A DNA stretch of 37,704 nt from a virus. Made by a program: the position numbers and the translations under genes. The notes beneath the pieces are model-generated. The model searched no databases, was not told where the DNA came from, and was given only the letters and a program-made list of their open reading frames with translations. The stretch lies in IMG/VR virus record IMGVR_UViG_3300006919_000154, positions 1 to 37,704 of that record, one strand, 5' to 3'. Shown piece after piece: positions 1 to 37,704 of this stretch (position 1 is its first letter; every line of letters starts with the position of its first letter).

Positions 1-381
1 ATTAGCGTTTGCTGCTGATAGAGCAACTGCTTGTGTAATAGAAGCAAAGATTTTGTTTCGGTTAGGAACAACAGTAGCTTTCATGTTATCTTCTTCATAA
101 TGACCTTCTGGTACATCATCACCGCCTTTAACAAGATTAGAATTTAATAAATCAACTAAACCATCTAATTTAATTTGACGGTAACGTAATTTATTAGCAA
201 TTCCAATATCATTATCACATAAATAATCAACTAAAGATTGAGCTCTTTCTAACTCTACTCTATGCTTTTGACCATAATCAAAAGATAAAGCTGTTACATT
301 GTCATACTCTGATAAACATCTGAGTAATAAAGTTGAGGAGTCCATCCCCCCTGAAAGACTAACTACGACATTTTTTGCCAT
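1..381 (-). CDS. queC: 7-cyano-7-deazaguanine (preQ0) synthase QueC, N-terminal part, cut by window edge
   Basis: QueC is an ATP-using amide/nitrile synthase that converts 7-carboxy-7-deazaguanine to preQ0, the precursor of queuosine and of 7-deazaguanine bases in phage DNA. I translated this partial frame by hand: 127 codons are visible from the ATG at 379-381, and the frame runs off the left end. An N-type PP-loop, SGGMDSST, lies at residues 10-17. It is followed by the QueC-typical FDYGQKH-x-x-EL segment near residues 34-43 and a VVPNRN motif near 106-111. The C-terminal zinc cysteines would lie outside the window. The start overlaps the end of a small membrane-protein gene by 19 bases. 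The neighbouring TGT-like gene supports a role in DNA modification. Identity is confident; the role is inferred. Confidence 0.93.
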   Translation of the reverse strand, partial: MAKNVVVSLSGGMDSSTLLLRCLSEYDNVTALSFDYGQKHRVELERAQSLVDYLCDNDIGIANKLRYRQIKLDGLVDLLNSNLVKGGDDVPEGHYEEDNMKATVVPNRNKIFASITQAVALSAANAN

Positions 382-584
382 GATAAATAATTAATTAAAT
401 TTTGCCAGGTATTATTAAGCGTATAGGCAAACGCTGTTTTAAATTTATTATATCTACATTTAAGATAGGATATAACATAATAATAAATACTTACTAATCC
501 AAATCCTCCTGTAAGAAGAGTCCAAAAATTTGGATGCCAGTGTTCTCCACAAAATCCTAATGCGTGTTTTATGATTTCTGCCAT
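363..584 (-). CDS. Small membrane protein of unknown function
   Basis: The product has 73 residues. A short N-terminal segment contains Cys and His, then one hydrophobic stretch (about residues 20-42, Leu/Val/Ile/Tyr-rich) that should span the membrane, then a basic, Asn-rich tail. I do not recognise a family. It overlaps the upstream transglycosylase-like gene by 16 bases and the downstream queC start by 19 bases, so it sits inside a tightly packed operon. The overlaps on both sides and the ATG start favour a real gene, but the sequence gives no hint that it takes part in base modification. Confidence 0.6.
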   Translation of the reverse strand: MAEIIKHALGFCGEHWHPNFWTLLTGGFGLVSIYYYVISYLKCRYNKFKTAFAYTLNNTWQNLINYLSWQKMS

Positions 585-1384
585 GTTTTTTCTATTTTTG
601 GTATCCCGTTAATTTCTCTAAATAATGTTGTATTATGTAAAATAAAACTATAATCTACATATTTAAATTTAATATCAAAATGATCGTTCATGTTAGCTTT
701 AGGTTTTTCAACTAAACCATTTTCATCATATAAAGTACCTTCTAAAGCAGCCATTATAGGATTTGAGGTATCAATTGATTCAATTTGGTTATATCCTTTA
801 TACCAACCAAATTCTTGTGGTACTGAACATCCTAATAAGTGGATTCTATCATATTTTTCAATCATTTTTGAAGAATATAACCTACTAATAAAGGTCATTC
901 TTCCTAATGCTTTTCCTAAATCTTTATTTGGGTGGGGGAATAAATTATTATACCAAGTAGCCCCATAAGAAATGGCTAATTTTTTATAACCTAAAGTTTT
1001 TAAATTATTATAACACATAACCGCTGCTCCTTCATCTTCTCCTTGTACTACAGCTACAGGGGTAACTCCTTTTGGATATTTTAACTGCACCCAATATTTT
1101 GCTTGTGCATGGGTTCTAGCATAATCCATCCAAACATCTGGTACTATAAATTCATTTGGTGTTAACTCTGCTATCCAATATTTTAAACGATCCCATTTAT
1201 ATGCTTCTCCTAATTCATGTAATGAATTATCCATAACAATATATCGTCCTGATTTTTTAGCATCATAAAAATATTGTTTATATTCCTCATCTTGATCTAA
1301 TAAGTGAGGTAAACAATAATCATAATCGTTAAATTCAGTTGATGCTGATAATAGACAACGAGGTACTTCGTGGCTTACTTTCAT
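569..1384 (-). CDS. TGT-like transglycosylase, DpdA-type (7-deazaguanine insertion into DNA)
   Basis: The 271-residue protein has the layout of a minimal tRNA-guanine transglycosylase barrel. MDNS at about residues 51-54 stands where TGT has its first Asp motif. Next come a PDVWMD segment (about 82-87), a VVQGEDEG segment (about 112-119, compare TGT VQGG), LAISYGA (about 136-142, compare AIGG) and IHLLGCSVPQEF (compare TGT LMGVGTPEDL). It lacks the zinc-binding C-terminal cluster of bacterial Tgt. Phage DpdA enzymes are short TGT relatives that place preQ0-type bases into DNA, and queC nearby fits that role. The ATG overlaps the preceding stop (ATGA). Family membership is judged from motifs only; DNA rather than tRNA as the target is an inference from the phage context. 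Confidence 0.75.
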   Translation of the reverse strand: MKVSHEVPRCLLSASTEFNDYDYCLPHLLDQDEEYKQYFYDAKKSGRYIVMDNSLHELGEAYKWDRLKYWIAELTPNEFIVPDVWMDYARTHAQAKYWVQLKYPKGVTPVAVVQGEDEGAAVMCYNNLKTLGYKKLAISYGATWYNNLFPHPNKDLGKALGRMTFISRLYSSKMIEKYDRIHLLGCSVPQEFGWYKGYNQIESIDTSNPIMAALEGTLYDENGLVEKPKANMNDHFDIKFKYVDYSFILHNTTLFREINGIPKIEKTWQKS

Positions 1385-1905
1385 TTGATACTTAATTTTT
1401 TCATTGGAGGTCTTCCTCTACGCCTTAATGGATAAGGAATAGGTACAACCTTATATTTTTCATCTATATGATAATAAAAATCAATTAGGGAATCACCGGA
1501 AAAATTAATCATTTCTTCCTCTACTTGTTTCTTATCTAATCTATAATATTTTGTAAACTCAGTAATAAGACTATTTAGTCTTTCTGCTTCATCTTTTTCA
1601 GCATCTTCTATCAAACGTTTTCTCCGAGCTAATTGGACTGCTCCTTTTTCTAAAAACATTTGATAATCATTATTACATTCTTTTAGTAAATCTTCTAATT
1701 GATATTCAATTAAATATTGTTGTGCTCTATAACAGGTATAATCAAAATCTCCATTCAATATCCTATCACGTAATGGTTGACGATTATGGAGAGGTTTGTT
1801 TTTTGGTTGATACATCCTCCACCACCTAAATTGGTTATAGTTTATTTTTTGATATTGACTAAGCTGTTTTTCTACTTCTTTCCTTGATAGAGGAATACTA
1901 TACAT
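1381..1905 (-). CDS. Hypothetical basic/helical protein with AT-hook-like C-terminus
   Basis: The product has 174 residues and is strongly charged and mostly helical. The N-terminal half is rich in Tyr, Gln, Arg and Trp. The middle (about 95-125) is a charged helix with alternating Glu/Lys/Arg. Near the C-terminus RRRGRPPMKK contains the R-G-R-P core of an AT-hook, a minor-groove DNA-binding motif. I recognise no family. It is coupled by ATGA overlap to the DpdA-like gene downstream, so it may be a DNA-binding partner of the modification enzyme, but this is a guess from context. A single AT-hook core can arise by chance in a basic tail. Confidence 0.7.
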   Translation of the reverse strand: MYSIPLSRKEVEKQLSQYQKINYNQFRWWRMYQPKNKPLHNRQPLRDRILNGDFDYTCYRAQQYLIEYQLEDLLKECNNDYQMFLEKGAVQLARRKRLIEDAEKDEAERLNSLITEFTKYYRLDKKQVEEEMINFSGDSLIDFYYHIDEKYKVVPIPYPLRRRGRPPMKKLSIK

Positions 1906-1923
1906 ACACTTTTATTTTAATAA

Positions 1924-2097
1924 CTACCAACCCCTTTCGCATCTTAATTCATATGCATCTTGACGGGCTTGTGATTGGGCTTCAATATCCCAAGCTTCAT
2001 TTGCTGTTACACAAATTTCTTCTCCATTACGAAGAATAATAGCACATTCATCTCCTGAAATACCGCATGTAAAAAATCTAATTACTGAATCGAACAT
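1924..2097 (-). CDS. Small hypothetical protein (57 residues)
   Basis: This is a short frame from an ATG at 2095-2097 to a TAG at 1924-1926. The 57-residue product starts MFDSVIRFFTCG, has four cysteines, and has an acidic/polar C-terminal half ending in CERGW. No family is recognised. It fills what would otherwise be a gap of about 360 bases between two larger genes on the same strand, and its codons use the same AT-rich bias. It looks like a real small phage gene of unknown role. Confidence 0.55.
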   Translation of the reverse strand: MFDSVIRFFTCGISGDECAIILRNGEEICVTANEAWDIEAQSQARQDAYELRCERGW

Positions 2098-2104
2098 AAC
2101 CTAA

Positions 2105-2209
2105 TTATTTTAAAATTAATTTAATAATATTAAATGGTAATAAAACTATAAACTTTACTAACTTAAACACTAAATACCATAAATAAATTACTGCAATTAT
2201 TGTCATCAT
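2105..2209 (-). CDS. Putative 34-residue membrane microprotein
   Basis: A frame from ATG (2207-2209; a second ATG follows directly) to TAA (2105-2107) encodes 34 residues. They are almost all hydrophobic (Ile, Leu, Val, Phe, Tyr), with lysines at positions 16, 19, 30 and 34, as in a single membrane helix with basic flanks. No family is recognised. AT-rich DNA can yield such frames by chance, so support is weak, but it is on the coding strand and sits between genes without overlap. Confidence 0.35.
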   Translation of the reverse strand: MMTIIAVIYLWYLVFKLVKFIVLLPFNIIKLILK

Positions 2210-2269
2210 AACCTTTATTATTTCTTATTTACTGTGTAAATATACGAAGAATCCCTCAGGTAGCCAAAT

Positions 2270-2830
2270 TTATTCAGTAGAAAAGAAAAAAGTTTGATGC
2301 ATTCTACAATATTCATCTTCATGCCCAAAATATTGAACTGCAGCATGATAAAATTCACCTCTATAAATTATTGCCCTATTATATACATTACCTACAAAAT
2401 CAGTAACTTCCCATGCTGTAAAATCTAAACTATCCTTATCAATTTCTTCAGCTAATTTATCATCTTTAGGACGAACTCTACACCCTGTTTTTTTGTGTTT
2501 GTATAAGGCAGTACCTGAAGCTAAAGGGGCATCTGGGGTTAGATAGACTACACAAGCCCAGCTAGTTCCCCAATCTGAGTGGATCCAACATTTATCCCAT
2601 GATTTACAAAGATTATAAGAACCATTATATTCATTCCAATCTACATCCCAATTAGTAATTTTTGTACCAACTGCTTTTTCTAGTGCAGACTTAACTGAAG
2701 GATGTCTATCAAATTTAGTTCTTTTTCCTGGGTGATTTCCCATTTTATCAAACCATTCCATCCCGAATGCTTTTTGTCTAATATAATCAGGATCACTATA
2801 AAAATTATCTATAACTATAATTGAAGCCAT
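2270..2830 (-). CDS. 2OG-Fe(II) oxygenase-like protein (DUF6445-like)
   Basis: The 186-residue protein looks like a small double-stranded beta-helix enzyme. A WIHSDWG segment provides a His84-x-Asp86 iron-binding pair, followed by a VVYL strand. NRAIIYRGEFYHAA at about 151-164 provides a candidate distal His162, with Arg157 as a possible 2-oxoglutarate contact. The opening IIVIDNFYSDPDYIR and the closing HQTFFF strand fit phage and bacterial DUF6445-type proteins as I remember them. Substrate is unknown; such proteins could act on proteins, nucleic acids or small molecules. It starts 2 bases after the stop of the upstream membrane-protein gene, so the two are probably cotranscribed. Confidence 0.65.
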   Translation of the reverse strand: MASIIVIDNFYSDPDYIRQKAFGMEWFDKMGNHPGKRTKFDRHPSVKSALEKAVGTKITNWDVDWNEYNGSYNLCKSWDKCWIHSDWGTSWACVVYLTPDAPLASGTALYKHKKTGCRVRPKDDKLAEEIDKDSLDFTAWEVTDFVGNVYNRAIIYRGEFYHAAVQYFGHEDEYCRMHQTFFFSTE

Positions 2831-2832
2831 AA

Positions 2833-3936
2833 CTAATACTCTTTTGTTAAATCATCTTTTTTTATAAATTTCTTAACATATTCTTTTAAATCTATCTTTT
2901 TACCATCTTTTGTTGTTAAAGATAAATTAGGATTAATTTCTATATCATCATCAAAATCTTCAGCAGGTTCAGAAATTATTTCTTCTTCATCCTTAACTTC
3001 AATATCGTTTATAGTATAGTCCCATTTTGGTTCATTTTCTAATCCATCTTGTATAGTTGTATCCCAAACACTAACATTATTGTCTTCTACTTTTTCACCA
3101 TATAAATTTTCTTTATATTTCTTTTTAGGATAAGCTTTATCAAAGGCAAAGTTGGCTGCAACAACTAATGAAATTGCTAAAGGATCAAATACAAAAATAA
3201 TAATTAACAATAAAATGTTAATAATTTTATCCATAGGTGCTCCTGTAAGGCCTGATAAATACTGTAGTGGTCCTAATTCACCCGCAACTTCAGTGTTATT
3301 ATCTAATTCTAATACTTGTAATTGGAATTTACGTAAACTATCCGCAGCTACTTCACGTTGAGCTTGAATATTTTTTCTATTTTCTTCTTCAGTTGCGATA
3401 CGAGATTGTGCCAACCTAAGTTCGGAAGTTGATACTGTGGTTCTAACGCCTCCAACCACCGAGGTGTCTCGTACCTGGATTTGTTGAGACCTAGCATTGG
3501 AAAGAGTAGAAATGTTATTAGAAATTCTTTCAAGTTCCTGGTCATATCTTGTAACATCCGCATCATAAAAGTCAACTTTTTGTTGTATAAAGGCTTTTTC
3601 ATTCTTAACTATAGATAATTTACTATAAGTTTCTTGGTATGCTGCTGATAGAAACCCATAAATCCCCATACTAGTAATAAGTACAAGTATTACAGCTGCA
3701 ATAGTTAAATAAGTTCTAAGGATTTTATTTAAAGTATCCCAATATTGGTATAAAAGAGATGCTATAACTAACTTAGCTACCTCCAAAGAACCTGCCATAA
3801 TTATTACTTCAAATGAAGCACCCGCAAAAAGTTTGCTAAGGCCACTTACAGAATAGAAAGCAGCCGAAGCAGATACTGACAGGGCAGAAAATGCTATTAT
3901 AAAAGGAAATATACCTTGTTTTAGATTTTTAAGCAT
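2833..3936 (-). CDS. Membrane protein with large coiled-coil domain, unknown function
   Basis: The product has 367 residues. Hydrophobic helices lie at about 8-28, 38-62 and 75-98, then a long Gln/Glu/Arg-rich coiled coil from about 105 to 210, then one more membrane helix at about 233-262 (IIIFVFDPLAISLVV region), and an acidic cytoplasmic-type tail to the end. No cleavable signal peptide is evident. I recognise no family by name. Its place directly downstream of the holin gene (37 bases apart) suggests a possible role in lysis or in remodelling the envelope, but nothing in the sequence proves this. Confidence 0.7.
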   Translation of the reverse strand: MLKNLKQGIFPFIIAFSALSVSASAAFYSVSGLSKLFAGASFEVIIMAGSLEVAKLVIASLLYQYWDTLNKILRTYLTIAAVILVLITSMGIYGFLSAAYQETYSKLSIVKNEKAFIQQKVDFYDADVTRYDQELERISNNISTLSNARSQQIQVRDTSVVGGVRTTVSTSELRLAQSRIATEEENRKNIQAQREVAADSLRKFQLQVLELDNNTEVAGELGPLQYLSGLTGAPMDKIINILLLIIIFVFDPLAISLVVAANFAFDKAYPKKKYKENLYGEKVEDNNVSVWDTTIQDGLENEPKWDYTINDIEVKDEEEIISEPAEDFDDDIEINPNLSLTTKDGKKIDLKEYVKKFIKKDDLTKEY

Positions 3937-3973
3937 AATTATAAATATAGTAAAGTAATAGGACTAAAACAAC

Positions 3974-4390
3974 CTATTTTCTATCACCTTTATGCTTATC
4001 TATGCGGTCTAAAATTTGATTTACAACATCCATTTTAATAAAACCAGCCATTGATGCATTTTTTAAGGCACTTATTAATTGTAAAACTACAAGGGGCATT
4101 ACAACGGTTTCACTTAACCATCCTGCCCCTGGTATGCTTTTTTCTATTACTAAAATTACTGTTAACATAATAACCCAGAAAAGTAGAGTTTTTAAAATTT
4201 TAATTGCTTTATAAGTTTTAAATCCTTCTCTTTTAACCCCAGCTATTACTCCAAAAAAACCATCTGCAAAAATTAATGTAGCAATCGCTAAATATTGTTC
4301 TGCGTTTTGCATTGTAAGTTCCATAAAATAAGAACATATAAATGCTAGTGACATTGTGCTTCCTGCTATCATTAATTTAATATTACTCAT
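3974..4390 (-). CDS. Phage holin (holin family 4-like)
   Basis: Holins form lesions in the inner membrane at the end of infection. The 138-residue product has three to four hydrophobic helices (about 7-25, 33-50, 66-88, 95-110). Between the second and third is the FFGVIAGVKREGFKTYKA segment typical of the toxin-secretion/phage-lysis holin family (PF05105-like), with a basic loop after a membrane helix. The C-terminus is charged and soluble. It starts 2 bases after the stop of the L,D-transpeptidase-like gene, forming a lysis cassette. Family assignment is from recall of the motif. Confidence 0.72.
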   Translation of the reverse strand: MSNIKLMIAGSTMSLAFICSYFMELTMQNAEQYLAIATLIFADGFFGVIAGVKREGFKTYKAIKILKTLLFWVIMLTVILVIEKSIPGAGWLSETVVMPLVVLQLISALKNASMAGFIKMDVVNQILDRIDKHKGDRK

Positions 4391-4392
4391 GA

Positions 4393-4992
4393 TTATACTA
4401 GATCTTTTGATTCAATTAATGTGTAAGTAAATGAATTACCATATAAATCTTTAGCTTTATGAGCTAACTCCATTAATTGATTAAAATCAGATTCTTTAGA
4501 GAAAACTTGACATCCTGCTGACCATTTGTCAATTTGGGTTGAACCTTCTACTCTTGAACCTGCCTTATGGATGTTAATTCCGAAAATACCTTCATGAATG
4601 TTTTCTTCTAACATATCATATTTACCGTCTTTGTTATTATCACGATAAACTTTCACAGGTTTTTTCTGGCATAAAGCTTCATATTTACCTTGGTGTTTTC
4701 TTATTTCATGTGATCCTCTATATTGATTAGGGACTAAAATAGCTACTCCATCTTTATTAAGTAAATTCTTTTCCCAGTGTGATCCTGGATCTGTTGTGGC
4801 ATCAAATTCATGATATTTCATTTCACCATCTACTGAATATGAAACTGTAAGTTTATCATCAAACTTATTGGTTACAGTCCCATGGGTATCTGAGTTCCGT
4901 ACCCCAACAATATTTAAATTGTAGTCACCGCCTTCGAACCATTTATATCCTTTAGATTCTACGGTATTTTTAATTTGTTCTCTTGTATACAT
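4393..4992 (-). CDS. L,D-transpeptidase-like peptidoglycan enzyme, probable endolysin
   Basis: The 199-residue protein has a GINIHKAG segment with His142 and, after a 15-residue spacer, SAGC with Cys161. This spacing and pattern match the catalytic His...[S/T]-x-G-C signature of YkuD-type L,D-transpeptidases, which act on peptidoglycan stem peptides through a cysteine. A DNNKDGKYD loop at about 118-126 could bind calcium. There is no signal peptide, so it would need a holin to reach the wall. It sits between two holin-like genes (2-3 base gaps), which strongly suggests lysis. Whether it cuts or exchanges peptide bonds is open; it could also be a cysteine peptidase with a similar motif. Confidence 0.65.
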   Translation of the reverse strand: MYTREQIKNTVESKGYKWFEGGDYNLNIVGVRNSDTHGTVTNKFDDKLTVSYSVDGEMKYHEFDATTDPGSHWEKNLLNKDGVAILVPNQYRGSHEIRKHQGKYEALCQKKPVKVYRDNNKDGKYDMLEENIHEGIFGINIHKAGSRVEGSTQIDKWSAGCQVFSKESDFNQLMELAHKAKDLYGNSFTYTLIESKDLV

Positions 4993-4995
4993 TTA

Positions 4996-5250
4996 TTATT
5001 CTTTTTTTCCAAATATTTTACCTGCTTCAGCAATCCCAAAAGATCCTAAAGTGATAAATAAAAATGAATCATAAATAAATTCTTGGATTACTAAGTCTTT
5101 TCCAAAAAATCCAGTAACAATATCTGCTGCTGCAAATACTACCATAATAGCAAATGAAGCAAAACCAACTACTGATTTTTCGTTAATATCATTATTATCT
5201 TTAAAAATGTCTTTGAAAGCCATCCACTTATTTTTTAAATAATTTAACAT
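4996..5250 (-). CDS. Small two-helix membrane protein, second holin-like candidate
   Basis: The product has 84 residues: a charged N-terminal amphipathic stretch (about 1-25), two hydrophobic helices (about 29-47 and 58-75) and a basic end with GKIFGKKE. This is a class II holin-like topology. It lies 3 bases upstream of the probable endolysin, and another holin-like gene follows that one. It may be the second component of a holin/antiholin or pinholin pair, but a non-lysis role is possible. Confidence 0.55.
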   Translation of the reverse strand: MLNYLKNKWMAFKDIFKDNNDINEKSVVGFASFAIMVVFAAADIVTGFFGKDLVIQEFIYDSFLFITLGSFGIAEAGKIFGKKE

Positions 5251-5289
5251 AGAATAACAAATTAGTAAAACATTATTTTATGATACATA

Positions 5290-6702
5290 TTAAAATTGGA
5301 ATTTAGAACCAATAGTAGCTGACCAAGTTATTGGGATTTCTGGAAGTGTTGTACCTATTATATTTCCTCCAATATTAAATCTAAATCTTTGTGTAATTCC
5401 TACATCAAAATTTGAACCTACTATATAAGTTATATGTTCATTTAATGCTAATTCTCCTTTAAATACAGCTTTTTTAGTAGAAAAAGTATATGATATTGGA
5501 TTAAGAGCTAAAGCTAGCATAGGAGATATAGTAACTCTTTTAGTTGGGAAAGGTTTAGTACCAAATAAAACACCTGAAGGCATTATCATAATATTATCTT
5601 CTACATTTATAATAGTACCTGATAGTGCAAATCCCCCAACAAATCCTTTCCAGAAGTTTTCTTTTTGTCCTAGATATACATTACTTATTCCAAATGAACC
5701 TACTTTAGTACCATAAATATACATGAAATTAGCACTAATAGATTGTATAAACATTATACTTCCTCTATTGTAAATAGACCCAAAATATAAATCTTCTTTT
5801 TTAGTTTCTGGGTTCCAAAGATATAATTTTTCTTCTTTATCATAATTAAAGTATACATCAGATTGAGATAAACTTAAACTAAATTGGTTTAAATTATCCC
5901 ATATCATTATATTTGCCGCATAGGTAGTAGTTCCTGTAAGGGAAGATTGGGAAAAACCTAAACTAATAGCATTAGTAAGAGTTCCATCTAAACCAGATTG
6001 ACTAAGTAAATTAGCAGATACTGCTATTGGGTTACGTTTTTCTGTTTTCTTTTCTTCTTCTTCTTCTGAGTTTTCTTCTTCTACTTCATCTGATTCAGAT
6101 TCTTCACTTTCCTTATCTTCTGAGTTTTCTGATTCAGTGCTATCTCCTTCTTCGGATGATTCTTGATTTTCTGAATTTTCAGAATTAGATCCTTCTCCTT
6201 CTGAATTATTCCCTTCTGAACTTCCTTCGCTTCCTCCAGAAGTTCCCTCTCCTGACGAATTGCCAGATTCGTTATTGTTATTCCCTGATTGAGTATTTGT
6301 ACTTGAAGTGCTAGAAGATGTATCTTGTGACGAAGTATTTGTAGTAGTTGTTGCATTGGACGTAGCATTTGAAGCAGCATTAGTAGCATTGGATGTTGTA
6401 GTAGTTGTTGTTTGCTGGGTGGTTTGTGTTGTTGCTGTGGTAGTTGAACATGGACTTAAATTTGACCACCATAAATATGTTTCATTTAACCAAGCTTCTA
6501 AAGTTCCATTAGTATATTCAGCCCAAGTAAAAGTTCTTACTTTATTATAAAAAGCTACTGTAGCAGATCCATTAACAAAAGCTGCAGTAACTATTTTAGT
6601 TTCACCAGTACATCTATCTACAAAAGTATTTACAACGTTTTGGGTTTGCCCTAATAAAGGGAAACACCAAAAAAGAATAAGTATGTAAAATAATTTTCGC
6701 AC
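5290..6702 (-). CDS. Secreted protein with long Thr/Ser/Glu linker and C-terminal beta-barrel-like domain
   Basis: I chose the GTG at 6700-6702 as start, one base after the CsgG-like stop; a TTG at 6714 is the other option. This gives a clean signal peptide ending in PLLGQ. A small N-terminal domain (about 22-86) follows, with two cysteines (RCTGET and SPCS) and aromatic motifs. A low-complexity linker runs from about 86 to 223, shifting from Thr-rich to Asn/Gly-rich to Glu-rich. The last 240 residues are alternating polar/hydrophobic beta-strands ending in Phe, as in outer-membrane barrels. It directly follows the CsgG-like gene, so it may be its cargo or partner. Family not recognised by name. 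Confidence 0.75.
   Translation of the reverse strand: MRKLFYILILFWCFPLLGQTQNVVNTFVDRCTGETKIVTAAFVNGSATVAFYNKVRTFTWAEYTNGTLEAWLNETYLWWSNLSPCSTTTATTQTTQQTTTTTTSNATNAASNATSNATTTTNTSSQDTSSSTSSTNTQSGNNNNESGNSSGEGTSGGSEGSSEGNNSEGEGSNSENSENQESSEEGDSTESENSEDKESEESESDEVEEENSEEEEEKKTEKRNPIAVSANLLSQSGLDGTLTNAISLGFSQSSLTGTTTYAANIMIWDNLNQFSLSLSQSDVYFNYDKEEKLYLWNPETKKEDLYFGSIYNRGSIMFIQSISANFMYIYGTKVGSFGISNVYLGQKENFWKGFVGGFALSGTIINVEDNIMIMPSGVLFGTKPFPTKRVTISPMLALALNPISYTFSTKKAVFKGELALNEHITYIVGSNFDVGITQRFRFNIGGNIIGTTLPEIPITWSATIGSKFQF
6034..6447 (-). repeat. Low-complexity linker-coding region
   Basis: This stretch inside the secreted-protein gene encodes about 138 residues drawn almost only from Thr, Ser, Asn, Gly and Glu. 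It moves from runs of Thr and Ala/Ser/Asn, through Gly/Ser/Asn, to long acidic runs. It is not an exact tandem repeat but is a clear compositional tract, likely a flexible extracellular spacer and prone to length change. Confidence 0.8.
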
Positions 6703-6703
6703 A

Positions 6704-7414
6704 TTAATGATCAAAGATACCTTTACGTATCATTCGTTTAACTACTTTAGCTACTCCTGTTTCTAAAGCTTTTTTAGTTGATGTACCTATAGAAGATTGA
6801 TTAAATTTAATTTCTTCTAAATTTTCGTCATTAAGTAAAGTCATTTCTCTTGTTGTTGTAGCTTTACCTAATCCAGATCCTGTCATATAAAGTCCAGTTT
6901 CTGCATCTACCATTTTAACTTGGAGACCTAATCTAGTAACTAAATTACTTTTAACTCCATCTTTTAAACTAATGGATTCATCTTCAGAGATAGAAAAATC
7001 ATATACCTCTATATAACAGAAGTATTTAGCAAGCATAATTTTACCTTTTATATCAATTTGGTTTGCAGTAAATCCTTTTTGGGATGCCTTATATTGAGTT
7101 ACCATTCTATCTTTGATTTCGTCTTTTGTTTCAACAAATTCAAATCTGAATGTCTCGTCTAAAAATGCTACTGTAATATTAGTTAATCCTAATCCAACTC
7201 TATAATCACCTAATTCGGGGTATTGTGACAATACTTCATCACTAACTCCAATATTAAGTAATGCTACAGTTACAGGATCTCCATTATATTCAGGTACTGA
7301 CCAAATAGATTCTTTTGATTCAAACCCTGCTGTATAATCTTCAGTTGTTGTCTTCCCTATTACTTGCCCAAATGCTACATTTAGCCCAAGTAAAAATACG
7401 ATAAGATATTTCAT
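6704..7414 (-). CDS. CsgG-like curli-secretion-type outer-membrane pore protein
   Basis: CsgG family proteins assemble as outer-membrane pores that export amyloid subunits. The 236-residue product begins with a short signal peptide ending in AFGQ, with no lipobox Cys. It then resembles a CsgG-like core: VTVALLNIGVSD opening, a central strand-helix pattern, YFCYIEVYDFS, and a LGLQVKMVDAETGLYMTGSGLGKATT segment split here as LGLQVKMVDAETG then LYMTGSGLGKATT. The latter echoes the V-D-x-x-T-G-x-x repeat seen in CsgG proteins. The C-terminal helix (KKALETGVAKVVKRM) fits the CsgG end. CsgG-like genes are known in some marine T4-like phages. It sits between small membrane proteins and a secreted barrel-like protein. 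Assignment is from motif recall. Confidence 0.72.
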   Translation of the reverse strand: MKYLIVFLLGLNVAFGQVIGKTTTEDYTAGFESKESIWSVPEYNGDPVTVALLNIGVSDEVLSQYPELGDYRVGLGLTNITVAFLDETFRFEFVETKDEIKDRMVTQYKASQKGFTANQIDIKGKIMLAKYFCYIEVYDFSISEDESISLKDGVKSNLVTRLGLQVKMVDAETGLYMTGSGLGKATTTREMTLLNDENLEEIKFNQSSIGTSTKKALETGVAKVVKRMIRKGIFDH

Positions 7415-7416
7415 TT

Positions 7417-7668
7417 TTATCCTAGTGTATCAAAAATACCAAAAGTGGCATTTTCAAATTGAGCTGGGTTTGTAATAAATTGAAACACTATAAAAGTCCA
7501 TCCAACCCAAAACATAGATATTAGCACTGTTATCCATAATGCTATAATAAAATCTAAGGGTTTTTTGGAATTTATAGCTGTTTGCCATAGCTCAACCACT
7601 GGAATAAAAAAGTACAAAATAAATTGGATTAGCCAAAATTGTTTTGTACGTTGTAATAGATAATTCAT
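7417..7668 (-). CDS. Small multi-helix membrane protein, unknown function
   Basis: The product has 83 residues with two hydrophobic helices (about 12-28 and 42-66) rich in Trp, Phe and Ile and few charges. It begins MNYLLQRTKQFWL. No family is recognised. It lies 2 bases before the CsgG-like gene, so the two are almost certainly translated from one message; a helper role for the secretion module is possible but unproven. Confidence 0.55.
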   Translation of the reverse strand: MNYLLQRTKQFWLIQFILYFFIPVVELWQTAINSKKPLDFIIALWITVLISMFWVGWTFIVFQFITNPAQFENATFGIFDTLG

Positions 7669-7722
7669 GGTTTTAATTTTAATTGTTACACTTCACTTTA
7701 TTTAAAATTTAACTGTGAATAG

Positions 7723-7748
7723 GGGAACCTAGTTGCAGCTGGGTTCCC
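7723..7748. terminator. Stem-loop with T-tract on the plus strand side
   Basis: A 7-bp stem (GGGAACC at 7723-7729 with GGTTCCC at 7742-7748) encloses a 12-base loop. The run of seven T (7750-7756) follows the hairpin only when read on the plus strand. Read on the coding (minus) strand the hairpin is preceded by A7 and followed by CTATTC, so it is a poor intrinsic terminator for the genes here. It lies in the 86-base gap between two minus-strand genes. Confidence 0.5.
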
Positions 7749-7754
7749 ATTTTT

Positions 7755-8039
7755 TTACCAGTCAAATTCTTCTTTTCTTTTTTCTGTTTCAGATTTTTTA
7801 GGTTCTTCTTTTTTAATAATTACTTTAGGTTGTTCTTTTTGAATTACAACTAAGGTATCTTTTTTAGATTCATTATTTTCTACTTGTGTTTCTATTTGTT
7901 GGAATTCTTCTTTAACCCCAAATAAAGATTCCATATTAGTTACTACTAAACCCCCAGCAGCTGTAATAATTATTCCTATTGTAGTTATAATTTGGTTTTT
8001 GATTTGACTAAAAAACCCACCTTGTTGTTCTTCACTCAT
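7755..8039 (-). CDS. Single-pass membrane protein with Lys/Glu-rich tail
   Basis: The product has 94 residues. A polar start (SEEQQGGFFSQ) is followed by one membrane helix (about 16-36, ending AAGGLVV) and then a long charged tail with many Gln, Glu and Lys and a PKVIIKKEEPKK segment. Such tails often reach across the periplasm in TonB-like or spanin-like proteins, but there is no further match. It starts 3 bases after the lipoprotein stop. A spanin pair (this protein and the neighbouring lipoprotein) is one reading; a role in the secretion module is another. Confidence 0.55.
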   Translation of the reverse strand: MSEEQQGGFFSQIKNQIITTIGIIITAAGGLVVTNMESLFGVKEEFQQIETQVENNESKKDTLVVIQKEQPKVIIKKEEPKKSETEKRKEEFDW

Positions 8040-8042
8040 AAT

Positions 8043-8417
8043 TTATAATTTAGAAAATGCTGTCACACCTATTAATTCATGGTTTTCAGTAGATAACTCT
8101 AATTTATATGAACTTTTTTCTAAAGCATTTACATATATTTTTAAAATATTATCTCCTTCTTTTCCTTGAATTTTTTCTTGAGAAATTAATTCATTATTTA
8201 AACCATGTTTAATTTTTATTCTATATACTCCATCAGCTGGGAGTTTTACATTCATAGCTACTCTATCAGAAACAATAGCACTAGCTAATTTAATTCCTTG
8301 TAGTTCACCTATAAACAATACATCAGGGGTTTCTACTACTGGATCTATAATAAATTCTTCATCTCTTACACATCCTAGTACTAATAATAATACTAATATT
8401 GATATTAATTTTTTCAT
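8043..8417 (-). CDS. Lipoprotein with acidic Bacteroidetes-type export signal
   Basis: The 124-residue product has a type II signal peptide with lipobox LVLGC (Cys16). The residues after Cys are V-R-D-E-E-F, close to the acidic signal that sends lipoproteins to the cell surface in Bacteroidetes. The mature part (about 30-124) looks like one beta-sandwich domain: RIKIKHGLNNELISQE, ILKIYVNALEKSSYKLEL. The stop of the cohesin/dockerin-like gene's neighbour is adjacent: it begins 1 base after the 566-residue gene ends. I recognise no named family. It may anchor the secreted partner on the outer membrane. Confidence 0.7.
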   Translation of the reverse strand: MKKLISILVLLLVLGCVRDEEFIIDPVVETPDVLFIGELQGIKLASAIVSDRVAMNVKLPADGVYRIKIKHGLNNELISQEKIQGKEGDNILKIYVNALEKSSYKLELSTENHELIGVTAFSKL

Positions 8418-8418
8418 A

Positions 8419-10119
8419 CTATTCTATATTAAATTTAATTTTAGTTCCATCTGCTTTAATACCTTCAGTTAGTTTGAAAGTAATTAAACCCGATGTATTT
8501 GTTAAAGTTTCATTAGGGGTAAATAATAATTTATAAGCAATTCCTTTTTTAATAGATATGTTTCCACTTTGGTCTAAAGAACCTATATTAACTTTTGCTT
8601 GGTTTTCTTTATGATTAGCAAAATTAGTCATTTCATTTCCTGTATCAAAGTAAATATCATCTAATGTTAAAATTGTATTATCATAATTTATATTAAATTG
8701 GGTTCCTATTACTCCATCTTCTTGTAAATTAATAGTAAATCTAACTCTATTATCTTCAGTTAGTTCTGATGTAACATCTAAATTAACATTAATAGGGTCT
8801 TTCATAGCATTTGTAGTTACACTCATTCTTGCTTGTGAAGTTGAGTTTTGAGCATAACCACTTCCTTCTGCTGTTGGTGTATAACCATGAGAAAAATCAA
8901 CATCTCCTATTAAAGCATGCCCAAAATTAAATGTTTTAGTAGCATCAGTAGGTTCTATAATAAACTTTTGTCCGAAATAATAGTCATTAGTTGATACACC
9001 TAATTGTTCTACTCTTCCCCAAACGTTTTTAGATCCATTAGTTGAATTAGTAAACCATTCACTTAATCCTTCTACACCTTGTACATGCCCTAAAGCTTGG
9101 TAGGCATCTGTAGGAGTAATATTACCAGTATTATCTAATTCACCCAAAAGGTATTGAATAGGATAATCAAAAGTATTTTGATTTCCAGTATCACCTGGGC
9201 CTCCTCCACCTGTAGCATTTGCTTGTTGGAAAATTATATAGGCATCTGTAATTGTTAATACATCATCTAACCAAGTAGCATTATTGCTTACTTTTATTTC
9301 TACATAATAATTTTGATCTACAATTAAATTACTAGTAATTACTTGTCCATTTGCATCAAAGTTTCCTGTTTCAATTGCATCTCCTGTTTTTCCATTTATT
9401 CCATTAGCATTATATATTGCATAAGTAAAATCAGTTGCATGGTTAGCTTTTGCGGCTGAGTTTAGATTTATTGTTACATTTCCTGCATTTACTCCACTAA
9501 CATTAGATAATGTAATATTTTCTGTACCAGCATTAACATCTAATAATCCAGAACTTGCACTTATATCTTCAAATCTAGCAAAGTTAAGATCAGTAACATT
9601 ATTATAATTAGAATATCCTGTTCCTTGTCTATCTTTAATTTTAAATCTAACATAAACCCAAGGAGTTGAAAGTGGTAAATTAGATGAAGATTGTATAATA
9701 ACCCTAGCTACAGACCAATCTGCAGTAGTGGGGTAAGAATCTCCTCCTCTATTTAACCAACCATATTGGTATTGAAAATCTAAATCATGTTCTGGGTATT
9801 GAACACCTGCATAGCTGGTTAAAGGGTTAAATCTATACCCGTTCCACACTGTCCAAGAATTTTGAACATCCGCAGGAGCTTGATTACCTGGGTCAAATGT
9901 ATGTGAAACATATTCTAATAATTTATTATTCCATTCAAAATCAAAATGGGCAAAATCAGGGGACATTCCACTTCCATTAATCCCTTCAAATTTTACAGTT
10001 ATAGTATCACCTACTACAAATCCATTAGTATCATCATCTATATAGCTGTGACTTAAATATCCTTCTTGTCCTAAGAGGGATAGGGGCAGTAAAATAAAAA
10101 ATAATAATTTTTTAATCAT
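8419..10119 (-). CDS. Large secreted protein with cohesin-like and dockerin-like segments
   Basis: The product has 566 residues and a signal peptide ending in LSLLGQ. Residues about 20-200 look like a cohesin/carbohydrate-binding-type beta-sandwich (FDFEWNNKLLEYVSHTF; PWVYVRFKIKDRQ). Two short segments in the middle share a dockerin-like Ca-binding pattern: LDDVLTITDAYIIFQQ (about 280-296) and LDNTGNITPTDAYQAL (about 327-342), separated by a Gly-rich stretch. Residues about 430-566 form a second cohesin-like domain (VRFTINL, GTQFNINYDNTILTLDDI). All this points to extracellular protein-protein or sugar binding. The ATG overlaps the stop of a 32-codon gene (ATGA). Function in the phage is unknown; adhesion, surface display or tail-fibre-like use are possible. 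Confidence 0.7.
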   Translation of the reverse strand: MIKKLLFFILLPLSLLGQEGYLSHSYIDDDTNGFVVGDTITVKFEGINGSGMSPDFAHFDFEWNNKLLEYVSHTFDPGNQAPADVQNSWTVWNGYRFNPLTSYAGVQYPEHDLDFQYQYGWLNRGGDSYPTTADWSVARVIIQSSSNLPLSTPWVYVRFKIKDRQGTGYSNYNNVTDLNFARFEDISASSGLLDVNAGTENITLSNVSGVNAGNVTINLNSAAKANHATDFTYAIYNANGINGKTGDAIETGNFDANGQVITSNLIVDQNYYVEIKVSNNATWLDDVLTITDAYIIFQQANATGGGGPGDTGNQNTFDYPIQYLLGELDNTGNITPTDAYQALGHVQGVEGLSEWFTNSTNGSKNVWGRVEQLGVSTNDYYFGQKFIIEPTDATKTFNFGHALIGDVDFSHGYTPTAEGSGYAQNSTSQARMSVTTNAMKDPINVNLDVTSELTEDNRVRFTINLQEDGVIGTQFNINYDNTILTLDDIYFDTGNEMTNFANHKENQAKVNIGSLDQSGNISIKKGIAYKLLFTPNETLTNTSGLITFKLTEGIKADGTKIKFNIE

Positions 10120-10214
10120 TTTTTCATGTGTTTAGTTAATCCTGGGTACATACTATATCCTATTTTTGTTAGCCAGTTATCAACTTTAATTAATACTCGT
10201 TTTAATTTTTTCAT
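10116..10214 (-). CDS. 32-residue coupled basic microprotein
   Basis: A frame from ATG (10212-10214) to TGA (10116-10118) encodes MKKLKRVLIKVDNWLTKIGY and 12 further residues ending in HMKK. Its start overlaps the upstream gene's stop (ATGA), and its own stop overlaps the start of the 566-residue secreted protein (ATGA). Such double coupling is unlikely by chance and supports translation. The product is an amphipathic basic helix with no known family. It may serve mainly to couple translation of the flanking secreted proteins. Confidence 0.6.
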   Translation of the reverse strand: MKKLKRVLIKVDNWLTKIGYSMYPGLTKHMKK

Positions 10215-10690
10215 AATTTTAATTTGTCAATAAGTTGTTCACATACTTTTTTAAGGGCACTTGACACTCCTACTTGAGAAAACTTACCTCCATCATCTAT
10301 TATTAAAGTAGATACAGAAATAGATTTAGAAGTACCTTTTGCTACTACTTCCTTAATTATCTCTCCATCTACTATTAATCTTGCTCCTGCTACAATTTGT
10401 GTTATATCAACTTGACGTCCATATACAGCAAATTGTGCACTATTATTCTTTACATCAAAATAAAGTAATTCGACTTTAATGCTTTTTAGTGCATTATCAT
10501 CTAAATAATAATCTCTATCTTGGATAATTTCTTCTAGGATATTTTTTACACCAAAAGCCAAGTCACGGTTACCCGCAAAAGGGCCCATAACAATGTTATT
10601 GGTAACTTCTTCTATCTTTATAGTTTCTTGGCTATAAAGGTTCATACCCAAAAATAGGGTAATTAGACATAGTAATTTCATATTTAACAT
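10211..10690 (-). CDS. Secreted (signal-peptide) protein of unknown family, curli-module neighbour
   Basis: The first ATG (10688-10690) follows an A-rich leader and is my start choice; a TTG at 10705 and an ATG at 10681 are alternatives, and the latter gives the neatest signal peptide (MKLLCLITLFLGMNLYSQ). The mature part of about 135 residues mixes strands and helices: IVAGARLIVDGEIIKEVVAKGTS, a strand-rich middle, then a C-terminal amphipathic helix. The general look recalls small outer-membrane-associated proteins such as YajG- or LpoB/CsgG-related folds, but I cannot assign a family. It opens the envelope module, downstream of a terminator and an inverted repeat. Confidence 0.6.
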   Translation of the reverse strand: MLNMKLLCLITLFLGMNLYSQETIKIEEVTNNIVMGPFAGNRDLAFGVKNILEEIIQDRDYYLDDNALKSIKVELLYFDVKNNSAQFAVYGRQVDITQIVAGARLIVDGEIIKEVVAKGTSKSISVSTLIIDDGGKFSQVGVSSALKKVCEQLIDKLKL

Positions 10691-10738
10691 TTTTGCTAAA
10701 TACAACTATTAAAAAAACTTTTGATATAAAATTTAGAA

Positions 10739-10756
10739 GTACTGTTGCAGCAGTAC
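10739..10756. promoter_or_regulatory. Inverted repeat upstream of the secretion module, possible operator
   Basis: GTACTG at 10739-10744 is the exact inverse complement of CAGTAC at 10751-10756, with a 6-base spacer. It lies about 50 bases upstream of the first gene of the envelope module and just below the terminator of the preceding unit. This is where a regulator-binding site or start of a transcription unit would be expected. Binding is inferred from symmetry and place only. Confidence 0.35.
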
Positions 10757-10768
10757 GGGTATACATAT

Positions 10769-10794
10769 AAAAAAGGGGACGCTTGGCGACCCCT
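10769..10794 (-). terminator. Rho-independent terminator after the nucleotide module
   Basis: On the minus strand AGGGG-T-CGC, loop CAA, GCG-T-CCCCT forms an 8-bp stem with one T/T mismatch, followed at once by six T. It lies 26 bases after the stop of the 76-residue membrane protein gene and separates the replication/nucleotide genes from the secretion module. The 115-base gap 10706-10820 holds this element and the inverted repeat. Confidence 0.85.
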
Positions 10795-10820
10795 CTTTTG
10801 GTTAAGTTTTCTATAAGTTC

Positions 10821-11051
10821 TTATTTTTTAAGAATATGATAGAGAACAAATGCGCCTACTAAACCGAGTAGACCTTCAGCACTTAGTGATCCTAAAATTC
10901 CCATAATATTATCTACTACTGAGATGTTAGGCCAGAAAGGAATGTTAGCTCCTTTAAATAGTACTTCTAGTACTACTCCTAGTGCAATTAAACTTACACC
11001 TATTTGTGTTAGGTGATCAGCCCAAGAACCAATTTTCTTTAATAAATCCAT
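10821..11051 (-). CDS. Small two-helix membrane protein
   Basis: The product has 76 residues: a short amphipathic start (MDLLKKIGSWADHL), a hydrophobic helix at about 15-33, a loop with NIPFWPNISVVDN, and a second Gly/Leu-rich helix at about 50-73 ending in HILKK. No family is recognised. It is the last gene before the terminator. A weaker copy of the ATATTTAT element lies about 53 bases upstream, at 11104-11116 inside the NrdA stop region, so it may be made separately from the nucleotide-reductase genes. Confidence 0.6.
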   Translation of the reverse strand: MDLLKKIGSWADHLTQIGVSLIALGVVLEVLFKGANIPFWPNISVVDNIMGILGSLSAEGLLGLVGAFVLYHILKK

Positions 11052-11119
11052 AATTAAAAGATTAAGTTATACAATAAAATAACTCCGGATTTTAGGCAAT
11101 TGCATAATATAAATATGAA

Positions 11120-12835
11120 TTATCCATCACAAGACACACAATCTGCCATTCTTGAACCAAGATCACCTTTTATCACACTATCAGTTCTTAGGTAATATAA
11201 TGTTTTTACTCCAAGTTTCCACGCTTCTAAATGCACTTGATTTATCCATTTTGGTGAATCATTAGGATCAAATGACAGATTCAGAGATTGAGTTTGGTCA
11301 ATATATTGTTGTCTTATCGCAGCTTGTCGTATAAGTTCTAATTGATTTATTTCAGAAAACGTTAAAAATAATTCTTTTTCATCAGGAGATAGAATATTAT
11401 CTGGGAGATTTTGTACGGATCCTCCATCTTGTAGCATTTGATCCCACCATTTATCTTTATCCTCTCCTTTTTCAGTTAACAGTGCTTGTAATACTTTATT
11501 TTTTCTAATAAATGTACCTTTTGCACCATTAAAAGTATAAATGTTTGCGGGTAAAGGTTCAATACCTGCACTAATACCCCCACAAATAACAGAATTAGAA
11601 ACTGTAGGAGCAATTGCTAATAAATGTGTATTTCTCATACCTGTACCTCTACACCATATAGGTTCTCCATATTCAACAGCTAAATCACGAGATGCTCTTT
11701 CTGCTTTATTTCTTATGTCTGAGAATATATTATGGGTATGAGCTGTTGAAGCAATAGAATTAAATGGTAATCCTTTTTGTTGTAAGAATGTATGCCACCC
11801 CATTACTCCTAAACCTAATGCTCTACCTTTTCTAGCATGATTATTGGTTCTTCTTAGTGAATCTCTACCATTAGATTTATCAATAAATTCTTGCATTACA
11901 CCATCTAAAAACCAAGTAGCTAATTCTACAGTATCTGTATCTTTCCACTCTTCATATTTAGCTAGATTTAAAGACGATAAACAACAAATAAAACTATGTT
12001 CTTCATCTGTAAATAAAGTAATCTCAGAACAAATGTTTGTCATTGTTACATTTAAGTTATTTAAACGATAAGCAATAGGATTATCTTTATTAACATTATC
12101 CTTATACATGATATAAGGTTCACCTGTCTCCATTCTTGCTTTTAAAATAGTAGCCCAAGTATTCATTGCGTCAGCATCTCTAGCTTCTAATTTACGCATA
12201 AAAGAATCATCTACAACTACACATTGATGTAGATTTAAACACTGTCTATTTGGGTCTCCTTTAGGTCTTCTAATTTGTAAAAACTCATCAATATCTGGGT
12301 GATTAATATCTAGGTTTACAGATGCAGCACCTCTTCTTACATTTCCCTGATTTGTAGCAATAATTGCAGAATCATAAATTTTACACCATGGTACTACCCC
12401 TTCAGATTTTCCATTTCCTGAGATGGTAGTTCCACGTGGTCTAATACGGGATACACTAATACCTACACCCCCGCCAGATGCAGTTAATTTCATTAGTTCT
12501 GCGTTAGTTAAACCGATTCCACGTATAGAATCAGGTGTATCTACACCAAAACAAGAAATAGGTAAACCTCGGTCTGTTCCCATATTTGATAAAACAGGTG
12601 ATGCTAAACCTACCCATCCTTTCCAAAATAACTTAAAAAATTTAGGAGAAAGTTCTGGTTTTTTTAATCTATTAGCTGCGGCGTCCGCAACTCGTTTATA
12701 GGCTTTTCTAACATCTTCTCCGGGAAGTAAATATCCTTTAGATACTGTAGCTAAAGAAATTTCATCCATCCATTCAGGATATTGTTTACCAAGTTCCCAA
12801 TTTGTATAATCTACTTGTAATGCGTTGTTTTCCAT
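11120..12835 (-). CDS. nrdA: Ribonucleoside-diphosphate reductase alpha subunit, class Ia
   Basis: NrdA reduces ribonucleoside diphosphates to deoxy forms using a cysteine radical. The 571-residue protein has the active-site cysteine pair partner in PISCFG (Cys95), the N-x-C-x-E catalytic motif (Asn267, Cys269, Glu271), Cys284/285 after it, the TVSNSVICGG and GIEP loop, the Tyr pair in TLYYLRT for radical transfer, and a C-terminal CVSC redox pair. It is much shorter than the Escherichia coli enzyme (about 760) because there is no N-terminal ATP-cone, so dATP feedback inhibition at that site is expected to be absent. It follows nrdB by 3 bases. Confidence 0.95.
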   Translation of the reverse strand: MENNALQVDYTNWELGKQYPEWMDEISLATVSKGYLLPGEDVRKAYKRVADAAANRLKKPELSPKFFKLFWKGWVGLASPVLSNMGTDRGLPISCFGVDTPDSIRGIGLTNAELMKLTASGGGVGISVSRIRPRGTTISGNGKSEGVVPWCKIYDSAIIATNQGNVRRGAASVNLDINHPDIDEFLQIRRPKGDPNRQCLNLHQCVVVDDSFMRKLEARDADAMNTWATILKARMETGEPYIMYKDNVNKDNPIAYRLNNLNVTMTNICSEITLFTDEEHSFICCLSSLNLAKYEEWKDTDTVELATWFLDGVMQEFIDKSNGRDSLRRTNNHARKGRALGLGVMGWHTFLQQKGLPFNSIASTAHTHNIFSDIRNKAERASRDLAVEYGEPIWCRGTGMRNTHLLAIAPTVSNSVICGGISAGIEPLPANIYTFNGAKGTFIRKNKVLQALLTEKGEDKDKWWDQMLQDGGSVQNLPDNILSPDEKELFLTFSEINQLELIRQAAIRQQYIDQTQSLNLSFDPNDSPKWINQVHLEAWKLGVKTLYYLRTDSVIKGDLGSRMADCVSCDG

Positions 12836-12838
12836 ATT

Positions 12839-13825
12839 TTAAAATAATGCTGCTGCGTCCCAGTTTTGAACACCTTTTGAATAATTTGTAACTCTATTTG
12901 CAAAGAAATCTGTATGTTGTTTTCCAGCTGATAAACTATCAAACCATTTCATTCTTTGTACTGCTTCTTTATCTATTCCATTTACAATAGGTCCATATCC
13001 TAAATCACCCATTTTAGTATTTACTCTATGTTTAATAAAAGATACTAAATCATATTTTGAACATCCTTCTAAATCACCCATTTCATAAACTTTATCAATA
13101 AAATCTAATTCAAGTTTTAACGAAAGCAAAGCTGCTTCTTCAACTTGTTGTTTTAATTCGGGAGTATTCAATTCTGGGTGTTCTTTTAGAAGTGTTCTAA
13201 ATAACCAACAACCTGCATCTGAGTGGAGTGATTCATCTCTGATAGACCATTCTACTATTTGGCCTACTCCTTTAAGTAAATTTCTAAGTTTAAAAGATAA
13301 TAAAATTGCAAATGAAGAAAATAAATTTACACCTTCTGTAAATGCGGAAAAAATAGCTAAGGATTTAGCTCTTTCATGCCAATCAGCAGTTCCATCATGA
13401 TTATCTCTTACATTCATTAAGGTTTCGATTTTAGCCATTGTAGTTTCATCTTCTAAAAATTCACTAAAATCATCTAACCCTAATTCTTCATTAAGTAAAG
13501 AATAAGCTTCGGCATGAATAGTTTCGAAAGCACCAAATGTAACAGCCATTTTGATTACTTCGGGTTTTCTAAACCATTTTGTAACTAAAGATGACCAATA
13601 ATCATTTACTACAGTTTCAGTTTGAGCAAAACCTTTTAAAATAGAACCAATTATATTTTTTTCAGTAGCATTTAAATTTTGTTTCCAATCATTAACATCT
13701 GACATCATAGGCACTTCAGTATGTAACCAATGAGCTTGTTGTTGTTTCATCCAATAATCGTGTGCCTCTGGATATTCGAAAGGTTTATAAACTACACGTT
13801 CCTGCAATAATGATTTTTTTGCCAT
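12839..13825 (-). CDS. nrdB: Ribonucleoside-diphosphate reductase beta subunit (diiron, class Ia)
   Basis: NrdB carries the diiron-tyrosyl radical that starts catalysis in NrdA. In the 328-residue product the metal ligands are visible: Glu70 (QTETVVNDYW), Glu101 and His104 (ETIHAEAY), Glu164 (FTEGVNLF), Glu198 and His201 (RDESLH). Tyr108, four residues after His104, stands where the radical tyrosine of E. coli NrdB is. All ligands are present, so an ordinary metal-dependent enzyme is expected. It precedes nrdA by 3 bases and follows the helicase gene by 23, supplying dNTPs for phage replication. Confidence 0.95.
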   Translation of the reverse strand: MAKKSLLQERVVYKPFEYPEAHDYWMKQQQAHWLHTEVPMMSDVNDWKQNLNATEKNIIGSILKGFAQTETVVNDYWSSLVTKWFRKPEVIKMAVTFGAFETIHAEAYSLLNEELGLDDFSEFLEDETTMAKIETLMNVRDNHDGTADWHERAKSLAIFSAFTEGVNLFSSFAILLSFKLRNLLKGVGQIVEWSIRDESLHSDAGCWLFRTLLKEHPELNTPELKQQVEEAALLSLKLELDFIDKVYEMGDLEGCSKYDLVSFIKHRVNTKMGDLGYGPIVNGIDKEAVQRMKWFDSLSAGKQHTDFFANRVTNYSKGVQNWDAAALF

Positions 13826-13848
13826 TTTTTTAAATTAATAAGTTAAAA

Positions 13849-15246
13849 TTATTTTTTAGTAAAACTAAAAACATCGTCATAAACCTCCTTGTACTTATTC
13901 TGCATGCTTCTTTTGGTGTAGGAATCTACATCATCATATTCATTAGATTTAGTTTTAGGGGCATAAGTTTGATCTTCACTTTCTATATTAGGATTATAAG
14001 GATGAACTTCAAAATGACCTGTTGAAGTATCAGCATACGCTGAAAAAGTAAGTCCATCCATACCATATCGGTTTTTCATAATGTGAAGTCTTCCGGTTTT
14101 GTTGACTTTGTCTTCTTTTTTTCTTGATAAAGACATAGCAAAATCTGATATCATTAGCTTATCATATGAACCAGCTGCTTTGTCTCCCTCTATTATTTCA
14201 TCATTTGCACCAGCACGGTTAACCTGTGATACAGACCAAATAGGAATATCTAGTTGTTTAGCTAACCCTTTAGTGCTAGTATAAATATCATCAATTTCGT
14301 CCTTACGTTCACGATTTTTTCTTTTTGATGAAAGTAAATCAACATAATCAATAATTACCAAATCCGCTTTAATCCCCATACCTTCAACTTTTTTAATATG
14401 AGATTCAATTGTTGACATAGTTGCACGTCCAGTTGGGAACTCTTTAATAATAAGTTGACCAGGAAGTTGAGGAATTAATTCTTCAACTTTTTCTTTATAA
14501 TGAGAAAGTTCTCTAACATCGATTTGAGTAAAGAAAGCGTCATATCTCTTACCAACATAATCTTCACCTAATTCTAAAGTATAATGTAAAACATTATATC
14601 CTAATCTAACAGCATATCCCCCTAATGCTACAAGAGTCCATGATTTACCCCCTCCAGGACTACCAAAGATAAGACCAAAATCTCCGTTTCCAAGTCCACC
14701 TTGTAATAAGTTATTAATAGGTTCCCAAGGGGTTGATATAGTTGTTCTTGAATTTTCTCTATAACGTTCTTCAATATCTTTGTTATATTCATGACCTATG
14801 TTTTTATCTTGACCTGCTTTTAAAGAATTATCTATAATACTTCTAATTCCATCATAATCCCCGGCTTTAAGTAAATCAACAGAAGTCATTAAAGCTTTTT
14901 TTAATTGTTGGTTTTTACAGAAATTAGTAAATTCTTCCTGGACATATTCTAAATCTTCATCTGAGGAAACATAAGCTAATTTTAATTGTTCTTTAATAGC
15001 AATTTGTAATACTTCATTATCTACTTTTTGTAATTCAACTTTTAATACTTCTAATGAAGGGGTAGTATGGTATTTGTCATAATATTTTAAAATCTCTTTA
15101 ATAGCCCATTTATGAGCACTTTGATCAAAGTATTCTTCACTAATAATATCATGGATATTAACTAAAAATTCTTTATGAGTTAATAATGACGATAATACCT
15201 TAATCTGAAAATCGTGTCCGTATTGATTTAATGTTTGTAATGTCAT
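13849..15246 (-). CDS. Replicative DNA helicase, DnaB/gp41 type
   Basis: The 465-residue protein is a hexameric 5'-3' helicase of the RecA fold. An N-terminal helical domain (about 1-150) includes the DnaB-like opening (ALS-type helix and EEYFDQ). Walker A is GSPGGGKS at 195-202 and Walker B is ADLVIIDYVDLL with Asp300. A VSQVNRAG segment (sensor/arginine region) and SYDKLMISDFAMSL follow. The C-terminus is acidic and polar. Its ATG shares one base with the stop of the 5'-3' exonuclease (TAATG). It would unwind the fork for the family A polymerase. No primase domain is visible, so a separate primase must lie elsewhere or come from the host. Confidence 0.92.
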   Translation of the reverse strand: MTLQTLNQYGHDFQIKVLSSLLTHKEFLVNIHDIISEEYFDQSAHKWAIKEILKYYDKYHTTPSLEVLKVELQKVDNEVLQIAIKEQLKLAYVSSDEDLEYVQEEFTNFCKNQQLKKALMTSVDLLKAGDYDGIRSIIDNSLKAGQDKNIGHEYNKDIEERYRENSRTTISTPWEPINNLLQGGLGNGDFGLIFGSPGGGKSWTLVALGGYAVRLGYNVLHYTLELGEDYVGKRYDAFFTQIDVRELSHYKEKVEELIPQLPGQLIIKEFPTGRATMSTIESHIKKVEGMGIKADLVIIDYVDLLSSKRKNRERKDEIDDIYTSTKGLAKQLDIPIWSVSQVNRAGANDEIIEGDKAAGSYDKLMISDFAMSLSRKKEDKVNKTGRLHIMKNRYGMDGLTFSAYADTSTGHFEVHPYNPNIESEDQTYAPKTKSNEYDDVDSYTKRSMQNKYKEVYDDVFSFTKK

Positions 15247-16286
15247 TAATTTTTATAACCTTTAAAATGTTCAAAAACGTCTTTTAACCAATATTCTAAG
15301 TTTCTAATCATTCCTCCTAATTGATCTTCATTATAAAACTGGATAAACATTTCAGAATTTAATTTTGGAATATCTTGATCAATTAGATTATTTAAATACT
15401 CAATTTGTTTTGAATCAATAAAAGGAGTACTTAAGTCCATAATTTTATAACTAGTTCTAAGTTTATTTTCATCTTGTAATATTCTAGAATATACAACATG
15501 GTCTTTAAATTTCCTAGTAGATATATCAAAAATATCATCTAAAGTTAATTCTTGATCTTGTAATTCAGGAAACTTTTTATATATACCTTTTGCACCTAAT
15601 CCTTTAACCCCTGAAATTTTATCTGAATTGTCTCCTAATAATGTTTTGTATAGGATAAAATTTTTAGATAAACAACCAAATTTTTTTCTTATAGTATCTG
15701 GGGTGTAATATTCTTTTTCCATTGGTCTATATAATATAATTTTGTCAGTTACTAATTGAACAAAATCTTTATCACTAGAGACTATAAAAACAGTTGAATT
15801 GAATTTTTCTACTAATTTGTTAGATAACACTGCTATAATATCATCAGCTTCTACCTTATCAATTATAGTGGTTTTAACAGGTAATAACTTTAAATATTGG
15901 ATTACACGTACTATTTGATCAACTTTTGAATTATGTTCTTCATCTAAATTATCAAATACTTCCCAGTTAGTAACTCGTTGTAAATTTCTCTCTGATTTGT
16001 ATTCGGGGAGCAAGTTTTTACGGTTGGTTGAAGAACCTGCTCCATCGAATACTACATAAACAGAGGTTGGTTGGGTTTGTCTAATCATTGCACCTAAAGA
16101 ACGAAAGAATCCACCTAACCCACCAACGTGAATTCCTTCAGGATTAACCATATTCATCATGGCAAAGTTTCTAAAAAATAGATTTAAACCATCTATTAAA
16201 AGGACTTTATCATGTCTTTTTGCTTGAGGTTCCTCCCCTTGCTCTTGGATATCATCCAACAACTTAAATAGTTCTTTATGTTTCAT
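15246..16286 (-). CDS. 5'-3' exonuclease / flap nuclease (Pol I N-domain or T4 RNase H type)
   Basis: The 346-residue protein is a PIN-like structure-specific nuclease that would remove RNA primers and flaps. The metal-binding acids are in place: Asp32 (LIDGLN), Asp81 (VVFDG), Glu146, Asp148 and Asp149 (EADDI), Asp172 and Asp174 (SSDKDF), Asp219 and Asp222 (LLGDNSDK). A helix-hairpin-helix segment (ISGVKGLGAKG, about 224-234) follows. It complements the nearby short family A polymerase, which has no 5' nuclease domain. It starts 3 bases after uvsX ends and overlaps the helicase by one base. Confidence 0.93.
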   Translation of the reverse strand: MKHKELFKLLDDIQEQGEEPQAKRHDKVLLIDGLNLFFRNFAMMNMVNPEGIHVGGLGGFFRSLGAMIRQTQPTSVYVVFDGAGSSTNRKNLLPEYKSERNLQRVTNWEVFDNLDEEHNSKVDQIVRVIQYLKLLPVKTTIIDKVEADDIIAVLSNKLVEKFNSTVFIVSSDKDFVQLVTDKIILYRPMEKEYYTPDTIRKKFGCLSKNFILYKTLLGDNSDKISGVKGLGAKGIYKKFPELQDQELTLDDIFDISTRKFKDHVVYSRILQDENKLRTSYKIMDLSTPFIDSKQIEYLNNLIDQDIPKLNSEMFIQFYNEDQLGGMIRNLEYWLKDVFEHFKGYKN

Positions 16287-16289
16287 TAT

Positions 16290-17363
16290 TTATTCTGGTT
16301 CTTTCTCAAAATGAGAAATGTCTTGAACTTCCTCGTTTTCTTCTACTACATCGAAATCCATTCCCCCTAATACTTTAGACCAATCTGCGGCATGTGCATT
16401 TTTATAATCTTTAAGTTCATTTGGATCATCATTAATAAAACCATGAGGTGTCATAACAATTTTACCTCGGGTTGTAATACCATTAATATGGTTTTTATCA
16501 ATCTGTAAGTTTGTACGTTTAGCAAATTCTACTTGTTTACTATCCTTAATTGCTTTAATTTTAGAAGTACCCGCAGACATAATATTACCAAATGTAACTA
16601 CAAATGTTGAATCAAACCACATTGCATAACCACCTTTATTCATTAATTTAGGTTGCCCCATTGGTGATTCTGGTTTTAATGTCCAAACTTTATTAACACA
16701 TACTAAAGTATTAGTATAGGGTGAAGATTCTTTTCTTGATAATGTAATTTTTTGATTTACATTATTTCCAAATTGAGTTGACATAGCACCTGCATTCCAT
16801 TCATTATTGTTTTTATTAGATTTAAGTGACATTTCACAAGGTACAGAACCAATACTATCCCATAGGAATAATAAATCATAAGGTAAATTACCTTTTTTCT
16901 GTTCATCCATTAAATCTAAAATAAATGCTGCTACATCTTCAATTGAATTAATAGTTTCTCTATCAACATAGATAAAATTACCTTCATAATCTATAATTTC
17001 ACCTTCATCATTTCGAGTAATATTAATATCAAGTCCCATTTGGATAGCATGTTCCCAATTCCACTTCATCTCAGTGATAATGAAGACAGGCAGTATCCCA
17101 TTATTTTGGGCGGATACTGCCGCTTCAATCATTGCCGTTGTCTTACCTGTATCAGAGTGGCCTCTAAGTAAAACAATATGCCCCATAGGAATTCCTGGAA
17201 CGGAAGTAACTTCCCTAAAGGCAGGCGAAAGGGGGATCCATTCTTGATCTTTAAACTTAATATTTTTATCTAAACCTTTTTTAGATTTAAATTTATTAAG
17301 ATCAAAATTAGCCTTAATCTCAGCAGACACTGCTGCAGACAATGATTTACTTTTTCTTGCCAT
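16290..17363 (-). CDS. uvsX: UvsX/RecA-like recombinase
   Basis: UvsX coats ssDNA and drives strand invasion in recombination-dependent replication. The 357-residue protein has Walker A GHSDTGKT (68-75), Walker B LLFLWD (164-169), a WNAGAMSTQFG loop region and a QKITLSRKESSPYTNTL segment corresponding to the core, and a C-terminal acidic tail (EENEEVQD). It lies 2 bases after the gp32-like gene, an arrangement that fits their joint use. It is closer to phage UvsX than to bacterial RecA in lacking the RecA-type C-terminal domain. Confidence 0.9.
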   Translation of the reverse strand: MARKSKSLSAAVSAEIKANFDLNKFKSKKGLDKNIKFKDQEWIPLSPAFREVTSVPGIPMGHIVLLRGHSDTGKTTAMIEAAVSAQNNGILPVFIITEMKWNWEHAIQMGLDINITRNDEGEIIDYEGNFIYVDRETINSIEDVAAFILDLMDEQKKGNLPYDLLFLWDSIGSVPCEMSLKSNKNNNEWNAGAMSTQFGNNVNQKITLSRKESSPYTNTLVCVNKVWTLKPESPMGQPKLMNKGGYAMWFDSTFVVTFGNIMSAGTSKIKAIKDSKQVEFAKRTNLQIDKNHINGITTRGKIVMTPHGFINDDPNELKDYKNAHAADWSKVLGGMDFDVVEENEEVQDISHFEKEPE

Positions 17364-17365
17364 AA

Positions 17366-18202
17366 CTAAAATGGTAAATCATCTACTTTTTCCTCAGTCT
17401 CATCAAACAAATTATCAAATTGATCTTGTTTTGTTTGTTTAACTTTAGAAGTATCTAAGCTAAAATGGTTTGTAGGTTGAGTTGTATCTTCGAAGTCATC
17501 ATTATCTTCATCAATGATATCACCCTCATTAGCATCTTCAGGAGATAACCATTTTTCAAGGGCAGATTTCATTTCATCAAATGTAAATCTTTTGAATTCA
17601 TCAGTAGGGTTTGGTTGTTCTTTAGTCCAAGTTTCTACTAATGAAGAATCTTCACTTAAAAGTGAATCTTTTAATCTTACTCTTACAGAGGATTTATTAT
17701 AAGGAGTACCAGTAGATTCAGGTCCTACAGTTTCTACTGTAATATCTCTACCATTAACAATATCAGTGTAGTCTCCAATTTCATCATCTACAGCTAATGA
17801 AAGTAATTCTTCATATACTTGTTTTCCAAACTGCCATAGTCTAACTCCTTTATCTTCTTCACCTCTAACAATTACAGGAGCAAATACTCTAACTTTTGGA
17901 TCTAACTTTTTAGCTAGAACATAGTTTTCTTTAGTATACTCTTCTCTAAGTTTAGAAGCAAATAAAGCAATAGGATCTTTTTCACCAAAATTAAGAGGTG
18001 AAATCATAACTTTATTTGTAATCCCATAATAAAACTTAAGTTCAGTAAATGGGTTTTTTGGGTTATAAGCACTAGGTACAATTCTAATTTGCTGTTTACC
18101 CACTGTAGGTCTCCAAAAGATTAAACTATAATCTTTCTTAGGTCCGGTCTGTTGTTTTTGTTGTAGACCATCCAACTTCTGTTTGATTGCATTTAAATCC
18201 AT
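17366..18202 (-). CDS. ssDNA-binding protein, gp32-like, with SSB-type C-terminal tip
   Basis: The 278-residue protein resembles T4-type gp32: an N-terminal cooperative helix (MDLNAIKQKLDGLQQK), an OB-fold core starting YSLIFWRPTVGKQQIRIVP, then VRVFAPVIVRGEED and LWQFGKQVYEELL strands, and a long acidic tail from about 205. The final residues, VDDLPF, copy the tip of bacterial SSB proteins, which dock polymerase and recombination partners. I see no cysteine in the whole protein, so the zinc site of T4 gp32 is missing. Start of a tight operon with uvsX, exonuclease and helicase. Confidence 0.88.
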   Translation of the reverse strand: MDLNAIKQKLDGLQQKQQTGPKKDYSLIFWRPTVGKQQIRIVPSAYNPKNPFTELKFYYGITNKVMISPLNFGEKDPIALFASKLREEYTKENYVLAKKLDPKVRVFAPVIVRGEEDKGVRLWQFGKQVYEELLSLAVDDEIGDYTDIVNGRDITVETVGPESTGTPYNKSSVRVRLKDSLLSEDSSLVETWTKEQPNPTDEFKRFTFDEMKSALEKWLSPEDANEGDIIDEDNDDFEDTTQPTNHFSLDTSKVKQTKQDQFDNLFDETEEKVDDLPF

Positions 18203-18258
18203 AGAATAACTATTTTTTATGTAACATTAATATAATAACCTTTTATCTAATATCCAAA

Positions 18259-18726
18259 CTATACTTCAATTATTTTATAAATCTTTGTATTTAATTGGTT
18301 TAGTTCATTATGCTGGGTAAGTAAGATACAGTTATTGTAGTGTTGCCAATTTACTTGGTATTTAGTATCTACTACACCCCCATTTAATTTTTTAATTAAC
18401 TCATTAAGGGCGTTAATTGTATATAAAGTATTGGATTCTTTTTTTCTATGTACAAGAATTGTATTTTCAGGAATAGAATGAACGTTGCCTTGATCAACAT
18501 TATAAGTAACAACATATTCATCTTTTCCAATAATTTCTAAAACAAATAATTTATTGTAAATTATAGTATACTTGTCTTGTATTTCAGCAAGAAGGGCATC
18601 CAAACCCCCTAAATCCGTAAATGTACAGAATAACTTATTATTCAAATCTCCTAGGTTTTGTATTGATGTTAAAACATCATAATTCGTATCATACATATTT
18701 GGAGCTCTATCTAAAGTCGTAATCAT
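18259..18726 (-). CDS. Hypothetical protein between polymerase and ssDNA-binding protein
   Basis: The product has 155 residues, mixed alpha/beta, with no membrane segment: ITTLDRAPNMYDTNYDVLTSI at the start (21 letters split: ITTLDRAPNMYDTN, then YDVLTSI), a strand-rich middle (KLFVLEIIGKDEYVVTYN), and helices near NALNELIKKLN. No family is recognised. Its ATG lies 20 bases inside the end of the DNA polymerase gene, so it is cotranslated with it; a replication accessory role (loader, processivity or regulator) is possible. A 56-base AT-rich gap follows before the ssDNA-binding protein gene. Confidence 0.65.
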   Translation of the reverse strand: MITTLDRAPNMYDTNYDVLTSIQNLGDLNNKLFCTFTDLGGLDALLAEIQDKYTIIYNKLFVLEIIGKDEYVVTYNVDQGNVHSIPENTILVHRKKESNTLYTINALNELIKKLNGGVVDTKYQVNWQHYNNCILLTQHNELNQLNTKIYKIIEV

Positions 18727-19975
18727 AACCTTGTTTTATTTTTATATTAAATTCGTATTTTTTGAAAATATTTTTAATATCTTCTAATATTTTTTCTTCT
18801 TTTTTATCTACATCAAACAAAAATGAATCATAAGTATATAATATCAATTTTGTCTTATATCCCCTCAATATACAAAGGATATCCCACAATATCAACACAT
18901 TTTGCGAAGTTTCTAAATTTTGAAGTATATAATTAAACAGTTTTTGCGGGTTCATATTCTCCAATCCCTCCTTTGTATATACAAAGTTTGAAATCGGACA
19001 TTTTATAAAACCATCCTTATTAAATTTTTCCCAAGTTTTTTCTATATATTGTTTTACCTTACTAAAAAATTCCAGGTGCTCATATTGTTTAAAAACTCCT
19101 CCGTATAACTGTTTAAATGTTAATTCTTTTGACTTATCATAATCTACATTGTAGAGTTTCGCCATGTGTTCGTGAATATCAACAGTGGGGAAACTATAAT
19201 TAACGAGACGACAAGACAAGCTAGGATGATAAGCGCTAATATCAATTTCATACAAAAAATCATTGCTTGGTATAAAACTTTTCCTACATCCATTTTCTTT
19301 ATTAAGTGCCGCATAATTTACTCCATTAAATTTATTTGATGGTCTTGTTGTTGTTGTTTTTAAGTTGAACTGAGGGTAAACGTGTTCACCATTAAGGGTA
19401 TGGAAGTATCCTTCGAAGGTAGGAACGTGTACTCGTAATCCACTTCGCTCGATGGAGTTGAATACCACTGAACATTTGTTGTTAAAAAATTCATCATATT
19501 CTGTTTTATCTTTATTTATATTATCTTTTAAATCATTGTAAATTCCCTCACAATATTCATAATGTTTTACTACCGGAATAATACAATTTACACATTCTAT
19601 ATCTTTATGTTTACTATAATATATGTTATGTGCTGTTGTTTTAGTAGGTATATACGTAGTAGGTGGTGTGTTTATGTCAAAGAGAGCTTTTAGCGGAAAA
19701 TAATGTAATAATAACTTTTTATCTCTACAATATAATTTATTAAACCTTTTTAATAATCGGTTAATCTCGGTTATATTAATGCTTAAAGTTTCACTATGAT
19801 TAAGGCATAACATAAACCCTTTACTCGCTTGTATAGGTCGAATATACACCAAAGATACGCGATTGATAGTAGGGTGGATAGTATCATTATAAGGAATTAC
19901 TTCAATGAATGCTTCTTTATAACTACTATTTAATAAAAACCCTAATTGTTCATTGTCCTCTACTAGCCAATACAT
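18707..19975 (-). CDS. Short family A DNA polymerase (polymerase domain, divergent)
   Basis: The 422-residue protein has the family A palm signatures. TTTTRPSN at 207-214 matches the conserved T-x-T-G-R-x-S-S segment but has Thr in place of Gly. Motif A is EIDISAYHPSL with Asp245; motif B has KELTFKQLYGG (284-293); motif C is TYDSFLFD with Asp383, where Ser replaces the usual Glu of HDE. There is no 5' nuclease domain, and only about 200 residues precede the polymerase core, too few for a clear 3'-5' exonuclease; DIETTGL-like exo motifs are not visible. T4-like phages normally use a family B enzyme (gp43), so this is unusual for the capsid/tail type. A separate 5' nuclease gene is nearby. Confidence 0.82.
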   Translation of the reverse strand: MYWLVEDNEQLGFLLNSSYKEAFIEVIPYNDTIHPTINRVSLVYIRPIQASKGFMLCLNHSETLSINITEINRLLKRFNKLYCRDKKLLLHYFPLKALFDINTPPTTYIPTKTTAHNIYYSKHKDIECVNCIIPVVKHYEYCEGIYNDLKDNINKDKTEYDEFFNNKCSVVFNSIERSGLRVHVPTFEGYFHTLNGEHVYPQFNLKTTTTRPSNKFNGVNYAALNKENGCRKSFIPSNDFLYEIDISAYHPSLSCRLVNYSFPTVDIHEHMAKLYNVDYDKSKELTFKQLYGGVFKQYEHLEFFSKVKQYIEKTWEKFNKDGFIKCPISNFVYTKEGLENMNPQKLFNYILQNLETSQNVLILWDILCILRGYKTKLILYTYDSFLFDVDKKEEKILEDIKNIFKKYEFNIKIKQGYDYDFR

Positions 19976-19989
19976 AAAACCATTTTTCG

Positions 19990-20002
19990 ATAATATAAAT
20001 AA
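19990..20002 (-). promoter_or_regulatory. TTATTTATATTAT element upstream of DNA polymerase
   Basis: The coding-strand sequence is a variant of the element seen in front of the virion genes. It ends 15 bases before the polymerase ATG. It is in a 31-base gap between genes, where a promoter would be expected. Weak because the region is AT-rich. Confidence 0.3.
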
Positions 20003-20006
20003 CTAC

Positions 20007-20858
20007 TTAGTAACCTCCACGAGGTATATTTCTTCTTCTTGAAGTACCTACTTCTTCAGTAGCCCCAACTTTTCTACTTTTTAATGCTTCCCCTTCTTTA
20101 ATTAATATTAAAACTTTGTGGGCTTGGGGTTGGTGAAATCTTCCTTCCATTAAAACCCCACTATTAGGATGAAGGTGGAAATAACCAACATATTCTTCAT
20201 TAGTATCAAGAACCTTTAATTCCCCTCCTTCAGTATAATTAATATCTTCTTTATTTCCTTTATAGTACTTAGCAAACCTATATTTAAAATATTCTTCAAA
20301 TTTTACCCATTCATTTATTTTAGCAACATATTTTACTGTGTTATAATTTTGTTTATAAACATCAAGTAATTTTCCTTTTAATTTCCAAGTTAATTGTAAG
20401 GGGGAATATAAATTGTATTGTACTGAACTGTCTTGGTTTTCGAATAACTCAAATTCATTTTGAGTAGTTTCATTATATTGGAAATTTGTACTTTTCTTTA
20501 AAAAATATCTTTGAAATGTTTGATTTTCATAATCAGAAGATGTTGGTTGCGGGATGCTATTAATTATAGGTCTTTGTGCAGTTATAGGAACACCTGAAGC
20601 ATTAATGTATGCTTGAGGGGCTAAGCTATAAGATAAATCACTATCAGCCGGTTCTCCTTTTACTTCTACTTCATTATATATATTATCTACTTTAATTAAA
20701 GAACGTACATTCTCATCTTGGGGATTTTGTCCAGTGAAATATTCTCCCTTTGAAGTTTTAAAATAAGCACCAATATAAGGAGATTTATCTGTAAGAAGAA
20801 TAAATTCTCCTCCTGCGGTATATAAATTAGATTCTATTTGGGATAAAGGTATGTACAT
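20007..20858 (-). CDS. Probable virion structural protein, unknown exact role
   Basis: The product has 283 residues and starts MYIPLSQIESNLYTAGGEFI. This opening, followed by GAYFKTSKGEYFTGQNP and later YVGYFHLHPNSGVLMEGRFH (about 225-245), resembles a type of protein I recall from marine T4-like phages next to baseplate genes. It has no signal peptide or membrane helix and has a mixed polar, beta-rich makeup. It begins 1 base after the hub protein stop, inside the baseplate operon, which supports a baseplate or tail role. It could also be a fibre attachment protein. Confidence 0.6.
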   Translation of the reverse strand: MYIPLSQIESNLYTAGGEFILLTDKSPYIGAYFKTSKGEYFTGQNPQDENVRSLIKVDNIYNEVEVKGEPADSDLSYSLAPQAYINASGVPITAQRPIINSIPQPTSSDYENQTFQRYFLKKSTNFQYNETTQNEFELFENQDSSVQYNLYSPLQLTWKLKGKLLDVYKQNYNTVKYVAKINEWVKFEEYFKYRFAKYYKGNKEDINYTEGGELKVLDTNEEYVGYFHLHPNSGVLMEGRFHQPQAHKVLILIKEGEALKSRKVGATEEVGTSRRRNIPRGGY

Positions 20859-20859
20859 T

Positions 20860-23800
20860 TTATTTTAATTTATAAAATTCTTCATATAGTGTACTTAGTG
20901 GGGAGTATATTTCAACAAATTGTAACTTTCCTGTAAAATTGCCTTTTTCATCAGGATATTGGTCAAAATTATCAACAGTTATAGTCCCTGCTTTAAAATA
21001 AAGAAATTTACCATTGTCCTCAATGTAAGGTTGGCTACTAGTTTTGTAAGTAACAGCATATCCTAATTGTCCCTTATATTTAATTACTACAAAGTTTCTA
21101 ACACCAGAAAATTCCTCTCTAGCTTTTGGATCAAAACTTTTTTCTTTTATTTCAAATATCGTACCTTCTTTAGCAATAGCTACCCCAAATTGACTACTTG
21201 GATTTTCTAATGCACTTAAGTTTACTGCAGAGGGGTTTATATAATTAGAACTAGCAGGGCCCCAATATTCAAAATGCCATGCTTCATCTCTTGATCTATT
21301 GTCTGCTAATCTCCAGGGGTTGTACCAACCATATCTTGCTGCTATAGTAGCTACTATTTTCCAGTTTTCTTTTAATCTATCATTTAAATTGGCCTCAGCA
21401 CTTACACCTCCAGTATAACTTAATCCAGATATTCCTAAATCAATAGCACCCCCCCAACCATGTGGAGAACTACCTACTGGAGCGGCAGCTGGGTTGTTTC
21501 CAAATGATGCTTGGTAGGCTAGGTTTCTATATGCGGTTGTGATACTGATGTTAATTCCTGCGGCTTTAGCATCTGCTCTCCATTTTTTATAGGCTTCCCA
21601 AGCATATGTATTTAATTTCCAGTAATCTTCTCCATGGTATGTTTTTAATTTTGAACCACCTTTTTCATCTGTTAAAGCTAATAATTGTGGGGCAGTTTCT
21701 TGCATTTTACCATTTACCCCTCCTTTAGCTATACTATCTTGAGTTATAGGGGCATATGTATAAGATTGTGCCCCGTATTTATTAGGATTTATTATGGGTT
21801 CAGGATCTCCTACAATACCACTAATAAGAGCATTACCATCCGCCCCAAGAGTATATGATAATGCTGAATCTGATAAATCATATTCTACTGTAGTAAATAA
21901 ATCAGCTGTTAATACAGTATTTTGAGTATTTGCTGTTGAAATTGTATGTAATTCAGTTGTCCAATCGTTTTCGTCAATTTTGTGGTTTACTTGGGTAATA
22001 ACAAATTTTAAAGCATTTGGATAAGCTCTAGGTAAAAATTCTTGTCTTATAGCTAATTGATTATAAATTTTAATACCCGAAAGACCATCACAGGTTAAGT
22101 TTAAATCTATAGGAATAAAACCTATTGTGTTTGAAGGTTCACCTGTTTTTCTATATATTTCATTACTAATACCATTAACAAATCCTTTAAAACTATTTTT
22201 ACCCATTGATATAAAATCAGGATCAAATTTAAAGTAATAAGGAGAAATAATAGGAATTCCTCTAACTTTTCCCCCAAAAGCATTAGCTAAATAAACCATG
22301 TAACTTACATTTTTTGGGTTTTGATCTTCTTGCTTATTTTTTAATTGTTGATATATAACCCAAGCCCTAACTTTATTTGAATATTCAATCCAAGTATAAT
22401 CAATAAAATCTTTTCCTGTTACAGGACATCCTTTAATTTCTTTATGTCCTTGTTTAGTTATACCAAAATTAGTTTCTTTAAATTCTCTTCTTGGAAAGGG
22501 ACCCCAATGTGTATCTTCTTCTGATTCATCCCATTTTTTGGATATTTTTGTGATTTGTTCTATAGTTAATGGGTCATATTCATTTGAACCAGTGGAGGGA
22601 GATACAAGAGGAGGAGTTTCAGGGTCATCATATCTTACAGTATATCTATCTGTTAAACCCTTCATCCATTTAGAAAAAGCAGTAGCATCATAGTTTTTAG
22701 TTTTTGTCCCTTCTGCTGTAGTACCAATAGCTATCATTGAAGCTAGTTCAGGGGTTATTTTTGTATCAAAGCCAAAATCTCTTACGAAATTAGAAGTTTG
22801 TGCCTTATTTTTAGTAGCAGGATTATAACCAAATAATTCAAATGGAACAGTAACTTTACCGAACCTATCTTTATATTTATCTGAGGTTTCAATTGATGGA
22901 ATAGGGTTTTGATCTATAAATGTAATTATTCTATCATCATTAAGAACACATTCTATATTATTTATACCACCTAATGCTCCATTTATACCATTACATATAT
23001 TTTGCAAAAATTTAAATAGATAAATTTGTCCTTTTTCATCTGTTGTGTCTGAAAGTAATGTAGTAACAAAATCATAATTTAAATAAATATTCATTATATT
23101 ACCATATATAGCTTTATTATCTTGAGTCCCAAAATTATTTACACGACTTAGAAAAGGCCAAAAGTTAATTACCCCAGTATCTAATCCACCTGCAGTTTTT
23201 CCACTATCAAATTGATCTGGAGTATTAAATGAACTTCTATCTAAGAAAAAAGGTTTTATAAAACAAATTCTAGGATCAAATGATACTTGATAAGGGTATA
23301 TAGCACAAATTTGGTCATCACTTAAATCTATACCTAATATTTTATCACCATTTATAGAAGGTAAAACATATTTTTGGATTTTTATTAATAATTCTCTAAA
23401 AGTAAGAAAATAAGAATACCTTATAGTATTAACTCCATCATCTGTTCCTTTTTTAAGTGGTATAGTAGGGACACTATTAGTAAATCTAGCGGCATTTTCA
23501 GCTTGTTTTAAATTTCTTCCTACAACCCCTAATAAACTTAAATAGTTATTTTTTACTCCATTTTCTGACCCATCCCATTTTCCAACATCAGGAGAAACTA
23601 TATCACTATAAAGAGCATAAGATAAATTTGAGTCTCCTGCATTAGTAATAATAGCACTATTAGCATCTGCTAAACCTACTGTTACTTTACTAGTTGCTTT
23701 TTGGATGGATTTTTGTAATTCTCCTGCATCAACTATATCTTGAGGTAAATTTACTTTTAAGGATTCAATAACATCTCCTACAGTAATTAATTTTAAATTA

Positions 23801-24609
23801 ATATCATATGTTCCATCTGGGTTGAATTTCCAACTAAAATTAGTTACTTTACCTAAAAACCCATCATAATTTCCTTCGTATTCCTTTCTTTGTTGTCTAA
23901 TTTTTCCTAATACCTCAGTAAATGGAGCTTTTTGATTGTAAAACCAATATTTTTCCATTAAAGTACTCCCAGTTGTTTTGTAAGTATCTTTTTGTATTAC
24001 TTCACCTTCTACTTCTATGGCGGAAGCACCATAATATTTATTCCAACCCCATTCTAAAAGCATAGTACACCCTAAACGAAGATAAAGTAATTCTAACATT
24101 TCAAATTGGAACTTGTTATGAGCTTTAATTTCAACATTAGCTTCTCGTATAGAACCCCTATTTTTAGCTTTTATATTAGCACTGATAAGTCCTGGTGGTG
24201 GGGTAATACCAAAGGTTGTTCCTCCTAATCCATAGGCTGCTGCATCATTCCAAAGACTTTGGTTAGAATTGAGTACTCCCGAACGCATATTATAATTTCC
24301 TACACTAGATATATTTCCTTCATTGTCTCGATTAATATCTAAACTAGATAAAGAATTGAATAATACTGCTTTTTCGGCCAATCTAGTACCTATAAAATTT
24401 GCGGGATTAGTAAAACCAATATCTGTTAACCTTTTTCTTCCTAAGTCATCATCATCAACAGAAATAGAAGAGCCTAATTTTAACCAGGCATTTTGATTAG
24501 ATAGTACAGTTAATTGTTCATTACTTCTTACTTCTAACCCATGGAGATTTTGCCGGATTTGGATTTGGTTTTCAACCCAAGGTTCAAAAGATTCTCCTAT
24601 TATACTCAT
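20860..24609 (-). CDS. Baseplate hub / tail lysin with VanY-type (M15) peptidase domain
   Basis: The 1249-residue protein looks like a T4 gp27/gp5-type hub extended by a peptidoglycan enzyme. N-terminal domains (about 1-500) include MLELLYLRLGCTMLLEWGWN and long polar/beta regions as in hub proteins of marine myoviruses. Near the C-terminus (about residues 1010-1120) SPHGWGGAIDLG gives the S-x-H-x-x-G-x-A-x-D metal motif and EAWHFEYWG the second His motif of D-Ala-D-Ala carboxypeptidase/VanY enzymes. This domain would open the wall locally at injection. The stop shares the junction with the 283-residue gene, and its ATG lies within the end of the LysM gene. No lysozyme domain like T4 gp5 is visible. 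Confidence 0.85.
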   Translation of the reverse strand: MSIIGESFEPWVENQIQIRQNLHGLEVRSNEQLTVLSNQNAWLKLGSSISVDDDDLGRKRLTDIGFTNPANFIGTRLAEKAVLFNSLSSLDINRDNEGNISSVGNYNMRSGVLNSNQSLWNDAAAYGLGGTTFGITPPPGLISANIKAKNRGSIREANVEIKAHNKFQFEMLELLYLRLGCTMLLEWGWNKYYGASAIEVEGEVIQKDTYKTTGSTLMEKYWFYNQKAPFTEVLGKIRQQRKEYEGNYDGFLGKVTNFSWKFNPDGTYDINLKLITVGDVIESLKVNLPQDIVDAGELQKSIQKATSKVTVGLADANSAIITNAGDSNLSYALYSDIVSPDVGKWDGSENGVKNNYLSLLGVVGRNLKQAENAARFTNSVPTIPLKKGTDDGVNTIRYSYFLTFRELLIKIQKYVLPSINGDKILGIDLSDDQICAIYPYQVSFDPRICFIKPFFLDRSSFNTPDQFDSGKTAGGLDTGVINFWPFLSRVNNFGTQDNKAIYGNIMNIYLNYDFVTTLLSDTTDEKGQIYLFKFLQNICNGINGALGGINNIECVLNDDRIITFIDQNPIPSIETSDKYKDRFGKVTVPFELFGYNPATKNKAQTSNFVRDFGFDTKITPELASMIAIGTTAEGTKTKNYDATAFSKWMKGLTDRYTVRYDDPETPPLVSPSTGSNEYDPLTIEQITKISKKWDESEEDTHWGPFPRREFKETNFGITKQGHKEIKGCPVTGKDFIDYTWIEYSNKVRAWVIYQQLKNKQEDQNPKNVSYMVYLANAFGGKVRGIPIISPYYFKFDPDFISMGKNSFKGFVNGISNEIYRKTGEPSNTIGFIPIDLNLTCDGLSGIKIYNQLAIRQEFLPRAYPNALKFVITQVNHKIDENDWTTELHTISTANTQNTVLTADLFTTVEYDLSDSALSYTLGADGNALISGIVGDPEPIINPNKYGAQSYTYAPITQDSIAKGGVNGKMQETAPQLLALTDEKGGSKLKTYHGEDYWKLNTYAWEAYKKWRADAKAAGINISITTAYRNLAYQASFGNNPAAAPVGSSPHGWGGAIDLGISGLSYTGGVSAEANLNDRLKENWKIVATIAARYGWYNPWRLADNRSRDEAWHFEYWGPASSNYINPSAVNLSALENPSSQFGVAIAKEGTIFEIKEKSFDPKAREEFSGVRNFVVIKYKGQLGYAVTYKTSSQPYIEDNGKFLYFKAGTITVDNFDQYPDEKGNFTGKLQFVEIYSPLSTLYEEFYKLK

Positions 24610-24932
24610 AACTCATTTCTATTATTTAATCTATAATATTCTGTTTGTATCCTTCCTATATTTTGAGGTATTCTAATTTGTACCCCTAGAGGAGGGAAAT
24701 AAGAATTTTGAGAGAAAGAACTATTAGCACAAGAAATTATCCACCATAAAGAAGAATTTCCATAATAAGTTTGAGCTAATTGATCATATCTATCACTTTC
24801 TTCAGCATAAACATATATATCAGATATACTTAAAGGAATATCAGGATACTTAACTGTTTTATATAGTCTTTTTCCTTGCTTTCCTTCCGGAGAAAGTGAT
24901 CTAGTAAGTCCTATTTCATTATATCTTCCCAT
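24606..24932 (-). CDS. LysM-like baseplate protein, gp53-like
   Basis: The 108-residue protein carries one LysM-type fold: DRYDQLAQTYYGNSSLWWII, then an Asn-containing turn and a proline-rich PPLGVQIRIPQ end. That pattern (Y-G-x-x-S-L-W-W, then P-x-G-x-x-I-x-I-P) is shared by T4 gp53 baseplate wedge and P2 gpX-type tail proteins, where it holds baseplate parts together rather than binding wall sugar. It overlaps both neighbours by a few bases, in the baseplate operon. Assignment to gp53 rather than another LysM tail protein is likely but not certain. Confidence 0.78.
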   Translation of the reverse strand: MGRYNEIGLTRSLSPEGKQGKRLYKTVKYPDIPLSISDIYVYAEESDRYDQLAQTYYGNSSLWWIISCANSSFSQNSYFPPLGVQIRIPQNIGRIQTEYYRLNNRNEL

Positions 24933-27199
24933 TATTTTTTAGGTAAATAATTTATATGTTTATTATTTTTTATATCTAATCCTCCATCATAGTTATTTAC
25001 CCCTCCTTGATTTGCTAAAGCAATATATTGTTCTTTACCATAAGATGAAGCAAAACTACCTTCACCAAATGCTTTTCCTGCAAATGTATTATTTTGTACG
25101 GCAGGAATAAAATTATGAATTGGGATAAATTGAAATCCAGTTACTTTAACTATCATTGGTAATTCTTTAACAGAAGGATCAGTTATAATATCACTGCCGT
25201 CTGCTGATAATCCTATATTTCCTGCATCTGGAATTGCTATTTCCCATGGTGATTCGGTTGGTACTCCTAGTTGTATTCCTTTCATTATTCCTACTTGTTC
25301 ATAACACCATCCTCCTATAGTTAAAGATATTAAGTTACCTCCCATATATCCAACACTTGAGTATTTAGGTGCATTTACCGAAGCAAGATAATTTAATTTT
25401 TGATACATTGGAATTAGTTCTTGCTTTGATTGAGCTGCTACTGTCCAAGATAATGAAATATTTCTGTCAAACCCACCATATCTATAAAACTTTTCACCTC
25501 TACCCATATATTTAATTTCACTCCAGTCACTAGAATAAGTATCAGACATTTCATCTATAATAGCTCTAAAATGAATATATGTTTTTTGGGATGGATCATC
25601 ATTATCTATAACACCAATCCTAAATTTAACAAAATCATTTTTAACTGCTTCCCCTTGAGCTACAGTTGAGGATTGGTAAATTGGTAAAGCATTAATTTTA
25701 TCTAGAGCATTATTATAATCAGCATTGCCTTCTACAGTACTAATATTACTCCCTATATCTCTTCTACCTATAGTATAACTACTTCTATTTGCTTTAATTC
25801 CAGGGTTACCTAAATTTACTCTTTGTTCAAATTTATTAGCAGAGGTATAAGGTAAAGTATTTGGGATTGTATCACTTCCACTAGGAGCAATTACTTTCCT
25901 AAAATCTGTTATATTATCTGCTTTATTAGTTCTAGAAAAAGGTACTTTAATTTCTACTTCTTGTTGGGTCCAAACTTGTCTTTCAGTACCTCTAAGTATT
26001 CCACTTTTAAATCCTTCACTTGATTCTGGGGTTCTTAAACTATAAGGATTTGAAGTAGTATCATAAATATTATTACGTATTATAGTTCCATCTCCATTAA
26101 ATTGATTAAAAAATGGTGGAATAAAATAATCTGAGTTTACTCCTGTTCTAAAAATATTTGCATTAGAATAAAAAGCAGCTGAGGCTCCAACTCTATATAA
26201 TTTATCATTTTTAAGATAATCTTGTACTTGTAAACTAGGATCATTTACAGTAGGTGATGGATTTGGTTTATTTGGAATATAATTTATAGTGGGTACATCT
26301 TCTCTTTCAGCTACTATTCTTGTTTCTTGAAGAGGAAATATAGGGTTATTTTCTTGATTATATGCTATATTAGAAAAATTAGGAACTTGTCTAAAACCGG
26401 AAATAACACTTCCTGTGCCATATACTGGTCCTGCTTTACTAACAACAATTTTACTATTATTAATACCTGTTCTATATTCAGAAATCATATTAAGAGAAGT
26501 TCTACCTACTCCTAAAATTGCCCCTGGACCTCCTGTGTAACTATATAATTCTGGGTCTCCACCTTGATTTTCTTTAATTTTTGGTAGTAGTCCTTGTAAT
26601 CTACTTTTATTACCTTCATCCCCCCCTGTAGTTATAGTATTTAAATAAGTTGGTAATCCTAAAGGGGTATTACCAAGTGGAGCTCCTACAGTTGTTTTTG
26701 TAAGGGGGTTTAAACCTTGTTTATTTAAATGGGCTCCTAATGCATTACCTGCGGCTTGTCCTATGGTTGATAAAGGTGTATAAATTCCTTGGTTAACAGC
26801 AAAATTATTTACAAAAAAATCAGCTATACCTGCTATAACATTTCCAACACCTGTTTTATCATCACTTTGACTATTTCGTTGTTCGTTAAATGAAGTATAC
26901 CCTGTTTGAGAGTTTACATTTGATAAAGATAATACATTTTGTTTAGCAACAAAAAGTATCCCATTAGGTGATTTAAAATCAACTAACATTTGTGTTAACC
27001 TAGAAACATCATTAGCTACAATTCTAGGAAGTAATGTTCCACCTCTTAATAAAAAATCAGGTCCACCTGTCCTGCCTGTTTCTGATAATCTAGTGGGTAA
27101 ATCTCTTACTAGATATGGTTGGTTACTATTACCACCACCTACTCTATCCTTACCAAACCTTAATGATTTAAGATCTGTTCTTAAATCTACTAAACCCAT
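24932..27199 (-). CDS. Baseplate/tail-tube junction protein, gp48/gp54-like
   Basis: The product has 755 residues. The first two thirds are polar, Gly/Asn/Pro-rich and poorly ordered. The last 220 residues form a tail-tube-like domain: IHFRAIIDEMSDTYSSDW, KYMGRGEKFYRYGGFDRNIS, QELIPMYQKLNYLASVNAP, LISLTIGGWCYEQVG, and VKVTGFQFIPIHNFIP. I know this set from marine T4-like phages as the tube-nucleating baseplate proteins. It would seed polymerisation of the gp19 tube on the hub. It shares a TAATG junction with the LysM gene and follows a 77-residue gene by 2 bases. Confidence 0.72.
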   Translation of the reverse strand: MGLVDLRTDLKSLRFGKDRVGGGNSNQPYLVRDLPTRLSETGRTGGPDFLLRGGTLLPRIVANDVSRLTQMLVDFKSPNGILFVAKQNVLSLSNVNSQTGYTSFNEQRNSQSDDKTGVGNVIAGIADFFVNNFAVNQGIYTPLSTIGQAAGNALGAHLNKQGLNPLTKTTVGAPLGNTPLGLPTYLNTITTGGDEGNKSRLQGLLPKIKENQGGDPELYSYTGGPGAILGVGRTSLNMISEYRTGINNSKIVVSKAGPVYGTGSVISGFRQVPNFSNIAYNQENNPIFPLQETRIVAEREDVPTINYIPNKPNPSPTVNDPSLQVQDYLKNDKLYRVGASAAFYSNANIFRTGVNSDYFIPPFFNQFNGDGTIIRNNIYDTTSNPYSLRTPESSEGFKSGILRGTERQVWTQQEVEIKVPFSRTNKADNITDFRKVIAPSGSDTIPNTLPYTSANKFEQRVNLGNPGIKANRSSYTIGRRDIGSNISTVEGNADYNNALDKINALPIYQSSTVAQGEAVKNDFVKFRIGVIDNDDPSQKTYIHFRAIIDEMSDTYSSDWSEIKYMGRGEKFYRYGGFDRNISLSWTVAAQSKQELIPMYQKLNYLASVNAPKYSSVGYMGGNLISLTIGGWCYEQVGIMKGIQLGVPTESPWEIAIPDAGNIGLSADGSDIITDPSVKELPMIVKVTGFQFIPIHNFIPAVQNNTFAGKAFGEGSFASSYGKEQYIALANQGGVNNYDGGLDIKNNKHINYLPKK

Positions 27200-27201
27200 A
27201 T

Positions 27202-27435
27202 TTAGTTAGGTAAATTATTCAAGTACTTTTCAGCGGCAGGAATATTTCCTCTATCTAAAACAGAAGGATTAGGTAAAACACCATTAGGTGGATAAACTTG
27301 ACTAGCTATAGGATTACCCTCATTTGAATATTCCTTATGTAGAGTAGAAATTTGTCTATTAGGAATTGGAGGGGTTGTTCCATTTAAGCTAGTTAAGCTA
27401 GAATCGCCATTAATTAATTTGTCTTTTAAACTCAT
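27202..27435 (-). CDS. Small Pro/Asn-rich protein, unknown function
   Basis: I start at the ATG 27433-27435 (77 residues); a TTG six bases upstream is the alternative. The product starts MSLKDKLINGDSSL and is rich in Pro, Asn and Gly, without hydrophobic helices, and so probably extended. No family is recognised. It stands between the tape measure and the baseplate junction protein and has its own upstream ATATTTATAAT element. A small structural or assembly role is likely. Confidence 0.6.
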   Translation of the reverse strand: MSLKDKLINGDSSLTSLNGTTPPIPNRQISTLHKEYSNEGNPIASQVYPPNGVLPNPSVLDRGNIPAAEKYLNNLPN

Positions 27436-27449
27436 GATCAATTGTTTTT

Positions 27450-27460
27450 ATTATAAATAT
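27450..27460 (-). promoter_or_regulatory. ATATTTATAAT element, candidate late promoter
   Basis: Exact copy of the virion-module element, 15 bases before the ATG of the small Pro/Asn-rich gene and within the 29-base gap after the tape measure gene. Confidence 0.45.
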
Positions 27461-27464
27461 TAAA

Positions 27465-29885
27465 TTATTGTACTTCGTATAAACTTAAAGGAGCCATTTC
27501 AGGTGTTTTCTTAATTAATTGTTCTAATAGCATATTAGTTTTATTAGCTTGCTTAATCATTGGGGAATTATCTCCTAAAGGAATTACTGCTTCAGGACCA
27601 GCTTCACCTATAAGTGCTGGGGTAGGGCCTGTTACTGTTCCACCATTGGCCATTTCGTATAAACCAGCAGAAGTCCCCCAATTTTTTTCCATGGAGGATT
27701 CAACATTTCGGCCTTGTCTATCTATGGCAGAACCAAATTCATAATCCTTACCAAACCAACTACCAATCCAACCTATTATATCTTCTATTAAAGCAGCAGC
27801 CATCATTAAAATTTGAATAACAGGATCTAAAAGGGATATTAAACTAGCTACAGCACTTAAAATTGGCATTATAGCGTTTGCAACTGTAACAAAAATTTCT
27901 TTTAATTTTGCTATAGTTGCATTAAATTGTTCTTGTACACTTACTTGATTATTTAATTGTTCTACTCCTTTTTCTTCTAGCATACGTTGAGCTTCAGCTA
28001 CTCCATAAGTTGCTTTAAGTATTTCAAAATTTTTCTTTGCTTCCTCAGCTTTTTCTCCAGTTAAACCTTTTAATTGATCTTCAAGTAATAAAGTAGATGC
28101 TAATTCTTCTCTACTCATTCCAACTGATTTTGCTAAAGCATCTTGTTGGATTCTATTTAATTTTGTAAATTCAGCTGAGTCTCCTATTTGTTCTGATATT
28201 TCTTTTGCTACAGTAGCTAAATCATTATTTAAGGCAGCTTGTCTTGCTTTTTCTAAATTAATATCTTTACCTAATAATAATTCAGCTTGTAATTCGTTTT
28301 CAATTGACTGTTCAAAGTTAAGTAAACTTTCTGCTATTGCATCAACTTTACTTAATTCCATACCTAATGATTTAGCAGTTGCAACTGCATCTGCTATTAA
28401 TTTAGGATTTTTACCAAATGATAATGTAGTAGCAGCAGAAACTTTTCCTATTTCTTTTAGTAATTTTTGTTCATTAAGTAAAACACCATTTTGAGTAGCA
28501 GATATTTTTGCTTGAGCTAAAAATTGACCTGTAATTTCATCTGTGGTTTTGTTTGTTCCTAATTGAATACGGGCTATACCTTGTAATTCTTCATTAGTAA
28601 ATCCAGACTTTTCCCTTAACTTAGTAAAAGAAACAGACATTTCATCACTTAATGCAACATTAGTTCCTAAAGCACCATTTATAGCCTTAAAAGTTTCTCT
28701 AATCCCTTTTGTATTTACAAATATATCTCCTGAAGCGGCAGCTGTTTGGGTAAATTCTTTATTTAATGCTAAAGCATCATCATAAGTCATTCCAAATTCC
28801 TTAGCCATTTCACCCGCAGCTTTATCTAAACCTTTTATTGCTTCATAAAGTTCTAAAAATAATGCTGCGGGGCCTAAAGCTTTTTTTAACACTCCTTTAA
28901 GCAATTTACCCATACTTTTAAATAGTTTGGTCATTCCTGCTTTTAATGGACTTTTACCGCCTGTTATACTTTTAGCTAAATCGTTTCCTGCTAATACTTT
29001 TCCAGCTCGAGCTTGGACTGATTTTCCTGCTAGCATTTTTCCGTCTTTGCCCATTACTAAATCTTCAATACCTCCTTTTTTAGCAATTTTTCTTACTTTG
29101 TCTTGGTCTAAACCTCCCCCTACTACTTCATCACCTATATTTCTTCCTTTACCTTTAGTTAAAGCTTTTCCTTTATAATCTTGGATTTGTTTAAGAGCTT
29201 TAATTTGTTTTTTGCTAAGACTTTCTGTTTGGCCTGCTAAATCCATATTAGTTTTAGCAGTACGTTCTGCTTCTTCTCTTGCCTCTTTGAATGGTCCAGA
29301 AAATGCCTTTAGTCCAGGAATACTTTCGGTGAATTCTTCCATAAAACTAAAGGTTTTTACACCTACATTATTTTTAATTTTTTCTGTTTGTTCAGCAATT
29401 TTTTCTATGGTTGCTAAAAATTTATCTGCAGCTTTTAAATTATCTTTAAATTCTTTAAGGTTAGATCCTGTTATTCTTCCACTTTTAATAGCTACCTCTA
29501 AACTATCTCTTTCTAATTGGGCCTTTTTCTGTAGTTTTTCTAATGTTTCTTTTTCTATTGCTAAGCCTTTTTCATTCTCATATCTTAACTCTCTAGCAAC
29601 AGATTCCATACCCCGTAGAGCTTTTTTAGCATATCCTAATTCAGTATTCATTTTAGAAACTTCTGCTATACTATCACGAAAAGAATCTGATATATAAGAT
29701 AATGTAGAATTTACATCATTTAAATCCTCATCAAGTTTTTTGATTTCCCTTCTAGCAGCTGCTATTTCACTTGCCTTAAAAACAGGAGGAGTATCCCTAC
29801 GACCAAGTTTTTTATACATTTGGTCGATTATTTTATTTAAGTCCTTAATATCGTTAGATAATTTTTTAGGATCAAAATTAGCCAT
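27465..29885 (-). CDS. Tail tape measure protein
   Basis: The tape measure sets tail length and is threaded through the tube. The 806-residue protein has a long alpha-helical, Lys/Glu-rich coiled-coil first half (about 1-300), a hydrophobic helix (ALGPAALFLELYEAIKGL, about 338-355), more helical repeats, a cluster of membrane-like helices (about 660-715, IMPILSAVASLISLLDPVI) and a C-terminal ANGGTVTGPTPALIGEAGPE segment followed by AVIPL, which is a hallmark of tape measure C-termini. In T4 the tape measure is gp29 (590 residues), so a longer tail is predicted. It is preceded by the chaperone genes, the usual arrangement. Confidence 0.92.
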   Translation of the reverse strand: MANFDPKKLSNDIKDLNKIIDQMYKKLGRRDTPPVFKASEIAAARREIKKLDEDLNDVNSTLSYISDSFRDSIAEVSKMNTELGYAKKALRGMESVARELRYENEKGLAIEKETLEKLQKKAQLERDSLEVAIKSGRITGSNLKEFKDNLKAADKFLATIEKIAEQTEKIKNNVGVKTFSFMEEFTESIPGLKAFSGPFKEAREEAERTAKTNMDLAGQTESLSKKQIKALKQIQDYKGKALTKGKGRNIGDEVVGGGLDQDKVRKIAKKGGIEDLVMGKDGKMLAGKSVQARAGKVLAGNDLAKSITGGKSPLKAGMTKLFKSMGKLLKGVLKKALGPAALFLELYEAIKGLDKAAGEMAKEFGMTYDDALALNKEFTQTAAASGDIFVNTKGIRETFKAINGALGTNVALSDEMSVSFTKLREKSGFTNEELQGIARIQLGTNKTTDEITGQFLAQAKISATQNGVLLNEQKLLKEIGKVSAATTLSFGKNPKLIADAVATAKSLGMELSKVDAIAESLLNFEQSIENELQAELLLGKDINLEKARQAALNNDLATVAKEISEQIGDSAEFTKLNRIQQDALAKSVGMSREELASTLLLEDQLKGLTGEKAEEAKKNFEILKATYGVAEAQRMLEEKGVEQLNNQVSVQEQFNATIAKLKEIFVTVANAIMPILSAVASLISLLDPVIQILMMAAALIEDIIGWIGSWFGKDYEFGSAIDRQGRNVESSMEKNWGTSAGLYEMANGGTVTGPTPALIGEAGPEAVIPLGDNSPMIKQANKTNMLLEQLIKKTPEMAPLSLYEVQ

Positions 29886-29896
29886 ATAGGTATTTT

Positions 29897-29907
29897 ATTA
29901 TAAATAT
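29897..29907 (-). promoter_or_regulatory. ATATTTATAAT element, candidate late promoter
   Basis: Exact copy on the coding strand, 12 bases before the tape measure ATG, in the 24-base gap after the gp51-like frame. Confidence 0.45.
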
Positions 29908-29909
29908 TA

Positions 29910-30251
29910 TTATTTATAACTTGTTTTACCTTTGTAATCTTTTGTGGCATTTAAAAATTCAGGAGTATTTACTTTACCATCTGGGGTAATTAGAGTTTTA
30001 GTACCTTTCTTTCCAGATCTAGCATTTTCTATAGCCTTTTTTTCATTTTCATAAAAAGTATTTATTTCAGAAAGAGTAAATTTTCTAAGCCAAATAGGCA
30101 TATTATAGATAGTAGCATAATCATATCCTCCTTTACCGTGGAATACTAAACTATGGATTTGTTGAAATAAGTTTTTTCTAAACTCAGGTGCGAACTCAGG
30201 CGTCAGGCCAAAAAAAGTTAAGCCCAATGGGCAATGTCGCCTCCTCTCCAC
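29910..30251 (-). CDS. gp51-like second tail-assembly chaperone frame, likely made by frameshift from gp26-like
   Basis: This frame (up to 113 residues from a GTG at 30251) contains a conserved-looking segment: NLFQQIHSLVFHGKGGYDYA, then TIYNMPIWLRKFTLSEI and a charged helix, as in gp51-type proteins of T4-like phages. It overlaps the 3' end of the gp26-like gene by 56 bases in the +1 frame. The GTG start gives MERRRHCPL, which does not look like part of a folded domain, and no better start lies before the conserved part. A run of seven T (30210-30216) sits in the overlap, so I favour production as an extension of gp26-like, giving a fusion of about 337 residues, as in lambda G-GT or Mu. Confidence 0.7.
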   Translation of the reverse strand: MERRRHCPLGLTFFGLTPEFAPEFRKNLFQQIHSLVFHGKGGYDYATIYNMPIWLRKFTLSEINTFYENEKKAIENARSGKKGTKTLITPDGKVNTPEFLNATKDYKGKTSYK

Positions 30252-30924
30252 TGTCGAGCACTACAGTTAAATCTAAATCAGGAGAAACATTTCTTATATG
30301 TTCCCTAAATGCTCTTGCATCGCGTGCTAAAAAATAGTTATCAACAAAATCTCTAATATCTTTGGTTTCAGTTTTACCATCAACTGAAGTAATTAAATAT
30401 TTTAATCTAGTTGTTAATTCTGCTGAGTTGTTTGGACTGATTTTTTTTATTCCAGCTAATTCTCTGTCTATTTTTTTCTCATCATGACCATTTAATAGTT
30501 TAAATGTTAGAATTGTTCCTGTACTTTCTAATTTATAAGAAAGTTCATTATTTCCTCCTTCAAATACAGATAAATCTATTTCTTTTGGCTCGAGTTGAGT
30601 TAAATCAATTACTTCTTCTTTCCCAGCAATTGTAACTTTATATTCTTTACCATATCCTAAAATACGAGCAGCAACAAATAAAGCATTTTTGTCACCTACA
30701 AATAAATCATCAACATCAATATCTTTATTTACAATTAAAGATGTTAATAACTTATCTAGTACTATTCCTTTTTGGATAAAAGATTGATTAGTTAAAATAT
30801 CCTCTTCTTTAGCAGTCATGTATTTAAGTTCTACTTTACCACTTGATAAAGGACTGTCTTTGGGGTACAAAAGACCTTTAGAAGGTAATTCTACTTCTTC
30901 GGTCGGAAACTTGAATTCGGCCAT
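30196..30924 (-). CDS. gp26-like baseplate/tail-assembly chaperone
   Basis: The 242-residue protein begins with FKFPTEEVELPSKGLLYPKD and continues with LSSGKVELKYMTAKEEDIL, a signature shared by T4 gp26-type proteins (T4_baseplate family, PF12322 as I recall). An FVAARILGYGKEYKV segment follows, then a helical C-terminal half, and the frame ends FFWPDA just after a T7 tract. In tailed phages two overlapping chaperone frames precede the tape measure, as here. It likely coats or delivers the tape measure during hub assembly. Whether it is a baseplate component, a chaperone or both is not settled by the sequence. Confidence 0.78.
   Translation of the reverse strand: MAEFKFPTEEVELPSKGLLYPKDSPLSSGKVELKYMTAKEEDILTNQSFIQKGIVLDKLLTSLIVNKDIDVDDLFVGDKNALFVAARILGYGKEYKVTIAGKEEVIDLTQLEPKEIDLSVFEGGNNELSYKLESTGTILTFKLLNGHDEKKIDRELAGIKKISPNNSAELTTRLKYLITSVDGKTETKDIRDFVDNYFLARDARAFREHIRNVSPDLDLTVVLDSGEEATLPIGLNFFWPDA
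30207..30219 (-). promoter_or_regulatory. T7 slippery site for proposed +1 (or -2) ribosomal frameshift
   Basis: On the coding strand the sequence reads AAC TTT TTT TGG in the gp26-like frame and A ACT TTT TTT GGC in the gp51-like frame. tRNA-Phe on TTT can re-pair with TTT after moving one base forward or two back. The gp26-like stop follows 12 bases after the tract. A GAGAGGAGG purine run lies about 25 bases upstream. Confidence 0.55.
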
Positions 30925-30953
30925 AATCTATTTTAATTAAAACGTTTTTGTCT

Positions 30954-30964
30954 ATAATAAATAC
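30954..30964 (-). promoter_or_regulatory. GTATTTATTAT element, candidate late promoter
   Basis: Near-copy of the virion-module element, 30 bases before the gp26-like ATG. Confidence 0.35.
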
Positions 30965-30996
30965 TAAAAAGGAAAGTTCTTAAAACAGGTTAGTAA

Positions 30997-31269
30997 TTAT
31001 TTTTTATTAATTTTATTTTCAAATTTATCAAATCTTGAATCCATTTGTCTATAAATTTCATCAATTTGATTTTGGTAATCTAATTGTAAATCTTTAAATT
31101 GATTATTAAAGTCTTTACCATATTCATCTATAGCTAAATAAACATTATCTACAGATTGGTTAATATCTCTAACTTTGGTTTTTACCTTAAACACTCCTAT
31201 CGAAGCATACCCTACTAAGAATACACCTACTGTGGATAGGACACCTAAAACAAATTCTAAATTTTCCAT
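30997..31269 (-). CDS. Small membrane-anchored coiled-coil protein
   Basis: The product has 90 residues. An N-terminal membrane helix (about 4-27, FVLGVLSTVGVFLVGY) is followed by a heptad-patterned helix rich in Asp, Gln, Asn and Lys to the end (FENKINKK). No family is recognised. It lies between the tail tube terminator and the gp26-like gene and has no close copy of the late element. A role in holding tail assembly at the membrane, or an unrelated envelope role, is possible. Confidence 0.6.
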   Translation of the reverse strand: MENLEFVLGVLSTVGVFLVGYASIGVFKVKTKVRDINQSVDNVYLAIDEYGKDFNNQFKDLQLDYQNQIDEIYRQMDSRFDKFENKINKK

Positions 31270-31325
31270 ATCTTATTATTTTTAAATGTCAAAGAACTGT
31301 TCCTTTTAGTATTGACATTCAATAT

Positions 31326-31351
31326 AAAAAAAAGCTTGACCGAAGCCAAGC
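31326..31351 (-). terminator. Rho-independent terminator with UUCG loop after tail tube gene
   Basis: On the coding strand GCTTGGC, loop TTCG, GTCAAGC makes a 7-bp stem (one G-U pair) with a UUCG tetraloop, followed by eight T. It lies 28 bases after the tail tube stop. This allows a separate, abundant sheath/tube message. The 109-base gap 31270-31378 holds this element and the leader of the next gene. Confidence 0.88.
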
Positions 31352-31378
31352 AATTTTTAAAAAGGAGGGTGAAATATA

Positions 31379-31867
31379 TTAGAAGTTTAATATACAGTAA
31401 TCTGGTTGTACAGTTAAACTAATTTCTTGAGCAGCATTTTCATTGTCCCAGCTGTAATCACCGAAGTTAGCTTCTGTAATTAAAGCACCTTTAATGATCC
31501 ATTCTGATACGATATCACCAACGGGCCCTAAAATGTTTAAGGTAAGATCTTTTTTATAGAAATCAGAGTAGCCATCTCTACCAGTCACTGATTCATGGTG
31601 TAATCTTACCCACTCCATACAAGCTTGAGCACCACTAGGGGTAATTGGATCAAACAATGTCATTGATATTGTGTTCCAAAGTGTTTTACCCTTTACGTAT
31701 CTTGCAACGTTAATGTGGTTTAACTGAACTGTACCTTGAGTAAGTGAAACAGCTCCCATTCCTTTGATTTGGTATGAAGGAATACCATCAACATAAAGAA
31801 TAAATCTGTTCTGCTGTTTTGGCTCAAAAGCTGTATAAAATATTTCGTTTGGGTCTAATACTGCCAT
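31379..31867 (-). CDS. Tail tube protein, gp19-like
   Basis: The 162-residue protein has almost the same length as T4 gp19 (163). It is beta-rich with conserved-looking segments: QQNRFILYVDGIPSYQIKGM, LNHINVARYVKGKTLWNTIS, MTLFDPITPSGAQACMEWV, and an end in LTVQPDYCILNF. It forms the inner tube of the contractile tail. It lies directly after the sheath gene (39 bases) with an exact ATATTTATAAT element 14 bases before its ATG, and is followed by a strong terminator. Confidence 0.93.
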   Translation of the reverse strand: MAVLDPNEIFYTAFEPKQQNRFILYVDGIPSYQIKGMGAVSLTQGTVQLNHINVARYVKGKTLWNTISMTLFDPITPSGAQACMEWVRLHHESVTGRDGYSDFYKKDLTLNILGPVGDIVSEWIIKGALITEANFGDYSWDNENAAQEISLTVQPDYCILNF

Positions 31868-31880
31868 TTTATTTTATTTT

Positions 31881-31891
31881 ATTATAAATAT
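31881..31891 (-). promoter_or_regulatory. ATATTTATAAT element, candidate late promoter
   Basis: Exact copy 14 bases before the tail tube ATG, in the short gap after the sheath gene. Leader after it is AATAAAATAAAATAAA, with no ribosome binding site. Confidence 0.5.
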
Positions 31892-31906
31892 TCTATTCTT
31901 TTATTT

Positions 31907-33670
31907 TTATGACGGGAATGTAGCTCCTGTTGGTAATACATTGAAATCTAAAATCACAAATTCAGCTGTTTTAGTTGGTTGTAGGTAAATTTGTCCTACT
32001 AACTCATTTCTATCTATAACATCTGGTGTGTTATTGCTTTCATCCATTACAACTTTAAAAGCATACAATCCTTGTCTTTGTTGTACTGATTCTAAGTATG
32101 GGTTAACTTGTGCTAAGAATGCATTTCTTGTAGCAATTGTATTTTGTTCAAATACTAAGTTATCTGATACTTGAGAAATATAGCTCTTAAGTGAAATTAA
32201 CAATCTTCTAACATTTACTCTATCTAATGCACTTGCTCTTTTCTGTAGTGTTTTCTGACCAAATACTACAACTCCACTTCCTGGGAATGTAGCGATTGGG
32301 TTAATATTAGCTTCATATAAATTATCTCTATTTCCTGAGGTTAATTTTCTTTCAGCTCTAATTACACTTCCTAAAGCTCCTCTAATTAAACCTGCTGGTG
32401 CGAACCATGGGTCTGAAGAAGCATCTGTAAAAGCATAAACTGCTGGGATATAAGTTGAAGCTGGAGCCCATACTGTTTGTCCAGTTCCTGCATCTATTGT
32501 TTGTAACCAAGGCCAATAAGTAGCAGCATATGAACTATCAAATGAAGCAGCATTATTAACTACTGTTCCTATTGTTGAGTTATAAGGAACTAAATCAATT
32601 ACTGAAATGCAATCTGTTCTGCTTTCAGCTAAGCTTACCAATGAATTTACTTGACTTGCATGTAAGGAATAAATTAAACCTGGAGCTGAAAGTACATTAA
32701 ATTGGTAATCGTCTTTATTTGATAATAAATTTATTGATTGTGTATAATCGTTAGCGCCAATTCCTTGAATATTACCTGCTGTAATATTTTCGTTGAATTT
32801 AGCATCATTATTATAGTAATTATTTCCTGTAGCACTTGTAAATGATCCTGATCCTACTGCTGGTAAACTACCTGTATAAGCATTTTTAGGATTACCATCA
32901 TTATCAAAATATTCTGGGGTAGGAGTGTTTACTGCAGAAACATAAACGTAAGCACTTCTATTTACATAATTACCATTTGTTTTAACATAATAATCTGTAC
33001 CATCTTGCTCTACGCTAAAGTAAGTATCTCCAATTGCTTTAGCTATATAGTTAGGAGCCGTTGGGTCCATAGATAAATTATTATAAGTCTCTAAAATTGA
33101 TTTTTGACCAGTTGTATCATTTCCTCTTCTAATAAGTAATGAGAAATTACCTGAAGAAGTGTTTACTGAAGCGATTTCCCATCTTATGTTATCTGCTGAA
33201 CCGCTTGCTAAACTACCACTTGCAGATAATGAACTTGAAGAGTTCATAATTACTCCTTCAGAAATAGTTTTTAATTGGAATGAGGATTTTTGGTACCCTG
33301 CATCTTGAGAATCTGCAAACCCTATTGATACAATTCCACTACCATTTGCTCCTGCTGTACTTCCTGAAGTAAATGCAGAAGTAAATGAACCAGATACTAC
33401 TCTAGTTACTAATAATGATTCACCACCGTTTGCGAAATAATTTCTAGCTGCAATTGAATTTAAATAAGTGTAATATTGAGAACCGCTTTCTACAGCCCCA
33501 CCAAAAATAGCTTCATATTGAGAAAATTAAGAGACAGCTGTTGGGATTTCAACTGGTCCTTTTACAGCGGGTCCTATGATTGCGGCACCAAATGTAACAG
33601 GTCTTGAGCCAATAAATGACTGGTCATTTTCTCTTGCTAATACACCTGGAGATATTAATGTTTCTGCCAT
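31907..33670 (-). CDS. Tail sheath protein, gp18-like, interrupted by in-frame TAA at codon 48
   Basis: The contractile sheath protein would be 587 residues. The ATG at 33668-33670 gives MAETLISPGVLARENDQSFI and then GAAIIGPAVKGPVEIPTAVS, the typical sheath N-terminus. Codon 48 (33527-33529) is TAA, after which the same frame continues FSQYEAIFGGAVESGSQYY without a gap in similarity. The remainder runs to a classical sheath C-terminus (RRLLISLKSYISQVSDNLVF; LVGQIYLQPTKTAEFVILDF). No in-frame ATG occurs after the stop until 33247, about 140 codons from the start, so simple restart would lose a conserved domain. A TCA (Ser) to TAA change, a base-call error or readthrough would explain it. Other genes use TAA as a true stop. 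Confidence 0.88.
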
Positions 33671-33698
33671 TGCTTATGTTATTATAATTGTTTATTTT

Positions 33699-33709
33699 AT
33701 TATAAATAT
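33699..33709 (-). promoter_or_regulatory. ATATTTATAAT element, candidate late promoter
   Basis: Exact copy 29 bases before the tail sheath ATG, in the 58-base gap after the small coiled-coil gene. Confidence 0.5.
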
Positions 33710-33728
33710 TAGAAGTTGTTTCAAAAAA

Positions 33729-33980
33729 TTATTCTGCGGTAGTAATCTCTCCTTTTTCTAAGTCAATATTTCCCTCACCATATTTTTCCTGCAGTTCTTG
33801 AGCCGTTTTACTTTGCTCTTTTTGCAATTCTTTAAAATCTTCTAAAAAAATATCTTTTTGGTCTTCTAAAGCTGCTAGCTGCAACTCTATTTTACCTAAA
33901 CCACCAACTATGGTATTAGTTTTAATTTGATAATCTTTTAATGTTTGTAACTCTTCTTCTAATAACTTTTTTATTGCCAT
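33729..33980 (-). CDS. Small coiled-coil protein upstream of tail sheath
   Basis: The 83-residue product is almost fully helical: LLEEELQTLKDYQIKTNTIV then KIELQLAALEDQKDIFLEDF and more Glu/Lys/Gln heptads, ending EKGEITTAE. A Gly-Gly-Leu-Gly break at about 27-30 divides two helices, so it may fold as a helical hairpin. No named family is recognised. The position among sheath and neck genes suggests an assembly or structural role. Confidence 0.65.
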   Translation of the reverse strand: MAIKKLLEEELQTLKDYQIKTNTIVGGLGKIELQLAALEDQKDIFLEDFKELQKEQSKTAQELQEKYGEGNIDLEKGEITTAE

Positions 33981-33997
33981 AATGTGTAGTTTGATTT

Positions 33998-34008
33998 GTT
34001 ATAAATAT
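33998..34008 (-). promoter_or_regulatory. ATATTTATAAC element, candidate late promoter
   Basis: Copy with one change, 18 bases before the ATG of the small coiled-coil gene, in the 52-base gap after the gp15-like gene. Confidence 0.4.
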
Positions 34009-34032
34009 ATATAAATTATATTAAAGATTCAT

Positions 34033-34980
34033 TTATTGTAAATCTCTTAAATTTCTTTTTCTACCATCATCGGTAGGATTAGCTTCAGGGTAATATACAC
34101 TATCTATATCACTTACCGCTTCAGATGTAATAGTAACTTTAGCTTTTGAATTGTAAATTTTAGTTGAATTTAGTTCTTTTTGAATAGTATCTGGAAGGAT
34201 ATATCCTCTTAGTCTTATGTTAAATGTACCTTTTACTAATCTATCTTGACCTTGAGTTAGTTCAGTTGCTGTTGTAAAAGAATCAATAAATGCTCTAAAT
34301 TGAAATCTTTCAGGATTTCCCCAATATGCATCAGAAGCATATTCACATGCTTCAATTATTTTATTTAATTGTTCCATATAATAAGTTTGTACTAAACAAC
34401 TATATTCCATAGTTACATAGTCAGGTTGGGCTACTACATGAAATTTTTCAACAGGTTTTCTATTATTTAAAGCTGCAAAATTACCATAGAAGTTTTTTGG
34501 GCTATATTGTTTAGACCATTTGCCGTATAAATTAGGTTGATTTGCATCTAATTTATTTGCTACTGATCTATCTTTAGCTATATTATCTCTTTTAATTACT
34601 ATAATGGGCATCATAATTGCACCTGATTTGTCTCTATAATAACCATCTCTTTGAAATGATTTCCATCTTTCAGGAGCACCATATATTACGGGAACATTTC
34701 GTCTTTCACCATTTTGGTATACAAAGGGTTTTATAGTATTTTCAAAATAATAAAAAATTGCTTCATCTATATCTTTAATCCCAATTGAATATTGTTTAGT
34801 GTCATCTCCTTTTTGGCTCATTTTAGTAGACCTATTAAAAGGTATACCTGTTTCTTGGTAATTAGGATTAATAGGAGACTTTGCTCTATTAGGATTACCC
34901 CTCTCTAAGTCAAAAGCTTGATGTTTGTTTTGACTTAAAGTTAATTGATATTTTGGTACTGGTTTTCTAGGTTTTGCCAT
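34033..34980 (-). CDS. Tail completion / sheath terminator protein, gp15-like
   Basis: The 315-residue protein (T4 gp15 has 272) contains VPVIYGAPERWKSFQRDGYY, compare T4 VPITYASKEHF, a VTMEYSCLVQTYYMEQLNKI segment with IIEACEYASDAYWGNPERFQ, and FNIRLRGYILPD near the end, compare T4 gp15 LTFEVNGWMYPP. These match the ring that caps the tail and joins it to the neck. The basic N-terminal arm (MAKPRKPVPKYQL) is an extra. The ATG overlaps the stop of the gp14-like gene. Confidence 0.75.
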   Translation of the reverse strand: MAKPRKPVPKYQLTLSQNKHQAFDLERGNPNRAKSPINPNYQETGIPFNRSTKMSQKGDDTKQYSIGIKDIDEAIFYYFENTIKPFVYQNGERRNVPVIYGAPERWKSFQRDGYYRDKSGAIMMPIIVIKRDNIAKDRSVANKLDANQPNLYGKWSKQYSPKNFYGNFAALNNRKPVEKFHVVAQPDYVTMEYSCLVQTYYMEQLNKIIEACEYASDAYWGNPERFQFRAFIDSFTTATELTQGQDRLVKGTFNIRLRGYILPDTIQKELNSTKIYNSKAKVTITSEAVSDIDSVYYPEANPTDDGRKRNLRDLQ

Positions 34981-35513
34981 TACATTCTTTCTATATATGG
35001 TGAAATAGCTACTTTATCAGCTGGTATATAGTATGTTGATACTAGAATTGATACGCTATTACCAAATTCATCTAAATCAGGGTTTAATGGGTTTGGAGTA
35101 CCATCAGAATCATTATTAGGATATGATGGATTCTTTCCACCCCAATATTGGTTCGCAATTGTACTTTGAACCCCATAATATCTTTCTTCGTATAAAATAA
35201 TATCACCTACTCTAGGTACTATATCTGCATCTACTAAATCATCTCTAAAGAAGAAAAAGTTAATGCCTTGCTCAAATTGTACTCCTTCATACTCGCCTTC
35301 AGGATATTGTTGATCACCTCTATCTATTAAAACATTAAACAAGAAAGGACCATTATAATATTTTTCTTCAGCTGCTTCTCCGTATATGTTTACTTTAGTT
35401 TCTTCTAGTTTAAATTGATAGACAGCGGCTTGTTGAGTAATAATATTACCCATTAACTCTCTATTGAATTTTCTCATTAGAGATACATCCCTAAGTCTAG
35501 TGTACATTGCCAT
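34980..35513 (-). CDS. Neck protein, gp14-like
   Basis: The 177-residue protein starts MAMYTRLRDVSLMRKFNREL and contains KLEETKVNIYGEAAEEKYYN, where the I-Y-G-E-A signature and following strand resemble gp14-type neck proteins of T4-like phages. IVPRVGDIILYEERYYGVQS and an ending with IPADKVAISPYIERM are also consistent. It is shorter than T4 gp14 (256). It stands between gp13- and gp15-like genes, with 1-base spacing on both sides, as in other T4-type neck operons. Confidence 0.75.
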   Translation of the reverse strand: MAMYTRLRDVSLMRKFNRELMGNIITQQAAVYQFKLEETKVNIYGEAAEEKYYNGPFLFNVLIDRGDQQYPEGEYEGVQFEQGINFFFFRDDLVDADIVPRVGDIILYEERYYGVQSTIANQYWGGKNPSYPNNDSDGTPNPLNPDLDEFGNSVSILVSTYYIPADKVAISPYIERM

Positions 35514-35514
35514 A

Positions 35515-36696
35515 TTATCCTACATAAATTGTATAAGGTACTTGTTGTAATTCTTTCATTTTAGAATCTGCTTCATTTGCTCTTCTTTCTAAAGAAGCTG
35601 CTCTAGAAGTTTCATCAAAATAAGCCCTTAATCTTTCTATTAATGACGTTTTTTCTGCTGTTGCAGCTGCTAATAAATCTGATTGATTTAATGTAACATC
35701 TGCATTTGGAATAGGTATTGTACCATATTTACCTCTTACATACCCTAACATTTCTTTTGATAATGCTAAAGTGTATTCAAATATCCATTGTCTACCAACT
35801 GAATTAATAAATTCATAAGTTGGGTTTTCATACGGAGCATTTGATACATTAGTTACTCTATCAGGGCGTTGCTGTACAGCACTATTAATTCTATCATCTC
35901 TTAAAATATATTCAAACCATATTCTAGCAGGGGTTGATTCTTGTGCAGCTGTACTAAAATTAGGGATTGGGAATATTCTTAATTTATCATTTCTAATTTC
36001 AAATGAATAATTACTTAATCTAATCATTTGATTCATTTCAATTTGTTGGATCACTTGTAAATCATAATTTAAAGGAGCCATTAAATACCCTAAACCATCA
36101 CCAAATCCTCCTATACCAATAACACCCGCAGCTAGTACTCCACCAAATCCAAATCCATTATATGGATCTAAATAACGAGCAGATGCCGGATAGGGTTCTT
36201 GGTAAAATACTCTTTTTACTTCAATACCATTTTCATATGCTGATCCAGTTAAACCACTTTGAGTCATAAAAGTTTGAAATGAATAATCTTGTACACTTGA
36301 AGTTAGTACAAATGAACCTGAGTGGTAATCTATATTACCTCCTGTACCTGCTTCTTCAGCATATTGTTCAGTTAATCTAACAATTGGTTCAAAACTCGGT
36401 GTAATCAATGCTTGATTTAAACTTGATCCCGTGGTAAGGTTTTCTAGAGACAATTGATTATCTCGTATTTTATACGCATATAATTCGTTACCATATGTGG
36501 TTACTGCTTCTTCAAATGCAGTGAAAAATGAACCAGATTGTAGTTCAATATCAACTAAGGGATAACCTAACCGTTGGGCACAAAATTTAGCTACCTTTAC
36601 AGCATCAGTTTGGAAATTAGTATCTGAATTATAAAATCCAAATGGTACTGAATTTGCATTCCAAACAGGACTACCATCATAAATTGGTACATTCAT
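35515..36696 (-). CDS. Neck / head completion protein, gp13-like
   Basis: The 393-residue protein (T4 gp13 has 309) has a middle with Gly-rich hydrophobic stretches (GFGFGGVLAAGVIGIGGFGD, about 188-207). Its C-terminal part reads WIFEYTLALSKEMLGYVRGK, then PIPNADVTLNQSDLLAAATA and a helix with IERLRAYFDE. The C-terminal half matches the gp13-type pattern (alpha-helix with L-G-x-x-R-G-K, then L-x-x-x-D-L). The Gly-rich insert accounts for the extra length. Order PhoH-gp13-gp14-gp15 supports the call. Confidence 0.7.
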   Translation of the reverse strand: MNVPIYDGSPVWNANSVPFGFYNSDTNFQTDAVKVAKFCAQRLGYPLVDIELQSGSFFTAFEEAVTTYGNELYAYKIRDNQLSLENLTTGSSLNQALITPSFEPIVRLTEQYAEEAGTGGNIDYHSGSFVLTSSVQDYSFQTFMTQSGLTGSAYENGIEVKRVFYQEPYPASARYLDPYNGFGFGGVLAAGVIGIGGFGDGLGYLMAPLNYDLQVIQQIEMNQMIRLSNYSFEIRNDKLRIFPIPNFSTAAQESTPARIWFEYILRDDRINSAVQQRPDRVTNVSNAPYENPTYEFINSVGRQWIFEYTLALSKEMLGYVRGKYGTIPIPNADVTLNQSDLLAAATAEKTSLIERLRAYFDETSRAASLERRANEADSKMKELQQVPYTIYVG

Positions 36697-36706
36697 AATA
36701 TATTTT

Positions 36707-36718
36707 ATTTATAAATAT
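36707..36718 (-). promoter_or_regulatory. ATATTTATAAAT element, candidate late promoter
   Basis: Copy on the coding strand 11 bases before the gp13-like ATG, in the 31-base gap after the PhoH-like gene. Confidence 0.45.
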
Positions 36719-36727
36719 GAAAAAAAT

Positions 36728-37447
36728 TTATTTAGATCCAGATATAGTAATACTCATACCATCTTTAACAGCATTATCATAATAATCTAATAAATCTTCA
36801 ACAATTGGGTCTCTATGGTTAGTAAATAAAGTAATAGCTGAAAGATTTTTTATTTTTCTAGATGCAGTATAAAGAAATTTAAAACCAGAATCTGCTTTTC
36901 TTTTTAAATCAGTTTGGTTTGAATCACCACATATCATCATTTTACTTCTTAAACCAATACGAGATGTAATCATCTCCATTTGTTCATGAGTAACATTCTG
37001 GGCTTCATCAACAATAATTATTGAATCTAAAAATGTTCTCCCTCTCATAAATGATACGGGTACAATTTCTATTTTACCATCAGCTATTAATTTATCAATT
37101 TTTATTTTATCATATAATGCATAAAAATTTTGATAAATTGGTTGAACCCAAGGATCCATTTTTTCTCTTAAATCACCAGGTAAAAATCCTATTTCTTCTT
37201 TAGATACTGTAGGTCTTGTAATAATGATTTTTTCGTATTGTCTTCTCATTAACCCATCTAAAGCTACATTACATGCTAATAAAGTTTTTCCACTACCTGC
37301 ACTTCCTGCTAATAGAGTAATAGTATTTTCTAGGATTTCTTTTTTAGCTTCTTTTTGTTCATCATTTAATTGTAACTTAAATTTGATCGGATTTTTTGGA
37401 ATCCTTTTTTGACGATACACGTCGTCAGTATGAGGTTTACTCGTCAT
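36728..37447 (-). CDS. phoH: PhoH-like ATPase
   Basis: PhoH-type proteins are P-loop ATPases common in marine phages; their job in infection is unsettled. I chose the ATG at 37445-37447 (239 residues) because an ATG 21 bases upstream would overlap the candidate promoter. Walker A is GSAGSGKT at 48-55, Walker B is SIIIVDEAQN with Asp147 and Glu148, and a CGDSNQTDLK sensor segment and R-x-x-x-[ST] helices follow. It sits between the capsid and neck genes rather than in a nutrient-related cluster. The name follows family usage and does not imply phosphate regulation. Confidence 0.92.
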   Translation of the reverse strand: MTSKPHTDDVYRQKRIPKNPIKFKLQLNDEQKEAKKEILENTITLLAGSAGSGKTLLACNVALDGLMRRQYEKIIITRPTVSKEEIGFLPGDLREKMDPWVQPIYQNFYALYDKIKIDKLIADGKIEIVPVSFMRGRTFLDSIIIVDEAQNVTHEQMEMITSRIGLRSKMMICGDSNQTDLKRKADSGFKFLYTASRKIKNLSAITLFTNHRDPIVEDLLDYYDNAVKDGMSITISGSK

Positions 37448-37467
37448 ATAAAATAACTTTGTGTTCA

Positions 37468-37478
37468 ATAATAAATAT
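37468..37478 (-). promoter_or_regulatory. ATATTTATTAT element, candidate late promoter
   Basis: Copy with one change, 21 bases before the chosen PhoH ATG and just below the capsid terminator. Confidence 0.4.
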
Positions 37479-37484
37479 TTAAAA

Positions 37485-37513
37485 GATAAAAAAACCCGGT
37501 CAAAGACCGGGTT
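37485..37513 (-). terminator. Rho-independent terminator of the major capsid gene
   Basis: On the coding strand AACCCGGTC, loop TTT, GACCGGGTT gives a perfect 9-bp stem followed by seven T (interrupted only after that by A). It lies 31 bases after the capsid stop. It is the strongest hairpin in the window and suits the most abundant transcript. Confidence 0.92.
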
Positions 37514-37544
37514 AATTTATTAAGAAAATAAATTAAATCTCTAA

Positions 37545-37704
37545 TTATAGAGTATTTAATCCGTTTACTTTGATAGTACCATAGAATTCTGGTCTTACCA
37601 TTTTCTTAGCGTATCTAGTTAACAATCCTTTTCTTGGAGTGAAAGTATCTGGATCGTATACTAGAGGAGTCATGATTAATGGAATATAAGGAGCAAATAC
37701 AGCA
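37545..37704 (-). CDS. Major capsid protein, gp23-like, C-terminal end (cut by window edge)
   Basis: The last 52 codons before a TAA at 37545-37547 are visible. The product ends AVFAPYIPLIMTPLVYDPDT, then FTPRKGLLTRYAKKMVRPEF and YGTIKVNGL. A-P-Y-x-P-L followed by the F-x-P-[KR]-x-G-x-x-T-R-Y motif is the end of T4-type capsid proteins. The rest lies beyond the right end. It is followed by a strong terminator, and the PhoH gene has its own promoter-like element. Confidence 0.88.
   Translation of the reverse strand, partial: AVFAPYIPLIMTPLVYDPDTFTPRKGLLTRYAKKMVRPEFYGTIKVNGLNTL

Follow-up and report, generated by a model that had tools for sequence, protein, structure and literature searches.

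The locus described here raises the question of what a T4-like phage does with a run of genes for exported and membrane proteins, one of them CsgG-like, placed next to its lysis genes. The window, by which we mean the whole 37.7-kb IMG/VR fragment (37,704 nucleotides) that was analyzed, carries on its minus strand, in this order, phoH-like, tail and replication genes, nrdB, nrdA, the block, a gene for a small membrane protein, an endolysin-type gene, and a holin gene. The block itself (5290 to 10690, minus strand) encodes seven exported or membrane proteins in nearly contiguous genes, and every part that the initial annotation had named in calling it an envelope and secretion module was found there. 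We found 59 related loci in IMG/VR and one more in an isolate, Flavobacterium phage vB_FspM_immuto, whose gp017 is a CsgG-like protein with 49.6% identity to that of the window. Since the relatives include this Flavobacterium phage, we assign the host group to Bacteroidota, with Flavobacteriia the most likely host class of the window phage. The window also encodes a DUF6445 protein (2270 to 2830; E value of 3e-11), which is present in just 1 of the 59 related loci.

Across relatives, the block behaves as a unit. The families of the signal-peptide protein sec164, the cohesin protein coh566, the lipoprotein lipo124, the CsgG-like protein and the barrel protein barrel474 are collinear on one strand in 46 of the 46 loci that were anchored on the CsgG-like gene and had enough flank, although these loci are related and are not independent events. 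Likewise, the cohesin and CsgG-like genes are present in all 52 loci anchored on sec164, where no cluster without the CsgG-like gene was found, and the association first proposed from the window extends in this way to its relatives. The block is a real cassette, beyond what chance would produce. Its flanks vary: some lineages have nrdAB upstream and in the orientation of the block, and others have them downstream and on the opposite strand. A bacterial origin was rejected: of 296 Bacteroidota genomes, one contained sec164, and the contig with this match (L143), part of a MAG, is phage-like. A search of genome contigs returned only two contigs of this kind.

The site of the cassette has other occupants in close relatives. 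The CsgG-like and sec164 genes are missing from 13 of the 14 contigs that were recovered through the tail-tube gene, most of these being fragments. Three are long and syntenic with the window (nrdB, nrdA, slot, lysis genes) and contain zero module genes. In G308, the slot encodes an 842-aa protein that has a T9SS sorting domain (E value of 2.8e-14) together with barrel-like, small one-helix, and thioredoxin-like proteins; in G309, it encodes barrel-like, one-helix, and thioredoxin-like proteins plus a lipoprotein; and in G310, only a GIY-YIG-type endonuclease, recognized by eye. In a fourth syntenic relative, G314, the slot is 1 kb long and contains no module genes. We conclude that the slot between nrdA and the lysis genes accommodates exchangeable envelope proteins, with the CsgG-like cassette as one occupant. 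In the 842-aa protein of G308 (38046-40574; L253:46-2574), the strong T9SS sorting domain is combined with numerous repeats of the form GCTDPxSxNYxPxAnxDdGSC.

The CsgG-like protein (6704 to 7414, minus strand; 236 aa) has a type I signal peptide that ends in ...FGQ, and neither it nor any aligned homologue has a Cys there, that is, a lipobox. Its AlphaFold2 model is of modest quality (pLDDT of 60.5) with long predicted strands; in a Foldseek search of the PDB, the top 17 matches are all Escherichia coli CsgG (E values from 1.7e-7 down, at TM-scores of only 0.35 to 0.43), and the first viral match is annotated as a phage CsgG. The Pfam CsgG profile (PF03783) had no match in the window protein at an E value of ≤1 and none in 12 phage records at ≤10, while it detected the CsgG of pelagimyophage HTVC008M at 1.8e-54. 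We dropped a proof of CsgG homology by hhalign, since the result was not significant and an unrelated pair, lipo124 and CsgG, scored higher (22%); the fold result is thus the sole basis of the assignment. On this predicted structure, we accept a CsgG-like fold for the 6704 to 7414 product, in agreement with the initial annotation, and we reject membership in the CsgG family itself, given the missing lipobox and Pfam match and the lack of CsgE, CsgF, and curlin. Of the pore that had been proposed, the fold stands, and the pore itself is putative: the protein has no lipobox and no clear transmembrane hairpins, and its strands have no clear lipid-facing pattern in an amphipathicity test that also fails on parts of true CsgG. 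This protein is the most conserved part of the module, with a mean column identity of 64% compared to 35% for coh566, and the surface parts of the module diverge much faster.

A second protein of related predicted fold is encoded at the other end of the block. The sec164 protein (10211 to 10690, minus strand), which has a signal peptide, yielded a good AlphaFold2 model (pLDDT of 83) that matched HpaA, Cj1090c, CsgG, and LptE in Foldseek at about 1e-6, together with a weak YajG-type NCBIfam match (E value of 0.004) and an hhalign value of 42% against the CsgG-like protein. From these models, the CsgG-like protein and sec164 are predicted to share the CsgG/LptE superfold. This fold type also led us to reject sec164 as a CsgE. 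Between sec164 and coh566 lies a 32-aa open reading frame (10116 to 10214, minus strand), joined to both neighbors by ATGA overlaps at its start and stop. A stretch homologous to this small open reading frame is fused to the N terminus of the cohesin protein in L055.

Given a CsgG-like fold with secreted partners, and with phage curli clusters that contain curlin repeats on record (HTVC008M), the cassette could be read as a true curli (type VIII) system that makes amyloid fibers. We regard this as very improbable. A Pfam scan of ten window proteins found no CsgE, CsgF, or curlin repeat, and hhalign to the CsgE and CsgF profiles gave 8% or less, so the search for csgE/F partners suggested at the outset found none; with the Pfam CsgG match and the lipobox also absent, membership in the curli/T8SS group was rejected.

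The secreted coh566 protein (8419 to 10119, minus strand; 566 aa) has a C-terminal Cohesin domain (PF00963; E value of 3.5e-5, 24.5 bits compared to the Pfam cutoff of 24.1), and 19 of 31 homologues match Cohesin at an E value of ≤0.1. A dockerin-like motif in the middle of the protein, seen by eye, is weak (a PDB dockerin at an E value of 0.3), and the Pfam Dockerin profile had no match in coh566 or its homologues, so of the cohesin/dockerin-like protein described initially we retain the cohesin part and regard the dockerin part as tentative. Lectin-type (C-type lectin) partners or fusions occur in this family. In some lineages, the cohesin family has a further and longer member that carries a C-type lectin domain (L105:10125-12422 and L073:10054-12300), and the lipoprotein is also present in a second copy.

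In most lineages other than those of immuto and L144, as in the window, the cohesin gene is followed by that for lipo124 (8043 to 8417, minus strand; 124 aa). A lipobox is present in 59 of 60 lipo124 homologues, and acidic residues lie near the Cys in all of them. The window copy reads C-V-R-D-E, compared to the C-X-K-(D/E)2 export signal of Bacteroidota surface lipoproteins (PMC5080379), with R replacing K. Judged from sequence, lipo124 carries this surface-lipoprotein signal, and its export is predicted. The T9SS type A sorting domain (Por_Secre_tail) matched 21 of 33 lipo124 rows at an E value of ≤0.1, the best, in L011, being over the cutoff at 1.3e-7; the sole match of the window copy itself is DUF3244 at 0.0025. 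When the lipo124 family profile was compared to the sorting domain, with one mis-assigned row, immuto gp016 (a mem94 homologue), omitted, hhalign gave 84%, versus 0.1 to 0.3% for seven control families. The predicted identity of lipo124 is therefore a free-standing T9SS sorting-like domain. In immuto (gp015; E value of 2.4e-8) and L144 (1.9e-11), a T9SS sorting domain is found on the cohesin protein itself, and lipo124 was not found in these two lineages. Because the same domain is part of the cohesin protein in some lineages and a protein by itself in others, the two fused cases suggest that coh566 and lipo124 act together. In some lineages, the genes for lipo124 and mem94 are separated by one for an additional lipoprotein, which is of coiled-coil type and has a thrombospondin type 3-like repeat (L050:6260-6742 and L030:6839-7384).

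The remaining parts of the block are membrane proteins. The barrel474 protein (5290 to 6714, minus strand) consists of a signal peptide, a two-Cys N-terminal domain, an acidic linker, and a predicted outer-membrane barrel; a BAM-type C-terminal signal is present in 23 of 36 distinct tails of its family (TIGSKFQF in the window). The linker is variable and of low complexity, being acidic (S/T/N/E-rich) in the window and S/T/G/P-rich elsewhere, and L144 encodes the linker protein and the barrel in two separate genes. Matches to barrel474 in Pfam and NCBIfam, such as Zip and Presenilin, were discarded as low-complexity artifacts of this linker. The mem94 protein (7755 to 8039, minus strand) has one transmembrane helix and a charged, Pro-containing tail that ends in Trp, as it does in 70 of 70 distinct homologues collected with a profile of the N-terminal part. 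The small membrane protein mem83 (7417 to 7668, minus strand) was found by blastp in 27 of 59 loci and so is not universal. An 11-pair, G+C-rich hairpin lies between mem94 and mem83 (7723 to 7748), with a T-run on the plus-strand side only, opposite the genes.

Directly downstream of the block are genes for an 84-aa small membrane protein (4996 to 5250, minus strand), which had no profile match and is a holin candidate that recurs by endolysins in relatives; an endolysin-type protein (4393 to 4992, minus strand; phrog_33083 endolysin, E value of 1.3e-13); and a holin (3974 to 4390, minus strand; Phage_holin_4_1, PF05105, E value of 1.2e-4, over the cutoff). Of 43 loci, 40 have an endolysin-type gene within a few kilobases of the CsgG-like gene, and in four cases it sits within the module. 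These genes belong to five unrelated families, namely, the window type, Amidase_2, GH19, Peptidase M15, and DUF5675, the last of which is counted solely for its position. Prediction of terminator-like sites in the window gave none separating the module from the lysis genes and one ahead of the module, at 10776 to 10793, an arrangement that fits late expression. A search for T4-type late promoters (TATAAATA) was uninformative, with 14 found compared to 13.3 expected. The adjacent holin and endolysin genes, beyond 5290 to 10690, belong with the cassette. This link to lysis, the exchangeable slot, and the sorting-like nature of lipo124 all go beyond the initial annotation.

This linkage, and the lack of a predicted terminator-like site, could mean that the cassette serves the outer-membrane stage of lysis, forming with holin and endolysin a trans-envelope complex that breaks, opens, or permeabilizes the outer membrane as spanins do. 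Here, mem94 would reach out from the inner membrane and lipo124, the CsgG-like protein, and the barrel would sit at the outer membrane; the pairing of mem94 with lipo124 does give an inner-membrane plus lipoprotein topology. However, close syntenic relatives keep lysis genes without the module, and the linkage is therefore no proof of a lysis function. In addition, L030 carries the module plus a separate Rz-like protein (phrog_739; E value of 0.0017), and it is not obvious what cohesin, lectin, and sorting domains would do in lysis. We consider a lysis role unlikely, but it is the main rival of the reading favored below.

Superinfection exclusion, in which the envelope proteins would mask receptors or destroy the DNA of incoming competitor phages, is more doubtful still. 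It draws on the envelope location, on the variable occupants of the slot, and on an Endonuclease_NS nuclease with a signal peptide, which is encoded within the module in L033 and adjacent to it in immuto and which may act on periplasmic DNA. The nuclease is not universal, though; no exclusion domain was recognized; and the cassette adjoins lysis genes, which suggests late expression. Coordinates for this nuclease are L033:7186-7797 and L061:5193-5771. Virion proteins are also disfavored, in this case by the signal peptides on the main parts.

The reading that we favor, at somewhat short of an even chance, is that the block is an optional, non-amyloid, curli-like surface-display cassette of a T4-like phage of Bacteroidota, expressed with the lysis genes. 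It is based on the Cohesin, C-type lectin, and T9SS sorting domains, the occurrence of the sorting domain in fused and split forms, the surface-lipoprotein signal, the BAM-type barrel, the two CsgG/LptE folds, the strict linkage, and the faster divergence of the surface parts, and on the unrelated surface proteins that fill the same slot in syntenic relatives; the export or display system originally proposed gains support from the same domains, signal, and barrel. An all-or-none exported set beside lysis genes, with an adhesin-like protein and its lipid anchor among its members, suggests that the phage rebuilds the host surface late in infection. The cassette, probably in one transcription unit with the lysis genes, would build a surface-display complex in the host envelope. 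The CsgG-like protein would assemble as a ring, in the periplasm or the outer membrane, for which barrel474 would serve as membrane part or partner, and the C-terminal Trp of mem94 would tie this ring to the inner membrane. The coh566 protein could then get to the cell surface through or around the CsgG-like/barrel port and be held there by lipo124 as a lipid-anchored sorting-like domain, while immuto and L144, with the sorting domain on the cohesin protein, would rely on the T9SS of the host. Display of this protein may alter what the infected cell binds, for example, so that competing phages are excluded or cells are tethered; this purpose is the least certain step.

Several points count against display. 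In immuto and L144, where a T9SS signal is present on the cohesin protein itself, CsgG would not be needed for export, though it is kept, and the neighboring lysis genes suggest another role. The absence of a lipobox and of clear transmembrane hairpins in the CsgG-like protein, and the modest quality of its model, also count against it. A more specific form of the proposal is a trans-envelope, non-curli machine in which an unlipidated CsgG-like ring, sec164, a Trp-ended mem94, and a lipidated sorting domain separated from its cargo re-dress the surface shortly before burst from within the lysis operon; we hold this tentatively, and as rather less than probable.

Phage-borne CsgG clusters have no agreed function, and we found no paper describing the present cassette in the open-access literature. 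Pelagimyophage HTVC008M has a cluster of csgF, csgG, and curlin repeats (PMC7029224), and a role in lysis has been proposed for csgGF of methylophage Melnitz (PMC9004378). The present cassette resembles these pelagimyophage and methylophage clusters in combining a phage-borne CsgG-type protein with small membrane proteins and secreted partners. In contrast, the CsgG of HTVC008M is a true Pfam CsgG with a lipobox, accompanied by CsgF and curlin repeats, none of which occur here, and the present cassette instead has a cohesin protein, a sorting-domain lipoprotein, an LptE/CsgG-fold protein, a barrel, and adjoining lysis genes. Chromosomal curli operons of Bacteroidota contain csgE, csgF, csgG, and curlins, and their CsgG proteins (450 to 469 aa) have a barrel-looking C-terminal extension. 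This recalls the CsgG-like and barrel gene pair of the phage, although hhalign gives this barrel match only 9%, and the phage cassette differs in lacking CsgE, CsgF, and curlins and in having the barrel as a separate gene.

The cassette is also like two-component spanins in placing an inner-membrane protein beside an outer-membrane lipoprotein near an endolysin. It differs in that mem94 has a disordered Pro/Lys tail with a terminal Trp and no evident coiled coil and lipo124 is sorting-domain-like, and spanin profiles had no match in the cassette. Since the cassette is compact, present in many environmental contigs, tied to lysis genes, and missing from or exchanged at the same site in close relatives, its role is testable by comparison or deletion, and phage immuto offers a relative with a cultured host, Flavobacterium sp. 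LMO8. The closest parallel to its sorting domain is T9SS cargo, and T9SS-tagged phage proteins are already known from a cryoconite phage (PMC7468147). In immuto and L144, the type A sorting domain forms part of the cohesin protein, and elsewhere it is found as lipo124, which is a lone lipidated domain rather than a C-terminal tag. The split and fused forms provide a natural test of a T9SS sorting domain unattached to its cargo.
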